Origin: Pseudarthrobacter defluvii
GTDB taxonomy: Bacteria > Actinomycetota > Actinomycetes > Actinomycetales > Micrococcaceae
Reading direction: 5' to 3'
DNA length: 64,000 nt
NCBI RefSeq assembly: GCF_030816725.1
Contig: NZ_JAUSYG010000001.1
Location: forward strand, 2,170,001 to 2,234,000
The translations under genes and the position numbers were made by a program. Below, piece after piece: positions 1 to 64,000 of the stretch. Numbering within the stretch: position 1 is the stretch's first letter; each line of letters opens with the position of its first letter. The notes beneath the pieces were generated by a model. That model had not been told where the DNA came from. It was given only the letters and a program-made list of their open reading frames with translations, and made no database searches.

Positions 1-2
1 TT

Positions 3-968
3 TCGCCCAAGACGGTGTCGCGCGTCGTAAACAATGAAGCGAATGTGCGGCCACAGGTCCGGGCCCAGGTCCTTCGGTCGGTGGCGGCTTTGGGTTATCG
101 CCCGAATGCAGCCGCTCGTGCCTTGGTCACGCAACGGACCAATCAGATCGGACTCGTCGCGACCGCCAGCTCACTTTACGGTCCGACCGCTGGATTGTTC
201 AGCTTGGAGCAGGCCGCCTGGAAGGCTGGCTACGGTCTGACACTCACAACGGTCAGAGAGGCATCCGAAGCGCACCTTGAAGAAGCCATCCATTACTTGA
301 TGGTGCGTGGCGTTGAGGGAGTGATCGTTTCCGGCGTGGCGGGAGTTCTCCATCTCGAAGCGACCGCCCTGACTGACATGCCTCTGGTCAGTACCAGCCC
401 CATCACGACGGAGTCGGCAAAGCACGTGTTAGTCGACACGGATCAGGTAGCAGGCACGAGGGCTGCCGTGCGTCATCTTTACGACGCCGGGCATCGCAGG
501 ATTGCGCACCTGGCCGGACCGCTGGATTGGGACTCAGCAGCCCGGCGCCGCGAGGGATGGCTGCAAGAAGTGAAGGACCTGGACCTCTCCCCCGGCCCCC
601 TCCTCGAAGGTGATTGGTCACCAAAGTCCGGATACGAAGCGGCGCTGACCCTCGATCGAACGTCAGCGACTGCCATTGTTGTCGCAAATGACCACATGGC
701 GATGGGAGCCATCCGCGCCTTCAGTGAGCAGGGCATGCGCATCCCGGATGACATGTCAGTGGTCGGCTTCGACGACGTTCCGGAAGCCGCGTACCAGATG
801 GTTCCCCTCACGACCGTTCGCCAGAATTTTTCCGCCGTCGCAGAACGTTCCGTCCGCGAACTGATTCATCTGATCGAAGGACGCACGGCGGAAGAGGCAA
901 GCATTCATCTTCCTACCGAGCTGATCGTGCGGGACTCTACCGCACCTTATCCCAGGAATCCGAGCTGA
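3..968 (+). CDS. LacI-family transcriptional repressor, 5' end outside window
   Basis: The frame is open from base 3 with no start codon, so the first residues lie upstream of the window. The edge reads SPKTVSRVVNNEANV, the recognition helix of a LacI helix-turn-helix, followed by the hinge helix YRPNAAARAL. A periplasmic-binding-like effector domain follows (IGLVATASSLYGP, then VVANDHMAMG and VVGFDDVPEA near the C-terminus, both usual LacI blocks). It lies 117 bp upstream of a sugar ABC transporter and GH42 gene on the same strand, so it probably represses that operon with a galactoside as inducer (inference). No clear LacI operator palindrome was found in 969-1085. Confidence 0.93.
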   Translation, partial: SPKTVSRVVNNEANVRPQVRAQVLRSVAALGYRPNAAARALVTQRTNQIGLVATASSLYGPTAGLFSLEQAAWKAGYGLTLTTVREASEAHLEEAIHYLMVRGVEGVIVSGVAGVLHLEATALTDMPLVSTSPITTESAKHVLVDTDQVAGTRAAVRHLYDAGHRRIAHLAGPLDWDSAARRREGWLQEVKDLDLSPGPLLEGDWSPKSGYEAALTLDRTSATAIVVANDHMAMGAIRAFSEQGMRIPDDMSVVGFDDVPEAAYQMVPLTTVRQNFSAVAERSVRELIHLIEGRTAEEASIHLPTELIVRDSTAPYPRNPS

Positions 969-1085
969 TTTATCAGCTTCTCAAGCTCCCGTAAGAACGA
1001 ACATCACCCAGTTCCCCGGCGCAGCGCGCGTCGACCTTACGGGCGAACTGCCGCACCGATCACCACCCATCAGAAAGCAGAAGCC

Positions 1086-2455
1086 ATGTCACGAGATATT
1101 TCACGTCGCTCCATCTTGGCCGCATTCCCCTTGGCTGCCCTGAGTGTTAGCGCTCTCAGCGCCTGCGGTGGCGGGACGTCCTCCGCGTCAGGCGGTGCAT
1201 CCTCCCCCGTCTCCCAAGCTGATATTGACGCCGCAATGCAGAAGGAGACAAAGCTGACCTTCTGGACTTGGGTCCCGGACATCCAAAAGGAAGTGGGCTT
1301 GTTCCAAGCCAAGTACCCTGCCGTGAAAGTCGAGGTGGTTAACGTCGGCCAGGGCGGGGCCCACTACCAGAAGCTGCGGGCGGCAATCCAAGCCGGAAAG
1401 GGGGCGCCGGACGTCGTGCAGATGGAGTTCGACAAACTGCCTTCGTTCACCCTTACGGACAACCTCCTGGACTTGACGCCATACGGCATAGGTGATTTGA
1501 AATCCGACTACCCGGCCTGGGTTTGGGACGGGGTGACTCCGGGTGGCAAGGGTATCTACGGCGTTCCCCAGGACACCGGCCCCATGGGGATGCTGTACCG
1601 CGAAGACCTCTTCACGGCCGCCGGAATTAGCGTCCCCAAGACGTGGGACGACTTCGCGGCCGCAGTTTCGAACTATCGGGCCAAGAACCCATCAAGCATG
1701 CTCGTCAACTGGGCCCCCAGCTCGGAGGCGAACATGTTGGGTCTCTTCTGGCAGGCCGGGGGCCGGCCCTTCTCCTTCGACGGGACAAAGAACGTCAAGA
1801 TCAACCTCACCGGGGACGCCGCGTGCAAGAAGGTCACCGCCTACTGGAACGATCTCTTCCGTTCAGGGAACATTGGTAACGAACCCGACTTCGCCGACGC
1901 CTGGTACCAGGGCCTAAACAACGGAAAGTACCGGCATGGCTGACAGGTGCTTGGGGCCCTGTGTTCCTGCAGGGAACCGCGAAGAGCACGGCTGGCAAAT
2001 GGCGCGCCGCACCACTGCCACAGTGGGACCCCTCCAAGCCGGCCAGCGGCAACTACGGCGGTTCAACCGACGCCGTCCTGAAGTCAAGCGAGAACCCCAT
2101 TGCCGCCGCCATGCTGGCCCGCTTCGTCAACACGGATGACAAGGCGGCACTGACCCTGGCCAACGAACAGTTCCTGTTCCCGCCGTCGACGAAAACGCTC
2201 AAGAACCCCGCCTTCGCCGATGCCGCAGCAAGCTTCTACGGTGGCCAAAAGGTCAACAAGGAGTTCACTGATATCGCTTCGACCGTCCAGGAGGGCTTCC
2301 AGTTCCTGCCGTTCAACGACTATGCCGCCAGCAGCTATGACAAGACCATGGGCAAAGCCATCGGCGACCGCGGTGACCTAAACGCGGCCTTGTCCGCATG
2401 GCAGGATGACTTGGTGCAATATGCCAAGGGACAGGGCTTCACCGTTGCAAGCTGA
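1086..2455 (+). pseudogene. Sugar ABC transporter substrate-binding lipoprotein, split by a one-base frameshift
   Basis: Family 1 extracellular solute-binding protein. The N-terminus has two arginines, a hydrophobic stretch and a lipobox ending at Cys27 (ALSAC), so it should be a lipoprotein on the outer face of the membrane. The first frame runs to a TGA at 1941-1943. The protein continues from about 1929 one frame over (AWLTGAWGPVFLQG) to 2455. One missing base near 1929-1935 (NGKY/AWLTG) explains both halves, and joining them gives about 455 residues, a normal size for the family. The flanking operon is intact, so this is either a recent inactivating mutation or a sequencing error. It would deliver a galactoside or galacto-oligosaccharide to the permeases downstream. 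Confidence 0.85.
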
Positions 2456-3383
2456 AACTCCCTCCCGGCAAGCACAGCGGACCCCTCGCAGGAAGACAGC
2501 GAACATCGCGCGGTGGCGCCAGTACGTGGCAGCCTATGCGCTGTCCATGCCCTTCATGGTCGCATTCGTTCTGATGGTCGCCGTACCTCTCGCCTACGCA
2601 GGCTATCTCTCCCTCTTCAAGAAGCAGCTCATCGGCGGCATCTCGTTTGTCGGCATGGACAACTACGGCCGTGCCCTGACCGACCCATCCTTCCTGGGTG
2701 GGGTCGGCCGAATGGCCCTGTTCCTTGTAATCCAGGTTCCAGTCATGCTTGGCCTGTCACTGCTCTTTGCCCTCATCCTGGACAGCGGGATGCTGCGCCT
2801 GCAGAAGTTCATCCGTCTCGGGGTGTTCTTGCCGTACGCGATTCCCAGCGTGATCGCCACACTGATGTGGGGCTACCTGTACGGGAAAGACTTCGGCCCT
2901 TTCGCGCAACTTGCCAAGTCGCTGGGGCTTCCGGCGCCGGACTTCCTCGCCGGGGGTAACGTCCTCTTCTCGATCATGAACATCGTGACGTGGGGATTCG
3001 TCGGCTACAACATGATCGTCATGTACGCGGCACTCAGGTCCATACCCGCGGAACTGTACGAAGCGGCACGGGTCGACGGCGCCGGCGAGTGGAGAGTGGC
3101 TTGGTCCATCAAGATACCTGCCATCAAAGGTGCCTTGCTGCTGACCACGATCTTCTCGGTCATCGGGTCCTTCCAACTCTTCAATGAACCGAACCTCCTT
3201 CGGGTTATCGCGCCGGCAGCCATTAGTCAGGATTACACGCCGAACATGTACGCCTTTCAGCTTTCTTTCGTCAACCAGGATGCCAACTACGCAGCGGCCA
3301 TTGCCTTCCTGCTCGGGATCGTGATTATGGCCGTCAGCTATGGGGTCCAACTGACCGCGAACAGAAAGGAAGGGGCATCGTGA
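2445..3383 (+). CDS. Sugar ABC transporter permease (MalF/UgpA type)
   Basis: Inner-membrane component of a carbohydrate ABC importer. It has six hydrophobic segments (first YALSMPFMVAFVLMVAVPLAY) and the permease EAA loop YEAARVDGAGEWRVAWSIKI, which contacts the ATPase. The start is uncertain: TTG at 2445 follows AAGGGACAGGG, but ATG at 2421 or 2406 in the same frame would overlap the binding-protein gene further. It overlaps the second permease by 4 bp, so translation is probably coupled. No ATPase gene lies in the operon, so a shared MsiK-like ATPase elsewhere is likely, as is common in actinobacteria (inference). Confidence 0.88.
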   Translation: MQAETPSRQAQRTPRRKTANIARWRQYVAAYALSMPFMVAFVLMVAVPLAYAGYLSLFKKQLIGGISFVGMDNYGRALTDPSFLGGVGRMALFLVIQVPVMLGLSLLFALILDSGMLRLQKFIRLGVFLPYAIPSVIATLMWGYLYGKDFGPFAQLAKSLGLPAPDFLAGGNVLFSIMNIVTWGFVGYNMIVMYAALRSIPAELYEAARVDGAGEWRVAWSIKIPAIKGALLLTTIFSVIGSFQLFNEPNLLRVIAPAAISQDYTPNMYAFQLSFVNQDANYAAAIAFLLGIVIMAVSYGVQLTANRKEGAS

Positions 3384-4288
3384 CCGCTACAGTCGCTGAC
3401 CGCCTCGCAGCACGAAGCCAGACCACGGCAGCACCGCGCCGCAAGCGATCGGGCCGGAGCACGCTCCTTACTGTCGCCATGCTGCTGTGCCTTGTCTATT
3501 TCCTCCTACCCATCTTCTGGCTCATCGTTGCGTCCACCAAGGCAAACGAAGACCTGTTCAGCAGTTTCGGCCTCTGGTTCTCCCACATGAACCTGGCCGA
3601 AAACCTGCAAAATGTCTTCACCTTTCAGAACGGCGTCTTCGTCCACTGGATGGTCAATAGCCTCATCTATGCCGTCGTCAGTGGCGTGGGCGCATCAGCA
3701 CTGGCTACTGCGGCCGGGTACGCCTTCGCCAAATACAGATTCCCTGGTGGCAACGCGATGTTCACCATTGTGTTGGGCGCCGTAATGATTCCCATGACGG
3801 CCCTGGCCATCCCCACGTACCTGCTCTTCGCGGGGGCCAACCTGACCAACACACCTTGGGCAGTAATCCTGCCGTCCCTTGTGAGCCCGTTCGGCGTGTA
3901 CCTCATGAGGGTTTACGCCGCCGACGCAGTCCCGGACTCACTCATCGAAGCCGCCCGCGTCGACGGAGCGGGAGAAATGCGCATCTTCCTCCAGATTGTT
4001 CTCCGGCTCCTCGTACCCGGGTCGATCACGGTGCTGCTATTCGCACTGGTCGCCTCCTGGAACAACTACTTCCTCCCCCTGATCATGCTCAACAGCCCTG
4101 AACTGTTCCCACTTCCGGTCGGACTTGCCCAATGGCAGGCAGCATCGGCAGCGGGTTCGGGATCCCAGGCGTTGTTCTCCACCGTCATCACCGGGTCACT
4201 GGTCTCGGTACTCCCCCTCATGGCCGCGTTCCTGTTTCTGCAGCGCTACTGGCAGTCCGGCCTCGGCACCGGCGCCGTCAAGGCCTGA
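3380..4288 (+). CDS. Sugar ABC transporter permease (MalG/UgpE type)
   Basis: Second membrane subunit of the same importer, 302 residues. A basic cytoplasmic N-terminus (RRKRSGRS) precedes six membrane segments. The EAA loop IEAARVDGAGEMRIFLQI sits in the last third, and the C-terminus (FLQRYWQSGLGTGAVKA) is typical of MalG-like permeases. The GTG start overlaps the stop of the first permease in GTGA. The next gene, GH42, begins 31 bp downstream, which supports one transcript for uptake and hydrolysis. Confidence 0.92.
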   Translation: MTATVADRLAARSQTTAAPRRKRSGRSTLLTVAMLLCLVYFLLPIFWLIVASTKANEDLFSSFGLWFSHMNLAENLQNVFTFQNGVFVHWMVNSLIYAVVSGVGASALATAAGYAFAKYRFPGGNAMFTIVLGAVMIPMTALAIPTYLLFAGANLTNTPWAVILPSLVSPFGVYLMRVYAADAVPDSLIEAARVDGAGEMRIFLQIVLRLLVPGSITVLLFALVASWNNYFLPLIMLNSPELFPLPVGLAQWQAASAAGSGSQALFSTVITGSLVSVLPLMAAFLFLQRYWQSGLGTGAVKA

Positions 4289-4319
4289 CCCAACCCTTCC
4301 CTAAACGAAAGTAAGAACC

Positions 4320-6437
4320 ATGACTGAACGACCCCGCAAAGTACTTTTCGGCGCGGCCTACTACCACGAATACCAGCCATCCCCCCGACTCGACCAGGAC
4401 CTGGATCTCATGGCAGCCGCCAACATGACCGTCATCCGCGTTGGCGAATCCACCTGGTCCCAGTGGGAGCCCGAGGACGGCAAATTCGACCTGGAATGGA
4501 TGGCCCCGGTCCTGGACGGTGCCCACGAACGCGGCATCTCCGTCATCCTCGGTACCCCGACCTACGCCATTCCGATGTGGCTTGCCCGCCGCTTCCCCGA
4601 AATCGCGGGCGAGCCGAAAACCGGCCAGCCCCTGGGATGGGGTGCCCGGCAGGAAGTGGACTACACCCACCCCGCGTTCAAATTCCACGCCGAACGGATC
4701 ATCCGCAAAATCGTCCAACGCTTCGCGAAGCATCCGGCGGTGATCGGTTACCAGGTCGATAACGAGCCGGGCCTGCTCGCCTTCCACAACCGGGGCGTCT
4801 TCCAGCGTTTTACCGACGAACTTCGGCACCAGTACGGCACGGTGGAGAACCTCAACAAGGAATGGGGCCTGGTCTACTGGTCCCATCAGCTCTCCACGTG
4901 GGCGGACCTCTGGACACCGGACAACAACGCCCAACCGCAATACGACCTCGCATGGCGCCGGTTCCAGGCCCGACTCACCACCGAATTCCTTCAATGGCAG
5001 ACCGCCATCGTGAGGGAGTACTCGACCCCGGAGCAGTTCGTCACCACCTGCATCGCGTACGACCGGCCCTCACAACACGACCAGGACATGACCCGGGATT
5101 TCGACATCACGGCCGGCAACCCCTACTACGCCATGCAGGACGCTTTCGCCATCCCGCCGTCCAAAAGCACTCCCCAAGGTTGGGCGACCAGCGGCGCCTG
5201 GACGCTCTTCCAGAGTGGTGACCGCATGTACTCATCCAAACAGGCGCCGTTCCTGGTTACCGAGACCAATGCAGGAGCCATCGGCGGATCAGCGATGCAG
5301 TACCCGGCGTTTGACGGGCAGTGGCGACAGGCTGCTTACGCCTTCATCTCCCGCGGCGCAGAGATGATTGAATACTGGCATTGGGCCACCAACCACTACG
5401 GCACTGAAACCTACTGGGTCGGTGTCCTTCCACACGACCAGAAACCCGGACGCGTTTATCGGGAGCTTGCACAACTCGGAGCCGAGCTCAAAGCTGCCGA
5501 CAAAGCCTTGGTGGGCCTCACACCGGATGCGAACGTGGGCATGATCTACTCCAACGATTCCAAGTGGGGCCTGGCCGGCCAGCCTTGCTTCCTGTCCGAG
5601 GCGCCAATGACGGGAGACGAACGCTCCTATCAGAAGATTTTCGAAGCCTTCTACCAGGGCGCCTTCCGGGCAGGCACTCCGGTGCGGATCCTGCACGACC
5701 GCCAGATCATCGGCGCTGAGGGCCATAGCCTGGATCCTGCCCAAGTGGCTCACGAACTGCCCGTCCTGATTGCCGCCGGCCTGTACATAGCGGACGACGC
5801 ACTCCTGGACTGGCTGCGGGCCTACGCGGAAGCAGGCGGCCACCTCGTACTGGGAATGCGCACTGCGTACGCGGATCATGAGGCACGGGCCCGGCTCGAA
5901 ATCAAACCTTCCCGCCTCGCGGAACAAGCAGGGGTGAGCTACCAGGAATTCTCGCAGCTGGCCGAACCGCTTGAACTGGAGGCGGCAGAAGGATTCCAGA
6001 TTTCGCCGGGAAGCCTCGCGACCCGCTGGGTAGACTACCTCGAGCAACAGGATGGCACTGCCCTTGCCGGCTACGTCCACCCCCAGTTCGGCCGCTACCC
6101 CGCCATCACCACGACGGCGGCGGGCGCCGGCAGGATCACCACCATCGGCACGCTGCCAAATACGGAACTTGCAGCAGACCTGATGCGCTGGCTGAACCCA
6201 GATCAAAAAGCCGGCTGGGAAGACTTGCCCGAGACAGTTACCGTCCACTCGGCGACAAGTGCCGACGGTGGCCGCCTTCACTTCGTGCACAACTGGGGAT
6301 GGGAACCGGTCACGATTGCCGCGCCGGCTTCCGTGGACGACCTGCTCAACGCGGAAAAGACCAATCTCACCAAGATTGAGCTCACGGCCTGGGACGTGCG
6401 CGTCCTCATCGAGACCTCGCCGGAAGCCAAGAGCTGA
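4320..6437 (+). CDS. GH42 beta-galactosidase
   Basis: Cytoplasmic retaining beta-galactosidase of glycoside hydrolase family 42, 705 residues, the usual length. No signal peptide. The TIM barrel opens with VLFGAAYYHEYQP and RVGESTWSQWEP. The acid/base is Glu149 in YQVDNEPG and the nucleophile is Glu315 in VTETNAG. A trimerisation beta/alpha domain (from about residue 390, NVGMIYSNDSKWGL) and a small beta domain follow. It is the last gene of the LacI-controlled operon and should cleave the imported galactoside. A strong hairpin lies 60 bp downstream. The exact glycosidic linkage cannot be read from the sequence. Confidence 0.95.
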   Translation: MTERPRKVLFGAAYYHEYQPSPRLDQDLDLMAAANMTVIRVGESTWSQWEPEDGKFDLEWMAPVLDGAHERGISVILGTPTYAIPMWLARRFPEIAGEPKTGQPLGWGARQEVDYTHPAFKFHAERIIRKIVQRFAKHPAVIGYQVDNEPGLLAFHNRGVFQRFTDELRHQYGTVENLNKEWGLVYWSHQLSTWADLWTPDNNAQPQYDLAWRRFQARLTTEFLQWQTAIVREYSTPEQFVTTCIAYDRPSQHDQDMTRDFDITAGNPYYAMQDAFAIPPSKSTPQGWATSGAWTLFQSGDRMYSSKQAPFLVTETNAGAIGGSAMQYPAFDGQWRQAAYAFISRGAEMIEYWHWATNHYGTETYWVGVLPHDQKPGRVYRELAQLGAELKAADKALVGLTPDANVGMIYSNDSKWGLAGQPCFLSEAPMTGDERSYQKIFEAFYQGAFRAGTPVRILHDRQIIGAEGHSLDPAQVAHELPVLIAAGLYIADDALLDWLRAYAEAGGHLVLGMRTAYADHEARARLEIKPSRLAEQAGVSYQEFSQLAEPLELEAAEGFQISPGSLATRWVDYLEQQDGTALAGYVHPQFGRYPAITTTAAGAGRITTIGTLPNTELAADLMRWLNPDQKAGWEDLPETVTVHSATSADGGRLHFVHNWGWEPVTIAAPASVDDLLNAEKTNLTKIELTAWDVRVLIETSPEAKS

Positions 6438-6495
6438 CTGTTCTTTTCATCCCGCGGACCCTGAGCGCCAGCATTGCAGGCGACCAGGAAGGGCA

Positions 6496-6528
6496 GGGAG
6501 GAGGTCCGGTGTGTCCGGCCCTCCTCCC
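6496..6528 (+). terminator. Hairpin terminator after the galactoside operon
   Basis: Inverted repeat with a 14-bp stem (GGGAGGAGGTCCGG against CCGGCCCTCCTCCC, one mismatch) and a 5-nt loop, 58 bp after the GH42 stop. No T-run follows, as is common for actinobacterial terminators. Confidence 0.6.
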
Positions 6529-6668
6529 GGTGCTCCAGAGCCTCTCGATTGACAGGCGAAATAAGGACTCGCAACGGACCCGCGCCTTTGACCCATCGTG
6601 TTACTCCACCCCCCCGCATACGGCAGTCGTACGGCCGCTCTCGATTAAGAACTCACAGCGGAGACCAA

Positions 6669-7178
6669 GTGCAAACTACAGCACGCATGGCAGATGTGGC
6701 CGTGGCAGCAGGCGTCTCTGTGGCGACCGTTTCGAATGTTCTCAATCAGCCGGACATTGTTTCTCCTGGCACTCGCGAAAAGGTACGGGAAGCGATACGT
6801 GTCCTGCAATACAGACCGGTCCCGCGGGCTGCACGTCTTCCGGAAAAAAGCCAGGAGATACGCCCGCTTAAAACTGGCCCCGCCCCGGTGACCGGGAGGG
6901 GAAGATGCAGATCTGCAAAGGCGAAACCGGCTGCTCACATCAACCCGTATTTCACCGCCGATCAGGCTGCCCAGGTCCGTGCAGCACTTCAGGCCGTTGG
7001 GCTGGGGGAAGGGTATGCCTCGCTGTCTGATCTGGTGGTCGCCGCGACGATGGAGGAAGTCAAACGACTGCAGCGCAAATACAACAAAGGGCAGAGGTGG
7101 CCCGGCATCCCTGAGGGGAAGATCCGGAGGGGACGGCCCACCCTTGGTGACGTTACAAGGCGGAAGGACTGGCCGTGA
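6669..7178 (+). CDS. LacI-type helix-turn-helix fused to a ParB C-terminal-like domain
   Basis: 169 residues from GTG 6669, preceded by CGGAG at 6-nt spacing. Residues 5-55 are a complete LacI DNA-binding domain (ADVAVAAGVSVATVSNVLNQ, then TREKVREAIRVLQYRP). The sugar-binding domain is absent. A basic linker with Pro/Lys leads to a C-terminal part (INPYFTADQAAQVRAAL, LSDLVVAATMEEVKRLQRKY, then GRPTLG) that resembles the C-terminal centromere-binding region of ParB proteins from actinobacterial plasmids. It would be a small DNA-binding dimer rather than a sugar-responsive repressor (inference). It is convergent with the GH16 gene. Whether it acts in partition or as a regulator is unknown. Confidence 0.75.
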   Translation: MQTTARMADVAVAAGVSVATVSNVLNQPDIVSPGTREKVREAIRVLQYRPVPRAARLPEKSQEIRPLKTGPAPVTGRGRCRSAKAKPAAHINPYFTADQAAQVRAALQAVGLGEGYASLSDLVVAATMEEVKRLQRKYNKGQRWPGIPEGKIRRGRPTLGDVTRRKDWP

Positions 7179-7276
7179 TCCTGCAACAGCCAAGTCATTG
7201 CTGCACCCGCATCAGGCAGCGCGAAGGGATTGCACCAGCGAAGCGACTCGGAGCCAACAGCGTGTCGAGTCCGCAG

Positions 7277-8098
7277 CTATTTCCAGACCCTGGCGTAGTC
7301 GACCCGGACGGCACCAGGGGGTCCGAACACCTGCGAGCCCGACCAGGAGCCCACGTTGATGATCAGGAAGTGCGGCGCTGCACCGTCTTGGGTTGAATAT
7401 GACTGGATTAGCACGCCATCGAAATAGATGTCGTTCCGGCCAGCCTTCCGGTGCAAGCCGTAGGTGTGGAACTCCCCCGCCCAGCAGCCGGGGATGCTGA
7501 CAGTAATGTTTCGGGAGGGCGAGTGGTAGTTGGAGTGCATCGTGCCGGACAGGGGCTCGGCGATGTCATTCTCACCGTGTAAAGGCCAGGACTGGCCCGT
7601 TGTCCACCAGGCGGGCCAGTTGTGGATCGTGGTGCAGGTACCGGGAAAGAGAATCCTGGCCTCGTAAAAGCCCAGCCCAAATGAGGCCCCGGTGTGGCCG
7701 GCAACGCCATCGTTTGGATTCGTCGCTACCAGCGCACCCTGTCCGGGTGAGGACATCTGAAGCCGCAGCTCTCCGCCCATGACGCTGACGTTACTGGAGC
7801 ACGTCAGGACCTTGTTCATCATGGAACCCGCGCAGTCTTTGAACCAATACGGTGTCCAGATCCTCCGGTTCAACGTGTCAAAGTTGTCTTCAAACAACAG
7901 CGACCAGTTTCCGGGCACCCCAAGGGGCGTCTGTATGCTGACGGAGGATGCAGCGGCAGCCGTTGCTACTGCGCGCGCGGCAACAACGTGCGTGGTGATT
8001 TGCGTTGGCGGGCTGCCGGTGGCAGGCCCCGCCCCGACACATAGCAGAAGGTTGAGGAGCCCCGCCATGAGGCTCAGGCAGGCCCTGGCCATCCCCAT
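7277..8098 (-). CDS. Secreted GH16 endo-beta-glucanase
   Basis: 273 residues. Start ATG 8098 has GAGGGAGAG upstream. A signal peptide (MGMARACLSLMAGLLNLLLC, Ala-rich region, cleavage probably near residues 30-45) precedes the GH16 jelly-roll. The catalytic motif is GENDIAE: Glu176 nucleophile, Asp178 and Glu181 acid/base, matching the ExDxxE signature of laminarinase and lichenase enzymes. Supporting blocks are LLFEDNFDTLNRRIW, GFYEARILFPG and WPAWWTTG. The substrate is likely a beta-1,3 or mixed-linked glucan outside the cell. The gene stands alone on the minus strand. Confidence 0.92.
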   Translation of the reverse strand: MGMARACLSLMAGLLNLLLCVGAGPATGSPPTQITTHVVAARAVATAAAASSVSIQTPLGVPGNWSLLFEDNFDTLNRRIWTPYWFKDCAGSMMNKVLTCSSNVSVMGGELRLQMSSPGQGALVATNPNDGVAGHTGASFGLGFYEARILFPGTCTTIHNWPAWWTTGQSWPLHGENDIAEPLSGTMHSNYHSPSRNITVSIPGCWAGEFHTYGLHRKAGRNDIYFDGVLIQSYSTQDGAAPHFLIINVGSWSGSQVFGPPGAVRVDYARVWK

Positions 8099-8943
8099 CC
8101 CACTCTCCCTCGGGTCCTTGACACTGTTCATTTGCACCAGAAACTCGGCGTGCGCACCCAGGTCCAATCAACTCGCCACAAACCCGCATCTACCAAAAGG
8201 GCCCCTCGCGACGGCTCAAAAGGAGGTCCTAATCGACCAAACCTTCATTTCAGCTACCTGACGCAGTTTCAGGCTCGACCAGGCGAAAGCCCGGCAAATG
8301 CGGCGAGAGCCTCCGGCAGCAGCCAACATACACCGCCAAAAAGCCAGCCATAAGGGTCCCTCGTACCCCATCCACGCCCTACGTCTCCCCGGATTGCACC
8401 GGTAGGTTCGGGGGGCTTGCCCCCTATGCCCGATCCCTGCTGCCGGTGGGCTGGCGCGAAGGTGTCCCCGCCCGGAAACCAACGGCGGCGGTGACCTGTC
8501 CCCGGAGTTGCACACCGCTTGTGGGCAGGCCGAATGTTGGGGTGATCCCCTGTGTCCGGGACGGTGGCAAACTGCGAATGCGCGGGTTCCCGCGCATTTA
8601 CAAGAATTGCCGCCTGGGCTGCACACCTAACGGGCTCTCGTTCGAACGACTCCAGCGAGTCACCACAGTCACCCGACAAACATCCCCTGGCAGTCACCAT
8701 GAGTGATTGCAGGCCCTCGAGGGCGAGTACCGGTGGTGAGACAGGGGTTCCTCGGAGGTCAGATGCGAGTATTCGCTACTGGTGACGGCCTCCGAAGTAT
8801 ACAAATAACCTCGGAGGATCGGTCTTGGGCCCGCACCGGTGCCCAGCGGAGAAAAGCACGATCGAACAGGACCACACCGGGCTCTTCCCGGGTCGAGTGC
8901 CGGACTATGAACAGCTGTACCGCGTCGGGGGAGTGCGTTAGAG
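8099..8943 (+). other. Intergenic region between divergent GH16 and LGFP genes
   Basis: About 845 bp without a convincing gene; open frames here lack domain-like sequence. It holds a perfect 10-bp hairpin with a 2-nt loop at 8577-8598 (AATGCGCGGG / CCCGCGCATT) and a GGGGG-CTTG-CCCCC hairpin near 8410-8425. The last 150 bp should contain the promoter of the LGFP gene. A GGGGGAG 9 nt before its ATG is the likely ribosome-binding site. Confidence 0.5.
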
Positions 8944-11352
8944 ATGAAGCGATTTGCGAGTTGGTTGGCCCAGACGGTGGTCGCTGCCGTTGTCGTTGCC
9001 GGTTCCATTTTGGTCTGGTCTCCTGCCGCCTCTGCTGATCCTGTCTACGGCACCCAAAGCATCTCTTACTCGGGGCTCGCAAACCCGCCAACGGCCGATA
9101 AGCCCCAGAGCAAACTCTGGTGGAATGACGGCTCCTGGTGGGCGGACATGTGGACGACCGGAAGTGGCTGGCACATCTACAGGCTCGACCGCGGCACCCA
9201 CGTCTGGGTGGACACCGGGGTGTTGAATGACGCTCGCGGGAGCACCCTGGCAGATACGCTCTGGGACGGCACGCATCTGTATATTGCCTCCCACGTCGTC
9301 AGCGTTTCCTCCGACACCAACCCGGCGGCTTCCAAGGCCGGGCACCCGGCGTACCTTTACCGGTACAGCTACGTTGGCGGGAAATATACTCTTGACCCCG
9401 GCTTCCCCAGCGTCATCACCGATAACAGCAGTGAGTCGCTGACCATCGCTGAAGACAGCACCGGTGCCATCTGGGCCACATGGACCCAGGTAGCAGGCAA
9501 CGCCACCAGCGGCTACACCAACACCGTCTACGTCAACAACTCAACCCCAGGGGGCACAGACTGGGCCGAGCCATTTGTCATCCCGGTCACCCACCCGACT
9601 GCTGCGCCGGATGACATCTCAGCGGTCCTTGCCTACGGGAAGAACAAGATCGGGGTCATGTGGAGCGACCAAGTCACCGGCACAGTGTGGTGGGCAACCC
9701 GCACGGACGGGACATCCCCAACAGCCTCCTCATCCTGGAAACAACAGTACGCCAGCCGGGGAAGCGGCCAGGCCGATGACCACCTCAACCTGAAATCAGT
9801 CCAAGCCGATGACAGCGGTCGTGTCTTCGCCGCCGTGAAGACCAGCCTCAACGACACCTCGACCGATCCCACCCTGCCTCAACTGCTGCTGCTCGTCTTC
9901 AAACCAGGCACAGGGGCATTCACCAAGTCGACTATTTCCACAACAGGTGACTGCGTCACCCGGCCGCAGATCCTGCTCGACACTCAAAACAACTTGGTGC
10001 ATGTCTTCCAGACCGCACCACCGACCTCGGTCACCGGGTGCGCCTATTCGGGCGTGGCCGGAAGCATCTACGAGAAGACAGCGGCCATGGACAACCCGAC
10101 GTTCGGCCCGGGCCGGGGAACCCCCATCATGCAAAGCGCGTCGTCGTCGAACATCAATGACCTGACCACCACCAAACAGGACGTCAACGGCACCACCGGG
10201 ATCGTGGTCATGGCTACTGACAACGTCGCGAAAAACTACTGGTTCGCCGACAAAAGCCTGATGACAGCGACAGCTCCCGTCGCCTCGTTCACCTCCACCC
10301 CATCCTCGGGCACAGCACCCCTGGACGTTTCCTTCACGGACACCTCCACCGGGACCCCCACGTCCTGGGCATGGGACTTCGGCGACGGCGGAACCTCCAA
10401 CGCCCAAAATCCCACCCACAGCTACGCCACAGCCGGCGATTACACCGCCAAACTCACTGCCACGAACACGTCCGGTCAATCTGTCGCCACCACAACCATC
10501 ACGGCCACAGCAGCGACGCCGTCTGACCCCGGCGGGGACGTCCCACCTGAAGCCACGACCCAGATCCAAGCGGCAGCGGATGTCAGTCCGGGTCTCGGGA
10601 CAGCCACCTCGCCCATCACCTGCGGCTTGCGAGACGGTGGTTGCTATCAGAACTACCAAGGCGGGGCGATCATCTGGTCCCCAGCCACGGGAGCACGCGT
10701 CAGCGTCGGCGCAATCCGTGCCGCATGGGCCGCCACCGGCTATGAAAACGGCGGACTCGGCTACCCGACCACCAACGAAGTCTGCGGCTTGCGAGGCGGT
10801 GGCTGCTACCAGAACTACCAAGGCGGGGCGATCATCTGGTCCCCAGCCACGGGAGCACGCGTCAGCGTCGGCGCAATCCGTGCCGCATGGGCCGCCACCG
10901 GCTATGAAAACGGCGGACTCGGCTACCCGACCACCAACGAAGTCTGCGGCTTGCGAGGCGGTGGCTGCTACCAGAACTACCAAGGCGGGGCGATCATCTG
11001 GTCCCCAGCCACGGGAGCACGCGTCAGCGTCGGCGCAATCCGTGCCGCATGGGCCGCCACCGGCTATGAAAACGGCGGACTCGGCTACCCGACCACCAAC
11101 GAAGTCTGCGGCTTGCGAGGCGGTGGCTGCTACCAGAACTACCAAGGCGGGGCGATCATCTGGTCCCCAGCCACGGGAGCACGCGTCAGCGTCGGCGCAA
11201 TCCGTGCCGCATGGGCCGCCACCGGCTATGAAAACGGCGGACTCGGCTACCCGACCACCAATGAGTACCCCATCGGCGGTGGCAGCGTCGCCCAAAGCTA
11301 TCAAGGAGGACGGATCTCGTGGTCACCCGTCACGGGTACCCTGATCACCTGA
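8944..11352 (+). CDS. Secreted PKD-domain protein with C-terminal LGFP repeats
   Basis: 802 residues. Signal peptide MKRFASWLAQTVVAAVVVAG with cleavage after ASA near residue 32. Residues about 35-440 resemble a beta-propeller/sialidase-like fold, with repeated short Trp-rich beta blocks and no recognisable catalytic motif. Residues about 445-525 are a PKD domain (FTDTSTGTPTSWAWDFGDG). After a linker come four 54-residue LGFP repeats (each with GAIIWSPATGARVSVG and ENGGLGYPTTNE) and a shorter fifth (GRISWSPVTGT). LGFP repeats are linked to the mycolata and related cell walls, so it is probably an exported, wall-attached binding protein or lytic-enzyme accessory. Confidence 0.85.
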   Translation: MKRFASWLAQTVVAAVVVAGSILVWSPAASADPVYGTQSISYSGLANPPTADKPQSKLWWNDGSWWADMWTTGSGWHIYRLDRGTHVWVDTGVLNDARGSTLADTLWDGTHLYIASHVVSVSSDTNPAASKAGHPAYLYRYSYVGGKYTLDPGFPSVITDNSSESLTIAEDSTGAIWATWTQVAGNATSGYTNTVYVNNSTPGGTDWAEPFVIPVTHPTAAPDDISAVLAYGKNKIGVMWSDQVTGTVWWATRTDGTSPTASSSWKQQYASRGSGQADDHLNLKSVQADDSGRVFAAVKTSLNDTSTDPTLPQLLLLVFKPGTGAFTKSTISTTGDCVTRPQILLDTQNNLVHVFQTAPPTSVTGCAYSGVAGSIYEKTAAMDNPTFGPGRGTPIMQSASSSNINDLTTTKQDVNGTTGIVVMATDNVAKNYWFADKSLMTATAPVASFTSTPSSGTAPLDVSFTDTSTGTPTSWAWDFGDGGTSNAQNPTHSYATAGDYTAKLTATNTSGQSVATTTITATAATPSDPGGDVPPEATTQIQAAADVSPGLGTATSPITCGLRDGGCYQNYQGGAIIWSPATGARVSVGAIRAAWAATGYENGGLGYPTTNEVCGLRGGGCYQNYQGGAIIWSPATGARVSVGAIRAAWAATGYENGGLGYPTTNEVCGLRGGGCYQNYQGGAIIWSPATGARVSVGAIRAAWAATGYENGGLGYPTTNEVCGLRGGGCYQNYQGGAIIWSPATGARVSVGAIRAAWAATGYENGGLGYPTTNEYPIGGGSVAQSYQGGRISWSPVTGTLIT
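10621..11268 (+). repeat. Four tandem 162-bp LGFP-coding repeats
   Basis: Units start at 10621, 10783, 10945 and 11107, each 162 bp (54 codons). Units 2-4 look identical by eye apart from the last bases of unit 4. Unit 1 differs at a few bases (RDGG instead of RGGG, plus synonymous changes). Such identity between neighbouring units implies recent expansion or gene conversion, and copy number is likely to vary between strains. Confidence 0.95.
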
Positions 11353-11669
11353 CTGTGGCCAATCCTTCTCAGGGCGAGCGGTAAGCGCCTCCGCTGCGGC
11401 AGTGGCTTAGCGGCCAGGTTGGATCCAGCCGCATCTATTCCCAAACTTCGAAATAGTCGCCCCAGACCGCACCTGCGCCCGGCGGACCCGCCGGCCAAAG
11501 CCGCCGAGACCAACATCTTCCGGGCTAACAAGCCCCGACGGGCCTGCAGGTATTGGCTGAAAGCCTGATTATTCGCCACCTCCCCAATGTACGCTCGCCC
11601 TGGGCCGGTGGCGGTGCCTCTCCGCGGTCCTTGGCCGCGCAAGCCGAGGACTCCTTTACGATAAAGATC

Positions 11670-12263
11670 ATGAATACCGAGGACGCCGTACTTGCTGCTG
11701 CCGAGGATTTGTTGGTTCGGCTCTTGCAGCCGCCCATCTTCAACCACTGCGCCCGGGTGTTCGAGTACGCCCGAGCCATCGCTGCAAACGAGGACTGCGC
11801 TGTTGATGTGGCAGCTCTGCGGGTCGCTTCGCTTTTCCACGATGCCGGGACCGCCGATGAGTATGACGGCCCCCAGCGCTTTGAAGTCGAAGGCGCGGAC
11901 GCGGCCGCGGCGTTCCTGACCACCCACGGATGGGAAGCCCCCCGGGTTGACTCGGTCTGGGAGGCGATTGCGCTGCACACCTCACCCCAGATCGCTGAAC
12001 GCCGGGGACCCGTGGCCAGGTACCTCCGCCTCGGCGTTCGGGCCGACTTCGGGGATGACACCCTGCTGCCTCGCGCGGAGAAGCACCGTTCAGAGGTCGA
12101 AGCGATGTATCCCCGGCTGATGATCGAGCAGTGCCTGGGCCAGACAGTCGTTGAACAGGCACTGCGCAACCCGGAAAAGGCACCTCCCTCCTCCTGGCCC
12201 GGTGGGCTGCTGCAGGCTCACCCGGGTAGAACCCATGCCCAGGGAATCAACCCCGCCTTCTAG
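11670..12263 (+). CDS. HD-domain metal-dependent hydrolase
   Basis: 197 residues from ATG 11670; weak ribosome-binding site. The HD signature is clear: an upstream His in FNHCARVFEYARAIA, the HD pair in VASLFHDAGTADEY, then AIALHTSPQIAERRG. This pattern matches the small HD proteins that resemble cyanamide hydratase. The substrate is not known. It lies 112 bp upstream of the GlxA-type regulator on the same strand, and the two may form a unit. Confidence 0.82.
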   Translation: MNTEDAVLAAAEDLLVRLLQPPIFNHCARVFEYARAIAANEDCAVDVAALRVASLFHDAGTADEYDGPQRFEVEGADAAAAFLTTHGWEAPRVDSVWEAIALHTSPQIAERRGPVARYLRLGVRADFGDDTLLPRAEKHRSEVEAMYPRLMIEQCLGQTVVEQALRNPEKAPPSSWPGGLLQAHPGRTHAQGINPAF

Positions 12264-12724
12264 CCTCTGGTCGAGCCGTTGCGGACTTATCGTGTCAGCA
12301 TTCATGATGGGAAAGGTGCCCAAACGAGTGTTTGGAGCCGTGTGCAGCGCCGGATGCGAGGACTGCGGTGAGAAGTGAGTGAACGTGGCAGGACCATCGG
12401 GTTCCTGGTCCACGACAATGTCACGATGATGGACGTCGCCGGGCCAGCTGACGTGTTCCATCATGCCAATGCCTTTGGCGCCGACTATAAGACGGTCATG
12501 GTTTCAGCGGACGGCCAAGCCAAACGGGCTGCAAACGGCCACTATCTGATGGTGGAAACCACCGCCGCGCGGGCAGGTGCCTTGGACACGGTGCTCGTTC
12601 CTGGGGCCTACGGCATGGTAGCCAAGCCTTTTGAGCAGGAACTGGTCGACGCCGTTGCCCTGCTGACGAACCATGCCAAACGGATTGCATCCGGGACTGC
12701 CCCGGCTTTTGTTGACTCGGGGTC

Positions 12725-13591
12725 TTAGGCCGCTGTGAGCGCGGTCCGGTTGATTGTTTCATATTCGATGGGCGTGAGTTTTCCCAGCCGTCTTTGCCGT
12801 CGCCGGCGGTGGTAGGTTCTCTCGATCCAGGTTGTTATGGCCAGCCGGAGGTCCTGTCGGGTGAGCCACCGCTGACGGTCCAGGACGTTCTTTTGCAGCA
12901 GCGAGAAGAACGATTCCATTGCGGCGTTGTCGGCGCACGCACCGACCCTGCCCATCGAGCCGGTGAGCCCGTGGTGACGGAGTGATTCGACGAACCGGCG
13001 TGACCGGAATTGTGAACCGCGATCGGAGTGAACCACGGTCCCTTCCGGGCGCCGTGCCCGCACGGCGTTCTCCAGTGCGGCGACGGCCAGTGAGGACTTC
13101 ATCCGCGAGTCCATCGAGTAGCCGACGATCCTTCCGGAATAGACGTCCTTGACCGCGCAGAGGTAGAGCTTGCCCTCGGCAGTGGGGTGCTCGGTGATGT
13201 CGGTCAGCCACAGCTGGTTCGCCGCTGCGGCGGTGAAGTCCCGCTCCACGAGATCGTCGTGGACCGGCGGCCCAGGTCTACGGTTCAGGCCCCGTTTCTT
13301 GGAGAACACCGACCAGATGCCGTGGTCCCTGCACAGGCGCTGGACCCTGTTCTCGCCCGCCACGATGCCCTTCTCCGGGAGTTCGTCGGCGATGAACCGG
13401 TACCCGAAGGCCGGGTCGTCGGTGTGGATGTCCAGGGCGGCGTTGACGAGGTGCGCATCGATCCAGTCCCGGTCTGTCACCGGGCTGGCCCTCCACCGGT
13501 AGTAGCCTTGCTTGCTGAATCCCAACACCCTGCAGGTCACCGCCACGGGAACACCGTCAGCGGCAAGATCCGTGACCAGCGGGTAGGTCAT
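12725..13591 (-). CDS. IS3-family transposase OrfB (DDE integrase)
   Basis: 288 residues. rve-type catalytic domain with the DDE triad in LWLTDITEHPT, VVHSDRGSQF and NAAMESFFSLLQKNV, plus an N-terminal HTH_21-like part (DPAFGYRFIADELPEKG). Its ATG overlaps the orfA stop in AAAATGA. OrfB lies in the -1 frame relative to orfA, so expression may use translational coupling or a -1 slip on the AAAA run. The classical A6G heptamer is absent. Confidence 0.96.
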   Translation of the reverse strand: MTYPLVTDLAADGVPVAVTCRVLGFSKQGYYRWRASPVTDRDWIDAHLVNAALDIHTDDPAFGYRFIADELPEKGIVAGENRVQRLCRDHGIWSVFSKKRGLNRRPGPPVHDDLVERDFTAAAANQLWLTDITEHPTAEGKLYLCAVKDVYSGRIVGYSMDSRMKSSLAVAALENAVRARRPEGTVVHSDRGSQFRSRRFVESLRHHGLTGSMGRVGACADNAAMESFFSLLQKNVLDRQRWLTRQDLRLAITTWIERTYHRRRRQRRLGKLTPIEYETINRTALTAA

Positions 13592-13878
13592 TTTGGGTTG
13601 ATGTCCCTTGCCAGATAGGCAGCCGCCCGGCGCAGAATCTCATTCTCCTGCTCCAACAACCGGTTCCGCTTCTTCAGCTCCCGCATCTCGGCCGACTCCG
13701 CGGCCGCAGGGCCGGCCCCGGATTCCTTACGTTCGGCGATGGCAATCCAGCGCTTCAACGTCGTGACCGAGAGCCCGAAGTCCTTCGCGATCTGCGCCAG
13801 CGGCGCCTCGCCCTTGCGGGCCACATCAATAACATCCTGGCGGAACTCCGCCCCATAAGCCGTGGGCATGGTCAACAT
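13588..13878 (-). CDS. IS3-family transposase OrfA (helix-turn-helix)
   Basis: 96 residues. HTH_Tnp_1 domain (EFRQDVIDVARKGEAPLAQI, DFGLSVTTLKRWI) followed by a leucine-zipper-like coiled coil (ELKKRNRLLEQENEILRRAA), the standard OrfA layout. It binds the IS ends and forms the N-terminal part of an OrfAB transposase if frameshifting occurs. Confidence 0.95.
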   Translation of the reverse strand: MLTMPTAYGAEFRQDVIDVARKGEAPLAQIAKDFGLSVTTLKRWIAIAERKESGAGPAAAESAEMRELKKRNRLLEQENEILRRAAAYLARDINPK

Positions 13879-14727
13879 CCTTCCACGAGCACAAGCTCGC
13901 TAGGTTAAGGAGTCAACAAAACTGGGGGCAGTCCCTCCGTTTGCACTGGTGCTTTTCTCCTGGCGCACGCGGGTTTGTTGAACTACCGGAACGCGACAAC
14001 GCACTGGACCCAGGTCGAGCGGTTCAGAAAGTCATTTCCCCTGGTTAACGTGGTCCCCGATGCGTTGTTTGTGCAGGATGATCCGATCATCACTTCCGCT
14101 GGCATCAGTTCCGGCGTGGATCTGGCGTTGTTCATGGTTGAGGACGACTATGGTCCGGACGTAGCCCGCGCCGTCGTTCGGCAAATGGTCATATTCAACC
14201 AACGACCCGGCGGCCAATCACAGCGTTCTGTGGCCGTCGGTGCGAGCACTTCCCGGGACCACGTCCTAAGGGAACTGCTGGACCGCATCACAGCTGAGCC
14301 AGCCGCCGACTACTCGATCGACGCCATGGCCGCCATGACAAATCTCAGCGCCAGCAGCCTTACCCGCAGGTTCCAAGAGGCAACCCGGACCAGTCCAGCA
14401 CGGTACGTCGAAAAGGTACGCATCGAAGCCGCGCAGGCAATGCTCCAACGCGGAGCCACTGTTGCCACAACGGCAGCCGCAACCGGATTCGGAAGTGCAG
14501 AGACATTGAGGCGCGTTTTCACGCAAAAAGTCGGAATGAGTCCCTCCCTATATCTTGAGCGCCTCACGCCGCGCCACGACGGCACCGGACACCTCCCCAC
14601 GTAACTTCTACAGCCTGACGCTAATTGTGGGTTTCCTGACGGAATCAGCGGGTCCGCTGATTCCTTCCAGGAACGATGCTTGACGTACCGGGGCAAACCG
14701 GAGCACCCACAACAAAAGGAGAAGGCC

Positions 14728-16013
<1,286 letters not shown>

Positions 16014-16103
16014 CCAGGCCCTGCCACCCGACAGCGGGGTGTGGAACCGTCCGCTGTCCACACCCTGCTGCGGCTTCCCCGCCAAAGAAATGGAACCACG
16101 ACC

Positions 16104-16802
16104 ATGACAGCCGTACATCACAAGACACTGGTCCTCCTGGACCATCCGGACCTTTCCACTTCCCGTATCAACAGGGCCCTGGCAACCGCGCTCGGGGATG
16201 CGCCGGATCTTACTGTGCACGACCTGAGACGCCTGTACCCCGACGGCCACATCGACCTCGCTGCCGAGAGGGCCGCGGTGGAAGCGGCCGAAAACATCGT
16301 CCTGCAATACCCAACCCACTGGTACGCCCCTCCGGCATTCCTCAAAACCTGGCTCGACGAGGTGCTTGTCCGCGGCTGGGCCTACGGCACCGGAGCACCC
16401 GGAGCACTTGCAGGCAAAACACTCCGGATTGCCACCAGCACCGGCGGCGCCGGCGAGGCCTACTCTCCCGACGGCTTCCACGGATGGGACTACAACGACA
16501 TCCTCATCCCGCTGCAGGCCACAGCTCGCCGGCTCGGAATGCATTGGTTGAGCCCCTTCATCCTGCACGGCGTAAGGGACCTGACGGACGAACAGCTTCA
16601 GTACCTGGCGCAGGACTACAGGAACCTGCTGTCGTTACGCGCCGTGCCAGAGCCCGTCCAGGCAATGCCGGCGAGAACCAATACCGATAGGACAACCACA
16701 ATGAAAAGTATGTCGACCACGGCCTACGGCGGCCCCAAAGTCATTCAGGAAGTCCACCTTCCCACCCCCGAGCCGGCCGGGCGGGCGGGAAATAACCATT
16801 GA
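16104..16802 (+). CDS. NAD(P)H-quinone oxidoreductase, flavodoxin-like fold
   Basis: Flavodoxin_2 family (KefF/MdaB-like) FMN enzyme: TLVLLDHPDLSTSRINRAL at the N-terminus binds the phosphate, then IVLQYPTHWYAPPAFLKTWL and TSTGGAGEAYSPDGFHGWDY. The family part ends near residue 195 (QDYRNLLSL). The last about 30 residues (from MKSMSTTAYGGPKV) are actually the start of the following MDR gene read in the same frame, because the original stop has been lost. So the C-terminus is an artefact of decay at the junction. It probably reduces quinones to protect against electrophiles. Confidence 0.85.
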   Translation: MTAVHHKTLVLLDHPDLSTSRINRALATALGDAPDLTVHDLRRLYPDGHIDLAAERAAVEAAENIVLQYPTHWYAPPAFLKTWLDEVLVRGWAYGTGAPGALAGKTLRIATSTGGAGEAYSPDGFHGWDYNDILIPLQATARRLGMHWLSPFILHGVRDLTDEQLQYLAQDYRNLLSLRAVPEPVQAMPARTNTDRTTTMKSMSTTAYGGPKVIQEVHLPTPEPAGRAGNNH

Positions 16803-17272
16803 CGTCCAGTACGCAGCCGTAGGCCTCATCGATGCCATCATCCGTCGAGGAACGTTTGCCGACCTCGAGTACGTCCCCAAGCCCTCCTACGTACCGGACT
16901 CGAAGTCACCGGGACGGTCCGCGCCCTTGGGTAAGGGGTCACCGGTCTCTCAATCGGAGAGCACGTCGCAACGGTGGCCCTTCCCAACAGCGGAGGCTAC
17001 GCAGAAGTTGTGGCCGCCCCGGCCGCGCTGGTCGTCTCACTCGAAGCATCCGGCGTTGATCCGGTCCAGGTCGTGGCGGGACTCGGCAGCTCACCCTCCC
17101 GGTGAACGTCCTCACTTTGGAAAAAGCTGCCAAAGCACACGCACAAATGGAAGCACGGACCGTCACGGGCAGGCTGATTCTTGCCGTAAGCGGCCACCAA
17201 ACATTGGGAAGTACTGACAAGGTGGGGCACTCCCAGGCAGACCTCTCCCTTCCCGCATCCTCAAGTGAATGA
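16701..17272 (+). pseudogene. Zinc-independent MDR quinone oxidoreductase, decayed with internal deletion
   Basis: Starts MKSMSTTAYGGPKVIQEVHL, the N-terminus of an NADPH:quinone reductase. The frame shifts at the G-rich stretch near 16785, after which EITIDVQYAAVGLIDAIIRR reads on. It shifts again near 16905 and hits an in-frame TAA at 16930, then continues as LSIGEHVATVALPNSGGYAE and VSLEASGVDPVQVVAGLGS. The whole Rossmann domain is missing: the next sequence is the family's C-terminal tail (KAAKAHAQMEARTVTGRLIL). Intact relatives are about 320 residues; roughly 160 remain. It overlaps the 3' end of the flavodoxin-type reductase. Confidence 0.85.
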
Positions 17273-18017
17273 GTATCAAAACATGAACCATGAAAACCAA
17301 AAGAACATTATCGTCACAGGTGCCAGCAGTGGCATCGGGGCAGCCACCGCACGCGCGCTGGCGGCCCAGGGCCACAGGGTATTCCTCGGCGCGCGCCGTG
17401 AGGATGCACTGCGGACCCTCGTGTCTGACATCCAGCGCGATGGAGGCGAGGCAGAGTGCCGCCGACTCGACGTAACAGACCTTGCCGACTTCGAGGACTT
17501 CGTGGAAGCCGCCGAAGAGCGCTTTGGTCCGGTCGACGTTCTCGTGAACAACGCCGGTGTCATGCCGCTGTCCCCCGTGCATGATCTGCGCATCGAAGAG
17601 TGGAACTCCATGATCGATGTAAACCTGCGCGGCGTACTTCACGGTGTGGCAAGTGCTTTACCCGGCATGCGGTCCCGGCGGGCAGGCCACATCATCAATG
17701 TCGCCTCAGTCGCTGGCCTGCGCGTTGACCCGACCGCAGCAATCTACTGCGCCACAAAATACGCCGTCCGGGCCTTCTCTGAAGGGCTCCGCCAGGAGAA
17801 CACCGATGTGCGCGTAACCGTGGTTTCGCCCGGCTTCACGCTGACCGAACTAACGGACCGGGGCGGCAATCCCGAAGTCCAAGCGGCTGCCCACGCCGCA
17901 GCCGACCAGTTCGGGATTCCCGCTACAGCTGTGGCCGACGTTATCGCCTTTGCCGTCGCGCAGCCGGCAAATGTCGACATCAATGAGCTCGTCGTCCGGC
18001 CAACACTTCAGCAGTAG
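17265..18017 (+). CDS. Short-chain dehydrogenase/reductase
   Basis: Classical SDR, 250 residues (244 if the second ATG at 17283 is used). Cofactor motif TGASSGIG, structural NNAG, catalytic Ser in NVASVAG and YxxxK as YCATK. An acidic or basic selectivity residue (GARRED) suggests NADP(H). It closes the cluster started by the tautomerase and is followed by a strong hairpin. The substrate is unknown; the neighbourhood suggests a carbonyl or quinone-derived compound. Confidence 0.92.
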   Translation: MNEYQNMNHENQKNIIVTGASSGIGAATARALAAQGHRVFLGARREDALRTLVSDIQRDGGEAECRRLDVTDLADFEDFVEAAEERFGPVDVLVNNAGVMPLSPVHDLRIEEWNSMIDVNLRGVLHGVASALPGMRSRRAGHIINVASVAGLRVDPTAAIYCATKYAVRAFSEGLRQENTDVRVTVVSPGFTLTELTDRGGNPEVQAAAHAAADQFGIPATAVADVIAFAVAQPANVDINELVVRPTLQQ

Positions 18018-18060
18018 CCCCCCGACACTTCGGGGCCGACACAGGAATAACTCGAGTTGA

Positions 18061-18097
18061 CGGCTCGTGGGCCTGTCTATGCCAGGCCCACGAGCCG
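18061..18097 (+). terminator. Bidirectional hairpin terminator
   Basis: Perfect 15-bp stem (CGGCTCGTGGGCCTG with its complement) and a 7-nt loop, followed by CTTCT, between two convergent genes. Confidence 0.8.
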
Positions 18098-18234
18098 CTT
18101 CTGAAACCGGGGTATGCGTATGGCCAAAGACCAGCGCACTAAGCGAGAAGGTGTGCCAGCCTGACCGTTCCAGGCTTTCCTTCAGCCGGGGCCGTGGAAC
18201 GGGAAGAACAGCAGCAGCACTAAAGGTCCGCGGC

Positions 18235-19089
18235 TCAGTACTTGTAGAAGCCCTCCCCCGAGGCGACGCCCAGCTTGCCCTGGTCGATGTAGTGCTCCTT
18301 CAGGTATTGGGCGAACGCCTGGGAACCGGCATCCGGCGAGGCCGAGGCGATGTTGTACGCCGTGGTGAGGCCGACGACGTCGTAGATCTGGAACGGTCCG
18401 CTCGGGGCCCCCGTCGCGATGCGCCAGGTCTTGTCAATGGTGTGCGGGTCGGCGACGCCCTGCAGCAGCAGGCCGGCGGCCGCGTTCAGCAGCGGAACCA
18501 GCAGCGAGTTCAGGACGTAGCCGGCCTTCTCCTTCTTGATCTCAATCGGTTCCAGTCCGCTGTTCCGGGCAAAGTCGACGACGGCGGCGTACACCGCCGG
18601 GTCCGTCTCCGCGGTGCCCATGACCTCGACGATGTTCTGCGCCCAGATGTTGTTGGCGTAATGGAGCGCGAGGAAGCGGTCCGGACGTCCGGTGAAGTCT
18701 TTCAGGTCGCTGGGCAGCAGGGTGGACGAGTTGGTCGCGAAGATGGCCTTGGCCGGCGCAAGCTCCGCGAGCTTGCGGTAGACGTCGCGTTTGAGTTCCA
18801 GCAGTTCGGGAACGGCTTCGATCACGAGGTCCGCGTCGACGACGGCGTCCCCGAGGTCTGCGGTGAGGCGGAGGTTTGCCAGGGCTGCTTCGGTCCTGCC
18901 CTCGGAGGCGCCGGCTACCTGTGCCCGGTAGATGCCGGCGAGGCGGGTGAAACGGTCCTGCGCCTTGGCAAGCGCGTGTTCGTCGACGTCGTAGGCGGTG
19001 ACCGCGAAACCGTGGAATGCGGCCTGGAACGCGATCTGGGAGCCGAGCACTCCGGTGCCGAGCACGGTGAGCGTCTTGATGGAGGGCAT
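18235..19089 (-). CDS. 3-hydroxyacyl-CoA dehydrogenase-like protein
   Basis: 284 residues, the size of 3-hydroxybutyryl-CoA dehydrogenase. N-terminal Rossmann fold with GTGVLGSQIA; catalytic block IFATNSSTLLPS and the His of LALHYANN, then the C-terminal dimerisation domain (AGYVLNSLLVPLLNAAAGLL, ending GEGFYKY). It oxidises 3-hydroxyacyl-CoA with NAD+ in beta-oxidation-type pathways. It lies 24 bp downstream of the TetR/EthR-like gene in the same direction, so repressor and dehydrogenase are probably co-transcribed and tied to the divergent monooxygenase. Confidence 0.9.
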   Translation of the reverse strand: MPSIKTLTVLGTGVLGSQIAFQAAFHGFAVTAYDVDEHALAKAQDRFTRLAGIYRAQVAGASEGRTEAALANLRLTADLGDAVVDADLVIEAVPELLELKRDVYRKLAELAPAKAIFATNSSTLLPSDLKDFTGRPDRFLALHYANNIWAQNIVEVMGTAETDPAVYAAVVDFARNSGLEPIEIKKEKAGYVLNSLLVPLLNAAAGLLLQGVADPHTIDKTWRIATGAPSGPFQIYDVVGLTTAYNIASASPDAGSQAFAQYLKEHYIDQGKLGVASGEGFYKY

Positions 19090-19113
19090 TATGGTTTCCT
19101 TTCGGCGCGGGCC

Positions 19114-19746
19114 TTAGGGGCTGCCGGGGTTGTCGGACCCGTAAATGCTGCGGATCCAGATGGTTGACAGGACGTCCAGGGCGGCGGTCTCCGCGATGGC
19201 GGGACTCTCCCGGTTGAGGACAGCGGTAATGACCCGTTCGTTCATCAGGTTCAGGCTCACCGCGAGGGCGTGTGCGTCGATGCCCGCCGGCGCGGCCCCG
19301 CGGGCCTGCTCGGCACGGATGACGTCGCTTGAGAAGTCGACCCAGGACTGCATTGATCTGGACCACAGCCCGCGCACCTCGTCGTTGCGGGCGCGCGCCC
19401 CGATGGCGGCGGTCGACACAGCGCGGTGCGAGACAAACACCTCTACGAACATTCCGATGGAACGGGTCCATGCACCCGCGGGGTCGCTCTCGAAATCGCG
19501 CGGCAGGTGCCCCACCCGGTGCTCGACCTCGGTGATGACCCGGTCCAGCAGGGCCAGCAGCACGGCATCTTTCGAGGGGAAGTAGAAGTAGAACGTGGGA
19601 CGCGAAATGCCGGCACCCCGGGCCAGATCCTCGATGGAGACGTCGTCAAAGGCACGGCTGGCCAGGAGGGCCTCCGCGGTGACCAGGATTGCGTCCTGCC
19701 GTTCATCGCCCGAAACCCTCACGGTGCGTCTTCCTCTTTGAGCCAT
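19114..19746 (-). CDS. TetR-family repressor, EthR-like
   Basis: 210 residues. Helix-turn-helix at residues about 20-65 (DDVSIEDLARGAGISRPTFY, FYFPSKDAVLLALLD), a block typical of EthR. The C-terminal ligand domain is helical (AIGARARNDEVRGLWSRSMQ). It is divergent from a Baeyer-Villiger monooxygenase gene across 69 bp, the same arrangement as mycobacterial ethR/ethA, where EthR represses ethA. It probably represses both promoters through the palindromes at 19769-19803. Confidence 0.92.
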   Translation of the reverse strand: MAQRGRRTVRVSGDERQDAILVTAEALLASRAFDDVSIEDLARGAGISRPTFYFYFPSKDAVLLALLDRVITEVEHRVGHLPRDFESDPAGAWTRSIGMFVEVFVSHRAVSTAAIGARARNDEVRGLWSRSMQSWVDFSSDVIRAEQARGAAPAGIDAHALAVSLNLMNERVITAVLNRESPAIAETAALDVLSTIWIRSIYGSDNPGSP

Positions 19747-19768
19747 GCGCCCATCCTAGCCCCGGCTC

Positions 19769-19803
19769 TCAACACTGTGTTGACTATCTCAACATTAAGT
19801 CGA
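19769..19803. promoter_or_regulatory. Twin palindromic operator for the EthR-like repressor
   Basis: Two 15-bp sites: TCAACACTGTGTTGA (19769-19783, perfect arms of 7) and TCAACATTAAGTCGA (19789-19803, degenerate), with centres 20 bp apart, about two helical turns. They fill the divergent promoter region. The second site and its flank (AGTCGATA) resemble the known ethA-ethR operator as I remember it. This suits cooperative TetR dimers. Confidence 0.7.
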
Positions 19804-19815
19804 TAACTTGGCGGC

Positions 19816-22224
19816 ATGAGCGAGCACGTAGATGTGTTGATTGTCGGCGCCGGGCTGAGCGGCGTGGGTTTCGCCAGCCGGCTGAAGCGCGAGGTACCCG
19901 GAAAAACCTTCACCGTACTGGAGTCGCGGAACGCCGTCGGGGGGACCTGGGACCTGTTCCGGTACCCCGGGATCCGGTCCGACAGCGACATGTACACGCT
20001 CGGCTACTCCTTCCGGCCCTGGGCCGGCGCCAAGGCGATCGCGGACGGCGAGTCCATCCGCGAGTACATCGAGGCAACGGTCGCCGACGAGGGCCTGGCG
20101 CCGCGGATCCGGCTGAACACCCGGGTCATTTCCGCCGCATGGTCAAGCGAAACCGCACTGTGGACCGTGACGGCGGTCCACACCTCCGGCGGCGAGTTCC
20201 GGTCCGGCGACACCGCCTCCTCCCCCGAGCCGGTCACCTTCACCTGCTCGTTCCTGTCCGTCTGTTCCGGCTACTACCGCTATGACGAGGGCTTCACCCC
20301 GGCCATTGACGGGGCCGACACCTTTGCCGGAACGATCGTCCACCCGCAGCACTGGCCGGCCGACCTCGATTATGAGGGAAAGCAGGTGGTGGTCATCGGC
20401 AGCGGCGCCACGGCCGTGACGCTGGTGCCGTCCATGGCAAAGTCGGCCGCCAAGGTGACGATGCTGCAGCGCTCCGCCACCTACATCGCCCCGGTGCCCG
20501 CGCGGGACCACCTGGCCGACCGACTCCGGGGCAAGCTGCCCGCGCAACTGGCGTACGACGTCGTACGCTCAAAGAACATTCTCTTCTCCATGTTCACCTA
20601 CCAGCTCAGCCGACGGCGGCCCGAGACGATGAAGGCGATCCTGCGCAAGTCGGCAGTAGCCAAACTGCCGGCGGGCTTCCCCGTGGACACGCACCTGGCC
20701 CCGTCGTACCAGCCGTGGGACCAGCGGGTCTGCGCGATCCCCAACGGGGACCTGTACCGGGCCATCAGTGCCGGCACTGCCGAGATCGTGACCGACACGA
20801 TCTCCCGGATCACCGAGGACGGGATTGACCTGGCCTCGGGCACATCGCTGCCCGCCGACGTCATTGTCACGGCCACGGGACTAAACTTGCTGGTGATCGG
20901 CGGCATGAAGCTCTCCGTCGACGGCGAGCCCGTGGACGTCGGCAGAACCCTCACCTACAAGGGCATGATGCTGGAGGGTGTCCCGAATTTCGCCCTAACC
21001 ATCGGCTACACCAACGCGTCCTGGACCCTGAAGGCGGACCTGGTCGCCGGCTACATCTGCAGGCTGATCAAGCAGCTCGACCGCCGGAACCTCCAGTGGG
21101 TGGTACCCGTGGCACCCGCCGACGTCGCCAACGGCACCCTGTCCTCGCTGATCGACCTGAAGGCCGGCTACATTTTCCGCGGCGCCGACCAGTTGCCCCG
21201 GCAGGGCGCAGGCTCGCCCTGGCGGCTGCACCAAAACTACTTCCGCGACTTCGCCCTGCTCCGGGCCGGCCGGCTGACCGACCACGTCCGGTTCGGCCGG
21301 CGCGGGCAGCCCGTGCGGGAAACCGTTCGGCAACCCGCGGCCCCGGCACGGGATCCCCTCGCGCTGCCGGGAACGGGCCATGTCACCGTCGCGGGGACGC
21401 GCCTGCGCTACCGGAAGACCGGCAGCGGGGATCCTGTCCTGCTGCTGCACGGCATTGGCCAGAGCCTCGAGGACTGGAACGAACAGCACGAGCGGCTCTC
21501 GGACCGCCACACGGTCTACAGCGTAGACCTTCCCGGCTTCGCCTACTCCGAACGGCTCCCCGGCACGACGACGCTCGCGAAGCTGGCCGGGATCCTGCCG
21601 GCCTTCCTGGACGCCGTCGGGGTTTCCGGGCCGCTGCCCGTGATGGGCAACTCGCTCGGCGGTGCCGTGGCCATGAAGCTGGCCGCCGACCATCCGGACC
21701 GCGTCTCCGCACTCGTGCTGGCCAACAGCGCCGGATTCGGCAAGGAAGTGGCCCTGGTCCTTCGCCTCCTTGCGGTCCGCCCGCTCGCGGCCCTGCTCCT
21801 GCGGCCCGACGAGAAAGCATCACGCCGGACCGTCCAGTCGCTCTTCTATGACAAAACGCTGGTCACGGACGACCGCATCGGCCACGCGCTCGCCCTGTCG
21901 CAACGGGAGGCGCACCGTCGGACGCTGGTCGACGTCGCCCGCGACCTGGGAACGATCTCCGGTGTCCGGTCCGAGTGGCGCACCGAGCTGATCGGGGCGC
22001 TCGCCAAGTCCGACGTTCCGGCGCTGGTGGTGTGGGGCGACCACGACCACATCCTGCCGTTCAGTCACCTTGAAGCGGCCGCCGCGGCGCTGCCCCGCGC
22101 CGAGTCGCACGTCTTCGCCAAGACCGGACACATGCCGCAGATCGAACGGCCCGACGAGTTCGCGGCCGTAGTCGAGGACTTCCTCACGAGGGTCTCCGTA
22201 GACCGTCAGGCTGCAAGCATCTAA
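19816..22224 (+). CDS. Baeyer-Villiger monooxygenase fused to an alpha/beta hydrolase
   Basis: 802 residues in one intact frame. Residues 1 to about 500 are an EthA-type flavin monooxygenase: FAD motif GAGLSG (11-16), ESRNAVGGTWDLFRYPGIRS, the Baeyer-Villiger fingerprint FAGTIVHPQHWP (170-181), a second nucleotide site VVVIGSGATAV and IVTATGLNLL. After a Pro/Arg-rich linker (about 495-520) comes a complete alpha/beta hydrolase: LLLHGIGQSLEDWNEQ, Ser613 in GNSLGG, Asp742 in WGDHDH, His772 in KTGHMPQ. The first half should insert oxygen into a ketone to give an ester, the second could hydrolyse it. It is divergent from the EthR-like repressor. Cytosolic. Confidence 0.93.
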   Translation: MSEHVDVLIVGAGLSGVGFASRLKREVPGKTFTVLESRNAVGGTWDLFRYPGIRSDSDMYTLGYSFRPWAGAKAIADGESIREYIEATVADEGLAPRIRLNTRVISAAWSSETALWTVTAVHTSGGEFRSGDTASSPEPVTFTCSFLSVCSGYYRYDEGFTPAIDGADTFAGTIVHPQHWPADLDYEGKQVVVIGSGATAVTLVPSMAKSAAKVTMLQRSATYIAPVPARDHLADRLRGKLPAQLAYDVVRSKNILFSMFTYQLSRRRPETMKAILRKSAVAKLPAGFPVDTHLAPSYQPWDQRVCAIPNGDLYRAISAGTAEIVTDTISRITEDGIDLASGTSLPADVIVTATGLNLLVIGGMKLSVDGEPVDVGRTLTYKGMMLEGVPNFALTIGYTNASWTLKADLVAGYICRLIKQLDRRNLQWVVPVAPADVANGTLSSLIDLKAGYIFRGADQLPRQGAGSPWRLHQNYFRDFALLRAGRLTDHVRFGRRGQPVRETVRQPAAPARDPLALPGTGHVTVAGTRLRYRKTGSGDPVLLLHGIGQSLEDWNEQHERLSDRHTVYSVDLPGFAYSERLPGTTTLAKLAGILPAFLDAVGVSGPLPVMGNSLGGAVAMKLAADHPDRVSALVLANSAGFGKEVALVLRLLAVRPLAALLLRPDEKASRRTVQSLFYDKTLVTDDRIGHALALSQREAHRRTLVDVARDLGTISGVRSEWRTELIGALAKSDVPALVVWGDHDHILPFSHLEAAAAALPRAESHVFAKTGHMPQIERPDEFAAVVEDFLTRVSVDRQAASI

Positions 22225-22233
22225 GGGCGCTTC

Positions 22234-22536
22234 TCAGCGTCGGCAAGTCACTGTTTCGGCAGGAGCTCCCCCGACATTTTGGGGATCGTAGACATACGGC
22301 CCTCTGATCGCCAGCCCAGAAATGACGTTCCCTGCCAAAGCACGTACATTCTCGATGTAGTTGCTGACGCCAACGCTGTGGGGTTTGCCATCGGCGGCGA
22401 TCCACTGGGTCTCATCACCGAAGATGCCCCGGCACAGCTCGGTCAACTTTCTCGCTTCGGCGGTGACGTCAGTCGTCAGCCTCGGACGCTGGCAAGTTTG
22501 CGGCGGGACCCACGGACGCAGGTGGGCTCTGTCCAA
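22234..22536 (-). CDS. Hypothetical protein, doubtful
   Basis: 100 codons, convergent with the monooxygenase gene 9 bp away. The C-terminal two thirds look protein-like (LTELCRGIFGDETQWIAADG, NYIENVRALAGNVISGLAIR), with a possible Gly/Pro-rich end. No family was recognised, no good ribosome-binding site precedes it, and it may be a remnant of a longer gene. Confidence 0.35.
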   Translation of the reverse strand: MDRAHLRPWVPPQTCQRPRLTTDVTAEARKLTELCRGIFGDETQWIAADGKPHSVGVSNYIENVRALAGNVISGLAIRGPYVYDPQNVGGAPAETVTCRR

Positions 22537-23077
22537 GCAAGAGCTTATCTATGAGCGTCGGATTCAGCATGAAGGACCCCGCAGCAGAAGCGAAGAATCT
22601 CAAGCTTTGTCAACGGTACAAAACCAAAAAGCCTCTGACCTGCAAGACACTGTGCCCGAGGTAGGACTCGAACCGGACTCCGCGCCCCAGAACCCCTGGC
22701 TTCCGCCGAAAGATAGGAAATCGGGGCAGTCCGGCACCGGTACGGTCCAGTCCGAGACCCAAAGTGTGGTCACTGTCCAGGCCCCGCCTTTTGCCTTTCC
22801 CGGCCACTCCGCTACGCAATCAGGTGGAACATTGCTGACAACGAGTCCCTACCAGCCTCATGAAGGTCTTGGGAGCCCCGCGAAGGGCGCTTCATGTGCA
22901 GTTAGCCGCACGCCGTTCGGGATGGCCTGGGGGAACCTGCAGTCGCGGAATTCTCAGCCGATCTCGCCGGGTCACGGCGGTCCTTCCGCCCCTCCACACT
23001 CTCTCTTCTCGTACCGGTGGATTCCTTGAACCAGCGCTACGCGTCCAGCATGCGCGTGGCGACACGCCCTACCGCGG
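22537..23077. other. Non-coding stretch with repeat copy A
   Basis: About 540 bp without a credible gene. The first half holds repeat copy A (22605-22780). The remainder, to the stop of the amidase gene, shows no domain-like frame, tRNA or strong hairpin. Confidence 0.5.
22605..22780 (-). repeat. tRNA-tail repeat, copy A (most diverged)
   Basis: Shares with copies B and C the order CAAGCTTTGT, GCCTCTGAC, then the core TGTGCCCGAGGTAGGACTCG at 22651-22675, and an imperfect AGTGTGG-TGTCCA palindrome at 22764. On the minus strand the core reads as the T-loop, T-stem 3' arm and acceptor 3' arm of a tRNA-Leu. The 5' part of a tRNA is absent. Confidence 0.65.
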
Positions 23078-24001
23078 TCACGTAAGCACGCCGTTCGGCA
23101 GCACGGCGTGCACCCCCCAGACCTGGTTCGCGACCTGGGTTACCCGCAGATCGACGACAGTGCCCGCGAGGGCGAGTGCCGTGGGCTTATCCACCGAGTA
23201 GATCGTGGTCATCCAGGTCACCATGGCATCCAGAGCATCACCCATCGCGAGGTTGAGGTCTTCGTTGAAGCCGAAGGTAATTTTGCCGCCGGGCGACTCG
23301 GCGTGGAGCGCCGCGACTGGCCGGTCCTGCACGATCTCGACGATGGCCTCGGTGCGCATGGGGCACTCGATGGCTGTGCCGCCGACCTCACCGTCGCCCT
23401 GGGCGGCGTGACCGTCGCCGAGATAGAGCAGCGCGTCGGGCACCGCGACCGGGATGTAGAGGGTAGAGCCTGCCACGAGCTCGCGGCAGTCGATGTTGCC
23501 GGCGGTCGCGGCGCGCGGAGGGATGGTCGAATGCTCGCCCTCTTCCGCGGGGGCGAGTCCCATCACCCCGAGGAATGGCGCGAGCGAACGGCGGAAGCCG
23601 CGGCTCTCCGTGGCCGTACCGAGCTCGCAGTCGAGGTCCCACAGCAGCCACGACGGCGCGTCCGTGCCGACTTCGAGCCGCTTTGTGATCGGGGATTCGC
23701 GGGCACCGGCAACGGTCCATTCCCATTCCCCCGGGCGGAGATCGACGAGGTGCAGCGCGAGGATGTCGCCCGGCATCGCTCCCCGGATCGCGATGGGTCC
23801 GGTGAGGCAGTGTCCCCGCCGCTCAGCGAACATGCGGGGTTGCTGCTCCCCCGGCGTCGTCTGCCGGGAAAGGTAGCCCGACGCGTCCAAGGAACCCACG
23901 ACTATCGTGTCCCCCGGATCGACGACGAGTACCGGGCCATGGGCCGGCGAATACGCGTCTGCGGTGGTTTCGGGCGCGGCGTGGAGCCTGTGGATCGCCA
24001 T
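23078..24001 (-). CDS. Acetamidase/formamidase-family amidohydrolase
   Basis: 307 residues, FmdA_AmdA family. Typical blocks: PVLVVDPGDTIVVGSLDASG, LTGPIAIRGAMPGDILALHL, GNIDCRELVAGSTLYIPV and the strongly conserved LYLGDGHAAQGDGEVGGTAI. It hydrolyses short-chain amides to the acid and ammonia in the cytoplasm. It stands alone between two repeat copies and its neighbours give no pathway. Confidence 0.92.
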   Translation of the reverse strand: MAIHRLHAAPETTADAYSPAHGPVLVVDPGDTIVVGSLDASGYLSRQTTPGEQQPRMFAERRGHCLTGPIAIRGAMPGDILALHLVDLRPGEWEWTVAGARESPITKRLEVGTDAPSWLLWDLDCELGTATESRGFRRSLAPFLGVMGLAPAEEGEHSTIPPRAATAGNIDCRELVAGSTLYIPVAVPDALLYLGDGHAAQGDGEVGGTAIECPMRTEAIVEIVQDRPVAALHAESPGGKITFGFNEDLNLAMGDALDAMVTWMTTIYSVDKPTALALAGTVVDLRVTQVANQVWGVHAVLPNGVLT

Positions 24002-24389
24002 TCGTTTCCTTCATGGGCTGTTAGATTGTCAGCAGTGTGACACGGACGCCGTTTGGCTGGCTGAAGCGTGGCAGTGCGTCGAGCCGATCCTTAGGTGCAC
24101 CTCGTACCCTAACCGCTCCGGCCACGCCGCCGCGGACGGAGCCCTCGCCTCCGGGTCACCAAACTCAGGATGTCCCGCCTCGATGTGCCTTACTCTGTGT
24201 TCGCGTGTGCAGCGGCCGCCGCAGCGTTATCGACCGCCCGCTGATTTGCCAGGATAAGGCAGACCACATCGAGAGCAATGTGGGTAGCCCTGAGGCAATG
24301 CATCAAGACCGTCCTGGGGCTGGCGAAATCTGTCCCATTAGACTGACGGCGCCGAAGCATGATGTCGGAGTCAAGGACACTGGTAGACC
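24002..24389. other. Intergenic stretch upstream of an ABC-ATPase remnant
   Basis: About 390 bp. No frame resembles a known protein and no RNA gene is visible. It probably contains the amidase promoter near 24010-24060. Confidence 0.4.
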
Positions 24390-24623
24390 AGAGTCCGCCG
24401 AACTGGTAGGCGATGTCCTGACCGTCATCAAGGAGCTGGCCGACGAAGGCTGGACCACGGTCGTCGTGACGCATGAACTGGCATTCGCACGCGAAGTCGC
24501 AAACGAAGTCATTTTCATGGACGCGGGATCGTCGTTGAACGCGGCCACCCCGACACCGTGCTGCGCGACCCGCGCGAGGAGCGCACTAGGCAATTTGTCG
24601 ACCGGCTGCTGCACCCCTTCTAG
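24390..24623 (+). pseudogene. C-terminal remnant of a polar amino-acid ABC transporter ATPase
   Basis: Only the last about 75 residues of a GlnQ-like ATPase remain. They read ELVGDVLTVIKELADEGWTT, then VVVTHELAFAREVANEV (H-loop His in VTHE) and IFMDAG. After a one-base shift near 24530 the frame continues IVVERGHPDTVLRDPREERT and QFVDRLLHPF to a TAG at 24621. The Walker A, signature and Walker B parts are gone. A 5' truncation plus a frameshift marks it as a relic of a lost operon. Confidence 0.85.
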
Positions 24624-24790
24624 GCAGGGCTTACGCCCGCTGCCGTCCTGGGCTCTCACTGGCCGCTGCGAGGTCCACCTTTAGGGGCAGCACTGTACAC
24701 ACGCCTTTGATAGGACAAATGACGCAGGCCATCCTTTCCTGCGTTCCTCCAAGCCGGCATGCGGCAGCGCCTGGAGCAAGTTCGGAACAG

Positions 24791-25184
24791 TCATGTTGTC
24801 CCCGCTCCCCCGGCCCATGAATAGGTGAAGGCCAACACTGGCCCACCAAACAGAACCGGAACGAGGAAATCGCATAACCCCAGCTCAGCACGCGGAAGTC
24901 TCACCAGCCAGGGACTTGAACCCGCCGCCGCTCACACCCTGCATAAGCTCCGCGGCAGCCAGGCCAAAGCCCGCACCCTAGCGTCAGAGGCGCCCAGTGC
25001 AAGCTTTGTACACGCGTCAAAGCAAATTAGCCTCTGACGAGGGAAAACACTGTGCCCGAGGTGGGACTCGAACCGTCTTCCAGGCGTTGAAAACACTGGG
25101 AACCCGCGAAAACATGCGGAATCCGGGCCAGTCCGAAGGCCTTACGAGGCAGTACGAGCCGAAAAGTGTGGACAATGTCCACAC
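24791..25184 (-). repeat. tRNA-tail repeat, copy B
   Basis: About 395 bp, alignable along its length with copy C at 42419-42811. On the minus strand it holds, in order, the palindrome GTGTGGACATTGTCCACAC, a tRNA-Leu-like 3' end (complement of 25051-25075, with GGTTCGAGTCCCACCTCGGG), a CTCGTCAGAGG hairpin resembling a tRNA terminator, and a second T-arm-like segment (complement of 24901-24920, GGTTCAAGTCCCTGGCTGG). No full tRNA can be folded because the T-stem 5' arm does not pair. Confidence 0.7.
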
Positions 25185-25200
25185 CCCCTTTCGGGGGTGT
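25166..25200 (-). terminator. Double hairpin after the toxin-antitoxin genes
   Basis: Two adjoining stems just past the doc stop on the minus strand: ACACCCCC-GAAA-GGGGGTGT (25181-25200, perfect 8 bp) and then GTGTGGACATTGTCCACAC (25166-25184) followed by TTTTC. The two share ACAC/GTGT bases and so are mutually exclusive. Either could end transcription. Confidence 0.6.
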
Positions 25201-25207
25201 TGAAGGA

Positions 25208-25576
25208 CTACCGGGGCACCAAATGCTTGGAAATCTCGGCAGCAGAGTCCGGTAAGTCGATAGTGCCCGCCGCCACTCCGACAACGAGGTCGAAGCCCTC
25301 ATCCGCAGAGAAGCCGTGACGGTAACCGTTGATCCACAGCAACAGCACCATGAGCGTCCACGCGGTCCGCTTGTTCCCATCAATTAGCGGATGGAACCGG
25401 GCGACCGACTCCAACAAGGCAGCCGCTTTCACCGCCAGTTCCGGATAAGCCTCCGCGCCCATGACAGTTGTAGCCGGCCTGGCCAATGCCGAGGCCAACA
25501 ACCCGACATCACGGATATGGAACCCGTACCGATCGACTACCTGAAGTGCATCCTCAATCTCCAGGTACGCTGTCAC
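25208..25576 (-). CDS. doc: Doc-type Fic-fold toxin (death-on-curing family)
   Basis: 122 residues. Fic/Doc catalytic motif HPLIDGNKRTAW at about residues 60-71, matching HxFx(D/E)GNKR. Doc phosphorylates EF-Tu and stops translation. The downstream helical part (LLLWINGYRHGFSADEGFDL) also fits Doc. Its start overlaps the antitoxin stop by 4 bp, the usual antitoxin-first order. Confidence 0.92.
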   Translation of the reverse strand: MTAYLEIEDALQVVDRYGFHIRDVGLLASALARPATTVMGAEAYPELAVKAAALLESVARFHPLIDGNKRTAWTLMVLLLWINGYRHGFSADEGFDLVVGVAAGTIDLPDSAAEISKHLVPR

Positions 25577-25779
25577 GCGTCCTCAAGGCGCTTCAGCAGA
25601 TCAGCGTCATGGCTCATAACAAAATCAAGACCTGCGCTGATTTCACGCCGGCGCGCGTGGCGCTGCAGAACCAACTCTGCCCCCTGCAACAGAAGCGCGG
25701 ACTTGGACGTGTGTTCCTCGGCAGCCAACTTTTCCAGCCGACGATCAAGGTCTTCAGGGACACGGAGATTCATAGCCAT
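25573..25779 (-). CDS. Ribbon-helix-helix antitoxin of the Doc module
   Basis: 68 residues from ATG 25779; the second ATG at 25773 is better spaced from GGGGAC. N-terminal ribbon-helix-helix (MNLRVPEDLDRRLEKLAAEE, SKSALLLQGAELVLQRH) for operator binding and autoregulation. The acidic, helical C-terminus (FVMSHDADLLKRLEDA) is the probable toxin-neutralising segment. The gene overlaps the toxin gene by 4 bp. Confidence 0.88.
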   Translation of the reverse strand: MAMNLRVPEDLDRRLEKLAAEEHTSKSALLLQGAELVLQRHARRREISAGLDFVMSHDADLLKRLEDA

Positions 25780-26203
25780 GTCCCCATGGTACCAAACCGG
25801 TACCCGCACTTGACTGGACTGCACACCTCGCTAATTCGACCAGACTCCCCCGAGCAGGGCCGCGGTGTCTTGGAAAGCTCTAGTGGTTTTCAAGACGCTA
25901 GGCTGCTGAACCCACAAGTGTGTCTGCTTCCGGCCTCGCTCTAATCCCCTCGAGCCGACGCCCGCTCACTTGTCTCATAACCAAGGATGAGTACCAGATT
26001 TTGGATTCGAAGTTATGCGACGTAGTTACGAGAATCACCCTTGCCATCGCGCGTCAAAGATTCCGTAGAAAATCAGCGACCGTGCAGGTCAGACGTCCAT
26101 CCACTCGATGAGACATCTCATTACCCAAGCGTTTCGAGACAAGTTGGGTGTCGCGCTTAGGGCATACGAGCGGTTTTGCGAGCGGGAAATTCACACGAGG
26201 AGG
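25780..26203. other. Intergenic region with an IS30-end-like sequence
   Basis: About 420 bp without a gene. At 26123-26165 it carries ACCCAAGCGTTTCGAGACA followed by a stretch ending TTAGGGCA, closely matching 30351-30395 upstream of the IS30 transposase gene. Probably the end of a lost element of that type. TGTCTCATAACC occurs near 25973 and again near 41886. Confidence 0.5.
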
Positions 26204-26482
26204 CTATGCGGCGTCGAGGTCCGTTTCGATCATTCTGGCTAGCTTGTCGAGGGCTTCTTCGGCACCGGGGCCCTCGGCGCGCAGCACGACTGTGTCTCCG
26301 TTGCCAGCCCCCAGGGCCATGAGGGAAAGAATGCTTGAAGCGTCCACGGCCTCGTGCTCTGGGCTGCCGGCCAGGGCGATCGTTACGTCAATGTCGAATC
26401 CTGCGGCGGCTTCGGTGAAGACTGCTGCTGGACGGGCGTGCAGGCCTGCGGCGCTGGCGATGATGGCTTTACGTTCGGGCAT
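26204..26482 (-). CDS. ptsH: HPr phosphocarrier protein of the PTS
   Basis: 92 residues. Active-site His15 lies in GLHARPAAVF, and the regulatory-site region SSILSLMALG is intact. It accepts phosphate from enzyme I and passes it to EII complexes and to PRD-containing regulators. It lies 74 bp downstream of the BglG-type antiterminator on the same strand, so HPr and its probable target regulator are co-expressed. No enzyme I or EII gene lies in the window. Confidence 0.95.
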   Translation of the reverse strand: MPERKAIIASAAGLHARPAAVFTEAAAGFDIDVTIALAGSPEHEAVDASSILSLMALGAGNGDTVVLRAEGPGAEEALDKLARMIETDLDAA

Positions 26483-26556
26483 GGGTGTCTCCTTGGTGGG
26501 GTGTGGATTAATTCCGGTCGGGTATGGCCTGTGGCCGTGTCCCGGGGTATCGAAAA

Positions 26557-27405
26557 TTAGCCGGGCACCTTTACGTCGGTGACCAGCCTGGCTACATGGA
26601 GGGCGAGGTAGGCCATTTCATCCCGGGTGAGGGTGGTGTTCAGGCCCATTTCGAGCAGGTACTGGATTTTCGCTGCGCACACGACTGCGTCCGGATGGCT
26701 CTCGATGATGGCGTCGGCCAGCAGGGATGACTCCTCGGAGATCTGTTTTCCGGAGGCTATCCGGCTGAACAGGTACCGCAGGTGGGTGACGAACCGGGCG
26801 GCGTTCATGGACTGCTGGTCCACGTCAATACCGAAGGTCCGGTCGACCAGTTGAAAGGCCTGCTTTATCACCCCTGTCATTTGCATGGTCTTTTCCATGC
26901 CGGGGGTGGCGAACTGAGCGTTGACGAAGTGCATGGCCAGGGCGACGGCTTCGTCGTCATCCAACCGGATACCGAGCGAGGTCTCGACAAGACCTAGAGC
27001 CTCACGGCCCGTGTCCAGTTCCTTTGGGTAGAGCTGGGACACTTCCCATGCCAGGGGGAATTGGGCGGGGATTCCTTCTTCGATCCGTTGCACGGCGAAG
27101 TGCAGGTGATCAGCCAGTGGTACTACCAATGCCTGGCTGACTCTTAGCCCGAGGCGTTCCTGCGCCAGCGCGGCCACTTCGCCTGCGGCGGTCAGGTAGT
27201 CCAGCGGGATGTCATTCAGGAACCGCGCCAGGCGGTCCATGTTGGTGTTTTCGGCCGTGACAAACACTTGGTCCGCGGTGTCGCGGTGAATGTCATCACC
27301 GGGTTTGCGGCCGTGCCCAAGGCCCCGGCCGATCGCAACCAGATCCTTGCCGTCATCATCGACTGCCAGCACGGCGTTGTTGTTGAGCACGCGCTTGATC
27401 TTCAC
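26557..27405 (-). CDS. BglG/LicT-family transcriptional antiterminator
   Basis: 282 residues from GTG 27405 with GGAAGGA upstream. The N-terminal co-antiterminator RNA-binding domain (MKIKRVLNNNAVLAVDDDGK, VAIGRGLGHGRKPGD) is followed by two PRD domains with their His residues in LADHLHFAVQRI and ALAMHFVNAQ (PRD1) and RFVTHLRYLF and LALHVARL (PRD2). It would bind an RAT hairpin in nascent mRNA to prevent termination, controlled by EII and HPr phosphorylation. Its former operon partner, a 6-phospho-beta-glucosidase, is truncated just upstream. Confidence 0.94.
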   Translation of the reverse strand: MKIKRVLNNNAVLAVDDDGKDLVAIGRGLGHGRKPGDDIHRDTADQVFVTAENTNMDRLARFLNDIPLDYLTAAGEVAALAQERLGLRVSQALVVPLADHLHFAVQRIEEGIPAQFPLAWEVSQLYPKELDTGREALGLVETSLGIRLDDDEAVALAMHFVNAQFATPGMEKTMQMTGVIKQAFQLVDRTFGIDVDQQSMNAARFVTHLRYLFSRIASGKQISEESSLLADAIIESHPDAVVCAAKIQYLLEMGLNTTLTRDEMAYLALHVARLVTDVKVPG

Positions 27406-27437
27406 GTCTTAGCGTTCCTTCCAGAAAATTACATTTC

Positions 27438-27470
27438 GGTGGTGCGGGGTGGATTCCACCCCGCACCACC
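27438..27470 (-). terminator. Perfect 15-bp hairpin between glucosidase remnant and antiterminator gene
   Basis: GGTGGTGCGGGGTGG paired with its exact complement over a 3-nt loop, followed on the minus strand by GAAATGTAATTTTC. It could be the terminator that the BglG protein overrides, though no sequence like the enteric RAT consensus was recognised around it. Confidence 0.75.
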
Positions 27471-27495
27471 AATGCGCTACAGCCTACGGTGGCAG

Positions 27496-27831
27496 TCAGC
27501 GTCCGGGCTGAGCTGCCGCTGGGGCCGCATGCTCCAGTCGCTCACCGCGGGATGCGATGACGTCCTGGTACCAGAAGTAGCTGTCCTTGCGGATCCGGGC
27601 AAGGTCCTTCAGGTCATCCTCGGTGCGGTCCACGAAGATAAAGCCGTAGCGTTTGGAGATGCCTTGGTGCGTTGACACCAGGTCGATCGCCGTCCAAGGG
27701 CAGTAGCCGAAGACCTCGACCCCGTCGGTGATGGCCAGTTGGATCTGTTCCAGGTGCAAACGCAGGAACTCGATCCTGTAGTCGTCGTGCACGCGGCCGT
27801 CCACCAGTTCATCGAAGGCGCCCAGCCCGTC
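27496..27831 (-). pseudogene. C-terminal remnant of a GH1 6-phospho-beta-glucosidase
   Basis: About 110 residues survive: GLGAFDELVDGRVHDDYRIE, then YCPWTAIDLVSTHQGISKRY, GFIFVDR and RKDSYFWYQDVI. ISKRYGF with the Lys/Tyr is the phosphate-binding block that marks 6-phospho-glucosidases. The acid/base and nucleophile-bearing parts (about 370 residues) are lost. The break, near 27826-27832, is where the truncated MmyB gene begins on the other strand, so one rearrangement removed the 5' ends of both genes. Confidence 0.9.
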
Positions 27832-28738
27832 CGCCGCGCGAAGCTCACACCCGCGCAGGCCGGCCTCCCGGCTGGCGGCAATCGCCGTGTCGCAGGACTG
27901 CGGCGTAGCGAGGTGGCGATGCTCGCCGACACGAGCATCGAGTATTACTCGAAGATCGAGCGCGGGAATCTGGCCGGCGTCTCCGACTCCGTTTTGGACG
28001 CCATCGCGCGGCTCTGCAACTGGACGATGCTGAGCGCGAACACCTGTTCGACCTCGCCCGCGCCGCGAACGGTGCCGCCGTTGCCGTACCTCGCCGCAAA
28101 CCGAAGCAGTGGGTCACCCGGCCGGGGCTACAGCTCGCGCTGGATGCCATCACCGCGAGTCCGGCGTTCGTGCGCAACGGGCGGATGGACATCCTGGCGG
28201 TCAACCCCCTCGGCGCCGCTTTCTACGACGAGGTCCTGGACGGACCGGGCCGGGGAAACCTGGCACGCTATAACTTCCTTGACGAACGCTCCCAGATTTT
28301 CTACCCGGACTGGGACGCCGCAGCTGACGTCTGTGTCTCGATCCTCCGTACCGAGGCAGGCCGGGATCCCCGCGACAAGCAACTGCACGACCTCATCGGG
28401 GAACTGTCCACCCGCAGTGATGAGTTCCGTACCCGGTGGGGTGCGCACAACGTGCGTCGGCACGGCTCAGGGACGAAGAACTTCCACCATCACGTCGTGG
28501 GAGAACTGACCCTCAGCTACGAAGGCCTCGAACTCACCGCCGAGCCGGGATTGTCGTTCCTGATCTACACCGCCGAACCCGGCTCGCCCTCCCACGAGCG
28601 TCTCCAGCTGCTCGCCAGCTGGGCCGCGACCCAGCAGGCGTCCGCCGGGGAGAGCACCACCCGTCATCGTCACGCCACAACGAACGCAGAGAAAAGCGCC
28701 CCATTGAGCGCAACCAGAAGCATTGAGGAGAAATACTG

Positions 28739-28739
<1 letters not shown>
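27832..28739 (+). pseudogene. MmyB-type XRE transcriptional regulator, 5'-truncated and frameshifted
   Basis: Reads RRAKLTPAQAGLPAGGNRRV, then LRRSEVAMLADTSIEYYSKI and ERGNLAGVSDSVLDAIAR: an XRE helix-turn-helix lacking its first dozen residues. Near 28010 one G is missing (GCGCGGCTCTG for GCGCGGGCTCTG). The next frame continues ALQLDDAEREHLFDLARAAN and the MmyB ligand domain (NGRMDILAVNPLGAAFYDEV, GELTLSYEGLELTAEPGLSF) to TGA 28737-28739. Homologues commonly sit next to and control a reductase, here the aldo/keto reductase. The stop overlaps the cupin start by one base. Confidence 0.9.
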
Positions 28740-30130
<1,391 letters not shown>

Positions 30131-30144
30131 GACTTTGGGCAAAC

Positions 30145-30180
30145 TCCATGGGTGAGCTATCGTTCAAGCTCACCCATGGA
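30145..30180 (+). terminator. Hairpin terminator after the aldo/keto reductase
   Basis: Perfect 14-bp stem (TCCATGGGTGAGCT and its complement) with an 8-nt loop, 14 bp past the stop codon; no T-run. Confidence 0.75.
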
Positions 30181-30325
30181 GATGACTTCTTGGCACAGGT
30201 GCAGCCCGGCTCCTGAAACGGATGCTCGCCCGGTGCACCGAAAGTGATGAATCAGGTCTTAGGCAGGGTGCATTGCTCATATGTCGTGAATCCCATGGGG
30301 AACGAGCCGTTTCGCCCGTTTAACG

Positions 30326-30395
30326 TGTCTCGAAACCTCTTTGTGTTGAAACCCAAGGGTTTCGAGACAGCCGGGGTGTGTAGCGTTTAGGGCAC
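30326..30395. repeat. Inverted repeat and IS30 left-end-like sequence
   Basis: TGTCTCGAAACC (30326-30337) and GGTTTCGAGACA (30358-30369) are perfect inverted repeats around a 20-nt centre. The right arm continues into a stretch ending TTTAGGGCA that recurs at 26123-26165. Lying 50 bp before the IS30 transposase gene, it may be the element's left end or transposase operator. No matching right inverted repeat was found after 33656. Confidence 0.5.
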
Positions 30396-31746
30396 GCGGG
30401 ATTCTGTTGATCGAAGCAACACCTTCTTTCTAGGTGGTCGACATGTATCTCAGTTCTTCGTCAGCAGCAGGCATCCGGTTTCTTGCCTCGGTAAAGCACG
30501 GCCATGGTCTCAAACCCTCCGCCCGACATGCTGGCATCGATAAAGAGGTCGGCTACCGCTTGCTGCGCGAGGAATACTTGCGTCTGCGTCGCAACGGCAA
30601 GACTCCCAGCGAGACGACGGCGGAGCTCGGGTTCACCACGTCCCGGCTGGCCGCGTGGGAAGGTGACGTCGGCCAGGTCAATGACCGGCACCATCTTCGG
30701 GTGAATATTGACGAGGAGGCCAGCTTTTGGGCGGCGTTTGATCGCGGGAAAAGCCTTGGGGAGGCAGCTAAGGCATCGGGCGTGAGCCGTTCAACCGCAT
30801 CTCGGTGGATGCACCGTCGTTTCGACCAGCTACGGCAGTCGAAGGTGACCGTTAGGCGGTGCCAGGACCAATTGCGCCTGACGGACCGCCTCAGGCTGAC
30901 CTTCGAACGCGACCGTTTATCCCGACTATCGAAAGAGCGAAACGCGGCCACGGCCGCGCAGCACGCCGCTGTCCTCTCCTCCGGTCGTTACGCAAACCAG
31001 ATGCTCGGCGCAGTGCTCTCAGAAGCGCAGCACCGCCGTGCTGCACGGGCCGAAAAGTATTGGCAGCTGATGCGCAACGGGGTGAGCAACGCAGAAGCAT
31101 GCAGACTTCTTGGTATGCACCGAAGAACAGGGACGCAGTTGCGTAAAGCCAGCAATTTCCAGATCCCAGCCATCACAGCGCCGGCAGTAACCGCGGGCCG
31201 CTACCTGGATGCGCGGGAGCGGTTGCAGATCGCGGACCTGCTGCGCCTGGGGCACTCAATGCGGCGAATTGCGGCGGAACTGGGCCGTCACGCCTCCACG
31301 ATCAAACGGGAACTCGACCGTCACCGGGACGCTCAAGGCCTCTACCTGCCCCACACTGCCGATCACGACGCCCGGCTGCAACGGGCCCGACCGAAAGTGC
31401 ATAAGCTCGTTGCCAACACCCGGCTGCGCACCCTTGTGCAACGCAAGGTCAACCGTTTCTGGTCGCCGGACGAAATCTGCGGGTGGATGAAGAAGACATA
31501 CCCCGATGACCAGACGATGCGGTTGTGCCCGGAAACGATCTACCGGGCATTGCTGCTGCGTGAGGACCACGGCCTGCACCAGCGGTACGCCGCCAAGCTG
31601 CGCACCGGCGGTAGGGTCCGCAAGACCCGTTGGCGCACCCGCACCGGTCAAGGCTCCCGGATCCGCAACATGACCATGATCGACCAGCGGCCGGAAGAGG
31701 TGGAAACCCGCTTGGAGGCCGGCCACTGGGAATCTCAATGTTTCTG

Positions 31747-32949
31747 TCAAGCCGCCTGAGCGGTGATGGGTGGCATTGGTTCCTGGTAGATGGTGTGGTC
31801 GCGGAGCATGGCCCAGAGGACGTTGATGCGGCGTCTTGCGAGGGCGATGAGGGCCTGTTTATGGGACTTTCCCTCGCCCCTTTTCCGGTCGTAGTAGGTT
31901 CTTGAGGCCGGGCTGTTCTTCAGGCTGGACAGGGCGGCGAGGTAACAGGTTCGAAGGAGCCTGCGGTTGAAGCGACGGGGTCGGTGCAGGTTCCCGCTGA
32001 TTCGTCCGGAATCGCGCGGGACTGGAGCCAGGCCCGCGACGCTGGCAAGCCGGTCGACTGAGTCGAATGCGTCCAGGTTGCCGCCGATATTCGCGAGGAA
32101 AGTTGCCGCGAGCACGGGCCCGAACCCAGGCATGGTGAGCAGAACATCGGCGCTGTCATGCTGCCGAAACAGCTCAGTGATTTGGGCATCGACGTCAGCG
32201 ATTTCTGCATCGAGCGTGCTGATTTGCTCGGCCAGCCGGACAACCAGGGCAGAGCCTGTGGCCTGGGTAGGCAGGACGGTGTGCTGGGAGTTGGCGGCTA
32301 TGAGGGCCTTCTCGGCCATCTTGGCACTGTTCCTGCAGCCGCGTTTCCTCAGCCAGCCGGCCAGCCGGGTCAGTCCTACCCGCCGGATGCTCTCAGGGGT
32401 CTGGTAGCCGCCTAGGAGGAGCAGGGGCGCTTTTTTGGAGTAGTCAAATGCGCGCTCAAGGGCAGGGAAGTATTCCAGCAAGGTGGCGCGAAGCCGGTTG
32501 ATCGAGCGGACACGGTCGCAGATCAGATCCGTACGGCGGGCGGTGAGAAGCCGAAGGTCCACGCTGATTTGATCGGCACCGCGGACGGGCTGCAGATCCG
32601 TGCGCATCCGTGCCTGGTCAGCGATGATCCTGGCATCTTTTGCGTCAGTCTTGCCATCTCCGCGGTAGGTCGCCGCAGCGTGATGGACAATCCGTCCGGG
32701 GATATACAGCAGCTGCTGGGAATGCGCGGACAACAACTCGATCAACAGGGCCGCGCCGCCGGCGTTCAAATCCGTGGCCCAACAGACCTCACGACCGGCC
32801 GAGATCTCCGCGACAGTTGCTATGAGTTCGAGCAGTGCGTTTTCGTCGTTCTCGACCCGTTTCGAGAGCAGCACCGCCCCTGTCTGATCGATCACTACAC
32901 AGTGATGAGCTCTTTTGCCCGAGTCGATTCCTGCCCACAATGCCGGCAT
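31747..32949 (-). CDS. IS110-family transposase (DEDD recombinase)
   Basis: 400 residues from ATG 32949 with AAGGGGAT 7 nt upstream. The N-terminal RuvC-like DEDD domain opens with LWAGIDSGKRAHHCVVID and contains GDGKTDAKDARIIAD. The C-terminal Tnp_20 domain has LLTMPGFGPVLAATFLANIG and LASVAGLAPVPRDSG with the serine region before RRLLRTCYLAAL. These enzymes use a structured bridge RNA encoded in the element to choose target and donor. Confidence 0.96.
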   Translation of the reverse strand: MPALWAGIDSGKRAHHCVVIDQTGAVLLSKRVENDENALLELIATVAEISAGREVCWATDLNAGGAALLIELLSAHSQQLLYIPGRIVHHAAATYRGDGKTDAKDARIIADQARMRTDLQPVRGADQISVDLRLLTARRTDLICDRVRSINRLRATLLEYFPALERAFDYSKKAPLLLLGGYQTPESIRRVGLTRLAGWLRKRGCRNSAKMAEKALIAANSQHTVLPTQATGSALVVRLAEQISTLDAEIADVDAQITELFRQHDSADVLLTMPGFGPVLAATFLANIGGNLDAFDSVDRLASVAGLAPVPRDSGRISGNLHRPRRFNRRLLRTCYLAALSSLKNSPASRTYYDRKRGEGKSHKQALIALARRRINVLWAMLRDHTIYQEPMPPITAQAA

Positions 32950-33190
32950 ATTCAGTATCCCCTTCGATCAGCTCCAATTTCGGTTGGCCCTGTCGATAAC
33001 TACGCCGGCACGTCCTTACCCAACGATCGATGTCGTAATTCTCAATCAGCGGTCGAGTCATCGGCGGGCAGCGGGCGGCCATTCCCAGTAAGCCGTCCAA
33101 GCGGCAGGGAGACTTGTGCCATACCCGCCACCCGAGGGTGATCGAAACACTACGACAGCTCCGAAATCACCCACAACAACACCGTAAGGA
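32950..33190 (-). ncRNA. Candidate bridge RNA region of the IS110 element
   Basis: The 241-bp non-coding segment upstream of the transposase, where IS110-group elements encode their bridge RNA, transcribed toward the transposase. On the minus strand it contains ACTGGGAAT (33089 down to 33081), identical to the nine bases across the insertion junction (31725-31733), as expected for a left target guide. The right target guide was not found convincingly. The RNA is inferred from family biology, not detected directly. Confidence 0.5.
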
Positions 33191-33908
33191 GGGCGACCTC
33201 ATCGTCGGCGTCGGGTCAGTCTCGGCGATGATGACACTCAGGGAAAGAAAAACACAGTACGGCATCATCATAAATCTGCCTCTGGATCACACCGCTGCGA
33301 GCGTCAACGCAGCCGCCATCGGAGCGTTCGCGAAGCTGCCAGCACACCTGAAGCGAACACTCACCTGGGACCAGGGCGTGGAAATGGCCAGCCACGAGGA
33401 ACTAACAAAGAAAACCGGGGTCCAAATCTACTTTGCCGCACGCTCCAGCCCCTGGCAGCGCGGCGCTAACGAGAACTTCAACGGGCTGGCCCGCCAGTAC
33501 TTCCCCAAAGGCACCAACCTCGCCGTTCACAGCGTTGAGCACGTCTCCCACCTGATGCGGGAACTCAACGAGCGGCCACGAAAAACCCTCGACTACGACA
33601 CCCCGGCAGCACGTTTTAAAGCCGAACGCACCGCGCTGGCCGCCGCTTTGCGATAGCCTCAAAGCACCGGGGAAATGAGCCGAAAATCACGCATCTGTTG
33701 CGTCGACCCCCAGAAACCGCCGCACCTTCACCGGGCATTTATGCGGGCGGGGTATACGGGACACCTCGAAATCCGTCCTCGCAAAGCCGCACGTCAGAAC
33801 CGGGTTGTCGCAGTTAGGGACCGGCTTACGAACGCTGGTGGCTCGCTGTGATCGCTGAGCGGCGATGTTGGCCTCCGCGAGACGACAGGGTCGAGGTAGA
33901 TAAGGTTC

Positions 33909-34157
33909 CTATTTGTATTGCCTTGAACCTTTCGGCCGCCGTCGCCACCCGGGTCGTTGACGCAACTCGGCCTGCGCGTGGGCGAGCAGGAGTTGAGTCT
34001 CGCGAAGAAGTTCTAGCGACGTCTCTTGAATTTCTCGCGACGCATCCGTCGCCGCTTCTGCCTTCTCTGCCGCACGGCCGGGCAGGAGAAATTCGATAAG
34101 AAGCGTTGCTGCGGTGCCGAGCAAGACGCCTGACAGCACCAGTAGGAATTGCGCCAT
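33909..34157 (-). CDS. Small membrane-anchored coiled-coil protein
   Basis: 82 residues from ATG 34157, preceded by AAGGTG at 7 nt. One N-terminal membrane helix (LLVLSGVLLGTAATLLIEFL), then a charged, Ala/Glu-rich helix (AAEKAEAATDASREIQETSL, LELLRETQLLLAHAQAEL) and a basic tail. It looks like a single-pass protein with a cytoplasmic coiled coil. No family recognised. It stands alone after the IS30 remnant. Confidence 0.6.
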   Translation of the reverse strand: MAQFLLVLSGVLLGTAATLLIEFLLPGRAAEKAEAATDASREIQETSLELLRETQLLLAHAQAELRQRPGWRRRPKGSRQYK

Positions 34158-34434
34158 GGATCGCACCTTGGGAACGGTCCAGCGGACGACGAAGCCGTAA
34201 GCGATTGCGGGGAGGCGAGCTATCCGCTGATCCAGGTTGTCAGCCACCCACGGACCCTTGGGACGAAGGGAGAATTGCACGACCGCGACCCTTCCGATGT
34301 CGTTTAGGAGGACAGAGATCGTTTGCTGGTCAGGGGGTCTGCGATGCCGTTCTGCGTCGAGTGGAGACCTCGTGAGGGCACAGGCCAGGCCCTCCCTCCT
34401 GCCGGAGGAGGGCAGGTGACGGGGTGGTGGGAGC

Positions 34435-34472
34435 AAGCGCTTACTTGACGGCTCCCCGAAATCCGCTCAAGA
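34435..34472 (+). promoter_or_regulatory. Possible promoter with a LacI-like half-palindrome
   Basis: AAGCGCTT (34435-34442), the core of many LacI-family operators, overlaps TTGACG (34444-34449), which lies 17 bp before CAAGAT and just before the methyltransferase start. Suggestive only. Confidence 0.35.
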
Positions 34473-34480
34473 TTGCGTCC

Positions 34481-35332
34481 ATGGGCGCCTCGCACGAGGA
34501 AATGCTTCGCCACTACGAGCCGGGTGGACTTCTGCCGCGAATCGTGGCGGGGTTGCAAGCTCTCGGCAAGGACCTGGACTCGGTCACGCACGAAGATCTC
34601 GCGCCGGCCGACGAGTTTCACTCCGCGGGACGTTCGGCCACGCGCGCATTGGTGGAGCTTGCAATGATTCCGCCAGGATCGCGAGTGCTCGACGTGGGCA
34701 GCGGGTTGGGCGGCCCGGCGCGTTACCTCGCCGCAACTTTGGGTTGCGACGTGACAGGCGTCGACCTCTCGCCTGAATTCTGCGGGGTGGCCAGCGCCCT
34801 TTCTCGGATGACGCGGTTGTCCGATCGCACCCGCTTTCAGGCGGGTGATGCCCTGGAGCTTCCGTTCGCCGCGTCCAGCTTCGACGTGGTGTGGACGATA
34901 CAAATGCAGATGAACATCCGGGACAAGCGCCGCCTGTATTCCGGAATCGCCCGGGTACTCAGGCCGGGCGGGCTGTTCGTCTGCCAGGAAATCTGCGCGG
35001 GGAACGGTGAGCCGATCGAGCTTCCGGTCCCATGGGCGAGCCGCCCCAACCAGAGCCACCTGGCCGATGCGGAATCCCTCCGCGGGTTGATCCGCGGTGC
35101 AGGTCTCCTCGAGCGCACCTGGCGCGACATTACCGCCGACATCGTGGCGGCGCGCAAGGCACAGCAGGCGAAGGCGCAAGAGTCGGGTGCGAGCGGCTCC
35201 AGCGCCCCTCCTCCGCTTGGAATGCATCTCGTGCTGGGAGAACAGGCAGCCGTCAAGATGAGTAACTCCGGGCGCAACATCGACGCCGGGCGCACGGTGT
35301 TCATCCAGGGCGTATTCGACAAGCCTGGCTAG
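34481..35332 (+). CDS. Class I SAM-dependent methyltransferase
   Basis: 283 residues from ATG 34481 (GTG 34424 in frame is the alternative). Motif I VLDVGSGLGGPARYLA binds S-adenosylmethionine. Motif II/post I is VTGVDLS, followed by FQAGDALELPFAASSFDVVW and the motif III region RVLRPGGLFVCQEI. This is the UbiE/sarcosine-dimethylglycine methyltransferase style of small-molecule enzyme. The middle insertion (PVPWASRPNQSHLADAESLR) is typical of that group. Isolated gene; substrate unknown. Confidence 0.88.
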   Translation: MGASHEEMLRHYEPGGLLPRIVAGLQALGKDLDSVTHEDLAPADEFHSAGRSATRALVELAMIPPGSRVLDVGSGLGGPARYLAATLGCDVTGVDLSPEFCGVASALSRMTRLSDRTRFQAGDALELPFAASSFDVVWTIQMQMNIRDKRRLYSGIARVLRPGGLFVCQEICAGNGEPIELPVPWASRPNQSHLADAESLRGLIRGAGLLERTWRDITADIVAARKAQQAKAQESGASGSSAPPPLGMHLVLGEQAAVKMSNSGRNIDAGRTVFIQGVFDKPG

Positions 35333-35498
35333 TGGTCCGATCCGATGATCCCGCTGGAAAACTCTGTCGAAAGCACGGGCGCGGCGAATCTCCATTGATC
35401 GTCCGGTCAAAGGGCACATTCGGTCACGACGACCGAAATTCGCCCACTGAGGGATCCTTTACCGGGCGCGGATGAGATCCGATGGGGATGGGCAGTGG

Positions 35499-35852
35499 CT
35501 AGACGATGGCTCCGTTATTGAGCTGTAGGCGCTTGGAGCGGCGCGGGAGCCCCCGGGCCCAGAATGCGATCATGAGCCCGGCTGTCGCGGCTCCTCCTGC
35601 TTCAATCCAGGACGACGACCAAGATCCTTCCGGGGTGGGAATTGCAAAGGCAAGCACCATCGCCGCGAGCCCCAGCAGAACCTCCACGCCGGCCTGGAAC
35701 GGCCGGGCACGGTACTCGGGGTAGGCCAGCCGGACCAAGGGGACGATGGGCAGTACGAATAATCCAGGGCTGAAGACCACGAAGATCACGTTGAATGTAA
35801 AAATGAGCAGGCCGAGTACCAGCAGGCCCAAGAACTTCAGGACCTGCAGCAC
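35499..35852 (-). CDS. Small multi-pass membrane protein, hypothetical
   Basis: 117 residues with three or four hydrophobic segments: LGLLVLGLLIFTFNVIFVVF, FVLPIVPLVRL, VLLGLAAMVLAFAIP and GGAATAGLMIAFWA, ending in a basic cytoplasmic tail (RGLPRRSKRLQ). Codon use fits the neighbourhood. No family recognised; no operon partner. Confidence 0.6.
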   Translation of the reverse strand: MLQVLKFLGLLVLGLLIFTFNVIFVVFSPGLFVLPIVPLVRLAYPEYRARPFQAGVEVLLGLAAMVLAFAIPTPEGSWSSSWIEAGGAATAGLMIAFWARGLPRRSKRLQLNNGAIV

Positions 35853-36094
35853 GGGGAGTGGGTTCGCCGATGCCGGAGTGGAGCTCTAGCTAGTCGACCG
35901 TGCGTCAGTTGGAAATGGTTCATTGACCGTTTGACCTATGCGGTAGAGGATCAAAAGAAGGCGCAGTCTTCTCCCAGGCACGCGAGGCCGCGCTGATGGA
36001 GGATTTCCGTCTTGGCGGTCAGGGTCCCTCCCGGGCCAAGAACCTGATCGCTTTGGAGCCTTCACCTGCCTACCGGTGTCTAAATTCGGCCGGG

Positions 36095-36850
36095 TTAGGT
36101 GTTCGTTGGCTCGTACAACCCGCCCAAATGGAGGAGAGGCTGTTGGAGAACGTCCCGTGCCACTTCATGCAGTGGTGTGCTCTCTCCGCGGGAGCGGGCC
36201 AGCAGTACGTCTAGCGCCTCCTGTGAGTCCAGATTCATGCGCTCAATGAGGATCCCTTGGGCTTTTGAAATCATGTCTCTGTTGACCAGGGCTTGTGCCA
36301 GTTCCGCATTCATCCGTTGTGCTGCTTGCCGGTCGCGGGTGTGGCCGAGCAAGACCGCGGCGAGGCCGGCGAGCCGTTCGATCAGGAAAACGGTGTTGTC
36401 ATCAAATGCCAGCGGGAGGGGGGAATAAACCTTGAGGGCACCAAGGTGTCTTCCCCCGGTGCTCAGCGGTGCGCTGAGCACGGAACGAATCGGAAGATCA
36501 GTCACCGCCGCCGTCCACGTGGGCCACCGGGTTTCTTCCTGAGTGTCCTGGATAATGACCGGACGTTGTTCCGCCCAGGCACTCAGGCACGGTCCTTCGC
36601 CGGCCTCGTACTGGAGTTTGTCCGCTACGAGCACGACTGGGTCGGTGGCACCGGTACTTTCGCTGCGGCCACTGGGGCTGATGATTGATGCCCCCACTCC
36701 TGCCGCGTTCGGGATCATGTCTTTCAAGACGTATGACAGGGACTGCACTGCTTTTGAAATCTCCTCCTCGGTGAGGAGGCAGGTAATCATTTTCCCTGTG
36801 ACTCCGGCCAGTTCATAGGCCTGGGGAAGGAAAGAGTTCATGCGTTCCAC
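36095..36850 (-). CDS. GAF-ANTAR regulator 1
   Basis: 251 residues (ATG 36841 is also possible). N-terminal GAF sensor about residues 20-165 (CLLTEEEISKAVQSLSYVLK, GEGPCLSAWAEQRPVIIQDT, LGALKVYSPLPLAFDD) and C-terminal ANTAR RNA-binding domain about 185-240 (ALVNRDMISKAQGILIERMN, DSQEALDVLLARS). ANTAR proteins bind paired hexaloop hairpins in mRNA and act as antiterminators. Highly similar to the protein at 38942-39658, so the two are recent paralogues. The GAF ligand is unknown. Confidence 0.93.
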   Translation of the reverse strand: MERMNSFLPQAYELAGVTGKMITCLLTEEEISKAVQSLSYVLKDMIPNAAGVGASIISPSGRSESTGATDPVVLVADKLQYEAGEGPCLSAWAEQRPVIIQDTQEETRWPTWTAAVTDLPIRSVLSAPLSTGGRHLGALKVYSPLPLAFDDNTVFLIERLAGLAAVLLGHTRDRQAAQRMNAELAQALVNRDMISKAQGILIERMNLDSQEALDVLLARSRGESTPLHEVARDVLQQPLLHLGGLYEPTNT

Positions 36851-36977
36851 CTTGTCCTGCCCGGCAACCGAGGCTGCCGCATAGCTGAATGATGAGCAAA
36901 GCGCCCTTGCTGCGCAGGGTGCCTGGGGGTGATCGGTGCGTGACTGACCGCTCGGATGTCGCGGTATCAGGAACGCC

Positions 36978-37409
36978 CTATTCGGGCAGTTCCATTTGGA
37001 ATCCGCAGGGACAATGCAGTACCTGGGTTGTCAGGTAGACATCCAGGGCGTTTTCCGCCGCACGGTCCGTGAAGCTGGGCGTGTTGAACCGGCGGGTCTC
37101 CGAGCCGGTTTTCTGCATTGGCTGGCCGCAGTGGATGTAGTGCCCGGCGAAGGTTAAGACATCGTTTGACGTGCTTTCCCTGTTCAGGACTGCGGCAACG
37201 GCTGCCACATAGGCATGGTGCAGGTAGTGCCGCCGGCAGGCCCTGCAGGAGTAGCCCACTTCCACCATCACAGTCGAGGGTGGGCTCAGCGCGGAGATGG
37301 AGCCCAGGACGAGATCGCGGTCGTGTCCGCAGGTGCGGCACGTTAACGACACCGCATGGGAGTCCTGCCCCCATGTTTGATGGTCCGGATCCGCAACACG
37401 TACGGGCAT
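36978..37409 (-). CDS. Cys-rich putative zinc-ribbon protein
   Basis: 143 residues from ATG 37409. Cys pairs C24/C27 (CRTC) and C55/C58 (CRAC) look like one zinc ribbon. A second set, HCG near 93 and CPCG near 133, may form another. HYLHHAYVAAVAAVLNRE and AAENALDVYLTTQ are helical. No enzyme motif seen. It begins 2 bp after the stop of the 85-residue gene, so the two are translated together. Located among the GAF-ANTAR genes; function unknown. Confidence 0.72.
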   Translation of the reverse strand: MPVRVADPDHQTWGQDSHAVSLTCRTCGHDRDLVLGSISALSPPSTVMVEVGYSCRACRRHYLHHAYVAAVAAVLNRESTSNDVLTFAGHYIHCGQPMQKTGSETRRFNTPSFTDRAAENALDVYLTTQVLHCPCGFQMELPE

Positions 37410-37411
37410 GA

Positions 37412-37669
37412 TCAGGCAGCCATGGGGTAGCTGGAGAGGATGTAGTCCGCGGCGGCGGGGCCGACCATCCGCAGCCGGCTGTCGTGAACGTCCACGCCAC
37501 GGCGGTGCATCGCTGCCCGGAACGTGAAGTCCGGTTCTGCCTCGATCCCGTGCAGTGCACACCAGCTGACGTACAGGCCGTAGAGGCAATCGGCGGTGAG
37601 AGGGCAGTCGGTGTCGAATTCAGGGACGGTGGCTTCTGCAAGGAAGGTTGTGAAATGCGAGGCGGCCAT
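37412..37669 (-). CDS. Hypothetical 85-residue protein
   Basis: Start ATG 37669 with AAAGAGAG upstream. Mostly helical: FTTFLAEATVPEFDTDCPLT, ADCLYGLYVSWCALHGIEAE, DFTFRAAMHRRGVDVHDSRL. The pattern (short helical protein with DCLYGLYVSW) is reminiscent of the C-terminal primase/winged-helix domains of phage replication proteins, but this is weak. First gene of a pair with the Cys-rich protein. Possibly a phage or plasmid-derived adaptor. Confidence 0.68.
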   Translation of the reverse strand: MAASHFTTFLAEATVPEFDTDCPLTADCLYGLYVSWCALHGIEAEPDFTFRAAMHRRGVDVHDSRLRMVGPAAADYILSSYPMAA

Positions 37670-38115
37670 GGTGGCTCTCTTTCCCCGGTGTGCATCTGTC
37701 CGCCGGCAGGCTCTAGCGGTACCTCCTCGAGGCCCTGCACTCGGCCACGAGGGGAACGTCCCACAACGGTGTGACGTCTGCCACTTAGAATGTACGCAAT
37801 CGGGTGAATTCTGTCCAGCCGGCGGGGCCAAAAGCGGGCCCTCGGGATCGTCCTGGGGAGGGGAAGAACCCGCAACCCAAGGCGCGCCAATTATGCCCTG
37901 CATTTTCGGGGCCAGGCTGGAGTGATGCGACTAAGATTCTTAGTGGATGGGCCAGTCGACAGCTGGTCTGGTGAGGGCATATGGAGCCCCCGTCTAATTG
38001 CGTCGCACTTCGCTTTTGTTGGGTGTTCAGTTTCCGCCCGACACTTTAAGCCTTTCCTGGGTAGGGGAGATACAGGCGAAGGTGTTGCTCGCGTGGTGGT
38101 GACGGGAGGTTTTCG
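37670..38115. other. Divergent intergenic region
   Basis: About 445 bp between the 85-residue gene and GAF-ANTAR 2. No credible frame. GGGAGG 8-13 nt before 38116 is the ribosome-binding site of the downstream gene. No clear hexaloop hairpin pair was recognised by eye. Confidence 0.45.
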
Positions 38116-38854
38116 ATGGATATCGAATTGACGGACGCGCAGACCGATGTGCTGATCGACGTGCTACTGGACAGCCCTGACATGGATGTCTTCCTGCAAC
38201 GGCTGGTTCAGATCTCAAGTCAGAAGTTAGGGCAAAGCCAGGCGGGGCCGCACTGCAGCGTGACCGTGATCAGGAACCGCAGGCCGGTCACGGTGAGCAG
38301 CAGTGATCCTGAAACCGCAGCGCTGGATGAGGTGCAGTACGCCTCAAAGCGGGGCCCCTGCATGGAAGCGGCGTTGAAGGGACAACTGGTGGAGGTCGTG
38401 GACCTCCGGACCGAAACGCGGTGGGCCCGATATGTGACTGCCATGACCGGGAGCCCGATGCGGTCGGTCCTGGCCGTTCCCATCCCGCTCAAGACGGCCG
38501 GGGGGAGCCGCGCTCAACACCTACAGCCCTCATCCGGGCCCGGTTCCCGAAGACCTGAGGAATGCCCTGGCGAAGTTCGCAACTCTCGCGGGCCGGGCAC
38601 TGACGCTCAGTCTGAAGCTGCAGACGCGGGCGGAGGAGTCCGTGGACCTTGCAGCGGCTTTGGAGTCGCGGACAGCCATTGATCTGGCCGCCGGGATCAT
38701 CATGGCCCAGACCGGTTGCTCTCAGAAGGAAGCGATCAACATTCTGATGAAGGCTTCGAGTAACCGCAACGAGAAGTTGCGCGATGTAGCGCTCTCCGTC
38801 CTGGCGCGTTTCAACGGCGCCGTCCCTACCACCCACTTCGACTCAACGACATGA
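38116..38854 (+). pseudogene. GAF-ANTAR regulator 2, frameshifted in a G6 run
   Basis: The GAF domain reads QKLGQSQAGPHCSVTVIRNR, ASKRGPCMEAALKGQLVEVV and GSPMRSVLAVPIPLK. At the run of six G near 38500-38505 the frame is lost. With five G it continues AALNTYSPHPGPVPEDLRNA and LAKFATLAGRALTLSLKLQT into the ANTAR domain (LESRTAIDLAAGIIMAQTGC, SQKEAINILMKASSN). A homopolymer indel: a real knock-out, a phase-variable switch, or a sequencing error. Repaired length about 245 residues. Confidence 0.88.
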
Positions 38855-38941
38855 GGTTCCACGGGCGGAAGGAGCCCACAATGACACCCCCACCGTGCAC
38901 GGCAGCCCACACGGTGCAGGAAAGGGCGGAGGTGAACAGCT

Positions 38942-39658
38942 ATGGACAATTCCCTCCCATTGACCAATGAACTGGCCGCACTAACGGGACGGATGGGCGG
39001 TGGTTTCCTCACCGAGGAGAACGCGTCCAAAGCCGTGCAGTCCCTCGCCTACGTGCTCAAGGACTCCGTGCCGGGCTCGGCAGGAGCCGGCGCTTCAATT
39101 ATCAACGTCCGCGGCCGGAGGGAAAGCACCGGCGCCACCGACCCGATAGTGCTCCAAGCGGACAGGCTCCAGTACGAACTGGGTCAGGGCCCATGCCTGA
39201 GCGCATGGGCCGAACAACGTCCCATCATCATCCAGGACACCAGAGAAGAGACGCGCTGGCCTCTATGGACGGCCGCGGTCGCGGATCTTCCGCTTCGTTC
39301 CGTACTCAGCACGCCGCTCACAACGGAGGGACGGCACATCGGCGCTTTAAAGGTCTACTCCCCGTTGCCCTTAGCCTTTGACGATCATTCCGTTTTCCTG
39401 ATCGAGCGGCTGGCGACTCCGGCCGCAGTGATGCTTGGCAACGTCCGTGACAGGGAATCAGCCCAGCGTCTGAGTACCGTGCTGGTCGACGCCCTGACCA
39501 CGCGCGACCTGATTTCCAACGCTCAAGGGGTCCTCATGGAACGGATGAACATCACGGCGCATGAAGCGCTGATCGTCATGCTGTCCGCTGCCCGGGGAGA
39601 AGATAAGCCTTTACATCTCGTCGCGAGGGACATCATCAGCGGAACGTCCGACGAATAG
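38942..39658 (+). CDS. GAF-ANTAR regulator 3
   Basis: 238 residues from ATG 38942. GAF domain (GFLTEENASKAVQSLAYVLK, GQGPCLSAWAEQRPIIIQDT, IGALKVYSPLPLAFDDHSVF) and ANTAR domain (ALTTRDLISNAQGVLMERMN, TAHEALIVMLSAARGEDKPL). Close paralogue of the minus-strand gene at 36095-36850. Followed after 8 bp by a small gene in the same direction, so likely a two-gene operon. Confidence 0.93.
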   Translation: MDNSLPLTNELAALTGRMGGGFLTEENASKAVQSLAYVLKDSVPGSAGAGASIINVRGRRESTGATDPIVLQADRLQYELGQGPCLSAWAEQRPIIIQDTREETRWPLWTAAVADLPLRSVLSTPLTTEGRHIGALKVYSPLPLAFDDHSVFLIERLATPAAVMLGNVRDRESAQRLSTVLVDALTTRDLISNAQGVLMERMNITAHEALIVMLSAARGEDKPLHLVARDIISGTSDE

Positions 39659-39666
39659 GGGGCCCG

Positions 39667-39972
39667 GTGGAGGCAATCGATGATCCGCACGAGCAGGCAC
39701 AGGCAACCCGGGAAGCCATGGAAGAAGCCGGGCTGCCGCTCCATGCAGTGTGGACGCGCTATTTCAGCTTCACTGGCGCCGCCGGCGAATACGAGATCGA
39801 CGCCTACCTCAACGGATCCATGGAACTGGCAGCTCACGAACGTGACCTCCTCGCCCACGCAGTGAACGAACTGATCAAAGAACTCCCCCCGCCACGGATG
39901 GCGCCCTACAGCACCAACCAAACCAACCCGAGCGAAGAACGCCAAACCTCCCAGGACGACAAGACCCTGTAA
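39667..39972 (+). CDS. Small conserved-looking protein following GAF-ANTAR 3
   Basis: 101 residues from GTG 39667, with AGGGGG just upstream. The first about 75 residues have regular helix/strand pattern (EAMEEAGLPLHAVWTRYFSF, GEYEIDAYLNGSMELAAHER, DLLAHAVNELIKELPP); the Pro/Thr/Asn/Gln-rich tail is probably disordered. Co-transcribed with the regulator. No family recognised; an effector or partner of the GAF-ANTAR protein is possible. Confidence 0.65.
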   Translation: MEAIDDPHEQAQATREAMEEAGLPLHAVWTRYFSFTGAAGEYEIDAYLNGSMELAAHERDLLAHAVNELIKELPPPRMAPYSTNQTNPSEERQTSQDDKTL

Positions 39973-40153
39973 GGCCCAAACCTACCCTTCCGCTTCTTGC
40001 TTCATCCCCGTGACGGAGGGAACCAGGCGGAGTGTTTGACGGGGAGCCCCTGTGGTGTGCAAGGGCTCGGTTTGGGTCGAATCTCGCAGAAATGCGCGGC
40101 CTGCCCTCCCGGGGTGAAGGACAAAGGCATGGCGTTTTCGCGTTCAAGGGCGA

Positions 40154-40891
40154 TCATGCATCGAAGTGTGTGGTTATTTCTTCTGCCCCTGAGACGTTTG
40201 AGATGATTTCCTGGGCGAGGCTATGAAGCTTCTGGTTCCGGGCAATGGACGCCCGGCGGAGAATATCGAATGCCTCGTTTTGAGAGCATCGGTTTAGGGC
40301 CATGATCATCCCACAGGCCAGATCGATCGTTGTCCTGGATTCCAGAGCCGCTTTGAGGTTCCCGGTGAGCAGCTCAGCGAACATGATCCGGAGCTCCACC
40401 CGCAGCGCCTGCCCGGCGATACCTGCGAAAGCCTGGACATCCTCTATCACTTCGGCGGTAAAGAGAGCAGTTTCCGGGGCAAAGAAATCCAACACAGCCT
40501 CCCCGCCTGATCCGAGGTCAAGGGGCACAGCCAGAACGCTGCAGCACCCCAGATCAGTGATCGCCTCGCAATACTGCCGCCACCCCGGTTCACTGCAGAC
40601 ATCACGGACAACGACAATCGTGCGCGTCTGCAGGGCGGTCGCGCGGGGCCCGCCTCCCCGGCCTTGGCCCGTGCCCTCAAACAGGACGGCGTCCTCACTG
40701 CTGCCAGAGATTATTGCGCCCCGCCGCCGCGGATGCACCATGACAGCACACTCGATCCGGTCCCCGGTCGCCTGGGTCATCATGGCCGCCGCAAGACCGG
40801 TCGTGCCATCCAGAAAACCCTTGACATTCTCCGTGCCGATCACCAGAGCATGCAGCAGCTCAAAGTCCCGGGAATGGTCTACTGCGGTCAT
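40154..40891 (-). CDS. GAF-ANTAR regulator 4
   Basis: 245 residues from ATG 40891 (an upstream in-frame start at 40933 would add a hydrophobic leader). The GAF domain is more diverged (RIECAVMVHPRRRGAIISGS, DLGCCSVLAVPLDLGSGGEA) but the ANTAR domain is clear (LKAALESRTTIDLACGMIMA, CSQNEAFDILRRASIARNQ). It resembles regulator 2 more than 1 and 3, so the cluster holds two subfamilies. Expected role: RNA-binding antiterminator. Confidence 0.9.
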   Translation of the reverse strand: MTAVDHSRDFELLHALVIGTENVKGFLDGTTGLAAAMMTQATGDRIECAVMVHPRRRGAIISGSSEDAVLFEGTGQGRGGGPRATALQTRTIVVVRDVCSEPGWRQYCEAITDLGCCSVLAVPLDLGSGGEAVLDFFAPETALFTAEVIEDVQAFAGIAGQALRVELRIMFAELLTGNLKAALESRTTIDLACGMIMALNRCSQNEAFDILRRASIARNQKLHSLAQEIISNVSGAEEITTHFDA

Positions 40892-40955
40892 GGCACAAAT
40901 TAAAAGCAGCACAACCGACCGGACAATAGGCAATTACACCCTGTTTTCCACCGTC

Positions 40956-41162
40956 CTAGGGTGCGGACAGCGCCTCCAACGCCCACCCCAAAATGGCTGC
41001 GTCCATGTCGTCCAGAAGAGGAACCCCGTGGATGAATGCATCCAACTCCGTCAAGTCGGCATTGCCTCCCTGGCCCCAATACAGCAGCCACAGGTGAAGA
41101 AGGGAAACATCACCTGCTTCCAACAGAGAACAGGCTTCCTGCAGAGAATCCGTGCTAGCCAT
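40956..41162 (-). CDS. Small acidic helical protein, hypothetical
   Basis: 68 residues from ATG 41162, preceded by a perfect GGAGGT at 6-nt spacing, which decides the start. Sequence SLQEACSLLEAGDVSLLHLW, WGQGGNADLTELDAFIHGV and LLDDMDAAILGWALEALS: acidic and helical. No family recognised. It lies in the GAF-ANTAR cluster 64 bp before regulator 4, in the same direction. Confidence 0.65.
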   Translation of the reverse strand: MASTDSLQEACSLLEAGDVSLLHLWLLYWGQGGNADLTELDAFIHGVPLLDDMDAAILGWALEALSAP

Positions 41163-41469
41163 GCCTGGTACCTCCAAAACGCCTCCGCCGCTCTTGCCGG
41201 GGAAATCGTGTCCCCGCGGCAAATAATCAGCATACTGATGATTTTTTCATGAGCCTCCGACTGGAACAAGAGCCCCGCCCGGCTGATCGTTGGCGTTACC
41301 TGCCGTGCAGCTCCTGTGCCTTGAGCGGGATGGCCCACTAGACACTCTCCCGACAGCTGCCTGGGCAGGGCACGACCAACCCTAATGGCAAGGTAGAACC
41401 TTCACACGTCCGGTAAAGGATCCTCTACCGAGCGCCACTGTGTACCAGGCGGATAGGCCGTCTAGCGAT
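41163..41469. other. Intergenic region with a near-perfect palindrome
   Basis: About 305 bp. CGGTAAAGGATCCTCTACCG at 41411-41430 is palindromic except for one base pair. Related halves occur at 35452-35465, 35941-35952 and about 41826-41845. Otherwise empty. Confidence 0.5.
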
Positions 41470-41721
41470 TCACTCGAGCCGCGACCCTGACGGGTGGGAG
41501 GGCTCGTTGCCGTTCAAACTCTTGTGGCTCTTGCGAGAGGAAACGGCTATCGCCATAGCAAAGACCACGACGCAGGCTACAGGCACGGCCAACGCATCGG
41601 GAGCTATCGGGCTGAAGTTTCTGACTATCCATGCGACACCCGAACCAACCGGGATCGCTGCAACCAGCCATAACCAATTCATCCAACGCGGCTGGACTTT
41701 CCGTTCTTCCATGTTCCCCAT
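41470..41721 (-). CDS. Small two-helix membrane protein, hypothetical
   Basis: 83 residues (ATG 41712 is an alternative start). Two membrane segments, WMNWLWLVAAIPVGSGVAWI and VPVACVVVFAMAIAV, separated by a short outside loop, and a polar Ser/Lys/Asn-rich cytoplasmic tail. No family recognised. Confidence 0.55.
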   Translation of the reverse strand: MGNMEERKVQPRWMNWLWLVAAIPVGSGVAWIVRNFSPIAPDALAVPVACVVVFAMAIAVSSRKSHKSLNGNEPSHPSGSRLE

Positions 41722-43408
41722 TGCCGAAGCATAATCCCGCCTCCTTCGGAATGCCCCAGCTGCTTTTTACTGGAACCGAACTGATACCAAGCCCATCCGG
41801 GCTGAGACTCGACGTAGGCCACCGTCCGGTGGAGGATCCCCTTACGGGACGGCCGAAGTTGCATCGCAAATCTCATCCGATGTGTCTCATAACCTCTGCG
41901 CCTCGAATCCCTAGCCATACGAGACGCATCGGTTGGTGCAGGTGGGCCTTTCGCAGCGAAAAATAGGCACCTGGACGTTACTGCGAGAGGACCATGGCCC
42001 TGCACATCTGTCATCACGATGGGCTCAGTCCGCGCCTTTCTGATAGGACCTCAAAATTTGGCCCCGTTCCGAACGATTGGGTGGGTGATCACAGCGGAAG
42101 ATTGGGCGCTTGTCGGGCCATTGCATCTGACCGCGGGGAGTCGATGAGATCGATAGCTTTGAGGTTGTAGATCTCCAGGAACACGGTCGCGAAAGCAGTG
42201 AGCGCTGACAGTCCCCCGCCTTACGTGCGGGCGCCGCAGGACTGCGGAATCAAGGCTGTGGAACCCGCCATCGCTGACACCTTACGGCCCTCCAATAAAG
42301 CAGACGTAAGTGTGGACACTGTCCACACCCTCTTTGGCAGGACAAACTTCGGGGCCGCGACTCTCGCGGGCACGCCTAAGACCGCCTCCCAGGGGCGCCC
42401 ATAAGCGAGATCGCCAAAGTCATGTCGTCCCCGCTTCCCCGACACATGAACAGGTGTAGGCCACGCCGGCCAACCCAAAAGAACCGGAACGAGGAACCAT
42501 ATAGCCCACTTCAGCAGGCGGAAGGCCCACCAGCCAGGGACTTGAACCGCCACCCCATACACCTGAACAGGCCCCGCGGCGGCCAGGCTAAAGCCCGCGA
42601 CCCAAACCGTCAGACGACGCGACCGCAAGCTTTGTACACATGTCAAAGCAAAATCGCCCCTGACGAGGCGATCTGTTGTGCCCGAGGTGGGACTCGAACC
42701 GGACTCCAGCCCTTGCAAACACTGCAAACCCGCGAAAACATGCGGAATCCGGCCAGGTTCGAAGGCGGTACGAGGCACTCCGATACGAAAAGTGTGGACA
42801 TTGTCCACGCCCTCCTATGGGCCTAAATTTTCGAACTGCGTCGGGAGTCTTCTAGGAGATCAATTCGCCCCCCGCGGCATGGGACTAGTCCTGCATCCAG
42901 ACGAAGTTTCCGAATCCCGACGCCGGTTCCCCAAGTCCCACTTCAGCCCCCTCAACCCAGCAGCCAGTCCCTTTTGCCTAACGAGATCAGCCGCAATGAC
43001 CCCGACTTAGGAACAGTTGCAAAAGAGCTTCTCGTAGAAGGTGCACCATCGGCGTTCGCGCAGGGCTGATACCTTTTGGACACGTCGAGGGCGAAGGCCG
43101 CCTGTTGAGCGCTGGTAAGGCCGCGAACACCAGTGACGTCGTGAGGTTGTCCGAGTACACACTGCCCGCAGTCTTCGAGCTTCCGCTTGTCCATAACGAA
43201 TCGCTATGTAGGAACACAAAAGCCGTCTTTGTGTGACCCATAACTCAAAGGCTAATTTCTTTCTAGGCCAGTTCGCAAAGCCGTACAAACACACGACTTC
43301 AGGCGAGAGAGCCCATAAAACTGGATCAACCGGACATTCCACTCCAGATCTCTTTCCGCAGCCACTTGTACCGGTAGGCCCCTCTTCACCTATCGCCATG
43401 GAGACGAA
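41722..43408. other. Long non-coding stretch with repeat copy C
   Basis: About 1.7 kb. 41722-42300 shows no gene; GTGTGGACACTGTCCACAC at 42310-42328 is a perfect 9-1-9 palindrome; repeat copy C follows. From 42812 to 43408 frames are open on the minus strand but lack domain-like sequence. The region just before 43409 should carry the promoter of the MHS transporter. Confidence 0.5.
42419..42811 (-). repeat. tRNA-tail repeat, copy C
   Basis: About 393 bp matching copy B. On the minus strand: palindrome GCGTGGACAATGTCCACAC (42792-42810) followed by TTTTCG, tRNA-Leu-like 3' end (complement of 42677-42701), an adjoining hairpin TCGCCTCGTCAGGGGCGA followed by TTTT that looks like a tRNA terminator, and the second T-arm-like GGTTCAAGTCCCTGGCTGG near 42535-42550. 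Confidence 0.7.
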
Positions 43409-44806
43409 ATGACAGAAACCACACTTCCCAGGAAGACCCCGGTCAGGGCCGCAGTTGCGGCCTGGATCGGCACGACGTTGGAGTACTACGACTTCGCGGT
43501 GTATGGCACCTCGTCGGCGTTGGTGCTGAACGTCCTCTTCTTCTCGCCCGAGCTGCCCCAGGGCGTCAGCGTGCTGCTCGCCATGATCACCTTCGCGGTC
43601 GGCTACGCAGTACGACCCCTCGGCTCTCTCATCCTCGGACCGATGGGTGACCGCCGCGGCCGCAAATTCGTCATGATGATCACGCTGTTTGGTATCGGCG
43701 GTTGCACCTTCCTGATCGGCTGCCTGCCCACGTACGCCCAGATCGGTCCTCTTGCTCCGATCCTGCTCGTGGCGATCCGCGTCATCCAAGGGCTGTGCCT
43801 GTCCGGCGAGCAGCCAAGTGCCATCACCATGAGCCTGGAGCACGCCTCCGAGGGCCGTCGTGGCTTCCTCGCGAGCTTCACCACGTTGGGCTCCTCCTCA
43901 GGCACGCTGCTCACCCTGCTGGTCTTCATCCCGATCGCCGCCATGCCCTCGGAGCAGTTGCTGTCTTGGGGTTGGCGGCTGCCGTTCTGGGCCTCCGCAA
44001 TCGTGGTCGTCGCTGCATACCTGATTCGCCGGCACGTCCAGGAGCCGCCCGAGTTCGTAAAGGCCCAGGCCGCCAAGGTGAACGTCGCACCCCTCAGGCA
44101 TCTCCTGCGCTTCCACTGGCGCGCGGTTCTGCGTATCGTGTTCTGTGCGCTCATCGCGGGCACCAGCTACATGATGCAGACGTTCTCAGTGGCATTCGGT
44201 ACCGCAGGATACAAGCTGGACAAGCCGACCATGCTCCTGACGACCACAGTCTCGGCAGTGATCGCCCTCGCGATCACCCCCCTGGCAGGATTCCTGGTGG
44301 ACAAGATCGGCCGCAAAACGATGTTCCTCATCGCAACGGGCGGCGCAGGCATCACCATGGTGCCCTACCTATGGTCGATCACCACCGGTAACTGGTCGCT
44401 GATCTTCCTGTTCGGCATTCTCAACTATTCCCTCTTTTACTCGATGGTGAACGCGTCCTGGCCGTCATTCTTCGCAGAGATGTTCCCCGGCCGGCTGCGC
44501 GTCTCCGGACTCGCCCTTGGCACCCAGATCGGCTTTGCCATCTCGGGCGTCATCGGCCCCGTTCTCTCGACAGCACTCGCTGGCCCTGACCTGAAAGATT
44601 GGGTCGGCCCGTCCATGGTCGCGCTCGGCTTCATGGTCCTGGCAGGGACCTCAGCTCTCACCGGCAAGGAGACCAAAAAGTACACGCTCGAAGAACTCGA
44701 CGAAGTACAGCAGAGTCCCCTGGAGCAGGCCGTCCTCACTGGTGCGACCATGTCCCGAAGCAGGGCCACGAGCGTAGTCGCCGCTAAACCCCTCGTAGAG
44801 AAATAG
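43409..44806 (+). CDS. MHS-family (metabolite:H+ symporter) MFS transporter
   Basis: 465 residues, 12 membrane segments. The N-terminus AAVAAWIGTTLEYYDFAVYG and the loop motif GPMGDRRGRKFVM are hallmarks of the MHS subfamily (shikimate, citrate, proline-betaine and related carboxylates). Charged loop VDKIGRKTMF repeats in the second half. It precedes a broken SDR copy and the idonate/gluconate module, so its cargo may be a sugar acid (inference). A strong hairpin follows. Confidence 0.92.
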   Translation: MTETTLPRKTPVRAAVAAWIGTTLEYYDFAVYGTSSALVLNVLFFSPELPQGVSVLLAMITFAVGYAVRPLGSLILGPMGDRRGRKFVMMITLFGIGGCTFLIGCLPTYAQIGPLAPILLVAIRVIQGLCLSGEQPSAITMSLEHASEGRRGFLASFTTLGSSSGTLLTLLVFIPIAAMPSEQLLSWGWRLPFWASAIVVVAAYLIRRHVQEPPEFVKAQAAKVNVAPLRHLLRFHWRAVLRIVFCALIAGTSYMMQTFSVAFGTAGYKLDKPTMLLTTTVSAVIALAITPLAGFLVDKIGRKTMFLIATGGAGITMVPYLWSITTGNWSLIFLFGILNYSLFYSMVNASWPSFFAEMFPGRLRVSGLALGTQIGFAISGVIGPVLSTALAGPDLKDWVGPSMVALGFMVLAGTSALTGKETKKYTLEELDEVQQSPLEQAVLTGATMSRSRATSVVAAKPLVEK

Positions 44807-44825
44807 CCCTTGCAGTTGTCAACCG

Positions 44826-44861
44826 TAAACGGCCGCTGACCAATAGGTCAGCGGCCGCTTA
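44826..44861 (+). terminator. Hairpin terminator after the MHS transporter
   Basis: CGGCCGCTGACC / AATA / GGTCAGCGGCCG, perfect 12 bp, extended by GTAA/TTAC across one mismatch; 20 bp past the stop. Confidence 0.8.
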
Positions 44862-44877
44862 CCGATGACGGTCTTCG

Positions 44878-45741
44878 TCCGGCCCAGCGTCGGAGGCAAG
44901 AGCCCATTCGATTTCCACGATTTTGGAGTACCAATGCCTTTTCCGATTACACCACCGCCCTTGTCACCGGAGCGTCCACCGGGATGGGCGCCGCCATCGC
45001 CGAACGGCTTACCAAGCGCGGCCTCACGGTCCACGCCCTGGCCCGCAACGAAGAACGCCTCGCCGAGCTGGCTGACCGCACCGGAGCAGTCCCGCACGTG
45101 CTGGACCTGACCGACACCGCCGCCCTGACCGACGTCGTAACCGGCCTGAAAGTGGACGTCCTGGTCAACTGCGCCGGCGTCTCCCGCCCCGGCAACATCC
45201 TGGACTCCACCGAACAGGACATCGACGAACTCGTGGACGTCAACCTCCGCGGCCTGCTGCAACTCACCCGCCTGGTCCTGCCCGGCATGGTCGAACGCGA
45301 CCTCGGCCACGTGGTGAACATCAGCTCGATCGCCGGCGTCTACAACTTCTACGGCCACACCGTCTACCACGCCACCAAAGCCGCCGTGCACCAGATCTCC
45401 CGCCAACTCCGCAACGACACCGTGGGCAAACGCATCCGCGTCACCGAAATCTGCCCCGGCCGGGTCGAAACCGAAATCTTCGGCCGCAACCTCGGCGGCA
45501 GCCCCGAAGCCATGGAAGAAGCGTGGCAAACCTACTACGAAGGCTACGAATCCCTCACCACCGATGACATCGTCAACGCCCTCGACTACGCCATCGAAAC
45601 CCCACGGCACGTCAATGTTGGCATGCTTGAACTCATGCCCACGTTCCAGGTCCCCGGCGGCCTGACCTTCGACCGCCGCGAACCCACCACCTAAACACCC
45701 GACCCCCGCACCCCAACCACCACCAACCGACAGGCCCCACC
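44878..45741 (+). repeat. Long inverted repeat, left copy
   Basis: 864 bp nearly identical, in inverted orientation, to 49707-50571. Differences seen by eye: A/G near 44898, one T fewer in the T-run at 44939-44942, and changes at 44980, 44989 and 44995. It covers a whole SDR gene with its leader and the CA-rich tail up to GGCCCCACC. The two copies enclose 3,965 bp. Confidence 0.95.
44934..45694 (+). pseudogene. SDR dehydrogenase, left copy, frameshifted
   Basis: Copy of the intact gene at 49754-50515. A T4 in place of T5 after MPF shifts the frame, so translation from ATG 44934 stops at 45110. The rest of the protein is open (ERLTKRGLTVHALARNEERL to FDRREPTT) but a start at 44984 would skip the TGASTG cofactor loop. 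Inactive unless the missing T is a sequencing error. It follows the MHS transporter on the + strand. Confidence 0.88.
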
Positions 45742-45821
45742 GTCCCGGACCCTACGCAACAGTGCAGACGGAGTCCTGTGGCCCGCAGTCAGCCAGGGAC
45801 GGTCAAACCTAAGATGAAGGC

Positions 45822-46367
45822 ATGAGCAGCAACGTCGTCGTCCTGACCGGCCCTCCAGGCGCGGGCAAGTCGACGATTGCCGGGGAGCTCGCCCGCCGAC
45901 AGCCCAAGGCTGTGCATCTTCATACGGATGACTTCTGGGACTGCATCGTGTCTGGTGTCATCCCGCCCTACGAGCCTGCCTCTGATGCGCAAAACCAGAC
46001 GGTTATGGAAGCGATCGCAAAGGCTGCGTGGACGTATGCCGCCGGCGGATTCATGACTGTAGTCGATGGAATCGTGGGGCCTTGGATGCTCGGACACTTC
46101 CGCGCGCAGGCGATGGAGCGGCCCGAGGTGCTGATCGATTACGTGGTCCTCCGTCCGCGCCGCGATATCGTCCTCGCCAGAGCGCAGGCACGGACAGCGG
46201 TGTCTGCGCTCGTTGACGAGGCTCCGATCCTCGCCATGTGGGACCAGTTTGCAGATCTCGGAGCGTTGGACCAGCATGTGCTGGACACGTCGGACGAGGA
46301 CACGGCAAGCAGCGCTCAACGCGTCGCGGACGCCCTTGCGGGCGGCCGGTTCAGGCTGGCACTCTAA
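45822..46367 (+). CDS. P-loop kinase-like protein
   Basis: 181 residues. Walker A GPPGAGKST at residues 10-18, then HLHTDDFWDCIVSG with an acidic pair like small-molecule kinases, and RPRRDIVLARAQARTA as a lid region. The AAA_33 / chloramphenicol phosphotransferase-like group of P-loop kinases fits. Substrate unknown. It is convergent with the gluconokinase gene (19 bp between stops) and lies just inside the inverted repeats. Confidence 0.82.
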   Translation: MSSNVVVLTGPPGAGKSTIAGELARRQPKAVHLHTDDFWDCIVSGVIPPYEPASDAQNQTVMEAIAKAAWTYAAGGFMTVVDGIVGPWMLGHFRAQAMERPEVLIDYVVLRPRRDIVLARAQARTAVSALVDEAPILAMWDQFADLGALDQHVLDTSDEDTASSAQRVADALAGGRFRLAL

Positions 46368-46386
46368 CTTGCCCGCTGAGGGACAG

Positions 46387-46926
46387 TCACTTCAATCCTG
46401 ATCCGGCATCAGCCTTCTGGAGCTTCAACTCCACCGACTCCACCAGAACGTCCAGGGGCTGCGAGATGTCCACGACGAGATAGGTTTCGTCGGCCTCCAG
46501 CTCCTCCAGCGCGGCGAATTGGGACTCCAGCAGGGTGCGCGGCATGAACTCGTGGGCGCGGGCCTCCATCCTGGCGCCGATGGTGGCTGCAGTCCCGGAC
46601 AGGTGGATAAAGACAAGGTCCGGTGCGTAGCTGCGCAACACGTCCCTGTACCGGCGCTTCAAGGCTGAGCAGGCGACGATCGGCGGAACTGTTGGGCCGC
46701 CGTCGGCCTTTCCTGCAAGCAACTCCCCCAACCTGCCAAGCCATGGCTCCCGGTCCGCGTCCGTTAGCGGAATTCCGGCGCCCATCTTTTCCTTGTTGGC
46801 GGTCGGGTGGAAGTCGTCGCCGTCGAAAAACGGCTTGTCCAGGCGTCGGCCCAGGAGGGCACCAACGGTGGACTTCCCGCAGCCGGAGACGCCCATCACC
46901 ACAAGGGGCGGAAACTGCTTGCTCAC
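46387..46926 (-). CDS. gntK: Gluconokinase
   Basis: 179 residues, the usual size of bacterial GntK/IdnK. Walker A GVSGCGKST, the family block FFDGDDFHPTANKEKM, DADREPWLGRL, and the base-binding ACSALKRRYRDVLR, followed by the C-terminal FMPRTLLESQFAALE. It phosphorylates D-gluconate to 6-phosphogluconate with ATP. The GTG start overlaps the stop of the idonate dehydrogenase gene (GTGA), making it the last gene of the operon and the exit to the pentose phosphate pathway. Confidence 0.95.
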   Translation of the reverse strand: MSKQFPPLVVMGVSGCGKSTVGALLGRRLDKPFFDGDDFHPTANKEKMGAGIPLTDADREPWLGRLGELLAGKADGGPTVPPIVACSALKRRYRDVLRSYAPDLVFIHLSGTAATIGARMEARAHEFMPRTLLESQFAALEELEADETYLVVDISQPLDVLVESVELKLQKADAGSGLK

Positions 46927-47996
46927 CGGGCCTCCCCATCGCCGAAGCTGAGGAGCACCTTGCCGGAGCTGGTGGAATCCTTGGCCACTTCGAAGGCGTG
47001 CAGGGCATCCGCCAGCGGGAACTGGTGGGTGATGACGGGCTCGATGTGCAGGGAGCCATCGGCGAGGGCGTTGATCACCTGGTCGATTTCGTCGTTGAAG
47101 CGGAAGGAGCCTTTGAGGTCCAGTTCGCGGGTGATGGCCAGGGAGATGGGCACCGGTTGCTTGCCGGTGGGCAGCAGTCCCACCATCACTACGGTGCCGC
47201 CGCGCACGGCGCCCTGGATGGCGGAGGCCAGCCCGTGGTGGTTGCCGGAGGATTCGATCACGACGTCGGCCTCGACGGCGGCGATGGCTTCAGTGTCGGC
47301 GGCGTTGATGACTTGGTCCGCGCCCACGGCCGTGGCGATTTCCAGCGGCTTGGGGTGGAGGTCGACGGCGGTGATCCGGGCAGCCCCTGCCCGCTTGAGG
47401 ACGGCGACGGCGAGGGCCCCGATGGGGCCGGAGCCGATGACCAGGGCGGTCTTTCCGCGGACGTCGCCGGCGCGGGAGACGGCGTGCCAGGCGACGGACG
47501 CAGGTTCGATTAGGGCGGCGGTGCGCAGGTCCATGCCCCCCGGAAGGGGCCGGAGCATCCGGACAGGCAGGTTTACGTACCGGCTGAAGGCGCCGTCGGT
47601 GTGGGGGTAGCGGGCGGCGCTGCCCAGGTAGGTGCACCCTGGCGAGAGGTTAGGCCGGTCGGCCGGGTAGCGCGCCGCGCCGGGGCCGGGTGTTGCGGGA
47701 TGGACGGCGACGGCGGTCCCGGCCTGGGGGCCTGCGCCGTTGGCTGCCGGGCGCACCACCACGCCGGAGATTTCATGGCCCAGGACCAGCGGGGCCTTGA
47801 GGATGGACTCCCCCGCGGCACCGTGCAGCCAGTAGTGCAGGTCGGAACCGCAGATGCCGCCGTACAGGACCTCCACTACTGCTTCGTCGGGCGCCGGCTG
47901 GGGCAGCGGGACCTCGTCGATGCGGAGGTCACCGGCGGCGTGCGCCACCAGCGCCGGGCCGGTGGCGGGCAATGCGACATCAAGGGGCGTTGCCAT
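46923..47996 (-). CDS. idnD: L-idonate 5-dehydrogenase-like zinc alcohol dehydrogenase
   Basis: 357 residues from ATG 47996, overlapping the upstream SDR stop by one base (TGATG). MDR fold: catalytic zinc region GGICGSDLHYW and GHEISGVVV; Rossmann motif VIGSGPIGALAVAV; substrate part DLRTAALIEPASVAWHAVSR. The structural-zinc lobe is altered (NLSPGCTYLGSAARYP), as in IdnD-like proteins. Oxidises L-idonate to 5-keto-D-gluconate, or a related sugar acid or polyol. Substrate assignment rests on the operon. Confidence 0.87.
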   Translation of the reverse strand: MATPLDVALPATGPALVAHAAGDLRIDEVPLPQPAPDEAVVEVLYGGICGSDLHYWLHGAAGESILKAPLVLGHEISGVVVRPAANGAGPQAGTAVAVHPATPGPGAARYPADRPNLSPGCTYLGSAARYPHTDGAFSRYVNLPVRMLRPLPGGMDLRTAALIEPASVAWHAVSRAGDVRGKTALVIGSGPIGALAVAVLKRAGAARITAVDLHPKPLEIATAVGADQVINAADTEAIAAVEADVVIESSGNHHGLASAIQGAVRGGTVVMVGLLPTGKQPVPISLAITRELDLKGSFRFNDEIDQVINALADGSLHIEPVITHQFPLADALHAFEVAKDSTSSGKVLLSFGDGEAR

Positions 47997-48766
47997 CAGA
48001 CCACCACCGTCATTCCGCCATCGATGAAGATGGTTTGTCCGTTCACGAAGTTGGAGCCGTCCGAGGCAAGCCACACCACAGGTCCGGCCAGGTCCTCCAC
48101 GGTGCCCCAGCGGTGGGCCGGCGTCCTGCCGAGGATCCAGGAATTGAACTCCTCGTCATCCACCAGGTTCTGGGTCATCTCGGTGTGGATGTAGCCCGGT
48201 GCAACGGCATTGATCTGCAGCCCCGACGCTGCCCATTCGGCGGTCATGGCACGGGTGAGGTTCCGCAGCCCACCCTTCGCGGCGATGTACGGGGCGATGG
48301 TGGGGCGGGCCAGGTCCGTCTGGACAGAGCAGATGTTGATGATCTTGCCCCGGCCCCGGCCGATCATGTGCCGGGCGGCCTCGCGGCCCACCAGGAACGC
48401 ACTGGTGAGGTCCGTGGAGAGGACGCGTTCCCAGTCCGCCACGTCCAGGTCGAGCATGGGGACGCGGTGCTGGATGCCTGCGTTATTGACCAGGATCTCC
48501 AGCGGACCCACGTTCTCCTCGATCCACTGGATGCTCCGCGCAGCGGCGTCGTCATTGGTCACGTCGAAGGCAACGCTGTGGATCCGGCCCGGGGGAAAAT
48601 CAGCCGCCATGGCCGCGGCGGCATCCTTCAGCCGCTCCTCGTTGACGCCGTTCAGCACCACTGTGGCACCGGCGTCTGCCAGCGCCTTGGCAAGGGCCGA
48701 ACCGATGCCCCTGCTCGAACCGGTGACCAGGGCTACGCGCCCGGTGAGATCAAACAACGCGCTCAT
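47996..48766 (-). CDS. idnO: SDR: 5-keto-gluconate reductase-like
   Basis: 256 residues from ATG 48766. Cofactor motif TGSSRGIG, NNAG in LEILVNNAGIQ, catalytic Ser in ICSVQ and YxxxK as YIAAKGG; C-terminal VNGQTIFIDGGMTVVV. This style (GIQHRVPMLD, NICSVQTDLARPTIAPY) is that of gluconate 5-dehydrogenase (IdnO). It would reduce 5-keto-D-gluconate to D-gluconate for the kinase. ATGA overlap with the upstream dehydrogenase and TGATG overlap with idnD show tight coupling. Confidence 0.9.
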   Translation of the reverse strand: MSALFDLTGRVALVTGSSRGIGSALAKALADAGATVVLNGVNEERLKDAAAAMAADFPPGRIHSVAFDVTNDDAAARSIQWIEENVGPLEILVNNAGIQHRVPMLDLDVADWERVLSTDLTSAFLVGREAARHMIGRGRGKIINICSVQTDLARPTIAPYIAAKGGLRNLTRAMTAEWAASGLQINAVAPGYIHTEMTQNLVDDEEFNSWILGRTPAHRWGTVEDLAGPVVWLASDGSNFVNGQTIFIDGGMTVVV

Positions 48767-49704
48767 GCAAAGGGGCCTTTCTGGACGAGGTTGGCGGGGA
48801 TGTGGCCGTCGGCCAGCGCCTGGAGCTGCCGTTTCAGCAGCTTGAGAATCCGGGGTTCGAAGGCCGAGGCGTTGCCGCCAACGTGCGGGGTGATGAGGGC
48901 ATTCTCCGCCGGCCACAGCGGGTGGCCGACGGGCAGCGGCTCGGGATCGACCACGTCGATGGCGCACTGCAGGCGGCCGGAGACTACTTCGCGGGTCAGG
49001 GCCTCGGTGCTGATGACGGCGCCGCGGCCCACGTTCACCACCAGGGCTCCGTCGGGCAGGGCGGCCAGGACGTCCCGGCCCACCAGGTGGTGGGTGTTGT
49101 CGTTCAGGGGCAGGACGGAGACCAGGATGTCGTGGTCTGCGGCGAGGGCCACCAGCTCATCCGGGCCGTGGACCTGCCCGTCAGAGTCGGTGCGTGCCGT
49201 GCTTCCCACCCGGGTGATGGTCACCTCGAATGGTTCCAGGCGGCGCGCCAGTTCCTTGCCGATCCCGCCGATGCCCAGTAGCAGGACCTTGCGGTCGGCC
49301 AGGGACTGGCGGCGCTGCGGCTTCCAGCTCTCAACCTGCTGGTCCTTGACGGCCTGGTCGATGCCGCGCAGCTTGGCGAGGATGAGGCCAACGGCCAGCT
49401 CCGCGGTGGCAGCAGCGTGGACGCCCGAGGCGTTTGCCACCGCGGCGCCCGGACCGGCAGCCTCGCAGACGCCGTCGTACCCCGTCGATTGCGTCTGCAC
49501 GAACTTAAGGTTCGGGACGGTGCCCAGGGAACCCAACACTGCCCCGGCATTTATATACGGCAGGATAACGCCGTCGATGCTGCCCAAGTCCTTCTCCGGG
49601 GCGTCCTTCATGTCCCAGACCACGCCGCGGAGGCTGCCGGGAAGCGGTGAGAGATCGGCCAGGAGCTGGGGTTCGGGGAAACTGACGGTGTGCACGTGCT
49701 GCAT
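48763..49704 (-). CDS. D-isomer-specific 2-hydroxyacid dehydrogenase
   Basis: 313 residues. NAD-binding GIGGIG in VLLLGIGGIGKELARRLE, catalytic Arg in VNVGRGAVIS, Glu in DVVDPEPLPVGH and His in ALITPHVGGN. Reduces a 2-keto sugar acid or oxidises a D-2-hydroxyacid; with gluconate-type enzymes beside it a 2-ketogluconate reductase role is plausible. Its ATG lies 3 bp from the edge of the right inverted-repeat copy, so its leader is the SDR intergenic tail. Confidence 0.9.
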   Translation of the reverse strand: MQHVHTVSFPEPQLLADLSPLPGSLRGVVWDMKDAPEKDLGSIDGVILPYINAGAVLGSLGTVPNLKFVQTQSTGYDGVCEAAGPGAAVANASGVHAAATAELAVGLILAKLRGIDQAVKDQQVESWKPQRRQSLADRKVLLLGIGGIGKELARRLEPFEVTITRVGSTARTDSDGQVHGPDELVALAADHDILVSVLPLNDNTHHLVGRDVLAALPDGALVVNVGRGAVISTEALTREVVSGRLQCAIDVVDPEPLPVGHPLWPAENALITPHVGGNASAFEPRILKLLKRQLQALADGHIPANLVQKGPFA

Positions 49705-49706
49705 CT

Positions 49707-50571
49707 GGTGGGGCCTGTCGGTTGGTGGTGGTTGGGGTGCGGGGGTCGGGTGTTTAGGTGGTGGGTTCGCGGCGGTCGAAGGTCAGGCCGCCGGGGACCT
49801 GGAACGTGGGCATGAGTTCAAGCATGCCAACATTGACGTGCCGTGGGGTTTCGATGGCGTAGTCGAGGGCGTTGACGATGTCATCGGTGGTGAGGGATTC
49901 GTAGCCTTCGTAGTAGGTTTGCCACGCTTCTTCCATGGCTTCGGGGCTGCCGCCGAGGTTGCGGCCGAAGATTTCGGTTTCGACCCGGCCGGGGCAGATT
50001 TCGGTGACGCGGATGCGTTTGCCCACGGTGTCGTTGCGGAGTTGGCGGGAGATCTGGTGCACGGCGGCTTTGGTGGCGTGGTAGACGGTGTGGCCGTAGA
50101 AGTTGTAGACGCCGGCGATCGAGCTGATGTTCACCACGTGGCCGAGGTCGCGTTCGACCATGCCGGGCAGGACCAGGCGGGTGAGTTGCAGCAGGCCGCG
50201 GAGGTTGACGTCCACGAGTTCGTCGATGTCCTGTTCGGTGGAGTCCAGGATGTTGCCGGGGCGGGAGACGCCGGCGCAGTTGACCAGGACGTCCACTTTC
50301 AGGCCGGTTACGACGTCGGTCAGGGCGGCGGTGTCGGTCAGGTCCAGCACGTGCGGGACTGCTCCGGTGCGGTCAGCCAGCTCGGCGAGGCGTTCTTCGT
50401 TGCGGGCCAGGGCGTGGACCGTGAGGCCGCGCTTGGTAAGCCGTTCGGCGATCGCGGCACCCATCCCCGTGGACGCTCCGGTGACAAGGGCGGTGGTGTA
50501 ATCGGAAAAAGGCATTGGTACTCCAAAATCGTGGAAATCGAATGGGCTCTCGCCTCCGACGCTGGGCCGGA
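49707..50571 (-). repeat. Long inverted repeat, right copy
   Basis: 865 bp, the inverted partner of 44878-45741, containing the intact SDR gene. One base longer (A5/T5 run at 50506-50510). Outside 50571 and 49707 the flanking sequences differ completely from those of the left copy. Confidence 0.95.
49754..50515 (-). CDS. SDR dehydrogenase, intact right copy
   Basis: 253 residues from ATG 50515 (MPFSDYTTALVTGASTGMG). Classical SDR: TGASTGMG cofactor loop, NCAG in VDVLVNCAGVS, catalytic Ser in NISSIAG and YxxxK as YHATK. The C-terminal part (EICPGRVETEIFGRN, VPGGLTFDRREPTT) resembles serine/3-hydroxy acid dehydrogenases of the YdfG group. First gene of the idonate/gluconate operon (49 bp before the hydroxyacid dehydrogenase). 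Substrate unassigned. Confidence 0.93.
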   Translation of the reverse strand: MPFSDYTTALVTGASTGMGAAIAERLTKRGLTVHALARNEERLAELADRTGAVPHVLDLTDTAALTDVVTGLKVDVLVNCAGVSRPGNILDSTEQDIDELVDVNLRGLLQLTRLVLPGMVERDLGHVVNISSIAGVYNFYGHTVYHATKAAVHQISRQLRNDTVGKRIRVTEICPGRVETEIFGRNLGGSPEAMEEAWQTYYEGYESLTTDDIVNALDYAIETPRHVNVGMLELMPTFQVPGGLTFDRREPTT

Positions 50572-50658
50572 ACAAAAACCTAAGGGTCGGTAGGGTCAGG
50601 CGTCAGGGAACGGTTCGTGGGCGCGGTCCTTGACGGTGGGAAAAGGCGTTCATGATGT

Positions 50659-51672
50659 TCAGGCTCCTGACGCCGGGGTGAGTTCATGCCAGCGCTCACC
50701 GGCGCCGATGCCGAGCAGTGCGAACACCGTTTGGACTGTGCTCCGGAGCCTGTCCAGTTCAAGGCAGGCCGCCCGGTACGTGGCCGTTGCTTCGGCCACG
50801 GATGTCTTTCGAAAAGTGACGGTGTGTCCGGGCCTGGCTTGCGCCAGGAGGTCCAGGGAGCGGCTGGTTACCACGCCAAGGACCGGGTAGCCGGCTGTGA
50901 CGCCCCGTCCCCGGTGCAGGACCAGCAGCTCCTCCCGGGACGGGACCTCGATGGCGCCCACAGGAACACCGCGGGACAGCACTTCGGACGTGAGCTGGCG
51001 CTCAGGCAGGGCGCCGCCGAGCCTGAGCCCGATGTGGTTGCTGCGGGGGCTGACGGTGTACTTCGTGGTGAACAGCAGGTTCGCCGTGTCCCCGAATTCC
51101 GCCACATCAGGTCCATCGGTAACGTCGATGACCGGGTGGGAGGTGAAGTCTGGTTTGGTAAGGCCCAGCCGGAACAGCGGCAGGCCGAAGTGTGGCTGGG
51201 TGATGGGGGCCGTCGTCTTGCGCGTTTCAAGGCGGAAGCCTTCCACAAGCTTCAGCCCGAAACCCACTACTGTGTCCGGGGCGCAGCTGCCGAGAAGGCT
51301 GGGAACGGTGAAGGATCCGTGGACTGCGATGTAGGCGCGCAGCCCGGTCCGGATTCCCCGCACCGCTACAACTTCTCCTGCGCGGACAGATACCGGTTCC
51401 CACTGTGGGCACGCGCGCCCGCCCACGGTGAGGTCCAGGGGCGCACCGGTGACCGCGATCAGCAGGTCGGTGGTGGCGCGCATCCGGAAGTCCAGCGCCG
51501 TGAGTTCCAGCAGCGGCTCGTTGTCCTCGTTGCCGGCCAGGATGTTTGCGGCCTTGGCGGAGAACTGGTCCAGGGCGCCGTTGACGGGGAGCCCGTAGGC
51601 GGGCCCCTTGGTCCTGCCGAGGTCGGTGACGACGGAGTGGCCGGGCTGCAGGATGGTCAGTGATCCTGTCAT
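50659..51672 (-). CDS. pxpC: 5-oxoprolinase subunit C
   Basis: 337 residues, biotin-dependent carboxyltransferase-like (KipA/AHS2) domain: LQPGHSVVTDLGRTKGPAYG, GALDQFSAKAANILAGNEDN, GVTAGYPVLGVVTSRSLDLL. With PxpA and PxpB it forms the ATP-dependent prokaryotic 5-oxoprolinase that converts L-pyroglutamate to L-glutamate. Start overlaps the pxpB stop in ATGA. Confidence 0.95.
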   Translation of the reverse strand: MTGSLTILQPGHSVVTDLGRTKGPAYGLPVNGALDQFSAKAANILAGNEDNEPLLELTALDFRMRATTDLLIAVTGAPLDLTVGGRACPQWEPVSVRAGEVVAVRGIRTGLRAYIAVHGSFTVPSLLGSCAPDTVVGFGLKLVEGFRLETRKTTAPITQPHFGLPLFRLGLTKPDFTSHPVIDVTDGPDVAEFGDTANLLFTTKYTVSPRSNHIGLRLGGALPERQLTSEVLSRGVPVGAIEVPSREELLVLHRGRGVTAGYPVLGVVTSRSLDLLAQARPGHTVTFRKTSVAEATATYRAACLELDRLRSTVQTVFALLGIGAGERWHELTPASGA

Positions 51673-52400
51673 GGCCGTGCCTCCAGGAACTTCCCTGCGA
51701 AGTTTTCAAAGTCCTCGGCCGGGATCTGGTAGAAGCGGAGCTCGTCGCCGGGAACGTAGGGCACCAACGGTTGGCGGGACACGTCCAGGACAGACAGGGG
51801 CGTCTGGCCGAGGACGCACCATCCGCCGGGCGCTGTGGCCGGTGCAATGACTGCCTGGCGTCCGGCAACGGACACGGCGCCGGCGGGAACGGACAGGCGG
51901 GGGTCCTTAAGCCGGGGCACCGGGACGGGGAAGTCCGGGCCGTCCATCATGGGTGAGCCGGCGGGCGCACCGAGGCAGCGGATGACGTAGGTCTTTGCGG
52001 TATGGCGGGCGATGACCTCTTTAACGTCCAGGCCCTGGTGTTCTGCCACGCGTTCCAGGTCGGGCCCGTAGGCGCCGCCGTACACCACGGGAACTTCGAA
52101 CCGGCGGGGCTTCCGCGCGGCGGTTCCGGTTAATTCCAGCTGGCGCATACCCAGGAGGACGAACGCCCTGACCTGCCGCGCCGAGGTGAGGTAGGGGTCG
52201 AATTCGACGAGGACGGAATCGTAGGTGGGAACTGCACCGTGAATGCCCTCGATGCCGGCGGTCGCCAGCCAGTCCGCGAGGGAGTGTACGGTGGCCCAGT
52301 TCGCTTCCGCGTCGCCGGATTGGGCCACCACGCGAAGGGCGCCGTCACCGGACTCGTGGATGTCCAGTGTTGGCCGGACGGTTATTGCTGCGGCAGTCAT
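51669..52400 (-). CDS. pxpB: 5-oxoprolinase subunit B
   Basis: 243 residues, KipI/AHS1 domain: GDGALRVVAQSGD, VPTYDSVLVEFDPYLTSARQ, PVVYGGAYGPDLERVAEHQG, APGGWCVLGQTPLSV. Partner of PxpC in the phosphorylating half of 5-oxoprolinase. The first about 20 residues precede the family core. ATGA overlaps at both ends mean the three subunits are translated from one message in the order A-B-C. Confidence 0.95.
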   Translation of the reverse strand: MTAAAITVRPTLDIHESGDGALRVVAQSGDAEANWATVHSLADWLATAGIEGIHGAVPTYDSVLVEFDPYLTSARQVRAFVLLGMRQLELTGTAARKPRRFEVPVVYGGAYGPDLERVAEHQGLDVKEVIARHTAKTYVIRCLGAPAGSPMMDGPDFPVPVPRLKDPRLSVPAGAVSVAGRQAVIAPATAPGGWCVLGQTPLSVLDVSRQPLVPYVPGDELRFYQIPAEDFENFAGKFLEARP

Positions 52401-53188
52401 GGTAAGGAGATCTTCTGCTTGGCGGCGATGACCTCAGCGACCGGGGCGATGGTGACGCCTGCGGCGATAAGTTCCTTGCGGATCAGGCGGGCCAGTTCGA
52501 CGGCGCCCGGGTTGTCCCCGTGCAGCAGCACGGTGTCTGCCTGGATGGCGATATCGCTGCCGGAGGCGGTTTCAATCAGGCCTTCGCGGACCATCCGGAC
52601 GGTCCGTTCGACGATGACGGCGGGGTCATGGATGACGGCGCCGGGCCGGCTGCGCGGCACCAGGGTGCCGTCCTCCTGGTAGGCGCGGTCGGCAATGCCG
52701 ACGATGGCAACCGGAAGTCCGCGCTCAGCCGCTGCGTTTGCCAGTTCTCCGTCCTGCGCCACGATGATCAAGCCGGGGTCTACCCGCACCGCCGCGTCCG
52801 CCACGGCTTGGGCGTAGTCCGCCCTGGTGGCAACGAGGTTTCCCAGCCGGCCATGCGGTGCCACATGGGAGACGGACGAGCCGTGGTAGGCGGCGAACGC
52901 GGTCAGTGCTCCGAGCTGGTAGATGACATCGTTGCGGACTTCGCCGGCAGTGAGGTCCATGGTCCGGCGGCCGAAGCCGCGCAGGTCAGGGAAGCTGGGG
53001 TGCGCGCCGATGCCCACACCCTTGCGGACGCATTCGGCAACCGTAGCGTTCATGATGTCCGGATCGCCCGCGTGGAAGCCGCAGGCGATGTTGGCGCTGG
53101 ACACGATATCCAGGAGCGCTTTGTCGTCACCCATCGAGTAGGCACCAAAGCCTTCACCAAGATCCGCGACGAGATCGACTGTGGGCAT
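52397..53188 (-). CDS. pxpA: 5-oxoprolinase subunit A (LamB/YcsF family)
   Basis: 263 residues from ATG 53188 after GAGGAAGG. LamB/YcsF signature: DLVADLGEGFGAYSMGDDKA, SSANIACGFHAGDPDIM, GIGAHPSFPDLRGFGRR, then VAPHGRLGN in place of the usual KPHGALYN-type block, a notable substitution. C-terminal DTVLLHGDNPGAVELARLIR. It opens the lactam ring after activation by PxpBC. First gene of the operon, divergent from the LysR gene. Confidence 0.94.
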   Translation of the reverse strand: MPTVDLVADLGEGFGAYSMGDDKALLDIVSSANIACGFHAGDPDIMNATVAECVRKGVGIGAHPSFPDLRGFGRRTMDLTAGEVRNDVIYQLGALTAFAAYHGSSVSHVAPHGRLGNLVATRADYAQAVADAAVRVDPGLIIVAQDGELANAAAERGLPVAIVGIADRAYQEDGTLVPRSRPGAVIHDPAVIVERTVRMVREGLIETASGSDIAIQADTVLLHGDNPGAVELARLIRKELIAAGVTIAPVAEVIAAKQKISLP

Positions 53189-53576
53189 TTTCGGGCCTTC
53201 CTCTGTTGGGTGTTCGGCGGGACATAAATGAGTGTGGCATCGGGATTCGCGCCACACAAAGACGTAATTCGTGTCACGGGATAGGGGGCCGTTATGACCT
53301 CTGCCGGCGTAGCGGGCAGAATTACTCAGGGCTTCATTCCGTAATCTGAAAATCCAGCGGCCAGTTGATTCTCTCCGGGTATATGCAAAACAGCTATTCC
53401 GTCATCGGAAACAGTTATGCCTGGGCCTGGGATAGAATGTCCTGGTCACTGAAAAGTCATCTGCAATTAATCTATGCCCGGGACTCGGATCACACAAAGA
53501 CGTAATGCCTGTCCCGCCATAGCACCACCATATGACCCCCACATGCTGTGCCGTCCCCGCTGGAAAGAGGAGCGCT
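53189..53576. promoter_or_regulatory. Divergent pxp/LysR control region with 16-bp direct repeats
   Basis: About 390 bp. CACACAAAGACGTAAT occurs exactly at 53253-53268 and 53491-53506, 238 bp apart. Similarity extends downstream of both (TGTC, then an ATAG a few bases on). One copy sits just before pxpA, the other 70 bp before the LysR start, so they are good candidates for the regulator's binding sites. The middle is AT-richer than its surroundings. Confidence 0.65.
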
Positions 53577-54512
53577 ATGGACACCCGGAAACTGGCGTAT
53601 TTCGTCCAGATCGTCGATTCAGGAAGCATCACCAAAGCCGCTGCCGCCCTCCACGTGGCACAGCCGGCCCTGAGCCAGCAGGTGTCCGCCCTGGAGACCG
53701 ACCTGAAGCAGAGGCTCCTCATCCGCAGCAAGCAGGGCGTGGAGCCCACGGCTGCCGGCCATACCCTGTACCGGCATGCACAGACCATCCTGCGACTGGT
53801 GGAGCAGGCAAGGATCGACGTTGCGGCCTCCGGCGCAGCCCCCTCGGGCCGCGTCTCCATCGCCATCGCCCCGTACAGCATGGCGTCCAGCCTGACCCCT
53901 CGGATCATCAGCGAGGTGGGACGGCGCTACCCGGACATCGTCCTCCATGTCACGGAAATCTACGGCGGCGTCCTCAGCGAAGCCATCAAGAACGGCCGCC
54001 TGGACATGGCGCTCATCTACGAGCCTGGTCCCATCCGCGGGGTGCAGTTCACCACCCTGATCGTGGAGGACCTGTACCTGATCGTGAATGCCCATCGGGA
54101 ACTGCCGGTAGCGGCGGACGCTGAATCCATCACCCTTGGGGAGGTGGCAACTCTGGGCCTTTTTCTGCCGGAACAGAACCACACGCTGCGGCAGGTGGTG
54201 CAGGCAGGCATCGAAAACAAGGGCATGAAACTGAAGCTGGTAGGTGAAGTGGAATCGGTTCCCTCCCTCACCCGGCTGCTGCGCACGGACCTCGGGGCAA
54301 CCATCCTGCCAAAGTCGGCCGCGGATGCCCTGTTCCACGAGGAGGACTTCCGTGTCCTGCGGATTACCGACCCCGCACTTCAATGCAAGATCGCGCTGTG
54401 CACCCCCGACCATGAGCCCCTGTCCGAAGCCGGATCTGCGGTCCTGCTGGTACTAAAGGAAATGCTCCAGGAAATGCTGCGCAACAAGTATCCGACGCTG
54501 CCCGCCAAATGA
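53577..54512 (+). CDS. LysR-family transcriptional regulator
   Basis: 311 residues from ATG 53577, chosen for AGAGGAG at 5 nt. N-terminal winged HTH (KLAYFVQIVDSGSITKAAAA, HVAQPALSQQVSALETDLKQ) and a type-2 periplasmic-binding-like effector domain (GRVSIAIAPYSMASSLTPRI, LGATILPKSAADALF). Resembles the Nac/CysB-like nitrogen-type group. Divergent from pxpABC, so it probably activates that operon in response to pyroglutamate or a related signal. Confidence 0.93.
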   Translation: MDTRKLAYFVQIVDSGSITKAAAALHVAQPALSQQVSALETDLKQRLLIRSKQGVEPTAAGHTLYRHAQTILRLVEQARIDVAASGAAPSGRVSIAIAPYSMASSLTPRIISEVGRRYPDIVLHVTEIYGGVLSEAIKNGRLDMALIYEPGPIRGVQFTTLIVEDLYLIVNAHRELPVAADAESITLGEVATLGLFLPEQNHTLRQVVQAGIENKGMKLKLVGEVESVPSLTRLLRTDLGATILPKSAADALFHEEDFRVLRITDPALQCKIALCTPDHEPLSEAGSAVLLVLKEMLQEMLRNKYPTLPAK

Positions 54513-54654
54513 CCGGACTGCATCATAAGGGCCGCTTATCAGGGCACCTTTGTTTTGTCTTATTCAGGGCCCCGCTGTAGTTCTAGGATAAAAGCCATAA
54601 AGGGACGCTGAAACGGCGTATTACCTCGGCAATAAAAAACCCCCGGAGCCCACC

Positions 54655-54897
54655 ATGAAAAAGATCACCAGCCTGCAATACCGGAAAACGGCAGAAAGAA
54701 GAATCCAACTCAAAGCAAGCACCGGTTCGCACTGCCCCACCAACGGCTTCTGGCGGCCGGAGGACGGCCCCTCCACGGAGCCGGTGTTCGTGTTCGAGGG
54801 AAGCATGATGCCGCCGGGCAAGAGCGGCTCCACCATGTGGTACCTGGACGACTCCCAGGTGGGTCCGCCCGCCTACCTCCTGCCCGGCATGAACTAA
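54655..54897 (+). CDS. Small conserved-looking protein, hypothetical
   Basis: 80 residues from ATG 54655. KKITSLQYRKTAERRIQLKA is basic; the rest (GSHCPTNGFWRPEDGPSTEP, VFVFEGSMMPPGKSGSTMWY) looks like a small beta fold similar to short YjzC-like proteins. Upstream CCCCCGGAG matches a weak ribosome-binding site. Followed by a strong hairpin, so it is a monocistronic gene. Confidence 0.72.
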   Translation: MKKITSLQYRKTAERRIQLKASTGSHCPTNGFWRPEDGPSTEPVFVFEGSMMPPGKSGSTMWYLDDSQVGPPAYLLPGMN

Positions 54898-54930
54898 GCC
54901 GCTACCGGCGGTAGAGAGCAGCAAGAGGCA

Positions 54931-54961
54931 AGGCCCGGAGTTCCGAAAGGAACCCGGGCCT
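54931..54961 (+). terminator. Hairpin terminator
   Basis: AGGCCCGGAGTTCC / GAAA / GGAACCCGGGCCT with one bulged A, followed by CTTGGCTT. Confidence 0.8.
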
Positions 54962-55102
54962 CTTGGCTTAACCTCATCGATTGCTCCCCACCGGCCCCCT
55001 CTCCTCGCAAGCTCGGCCAGGGAACCCTGCCGGCGTGGGCCCAACTTCCGTTATGAGGGGTCAAAACGACGTTTACTCAGCAACCGATGGGGCTGATGCG
55101 GC

Positions 55103-55798
55103 TTACAGGGCCGGCTCGAGCTCGGCATCCTCGACCAGCAGGCCCTTGGCCTTCAGCACATCGGTGAGCTTGCACAGTTCAATGGTGGTGCCGCCGTCTT
55201 TGTAGCGGCGGATGAGGTCGTCCTCAGCGTCCACGCGTGCCTGGGACAGCTTGATGACTTCCTCGATTTCGTCCTTGCGGACCACTACCACGCCGTCGGC
55301 GTCACCCAGCAGGACGTCGCCTGGGTAGACGATTTCGTCGTCGAACACCAGCGGGTGGTTGATGGGGCCAATGGTTTCCTTGACGGTCCCCTTGATGCAA
55401 ACGCTGCCCGAAAACACCGGAAGTCCGAGTTCAATCAGGTCCTTGGTGTCGCGGACGCCGGAGTCGGTGACCATGCCGGCCAGCCCTTTCGCCTTCATGG
55501 CGTTGCCCAGCACGTCGCCGAACGTTCCGGCTTCTGCATACTCACCGGCGGAGACCAGGACAACGTCGCCCTTCTGTGCGTAGTGGATGGCCACCTGGAG
55601 CATGAGGTTGTCCCGCGGTGCACAGACAACGGTTACGGCGGGGCCGCAGAAGGACATGCTTCGGTCGATCGGCTTGATTTTCGAGCTCAAGGCTCCCTTG
55701 CGTCCCTGCGCCTCGTGCACAGTGGCGGAGGAGAACTTCGAGAGTCGCGCGATGGCGTCTTCCGAGGGCCGGTCGAACTTCGTTTTAACGTGGATCAT
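55103..55798 (-). CDS. RraA-like 4-hydroxy-4-methyl-2-oxoglutarate / CHA aldolase
   Basis: 231 residues. Class II pyruvate aldolase fold of the HMG/CHA aldolase group: FSSATVHEAQGRKGALSSKI, PAVTVVCAPRDNLMLQVAIH, GMVTDSGVRDTKDLIELGLP (the conserved Arg and Asp of the active site are in VRDTKD), GDVLLGDADGVVVV. It would split a 4-hydroxy-4-substituted 2-oxoglutarate into pyruvate and an oxoacid, with a divalent metal. 36 bp downstream of the aminotransferase gene, in one operon, so its substrate is probably made by transamination. Confidence 0.88.
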   Translation of the reverse strand: MIHVKTKFDRPSEDAIARLSKFSSATVHEAQGRKGALSSKIKPIDRSMSFCGPAVTVVCAPRDNLMLQVAIHYAQKGDVVLVSAGEYAEAGTFGDVLGNAMKAKGLAGMVTDSGVRDTKDLIELGLPVFSGSVCIKGTVKETIGPINHPLVFDDEIVYPGDVLLGDADGVVVVRKDEIEEVIKLSQARVDAEDDLIRRYKDGGTTIELCKLTDVLKAKGLLVEDAELEPAL

Positions 55799-55834
55799 GG
55801 AATGTCTCCTTTGAGTGGAAAAGTTGGTGTGGGA

Positions 55835-57043
55835 TCAGGCCAGGGCCTGGACGGCTTTTTCGATGGCAGCAATGGATTCCTCGATAACCGGCAGCCCGGT
55901 GGCGTAGGAGATCCGGAAGTACGGGCCGAGGCCGTAGGCCGAGCCCTGGATGACGGCCACGGAGGCGGCATCCAGCAGGTAAAGGGTGAAGTCCTCGTCG
56001 TTGGTGATCCGCCTGCCTTCCGGCGTCGTCCTACCGATGACCCCGGCGCAGTTGACGTACGCGTAAAAGGCGCCGTCCGGCGTCGTGCACTGCAAACCTT
56101 CGATGCTATTCAGGCCGGCAACTGCGGCGTCGCGCCGCTCCTGGTAAACCTCCACGCTGTCGCGGACAAATGCCTGGTCGCCGGTGAGCGCCGCGGCAGC
56201 GGCTGCCTGGCTGACCGAGGACGGGCAGGAGGACATCTGGGACTGCAGCTTGTTGATGGCAGCAACCAGCGGTGCCGGGCCACCGGCGTAGCCCAGCCGC
56301 CACCCGGTCATCGCGTATGCCTTGGAAACCCCGTTGGTGACCAGGACCCGGTCCTTGAGTTCGGGCGCCACGGCCACCAGGCTGGTGATGGGTTCGGTGC
56401 CGAAGTGGATCTCGTCGTAGATCTCGTCCGTGAGGATGTAGACGGATGGGTGCCCCTTTAGGACGGCAGCGAGGCCGGCCAGTTCCTGGCGGGAGTAGAC
56501 CGCGCCAGTGGGGTTGGAGGGCGTATTGAGGATGACCCACTTCGTATGCCCCGTCAGGGCTTGTTCCAGGGCGTCGGGGGTGAGCTTGAAGCCGGTGTCC
56601 TCGCCGCAGGGGACAATCACGGGAGTGCCTTCGTTCGCCAGCACCATGTCCGGATAGGAGACCCAGTACGGTGCGGGGATCACCACCTCGTCCCCTGCAT
56701 TGAGGGTGGCCATGAAGGCTGTGAAGATGACCTGCTTGCCACCGCCGCCGATCGTGATCTCGGCATGCGTGTACTGTTGCCCGGTTTTGCGCTCCAGCGT
56801 CTGAAGGATGGCCTTCTGGAGTTGGGGCGTCCCGGTGACGGACGTGTACTTGGTTTCGCCGCGGCCGATGGCGTCGATGGCCGCGTCCTTGATGTGCTGC
56901 GGGGTATCGAAGTCCGGTTCGCCGACCGTCAGGTCCAGGATCCGCCGGCCTTCGGCTTTGAGCTCCCGCACTCGGGCCGCCGCAGCAACGCTCGGCGAGG
57001 ACTTGATACGGGTTACGCGTGAGGCGGGCACGAATTCAGGCAT
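55835..57043 (-). CDS. Class I PLP-dependent aminotransferase (aspartate-type)
   Basis: 402 residues. LTVGEPDFDTPQHIKDAAID, TKYTSVTGTPQLQKA, LNTPSNPTGAVYSRQELAG, LTDEIYDEIHFG with Asp/Tyr, and the PLP-binding Lys in TNGVSKAYAMTGWRLGYAGG. Resembles bacterial 1-beta aspartate aminotransferases with broad specificity. With the aldolase behind it, it may convert a 4-substituted glutamate to the 2-oxoacid (inference). Confidence 0.92.
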   Translation of the reverse strand: MPEFVPASRVTRIKSSPSVAAAARVRELKAEGRRILDLTVGEPDFDTPQHIKDAAIDAIGRGETKYTSVTGTPQLQKAILQTLERKTGQQYTHAEITIGGGGKQVIFTAFMATLNAGDEVVIPAPYWVSYPDMVLANEGTPVIVPCGEDTGFKLTPDALEQALTGHTKWVILNTPSNPTGAVYSRQELAGLAAVLKGHPSVYILTDEIYDEIHFGTEPITSLVAVAPELKDRVLVTNGVSKAYAMTGWRLGYAGGPAPLVAAINKLQSQMSSCPSSVSQAAAAAALTGDQAFVRDSVEVYQERRDAAVAGLNSIEGLQCTTPDGAFYAYVNCAGVIGRTTPEGRRITNDEDFTLYLLDAASVAVIQGSAYGLGPYFRISYATGLPVIEESIAAIEKAVQALA

Positions 57044-57122
57044 GTTCTCTTCCAGGGTTCCGGGTCGGATGAGTGTGGTTCATTCGAGCCTAGGGAAGGA
57101 GGGAGCAGCTTGGATAAGACCT

Positions 57123-57194
57123 AAAGTGCGTGGACAGATAAGCAGTCCTTATGACGGGCCGGCCACATCATTCCCCTATAACTCCACGCACTTT
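57123..57194. promoter_or_regulatory. 12-bp inverted repeat upstream of the aminotransferase
   Basis: AAAGTGCGTGGA (57123-57134) and its exact complement TCCACGCACTTT (57183-57194) flank 48 bp of spacer that includes CTATAA. Sits 80-150 bp before the aminotransferase gene. Possible operator for a looping regulator; the regulator is unknown. Confidence 0.55.
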
Positions 57195-57334
57195 CGGTAT
57201 TGCCCGGCCGGCTTTGATGCGGCGTAACGTGCAGGGAGGACAACGGTGCCGCACACAGTACGACGGCGGCCCCGCGCGTTATGCAAGATCCGGCAGCGGA
57301 CGGATAGGAACGGTTATGGATCCTAGGAGCAGAG

Positions 57335-57889
57335 TTGGCTGGCAGCCAGACACACAAGCGGATGCATCCGCTTTCAGGACGCAGCAGGACGGGCGGCGAG
57401 GCGCCGCACGCTTACCGGTACCAGGGCCCTCCAAAACCGGACCCGGCCGCCGCCCGGACCCGGGAAGTCCTGGCCCTGCTGGCCCAGCAGCGGAGGATGC
57501 TTGCCCTCCGGTCCAGCCGGGTGCGTGACCTGGCCAACGAGCTGCACGAGCGAGTTGCCCAGGCCGTCTGCGACGGCGCGAAAGCCGCCGCAGTCGCGAA
57601 GGCCTCCGGTATGCTTGCCACCGCCGTCCGCAGCGTCGCCTTGGCCCGTGAGGAACTGTACCCGTCGGGGCAGGGCCGGGCTGAACAGCTTCGCCTCATC
57701 GCAGAACTGGCCGCGGACCTGGCCGCAGCCGCTGACGCACGCGGCGCCCTGGAGCAGAAGCGCACCGAAGTCCTTGCCATGGCCAGGAAGTCCCGGCTCC
57801 TTGATGACTACCAACTTGCTGCGGCAAGCGGCCTGAAATCCGACGAAATCCGCAAGATGACCAGGGGCGTGGGTCTGCGGGTGGCCTAG
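57335..57889 (+). CDS. Helical protein of unknown function
   Basis: 184 residues. Basic disordered N-terminus, then long Ala-rich helices (EVLALLAQQRRMLALRSSRV, AEQLRLIAELAADLAAAADA) and two helix-turn-helix-like segments (AVAKASGMLATAVRSVALAR, QLAAASGLKSDEIRKMTRGV). Looks like a coiled-coil DNA- or nucleoid-associated protein. No family recognised. A longer upstream start is possible. Confidence 0.55.
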   Translation: MAGSQTHKRMHPLSGRSRTGGEAPHAYRYQGPPKPDPAAARTREVLALLAQQRRMLALRSSRVRDLANELHERVAQAVCDGAKAAAVAKASGMLATAVRSVALAREELYPSGQGRAEQLRLIAELAADLAAAADARGALEQKRTEVLAMARKSRLLDDYQLAAASGLKSDEIRKMTRGVGLRVA

Positions 57890-58016
57890 CAGGTTGATCG
57901 GCCTGGGCTGCTGCTCACCAAGGACACTTTGGCGGTGCGTCCATGATCGGCGTTCCAGCCTGGGGCTCCAGTTTGATCGTCCTGGCCGGGGAATCGCTTA
58001 TGGCGCATCGTCTGCC

Positions 58017-58955
58017 ATGGGCTGGATCGACGTCACCTTGAAGGTCATAGTGGCCGGAGCCCTAGGATTTCTCTGTTTCCCGTGGATAGTCTGGGAAAGA
58101 ACGCCACCCTACGCGAAGTTCAGTGAGAATGTGATCGAAGCCGACGCTGCGGTAATCGCCCGAAACAATGTCACCCTATTGGGCCAGGCTGACGGGCCTG
58201 TGTTGATGTTTGCCCACGGCTTCGGCTGCGATCAGACCATATGGCGCAAGTTTCTCCCCTACTTCGTTGATGACTACCGGTTGGTGCTTTTTGATCATGT
58301 TGGCGCAGGACACTCCGACATCAGCGCCTATGACTGGGAGAAGTACGAATCCCTGAAGGGGTACGCGACGGACCTTCTGGAGATCTGCGCAGCCCTTGAA
58401 CTTGAGGACGTCATCCTGGTGGGACACAGCGTCAGCACCATGATCGCCGTGGTCGCCGCAGCCCAAGAACCCACCCGGTTTTCCCACCTGATCCTGCTGG
58501 CTCCTTCACCCCGCCATACGGACGACCCCTACGACGGCTACATCGGAGGGTTTTCGCGGGAAGACATCGTGGGCCTTCTGGCTTCTCTGGACCGCGACTA
58601 TTTCGCCTGGGCCGCGGCCCTGGCACCGATCGTCATGGGCAACCCGCAAGAGCCGGAACTAGCGGAAGACCTGCGTGCCAGCTTCTGCCAGACAGACCCG
58701 GCCATCGCCCGACACTTCGCCGAAGTAACATTCTTCTCCGACACCCGCCCCGAACTGAGAAAGCTGCACACCAACTGCCTCATTCTGCAGTGCTCCGACG
58801 ACCGGCTAGCCCCGCCGGAGGTGGGCGCCTACCTGCACAAGAACCTGGAACACAGCACCCTGGTGCAGCTTCGGGCAACAGGGCACTGCCCCCACATAAG
58901 CGCGCCGGAGGAAACGGCGCACGCGATTCTGCACTACCTCGACACGCACTCCTGA
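58017..58955 (+). CDS. RsbQ-like alpha/beta hydrolase with membrane anchor
   Basis: 312 residues from ATG 58017. The core is RsbQ/KAI2-type: ARNNVTLLGQADGPVLMFAH, GFGCDQTIWRKFLPYF, LFDHVGAGHSDISAY. Triad: Ser138 in GHSVSTMI, Asp262 in SDDRLAPP, His in GHCPHIS near 290. RsbQ relatives are about 270 residues and cytosolic. This one has a 45-residue extension with one membrane-spanning stretch (LKVIVAGALGFLCFPWIVW). RsbQ acts with RsbP in energy-stress signalling in Bacillus; no PP2C partner is nearby. Function here is open. Confidence 0.85.
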   Translation: MGWIDVTLKVIVAGALGFLCFPWIVWERTPPYAKFSENVIEADAAVIARNNVTLLGQADGPVLMFAHGFGCDQTIWRKFLPYFVDDYRLVLFDHVGAGHSDISAYDWEKYESLKGYATDLLEICAALELEDVILVGHSVSTMIAVVAAAQEPTRFSHLILLAPSPRHTDDPYDGYIGGFSREDIVGLLASLDRDYFAWAAALAPIVMGNPQEPELAEDLRASFCQTDPAIARHFAEVTFFSDTRPELRKLHTNCLILQCSDDRLAPPEVGAYLHKNLEHSTLVQLRATGHCPHISAPEETAHAILHYLDTHS

Positions 58956-59194
58956 GAGCGGTCCAGCCTTACTGAATCTGCCTTGCCGGCCTTTGTATTT
59001 GGCCAGGGCAGAGGCTCTGAAAAGGAGACCCCTGGCATCACGGTCGGGCGTTTTCTCTCACTGGCAGGGCTTGACAGCGCCCTCCCCGCGCAGTGGGGAC
59101 GTTTTACCCGCAGTGGCTGGCGCCGGACATCCCACTTGGAGGCGTGGTGCCTGCAAGGGTAGCCTCGGCCGCCCTCCGGAGCCATGATGGCACT

Positions 59195-59506
59195 ATGACT
59201 AATCCCCTACGGAAGCTGTCCGCCGCCGAGCTCGCCGAAGCCGGGCTCACGGGCTGGCACTTGACCGGCGAGGCCCTCACCGCCACCTTCAAGACCCGGG
59301 AGTTCTTCACCGGGCTGGAGCTCGTGAACCGCATCGGAGCCTCCGCCGAGGAGGCCAACCACCACCCCGACCTCACGCTCACCTACCCTGAGGTACGCGT
59401 CAGGCTCTTGAGCCACGATGTCGGCGGGATCACCAGCCGCGACATCGACCTGGCCCGCACCATCAGCGGCCACGCCGCGGACCTCGGGGTCGCCGCAACG
59501 GAGTAA
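59195..59506 (+). CDS. Pterin-4a-carbinolamine dehydratase
   Basis: 103 residues from ATG 59195. The family signature is clear: EANHHPDLTLTYPEVRVRLL with HH-P, then SHDVGGITSRDIDLARTI. Dehydrates 4a-hydroxytetrahydrobiopterin in pterin recycling for aromatic hydroxylases, although in many bacteria the role is unclear. The adjoining minus-strand hydrolase is truncated exactly past its stop. Confidence 0.94.
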   Translation: MTNPLRKLSAAELAEAGLTGWHLTGEALTATFKTREFFTGLELVNRIGASAEEANHHPDLTLTYPEVRVRLLSHDVGGITSRDIDLARTISGHAADLGVAATE

Positions 59507-60141
59507 GTCCGCGCCGTCGAGCAGGGCGAAGGCTCGTCGGGGCGCAAAAGCGGCCTTGACGGAATCTTCATTATTGGCGGCGGGCACGCTGGGGTCGATG
59601 CCGACAACTGCGGATACTTCGCCGGGATACCGGTTGGCATAGTCGAGCGTGTAGAAGCCGGCGATCGAATGTCCGGCCAAAACGTACGGTTTTCCGATGT
59701 CGAGGGAGGAGAGGGCCTCATGGAGTTCAGTGCTGATGTTCGTTAGGGTCCGTTCGCGGGCGCTCATATCGCTGTAGCCGTATCCGAAGCCTTCGACGAC
59801 GATGACGTCGTAGGAGCTCAGTTCCCGGATCAGGGGTGCAAAGTCCAACGCCGGAGCTATCGTGCCTAGACCGCTGAGCAGTACAAGGGGTTGTGCACCT
59901 TCGGTGCCAGCCCGGTAAACGTTCACCGCGCCGTCCGCGACCTTTAAGAGGTCGCCGTAAGGGGCAATGCTCGACTTCTCCTGTTGTTCGAGGAAGGAGT
60001 TGGCTGCTGTGGTGCAAGAGTCATTCCCAGCGCGGTATGAGCAAGGATGCCTGTGACTTTCAGCGCGCGGAGTGGCCGGCGGCGCCTTACGGTTGTTGGT
60101 TCGGTTGCAGGGTGTGATAGGTGACGGCTGACCTGTGACAT
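59507..60141 (-). pseudogene. Alpha/beta hydrolase, frameshifted and 3'-truncated
   Basis: Begins at ATG 60141 with a basic N-terminus and a membrane or signal segment (ALKVTGILAHTALGMTL). After a frameshift near 60020 the protein continues NSFLEQQEKSSIAPYGDLLK, then VLLSGLGTIAPALDFAPLIR, the nucleophile Ser in LAGHSIAGFYTLDY and VVGIDPSVPAANNEDSVKAA. It ends abruptly near 59510, where the pterin dehydratase gene begins on the opposite strand. The Asp and His of the triad are lost. Homologues are about 300 residues. Confidence 0.85.
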
Positions 60142-60531
60142 GGGGACGTTTCCAGACTTGAGGATGTTCGGATGAAGTGAGAGCCCGTTCAAAGGCGGGC
60201 CATTCGCCCGAATGACATCGCCCCCCGACGAGGGAAGGGAAGTCCTGCAGGCGTGTCGTGTTGTCGCTGAATTGGCATTCATGTGTGCGTGAAGGACCTG
60301 TTGCGCTGGGTGTGAACCGAGAGCGAGTGGGTTTGCCAACACCTTGAAGACATACCCCCGGGGTATAGGTCAAGGGTGGTACCTGGATTGTGGAATCGCT
60401 TGATTCCCCGCGCGCGCCGAGCATCGGGAGTTAGCGTGGGGTGCAGGTGAACCCGTGGGCTGACGCCTTTGGGCAGTGCCCCGGGACCTTAGGCTCCATT
60501 GCAGCCAACACGTGGCGAGTCGGTCGGGGAA
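60142..60531. other. Intergenic region with an orphan CsoR-type operator
   Basis: About 390 bp. The only clear signal is the palindrome at 60352-60366. No gene of reasonable quality is present on either strand. Confidence 0.5.
60352..60366. promoter_or_regulatory. CsoR/CstR-like operator palindrome
   Basis: ATACCCCCGGGGTAT, a 7-1-7 palindrome of the TACCCC/GGGGTA type bound by CsoR-family repressors (copper, sulphane). No CsoR gene, copper ATPase or rhodanese lies nearby, so its target has probably been lost. Confidence 0.55.
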
Positions 60532-61184
60532 TTAATTCGGTTCCTCTCCTGCTGGCGACACCGCATTCAACTGGTGGGCAGTGGTTGCTGACCTGCTTTG
60601 GAGCATCCAGAGGGCGAGCCAGACGACCGAGGCGCCCAGTAGCGCCAGGGCCAGATCAAGTGCCAGCTCCGGGACGAAGTTGCGTAGCGCACCCCGGATC
60701 CCAACAATCGCCTACGGCATCGCAACCATTCCAATCGCGCTTTGCCGTCCCGTAGCAGCGCCAGAGAATACAGGATTGATCCGAGTAGGAAGATCATTGA
60801 GGCTGCCACAAAGGCTGTTCCGAGCGGACCTGCCCGCAACGTAGCGATCTGGGAGGGGTCGAGTCGGACAAATACCAGGTTGATCACCCATTCCACGCCG
60901 GTCGCGGCGGCGAGTCCCAGGACGTTCAGCACGAGGGCGACCGCGGAAAACTTTGATGATTGGCGCAGGGCAACCGCGGCTAGGCCGATGACCAGAATGA
61001 TTGCGAGTGCCTGTGCCAGGGGCGCAGCAAGCTGCGTCGCTGAATTGAGTGGAATCAGTTCGGCACGCTTGGCCGCATTGACGAACAGGACCGCGGCTGC
61101 GGCCAGGCCCGTAACTGCTGCGAGGCGGACCGGAAACGGGGCAGGTGTTTGTCTGTCGAGAGTTGGGCTGGCGGTAGTCAACAT
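60532..61184 (-). pseudogene. Multi-pass membrane protein, decayed at the 3' end
   Basis: First 140 residues are sound: FPVRLAAVTGLAAAAVLFVN, LAQALAIILVIGLAAVAL, KFSAVALVLNVLGLAAATGV and GTAFVAASMIFLLGSILYSL, like DUF4386-type proteins. After LLRDGKA the frame is wrong; the neighbouring frame gives the true end (IGMVAMP, then a TAG, then AIVGIRGALRNFVPELALDL and ALLGASVVWLALWMLQ). Thus one indel and one nonsense change. Same orientation and probably same operon as the DUF4386 gene upstream. Confidence 0.75.
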
Positions 61185-61324
61185 GGGGTTCTTCTTTCGT
61201 GGGGGTGTAGCGGATTGCGGCGATGGGACTGGCGCATCCTTTGTCAGGACAGGTCAGTTCCCTTATTGGATGTGAAAGTGCGCATTTGGATCTGATCCTT
61301 TTCAGGATGCGGGTGTTTTGATCG

Positions 61325-62077
61325 TTAGGCGGGGGCGTCACTGCGGGCGGGCATCGTGACGGCAGGCGCCATTCCTGTCGTGATGGGACTGGGCCTGAAG
61401 CCTTTGGCGACCAGCCAAATGCCCAGCGAAAATTCCCAGAGCGCAAGCAGGAGTGCGCCGATCCCGGACAGTAAGGACACTGGTCCCCAGAGTCCGAACA
61501 GCGTTCCGGCAACAGAAGCGACGAGCAGGGGCGCTCCAATAAATCCCAGCATGGGAAGAATCCGCGGCACCAGCCGCGACTTGTACATCAGGGAGCCCAA
61601 CAGCAGGGCGTTCAGGGCCGGGAGGAAGCCCTGTCCGAGGACCGTGGTCCAGGTGTGCAGGGAGAGCAATGCCTGCCCTGTGGTCAACGCATCTGCTCCG
61701 GCTCCGGCCTGCCGCAGGGTCACAATGGAGAGGAGGGCCACGACACCGGCGAAGATGGTGGCGGCCTCCAGTACCCGCACGCTGACGAAGCCCAGCGCGA
61801 GCCCTTCGTTCTGCCTCTTGATCACCGGGTACAGCGCGACGCCAGTGCCGATGCAAGCAAGGGCCACGATGATCTCGAGGACGCCACCGAAGATGATGGC
61901 GGTGTCCGGTCCCGGTCCGGCGATGTAGTTAGGGTCCGTTCGCACCGGACCGTAGAGAGCGAGTGTCGGGATCGAGATAAAGGTGATCAGGTAGAGCACG
62001 CCCGCGGCCAGCGCGGTCTTTCGCAGCGAGCCCATCGGGACTCGTTTCGTTGCTGCTAAAGGGTCGATGCTTGTCAT
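61325..62077 (-). CDS. DUF4386-family membrane protein
   Basis: 250 residues from ATG 62077, AAGGAGA upstream. Six or more membrane segments: TALAAGVLYLITFISIPTLA, TAIIFGGVLEIIVALACIGT, LEAATIFAGVVALLSIVTLR, LPALNALLLGSLMYK, APLLVASVAGTLFGLW, SLLSGIGALLLALWEFSLGI. DUF4386 proteins have no known function. Lies between the LuxR/small-protein pair and a decayed relative, suggesting an operon of membrane proteins controlled by the LuxR regulator. Confidence 0.88.
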   Translation of the reverse strand: MTSIDPLAATKRVPMGSLRKTALAAGVLYLITFISIPTLALYGPVRTDPNYIAGPGPDTAIIFGGVLEIIVALACIGTGVALYPVIKRQNEGLALGFVSVRVLEAATIFAGVVALLSIVTLRQAGAGADALTTGQALLSLHTWTTVLGQGFLPALNALLLGSLMYKSRLVPRILPMLGFIGAPLLVASVAGTLFGLWGPVSLLSGIGALLLALWEFSLGIWLVAKGFRPSPITTGMAPAVTMPARSDAPA

Positions 62078-62116
62078 GGTGTCGTTCTCCTTCGTGGAAT
62101 GCCTGGGGAGCATGAG

Positions 62117-62383
62117 CTATCGGGGCTCTGTGGTGGACTCGGGCTTGTCGGGTTCAACCTGAGTGACAGAAATCAGCGGCAGGCCGATATCGCGCACTTT
62201 TTGGAGCAGACCATGCAGTGCGGCCTGGTCAGCCACGTGGCCGTGGAGGATTGTGGTGCCGTCGTTTTCGTTCGTCAGGCTCAGTGCGTCGAACCAGGCA
62301 GTCCACCGGGAATCCAGGTGGCCTTCGAGTCGAATGTCGTACCATCCGGAGTTGTGGTGATGGCCGGTCGGTATTTCGCTCAC
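62117..62383 (-). CDS. Small conserved-looking protein linked to LuxR/DUF4386
   Basis: 88 residues from GTG 62383 with GGAG upstream. A short His-rich start (PTGHHHNSGWYDIRLEGHLD), then beta-strand pattern and RWTAWFDALSLTNENDGTTI, LHGHVADQAALHGLLQKVRD and LGLPLISV-type end: a two-layer sandwich of about 80 residues seen in actinobacterial operons beside DUF4386 proteins. Function unknown. Confidence 0.78.
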   Translation of the reverse strand: MSEIPTGHHHNSGWYDIRLEGHLDSRWTAWFDALSLTNENDGTTILHGHVADQAALHGLLQKVRDIGLPLISVTQVEPDKPESTTEPR

Positions 62384-62580
62384 GGCGCTCCTTTCACTGT
62401 GTCCGACTGGATGGACCTCAGCCGGCGTTGCGGCTGTTTCGTTGTCCTGATCGAACGGTAGAAGGAGACCTAATGACCACGCGTCATCACACATGGTGAT
62501 TAGCGTGGTGATTTATTCACCGGGCCTTGTCATGCCATATTCCGTCCATCCGCGGCGGCCCGGGCTGGCCGGTTGCCGGA

Positions 62581-64000
62581 TCAGGACAACAGGCCCAGTT
62601 CTTCGGCCCTGCGGACCGCTGCGCGACGGCTGTTCACACCGAGCTTGGCGTAGATATGACTGGTGTGCGTCCGCACCGTGTTCAGGGACACCGTGAGTTC
62701 GTGAGCGATGCCCGGACCGTCGAGGTCCGTTCCGAGCAGCCGGAGAACGTCCAGCTCGCGTTCACTCAGCGGCTCGATCAAGCCCTGATTGACGGGTGCG
62801 GTCTCTTCGGTGTTGTTGTTCATTGCCGTCAGGAGCCGGCGGAGGTAGCCCGGGGCTGTCCGTTGTTTCACAGCCGCCCTGAGCAGTGAAGCCATCGGTG
62901 CGCCTTCATCAGCGAAAATCCGAACGTAGCCCTCCGGCTCGGACAACGCTGCGGCTCGCTGCAGGAATGCCAGCGCCGCCGGGATGTCCCCTCGCATCTG
63001 GTCGGCAAGCGCATGAAGCACGAGGATCTCGATGATGCTTCCCGTTCTCCCGCCATCCTCTGCCGCTTGCAGAAGGCGGCCCAGCAGTCGGATTGCCTCG
63101 TCAAGGGAGGGCGTTGAGCGCTCTGCTGTGTGCCGGGCAAGGAGCACCCGGGCAAGAGTGATGTGCTCGAACTCGCGAAGGTAGCTGAGTTCATCTTCCG
63201 CTGTCAGGGCCCGCTCCCGCACCCAGCCGAGCGCTTGCCCCAACCGCCCTTGCGCGACCCAGGTCCGTGCTCTCAAAGCCGGCACCGGACGAACATTGGG
63301 GAAGTAATCGCTGACGTAGAGCCGGTCAGCCTCAGCCAGGAGGTCGAGCGCTCCGGCCGGGTCTCCTTCCGCCTCCCGGATCCGAGCCATCGCGACGCGC
63401 CAGCGATACAGATTTTGCGGCAGCTCGCTGAGGGGACCGAGCTGCTGGCTGCGGACTAGGAGCCGGGCTGCGCCCTGCAGGTCGCCGCGCTCCCGGCAGA
63501 CCCCGCTCATGCCCACATACATGTCGGCTGTCCCCCGCAGAGCCGATCCGTGCTGTTCAGGGACGCGCTCCAGGGCCCGTTCGTAGGTGCGCATGGCGTC
63601 ATTGAGATGTCCCTGGGCCAGCCGGATGTCCGCCAGCGCGATCGCGCATCCAAATGTGTCGGCAAGGTGCCGTGCACGGTGCAGGCCGGCCATGCATTCG
63701 GCATACGCCCGATGGGCTGCCTCGAGCTCCCCACGCCCCCAGTAGGCGAGTCCCAGCAAGCCGGATGCGGCGGCACGGCTGAGATGATCTCCCTCAGGTG
63801 CAAGCTCAAGTGCACGTTGGGCATGACCTGCCGCCCCGGATCCGTCGCCCCGGCCCAGCGCCAGCGCGGCCCGATATACCTCAATCGTCTCGGGAAGGCG
63901 GCGAAATTCCTCCTCGTCGGCGACGACCATTTCCGCTGATCGGCCTTGGATTTCCTTACTCGTATCCGTCAGTGACTTCAGCCACCGTTCGACCTCCCGC
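62581..64000 (-). CDS. LuxR-family regulator (MalT-like), 5' end outside window
   Basis: The frame is open from base 64000 and has no start in the window. TPR-like helical repeats form the sensory half (SGLLGLAYWGRGELEAAHRA, TADMYVGMSGVCRERGDLQG, LVLHALADQMRGDIPAALAF) and a LuxR HTH ends the protein (PLSERELDVLRLLGTDLDGP, ELTVSLNTVRTHTSHIYAKL). MalT-like proteins usually have an N-terminal ATPase, which would lie to the right of the window. It probably controls the following small gene and DUF4386 operon on the same strand. Confidence 0.92.
   Translation of the reverse strand, partial: REVERWLKSLTDTSKEIQGRSAEMVVADEEEFRRLPETIEVYRAALALGRGDGSGAAGHAQRALELAPEGDHLSRAAASGLLGLAYWGRGELEAAHRAYAECMAGLHRARHLADTFGCAIALADIRLAQGHLNDAMRTYERALERVPEQHGSALRGTADMYVGMSGVCRERGDLQGAARLLVRSQQLGPLSELPQNLYRWRVAMARIREAEGDPAGALDLLAEADRLYVSDYFPNVRPVPALRARTWVAQGRLGQALGWVRERALTAEDELSYLREFEHITLARVLLARHTAERSTPSLDEAIRLLGRLLQAAEDGGRTGSIIEILVLHALADQMRGDIPAALAFLQRAAALSEPEGYVRIFADEGAPMASLLRAAVKQRTAPGYLRRLLTAMNNNTEETAPVNQGLIEPLSERELDVLRLLGTDLDGPGIAHELTVSLNTVRTHTSHIYAKLGVNSRRAAVRRAEELGLLS

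What the first reader, a model, noticed from the sequence alone, without database searches (positions are those of the whole stretch)
19816..22224. Single-protein fusion of a Baeyer-Villiger monooxygenase and an alpha/beta hydrolase
One intact 802-codon frame joins an EthA-type monooxygenase (fingerprint FAGTIVHPQHWP) to a complete hydrolase with Ser613, Asp742 and His772. The natural products of the first half are esters and the second half is an esterase-type fold, so ketone cleavage to acid and alcohol could occur within one polypeptide. I do not know of a characterised natural fusion of this kind. The adjoining hydroxyacyl-CoA dehydrogenase suggests the acid enters beta-oxidation.
Basis: partly seen in the sequence, partly recalled or inferred. 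Interest (0 to 1): 0.75.

Follow-up and report, generated by a model that had tools for sequence, protein, structure and literature searches.

The report
Fused ketone oxidase and esterase enzyme
A soil bacterium carries one long enzyme that seems to turn a ketone into an ester and then cut that ester; in related bacteria the same two parts occur as neighbouring separate genes, and such parts have been joined more than once in evolution.

Summary
Window 19816-22224 is one intact 802-codon gene: an EthA-type Baeyer-Villiger monooxygenase (BVMO) joined by a variable linker to an alpha/beta hydrolase. It is no assembly error: 118 of the 120 listed homologues span the protein and 16 of 101 congeneric genomes, the own one included, have it intact. 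Both active sites are invariant in 84 aligned sequences, but the catalytic acid is Asp744, not Asp742.

In relatives the same two proteins are separate neighbours: 12 of 12 order-level genomes with this hydrolase have it fused to, or downstream of, an EthA-like BVMO, but only 6 of 12 at class level. A second fusion, with another hydrolase family, arose independently. A dehydrogenase gene often belongs to the set. Here the gene faces an EthR orthologue across a conserved operator-like repeat, with a 3-hydroxyacyl-CoA dehydrogenase gene behind it.

Best reading: one enzyme for ketone -> ester -> acid + alcohol. BVMO-esterase teamwork is known; my searches found no paper on a natural fusion. The beta-oxidation inference is unsupported. 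No activity has been measured.

The parts
19816..22224 (+). Fused BVMO-hydrolase gene, 802 aa
   Evidence: open frame; full-length homologues
19816..21285 (+). EthA-type BVMO half, residues 1-490
   Evidence: Pfam, PDB sequence and fold matches; tree
20323..20358 (+). BVMO fingerprint FAGTIVHPQHWP, residues 170-181
20725..20727 (+). Arg304 in PWDQR, likely the BVMO active-site arginine (inferred)
   Evidence: invariant in 84 of 84; position; the weak PDB alignment is shifted by one here
21286..21381 (+). Linker, residues 491-522
   Evidence: 0 of 32 positions invariant; low confidence at 503-509
21382..22221 (+). Alpha/beta hydrolase half, residues 523-802
   Evidence: Abhydrolase_1 107.8 bits; fold matches at 512-795
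21652..21654 (+). Ser613, nucleophile in GNSLGG
22045..22047 (+).
22129..22131 (+). His772, catalytic histidine
19769..19805 (.). Operator-like repeats (TCRAC / GTYGA) in the 69-bp gap between ethR and the fused gene
   Evidence: similar arrangement in related and mycobacterial loci; binding not tested
19114..19746 (-). EthR orthologue (TetR family)
   Evidence: EthR_C 138.1 bits; 209 bits to M. tuberculosis EthR
18235..19089 (-). 3-hydroxyacyl-CoA dehydrogenase family gene behind ethR
   Evidence: NF006143 406 bits, cut-off 312; with EthR beside the fused gene in 22 of 23 loci

Best explanation
The gene encodes a bifunctional enzyme. The N-terminal half is an EthA-subfamily type I BVMO that uses FAD, NADPH and O2 to turn a ketone, probably a medium- or long-chain aliphatic one, into an ester. 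The C-terminal half is a Ser613-Asp744-His772 hydrolase that cuts that ester into acid and alcohol. The pair is found in relatives as neighbouring same-strand genes; joining them fixes their ratio and keeps the second enzyme near the first. Whether the ester is channelled or simply diffuses is open. The unit is controlled by a divergent EthR. Shown here: domain content, intact active sites, conservation, linkage and independent second fusion, EthR and operator-like site. Inferred: both reactions, the substrate class, the order of steps, co-transcription and regulation.
For: Both active sites invariant in 84 aligned fused proteins. Both halves under purifying selection: median dN/dS 0.114 (BVMO half, 131 pairs) and 0.188 (hydrolase half, 130 pairs) against 0.33 for the linker (123 pairs), from 17 genes of the genus. 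In 297 order-level genomes the hydrolase half is found in 12; in 2 it is fused and in 10 it lies downstream on the same strand of an EthA-like BVMO, in 3 of these 10 with an SDR gene between. A second fused clade uses another hydrolase family: its 4 BVMO halves form one clade (SH-aLRT 100), one shared clade with the main fused group is rejected (p-AU 0.00075), and its hydrolase is 50-61% identical to separate hydrolase genes beside the BVMOs of L166 and L183, which group with it (SH-aLRT 98). In L167 and L168 an EthA-like BVMO gene is followed by a 3HCDH gene and an Abhydrolase_3 gene (Pfam run on L167 only). The chemistry has precedents: AcmA/AcmB turn acetone into methyl acetate and then methanol plus acetate (PMC6215540, passage); an EthA-like BVMO and an esterase rise together in Thalassolituus on C28 alkane (PMC6304351, passages).
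Against: No activity data. At class level only 6 of 12 genomes with the hydrolase have it fused to or downstream of an EthA-like BVMO; in 3 it follows a 3HCDH-family gene, in 1 another flavin monooxygenase gene is near (divergent, one gene between), and 2 show no EthA-like BVMO in about 5-6 kb on either side. 41 of the 53 order-level genomes with a match to the full protein have no hydrolase-half match at E <= 1e-40. The nearest hydrolases of known structure by sequence are C-C bond hydrolases and no NCBIfam model reaches its cut-off for P0001 among the 25 shown, so esterase action is inferred. EthA also acts on thioamide prodrugs, so the oxidase half need not act on ketones only.
Confidence: 0.72

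Rival explanations
1. The two halves act in one pathway but not in sequence on one molecule: the hydrolase cuts another compound (a lactone, a CoA or acyl ester, or a C-C bond) made or used elsewhere, and fusion only secures joint expression.
For: Hydrolase orthologues occur away from an EthA-like BVMO in 6 of 12 class-level genomes, in 3 of them directly after a 3HCDH-family gene. Best structural and sequence neighbours include C-C bond hydrolases, epoxide hydrolases and dehalogenases.
Against: In the order 12 of 12 hydrolases are fused to or downstream of the BVMO; a second, unrelated hydrolase family was fused to an EthA-like BVMO independently. The nucleophile is Ser, unlike the Asp of epoxide hydrolases and dehalogenases (recalled), and Met773 follows the catalytic His where HsaD has Trp.
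Confidence: 0.15
2. The oxidase half is mainly an S- or N-oxidising or xenobiotic-handling enzyme, as EthA is for thioamide drugs, and the hydrolase is a companion detoxifying esterase.
For: EthA activates ethionamide (PMC5403819, passages); EthR control is shared.
Against: The BVMO fingerprint is intact, and a dehydrogenase gene often accompanies the set (SDR in 34 of 119 loci; 3HCDH in 22 of 23 fused loci), which fits catabolism of alcohols and ketones better.
Confidence: 0.1
3. The fusion is a sequencing or assembly error in this genome.
For: Two congeners have broken copies (L065, L067), so frame errors or decay do occur in this gene.
Against: 118 of 120 listed homologues are full length at 63-99% identity; 16 of 101 congeneric genomes have the intact fusion; the main fused clade spans Arthrobacter relatives and Microbacteriaceae such as Subtercola.
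Confidence: 0.005

Closest known systems
EthA-EthR locus of mycobacteria (BVMO with divergent TetR repressor)
   Same: Divergent EthR orthologue (209 bits); similar operator-like repeats between the two genes; BVMO half 53% identical to the EthA-like BVMO of Mycobacterium persicum (L126)
   Different: There the BVMO is a 489-aa single-domain protein, and in L125, L126, L129, L146 and L178 no such hydrolase was found in the downstream stretch held, up to 3.5 kb (only about 0.8 kb is held for L146). Here a hydrolase is fused on and a 3HCDH gene follows ethR
Acetone monooxygenase AcmA and esterase AcmB of Gordonia sp. TY-5
   Same: BVMO and esterase encoded in one operon; ketone to ester to acid plus alcohol (PMC6215540, passage)
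   Different: Two separate proteins, small ketones; sequences not compared here
SadD BVMO with SadA/SadB esterases (2-ketone oxidation)
   Same: Same two-step logic for long 2-ketones (PMC12753306, passages)
   Different: Separate proteins; sequences not compared here
HsaD and other meta-cleavage-product (C-C) hydrolases
   Different: HsaD model 106.7 bits against a cut-off of 400; Met773 instead of Trp after the catalytic His

Membership tests
Type I Baeyer-Villiger monooxygenase | Two GxGxxG/A Rossmann motifs | tested here: met
   GAGLSG 11-16 and GSGATA 195-200; the positions counted (11, 13, 16, 195, 197, 200) are invariant in 84 of 84
Type I Baeyer-Villiger monooxygenase | Fingerprint FxGxxxHxxxWP between the Rossmann motifs (definition recalled) | tested here: met
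   FAGTIVHPQHWP 170-181; G, H, W, P in 84 of 84 and F in 83 of 84
Type I Baeyer-Villiger monooxygenase | Fold of solved BVMOs | tested here: met
   The 50 Foldseek matches shown are BVMO-type enzymes by title, e.g. 4ap3 TMt 0.71
Type I Baeyer-Villiger monooxygenase | Active-site arginine | tested here: inconclusive
   Arg304 invariant in 84 of 84, but the weak alignment to a solved BVMO is shifted by one there
Type I Baeyer-Villiger monooxygenase | Ketone to ester activity | not testable with these tools
   needs an assay
EthA-EthR type locus | Divergent EthR orthologue | tested here: met
   209 bits to EthR; EthR_C 138.1 bits, cut-off 27
EthA-EthR type locus | Shared intergenic operator | tested here: inconclusive
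   Similar repeats in 8 intergenic regions compared; the pattern was chosen after seeing them, L066 lacks ethR and the repeats, and binding is untested
EthA-EthR type locus | Single-domain EthA of about 490 aa | tested here: not met
   802 aa with a hydrolase half
Ser-Asp-His alpha/beta hydrolase | Nucleophile elbow, acid and histidine in order | tested here: met
   Ser613, Asp744, His772, each 84 of 84, aligned with HsaD
HsaD (C-C hydrolase) | Score above the curated cut-off | tested here: not met
   106.7 bits against 400
Esterase acting on BVMO products | Hydrolysis of the ester made by its own BVMO half | not testable with these tools
   needs an assay

The most novel reading that the evidence does not exclude
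The ethA-ethR unit outside mycobacteria is an inducible ketone-cleavage module (dehydrogenase, BVMO, hydrolase), and EthR senses the long-chain ester that the BVMO makes. The fused hydrolase then removes both the intermediate and the inducer, so one polypeptide makes and erases its own signal. This would give the EthA family a physiological role and explain why EthR binds a fatty ester: hexadecyl octanoate keeps EthR off its DNA (PMC5403819, passage).
Probability: 0.25. Interest if true: 0.78.

Novelty: new variant of a known kind. Interest (0 to 1): 0.55.

Why it matters
BVMO plus esterase is a known working pair, but I found no described natural BVMO-hydrolase fusion in the searches made (an open-access library only). 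Nature's repeated joining of the two offers ready two-step catalysts for ketone cleavage. The fused clade also ties the EthA/EthR family, whose natural role was called unknown (PMC5403819 of 2017, passage), to a concrete and testable reaction.

Tried and rejected
Assembly error: rejected. Wider conserved operon: the alpha/beta hydrolase (15183-16013), KefF-like gene and SDR (17265-18017) upstream in the window found no counterpart (E <= 1e-15, over 40% identity) in the five named fused loci compared; only the 3HCDH, ethR and the fused gene recur as recognisable genes.

One origin of all fusions: rejected for the main clade plus L150-L153 (p-AU 0.00075). Not rejected for the main clade plus Rhodococcus phenolicus L075 (p-AU 0.0956, log-likelihood 22.97 lower), although both half-trees place L075 apart; a third origin is likely, not shown. 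The L075 plus L150-L153 test did not finish. These groups were named after the first tree had been seen.

Arrangement of the two halves: the model gives pLDDT 84.2 but pTM 0.62, and no error map or coordinates were at hand, so the distance between the active sites could not be judged.

Rows dropped before counting: 10 near-copies, broken or duplicate loci from the tree; all fused loci but eight (13 listed fused homologues were added), hydrolase stretches under 200 aa (this removed L150-L153, L121 and L154) and L130, L065, L067; L130 (same contig as L156). Duplicates of one strain from two collections remain in some counts, e.g. L111 and L180.

Limits: one search listed 120 of 7997 scored proteins; the match table was cut; start codons of neighbouring ORFs are mechanical, so the 4-8 bp overlaps of separate BVMO and hydrolase ORFs (L161, L162, L163, L165, L166) may reflect start choice. 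Two further genomes of the second fused genus with a match (G143, G157) were not examined. Paper searches returned mostly off-topic papers, and one search found no paper with the spaced ligand name.

Full report

Correction. Ser613 and His772 are right, but the acid is Asp744. It aligns with the HsaD acid column and is invariant in 84 of 84, while position 742 is D in 79 of 84.

Is it real and old? 118 of 120 listed homologues cover at least 97% of the protein at 63-99% identity (7997 were scored, 120 shown). In the genus, 20 of 101 genomes have a match at E <= 1e-60: 16 with the intact fusion (own genome included), 2 with broken copies (G658, G675), and 2 with more distant BVMOs that are separate from their hydrolases (G732, G715). 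Within the genus (17 genes) median dN/dS is 0.114 for the BVMO half, 0.188 for the hydrolase half and 0.33 for the linker, so both halves are under constraint, the hydrolase somewhat less.

Separate in relatives. In 297 order-level genomes, 53 have a match to the full protein at E <= 1e-60 and 12 have the hydrolase half at E <= 1e-40. In these 12 the hydrolase is fused (2) or downstream of the BVMO on the same strand (10); in 3 of the 10 (G041, G113, G064) the gap of about 1 kb holds an SDR gene. At class level (394 genomes) 12 have the hydrolase; 2 of these genomes are also in the order sample. 6 of 12 are fused to or downstream of an EthA-like BVMO (G000, G041, G477, G298, G444, G508). In 3 (G329, G346, G377) the hydrolase follows a 3HCDH-family gene; in G437 another flavin monooxygenase gene lies near, divergent with one gene between; G624 shows no BVMO and G581 only a BVMO-like stretch about 5.5 kb away. 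So the link is strict in the order and looser beyond it.

Fused more than once. In a tree of 159 BVMO halves the main fused clade (30 rows) is one group with SH-aLRT 100, nested among unfused ones. Four genomes of another genus (L150-L153) form a second fused clade, SH-aLRT 100. One clade for both is rejected (p-AU 0.00075). The second clade carries another hydrolase: 50-61% identical to separate hydrolase genes near the BVMOs of L166 and L183, but 27% over 312 aa (L150) or 35% over 110 aa (L151) to the window's; those two BVMOs group with it (SH-aLRT 98). Rhodococcus phenolicus L075 is also fused, with a hydrolase 44% identical to the window's; a shared origin with the main clade is not rejected (p-AU 0.0956). 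In L167 and L168 a BVMO gene, a 3HCDH gene and an Abhydrolase_3 gene stand in a row. That different hydrolase families were placed beside or joined to the same kind of oxidase is the best sequence evidence that the hydrolase serves the oxidase's product.

The dehydrogenase slot. Of 119 loci in L070-L189 with a BVMO (one duplicate dropped), 34 have an SDR gene on the same strand within about 2.6 kb, in 33 of them downstream and in L101 upstream. This includes 4 of 4 in the second fused clade, where it follows the fused gene directly. In the main clade it is 0 of the 5 long loci tested; the window has an SDR gene at 17265-18017, beyond the 3HCDH gene, without a counterpart there. Instead 22 of 23 main-clade loci have EthR and 3HCDH genes beside the fused gene (three of the 23 look like second copies of the same genomes; L066 is the exception). 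This suggests alcohol to ketone, ketone to ester, ester to acid plus alcohol, with either dehydrogenase family at the first step.

Control. The TetR gene is an EthR orthologue (209 bits). The 69-bp gap to the fused gene holds TCRAC and GTYGA repeats in an arrangement also seen between ethR and the BVMO gene in two Mycobacterium loci (L126, L125), less completely in L129, and in part in Subtercola (L073, L074). In the 8 regions compared there are 3-5 half-sites each, reached by at most 0.6% of 2000 base shuffles. The pattern was chosen after seeing the sequences, so this is descriptive. L066, which lacks ethR, lacks the repeats too. EthR of M. tuberculosis binds hexadecyl octanoate and then cannot bind its DNA, and EthA's physiological role was called unknown (PMC5403819, passages). 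A fatty ester is the expected product class of this BVMO and the expected substrate class of this hydrolase; hence the novel reading.

Literature. Seen as passages: PMC6215540 (AcmA/AcmB), PMC9044951, PMC13101518, PMC6304351 (EthA-like BVMO and esterase on C28 alkane), PMC12753306 (SadD with SadA/SadB), PMC8512331, PMC5403819. Other papers were seen only in search listings. No natural BVMO-hydrolase fusion turned up in searches; most subscription papers are not in the library. Some source annotations already name both halves in one protein, so the architecture is in databases but, as far as these searches go, not described.

Verdict. Real, conserved, not an artefact; a new variant of a known partnership. 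The function is inferred from sequence.

Noticed in passing
L067 (G675) and L065 (G658): Two congeners carry broken copies of the fused gene: in L067 the BVMO part lies in two ORFs and the hydrolase in a third; in L065 the C-terminal part is out of frame. Sequencing error and real decay cannot be told apart.
   Followed up: no
L204, L205, L206: In family f31 an orthologue of the hydrolase half follows a 3HCDH-family gene with no EthA-like BVMO in the flanks held (about 2.6-6 kb), so hydrolase and dehydrogenase may share a substrate without the BVMO.
   Followed up: partly
L167:4018-7527 and L168: BVMO, 3HCDH and an Abhydrolase_3 (HSL-type) gene in a row: a third kind of hydrolase near an EthA-like BVMO.
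   Followed up: partly
L202:5843-9262: The hydrolase orthologue lies near a different 541-aa flavin monooxygenase gene on the other strand, with one gene between.
   Followed up: no
window 23078-24001 (-): Acetamidase/formamidase family gene (FmdA_AmdA 107.6 bits) downstream of the fused gene; no link to it seen.
   Followed up: no
window 26557-27405 (-): Protein that looks like a BglG/LicT-type antiterminator; recognised from memory, not tested.
   Followed up: no
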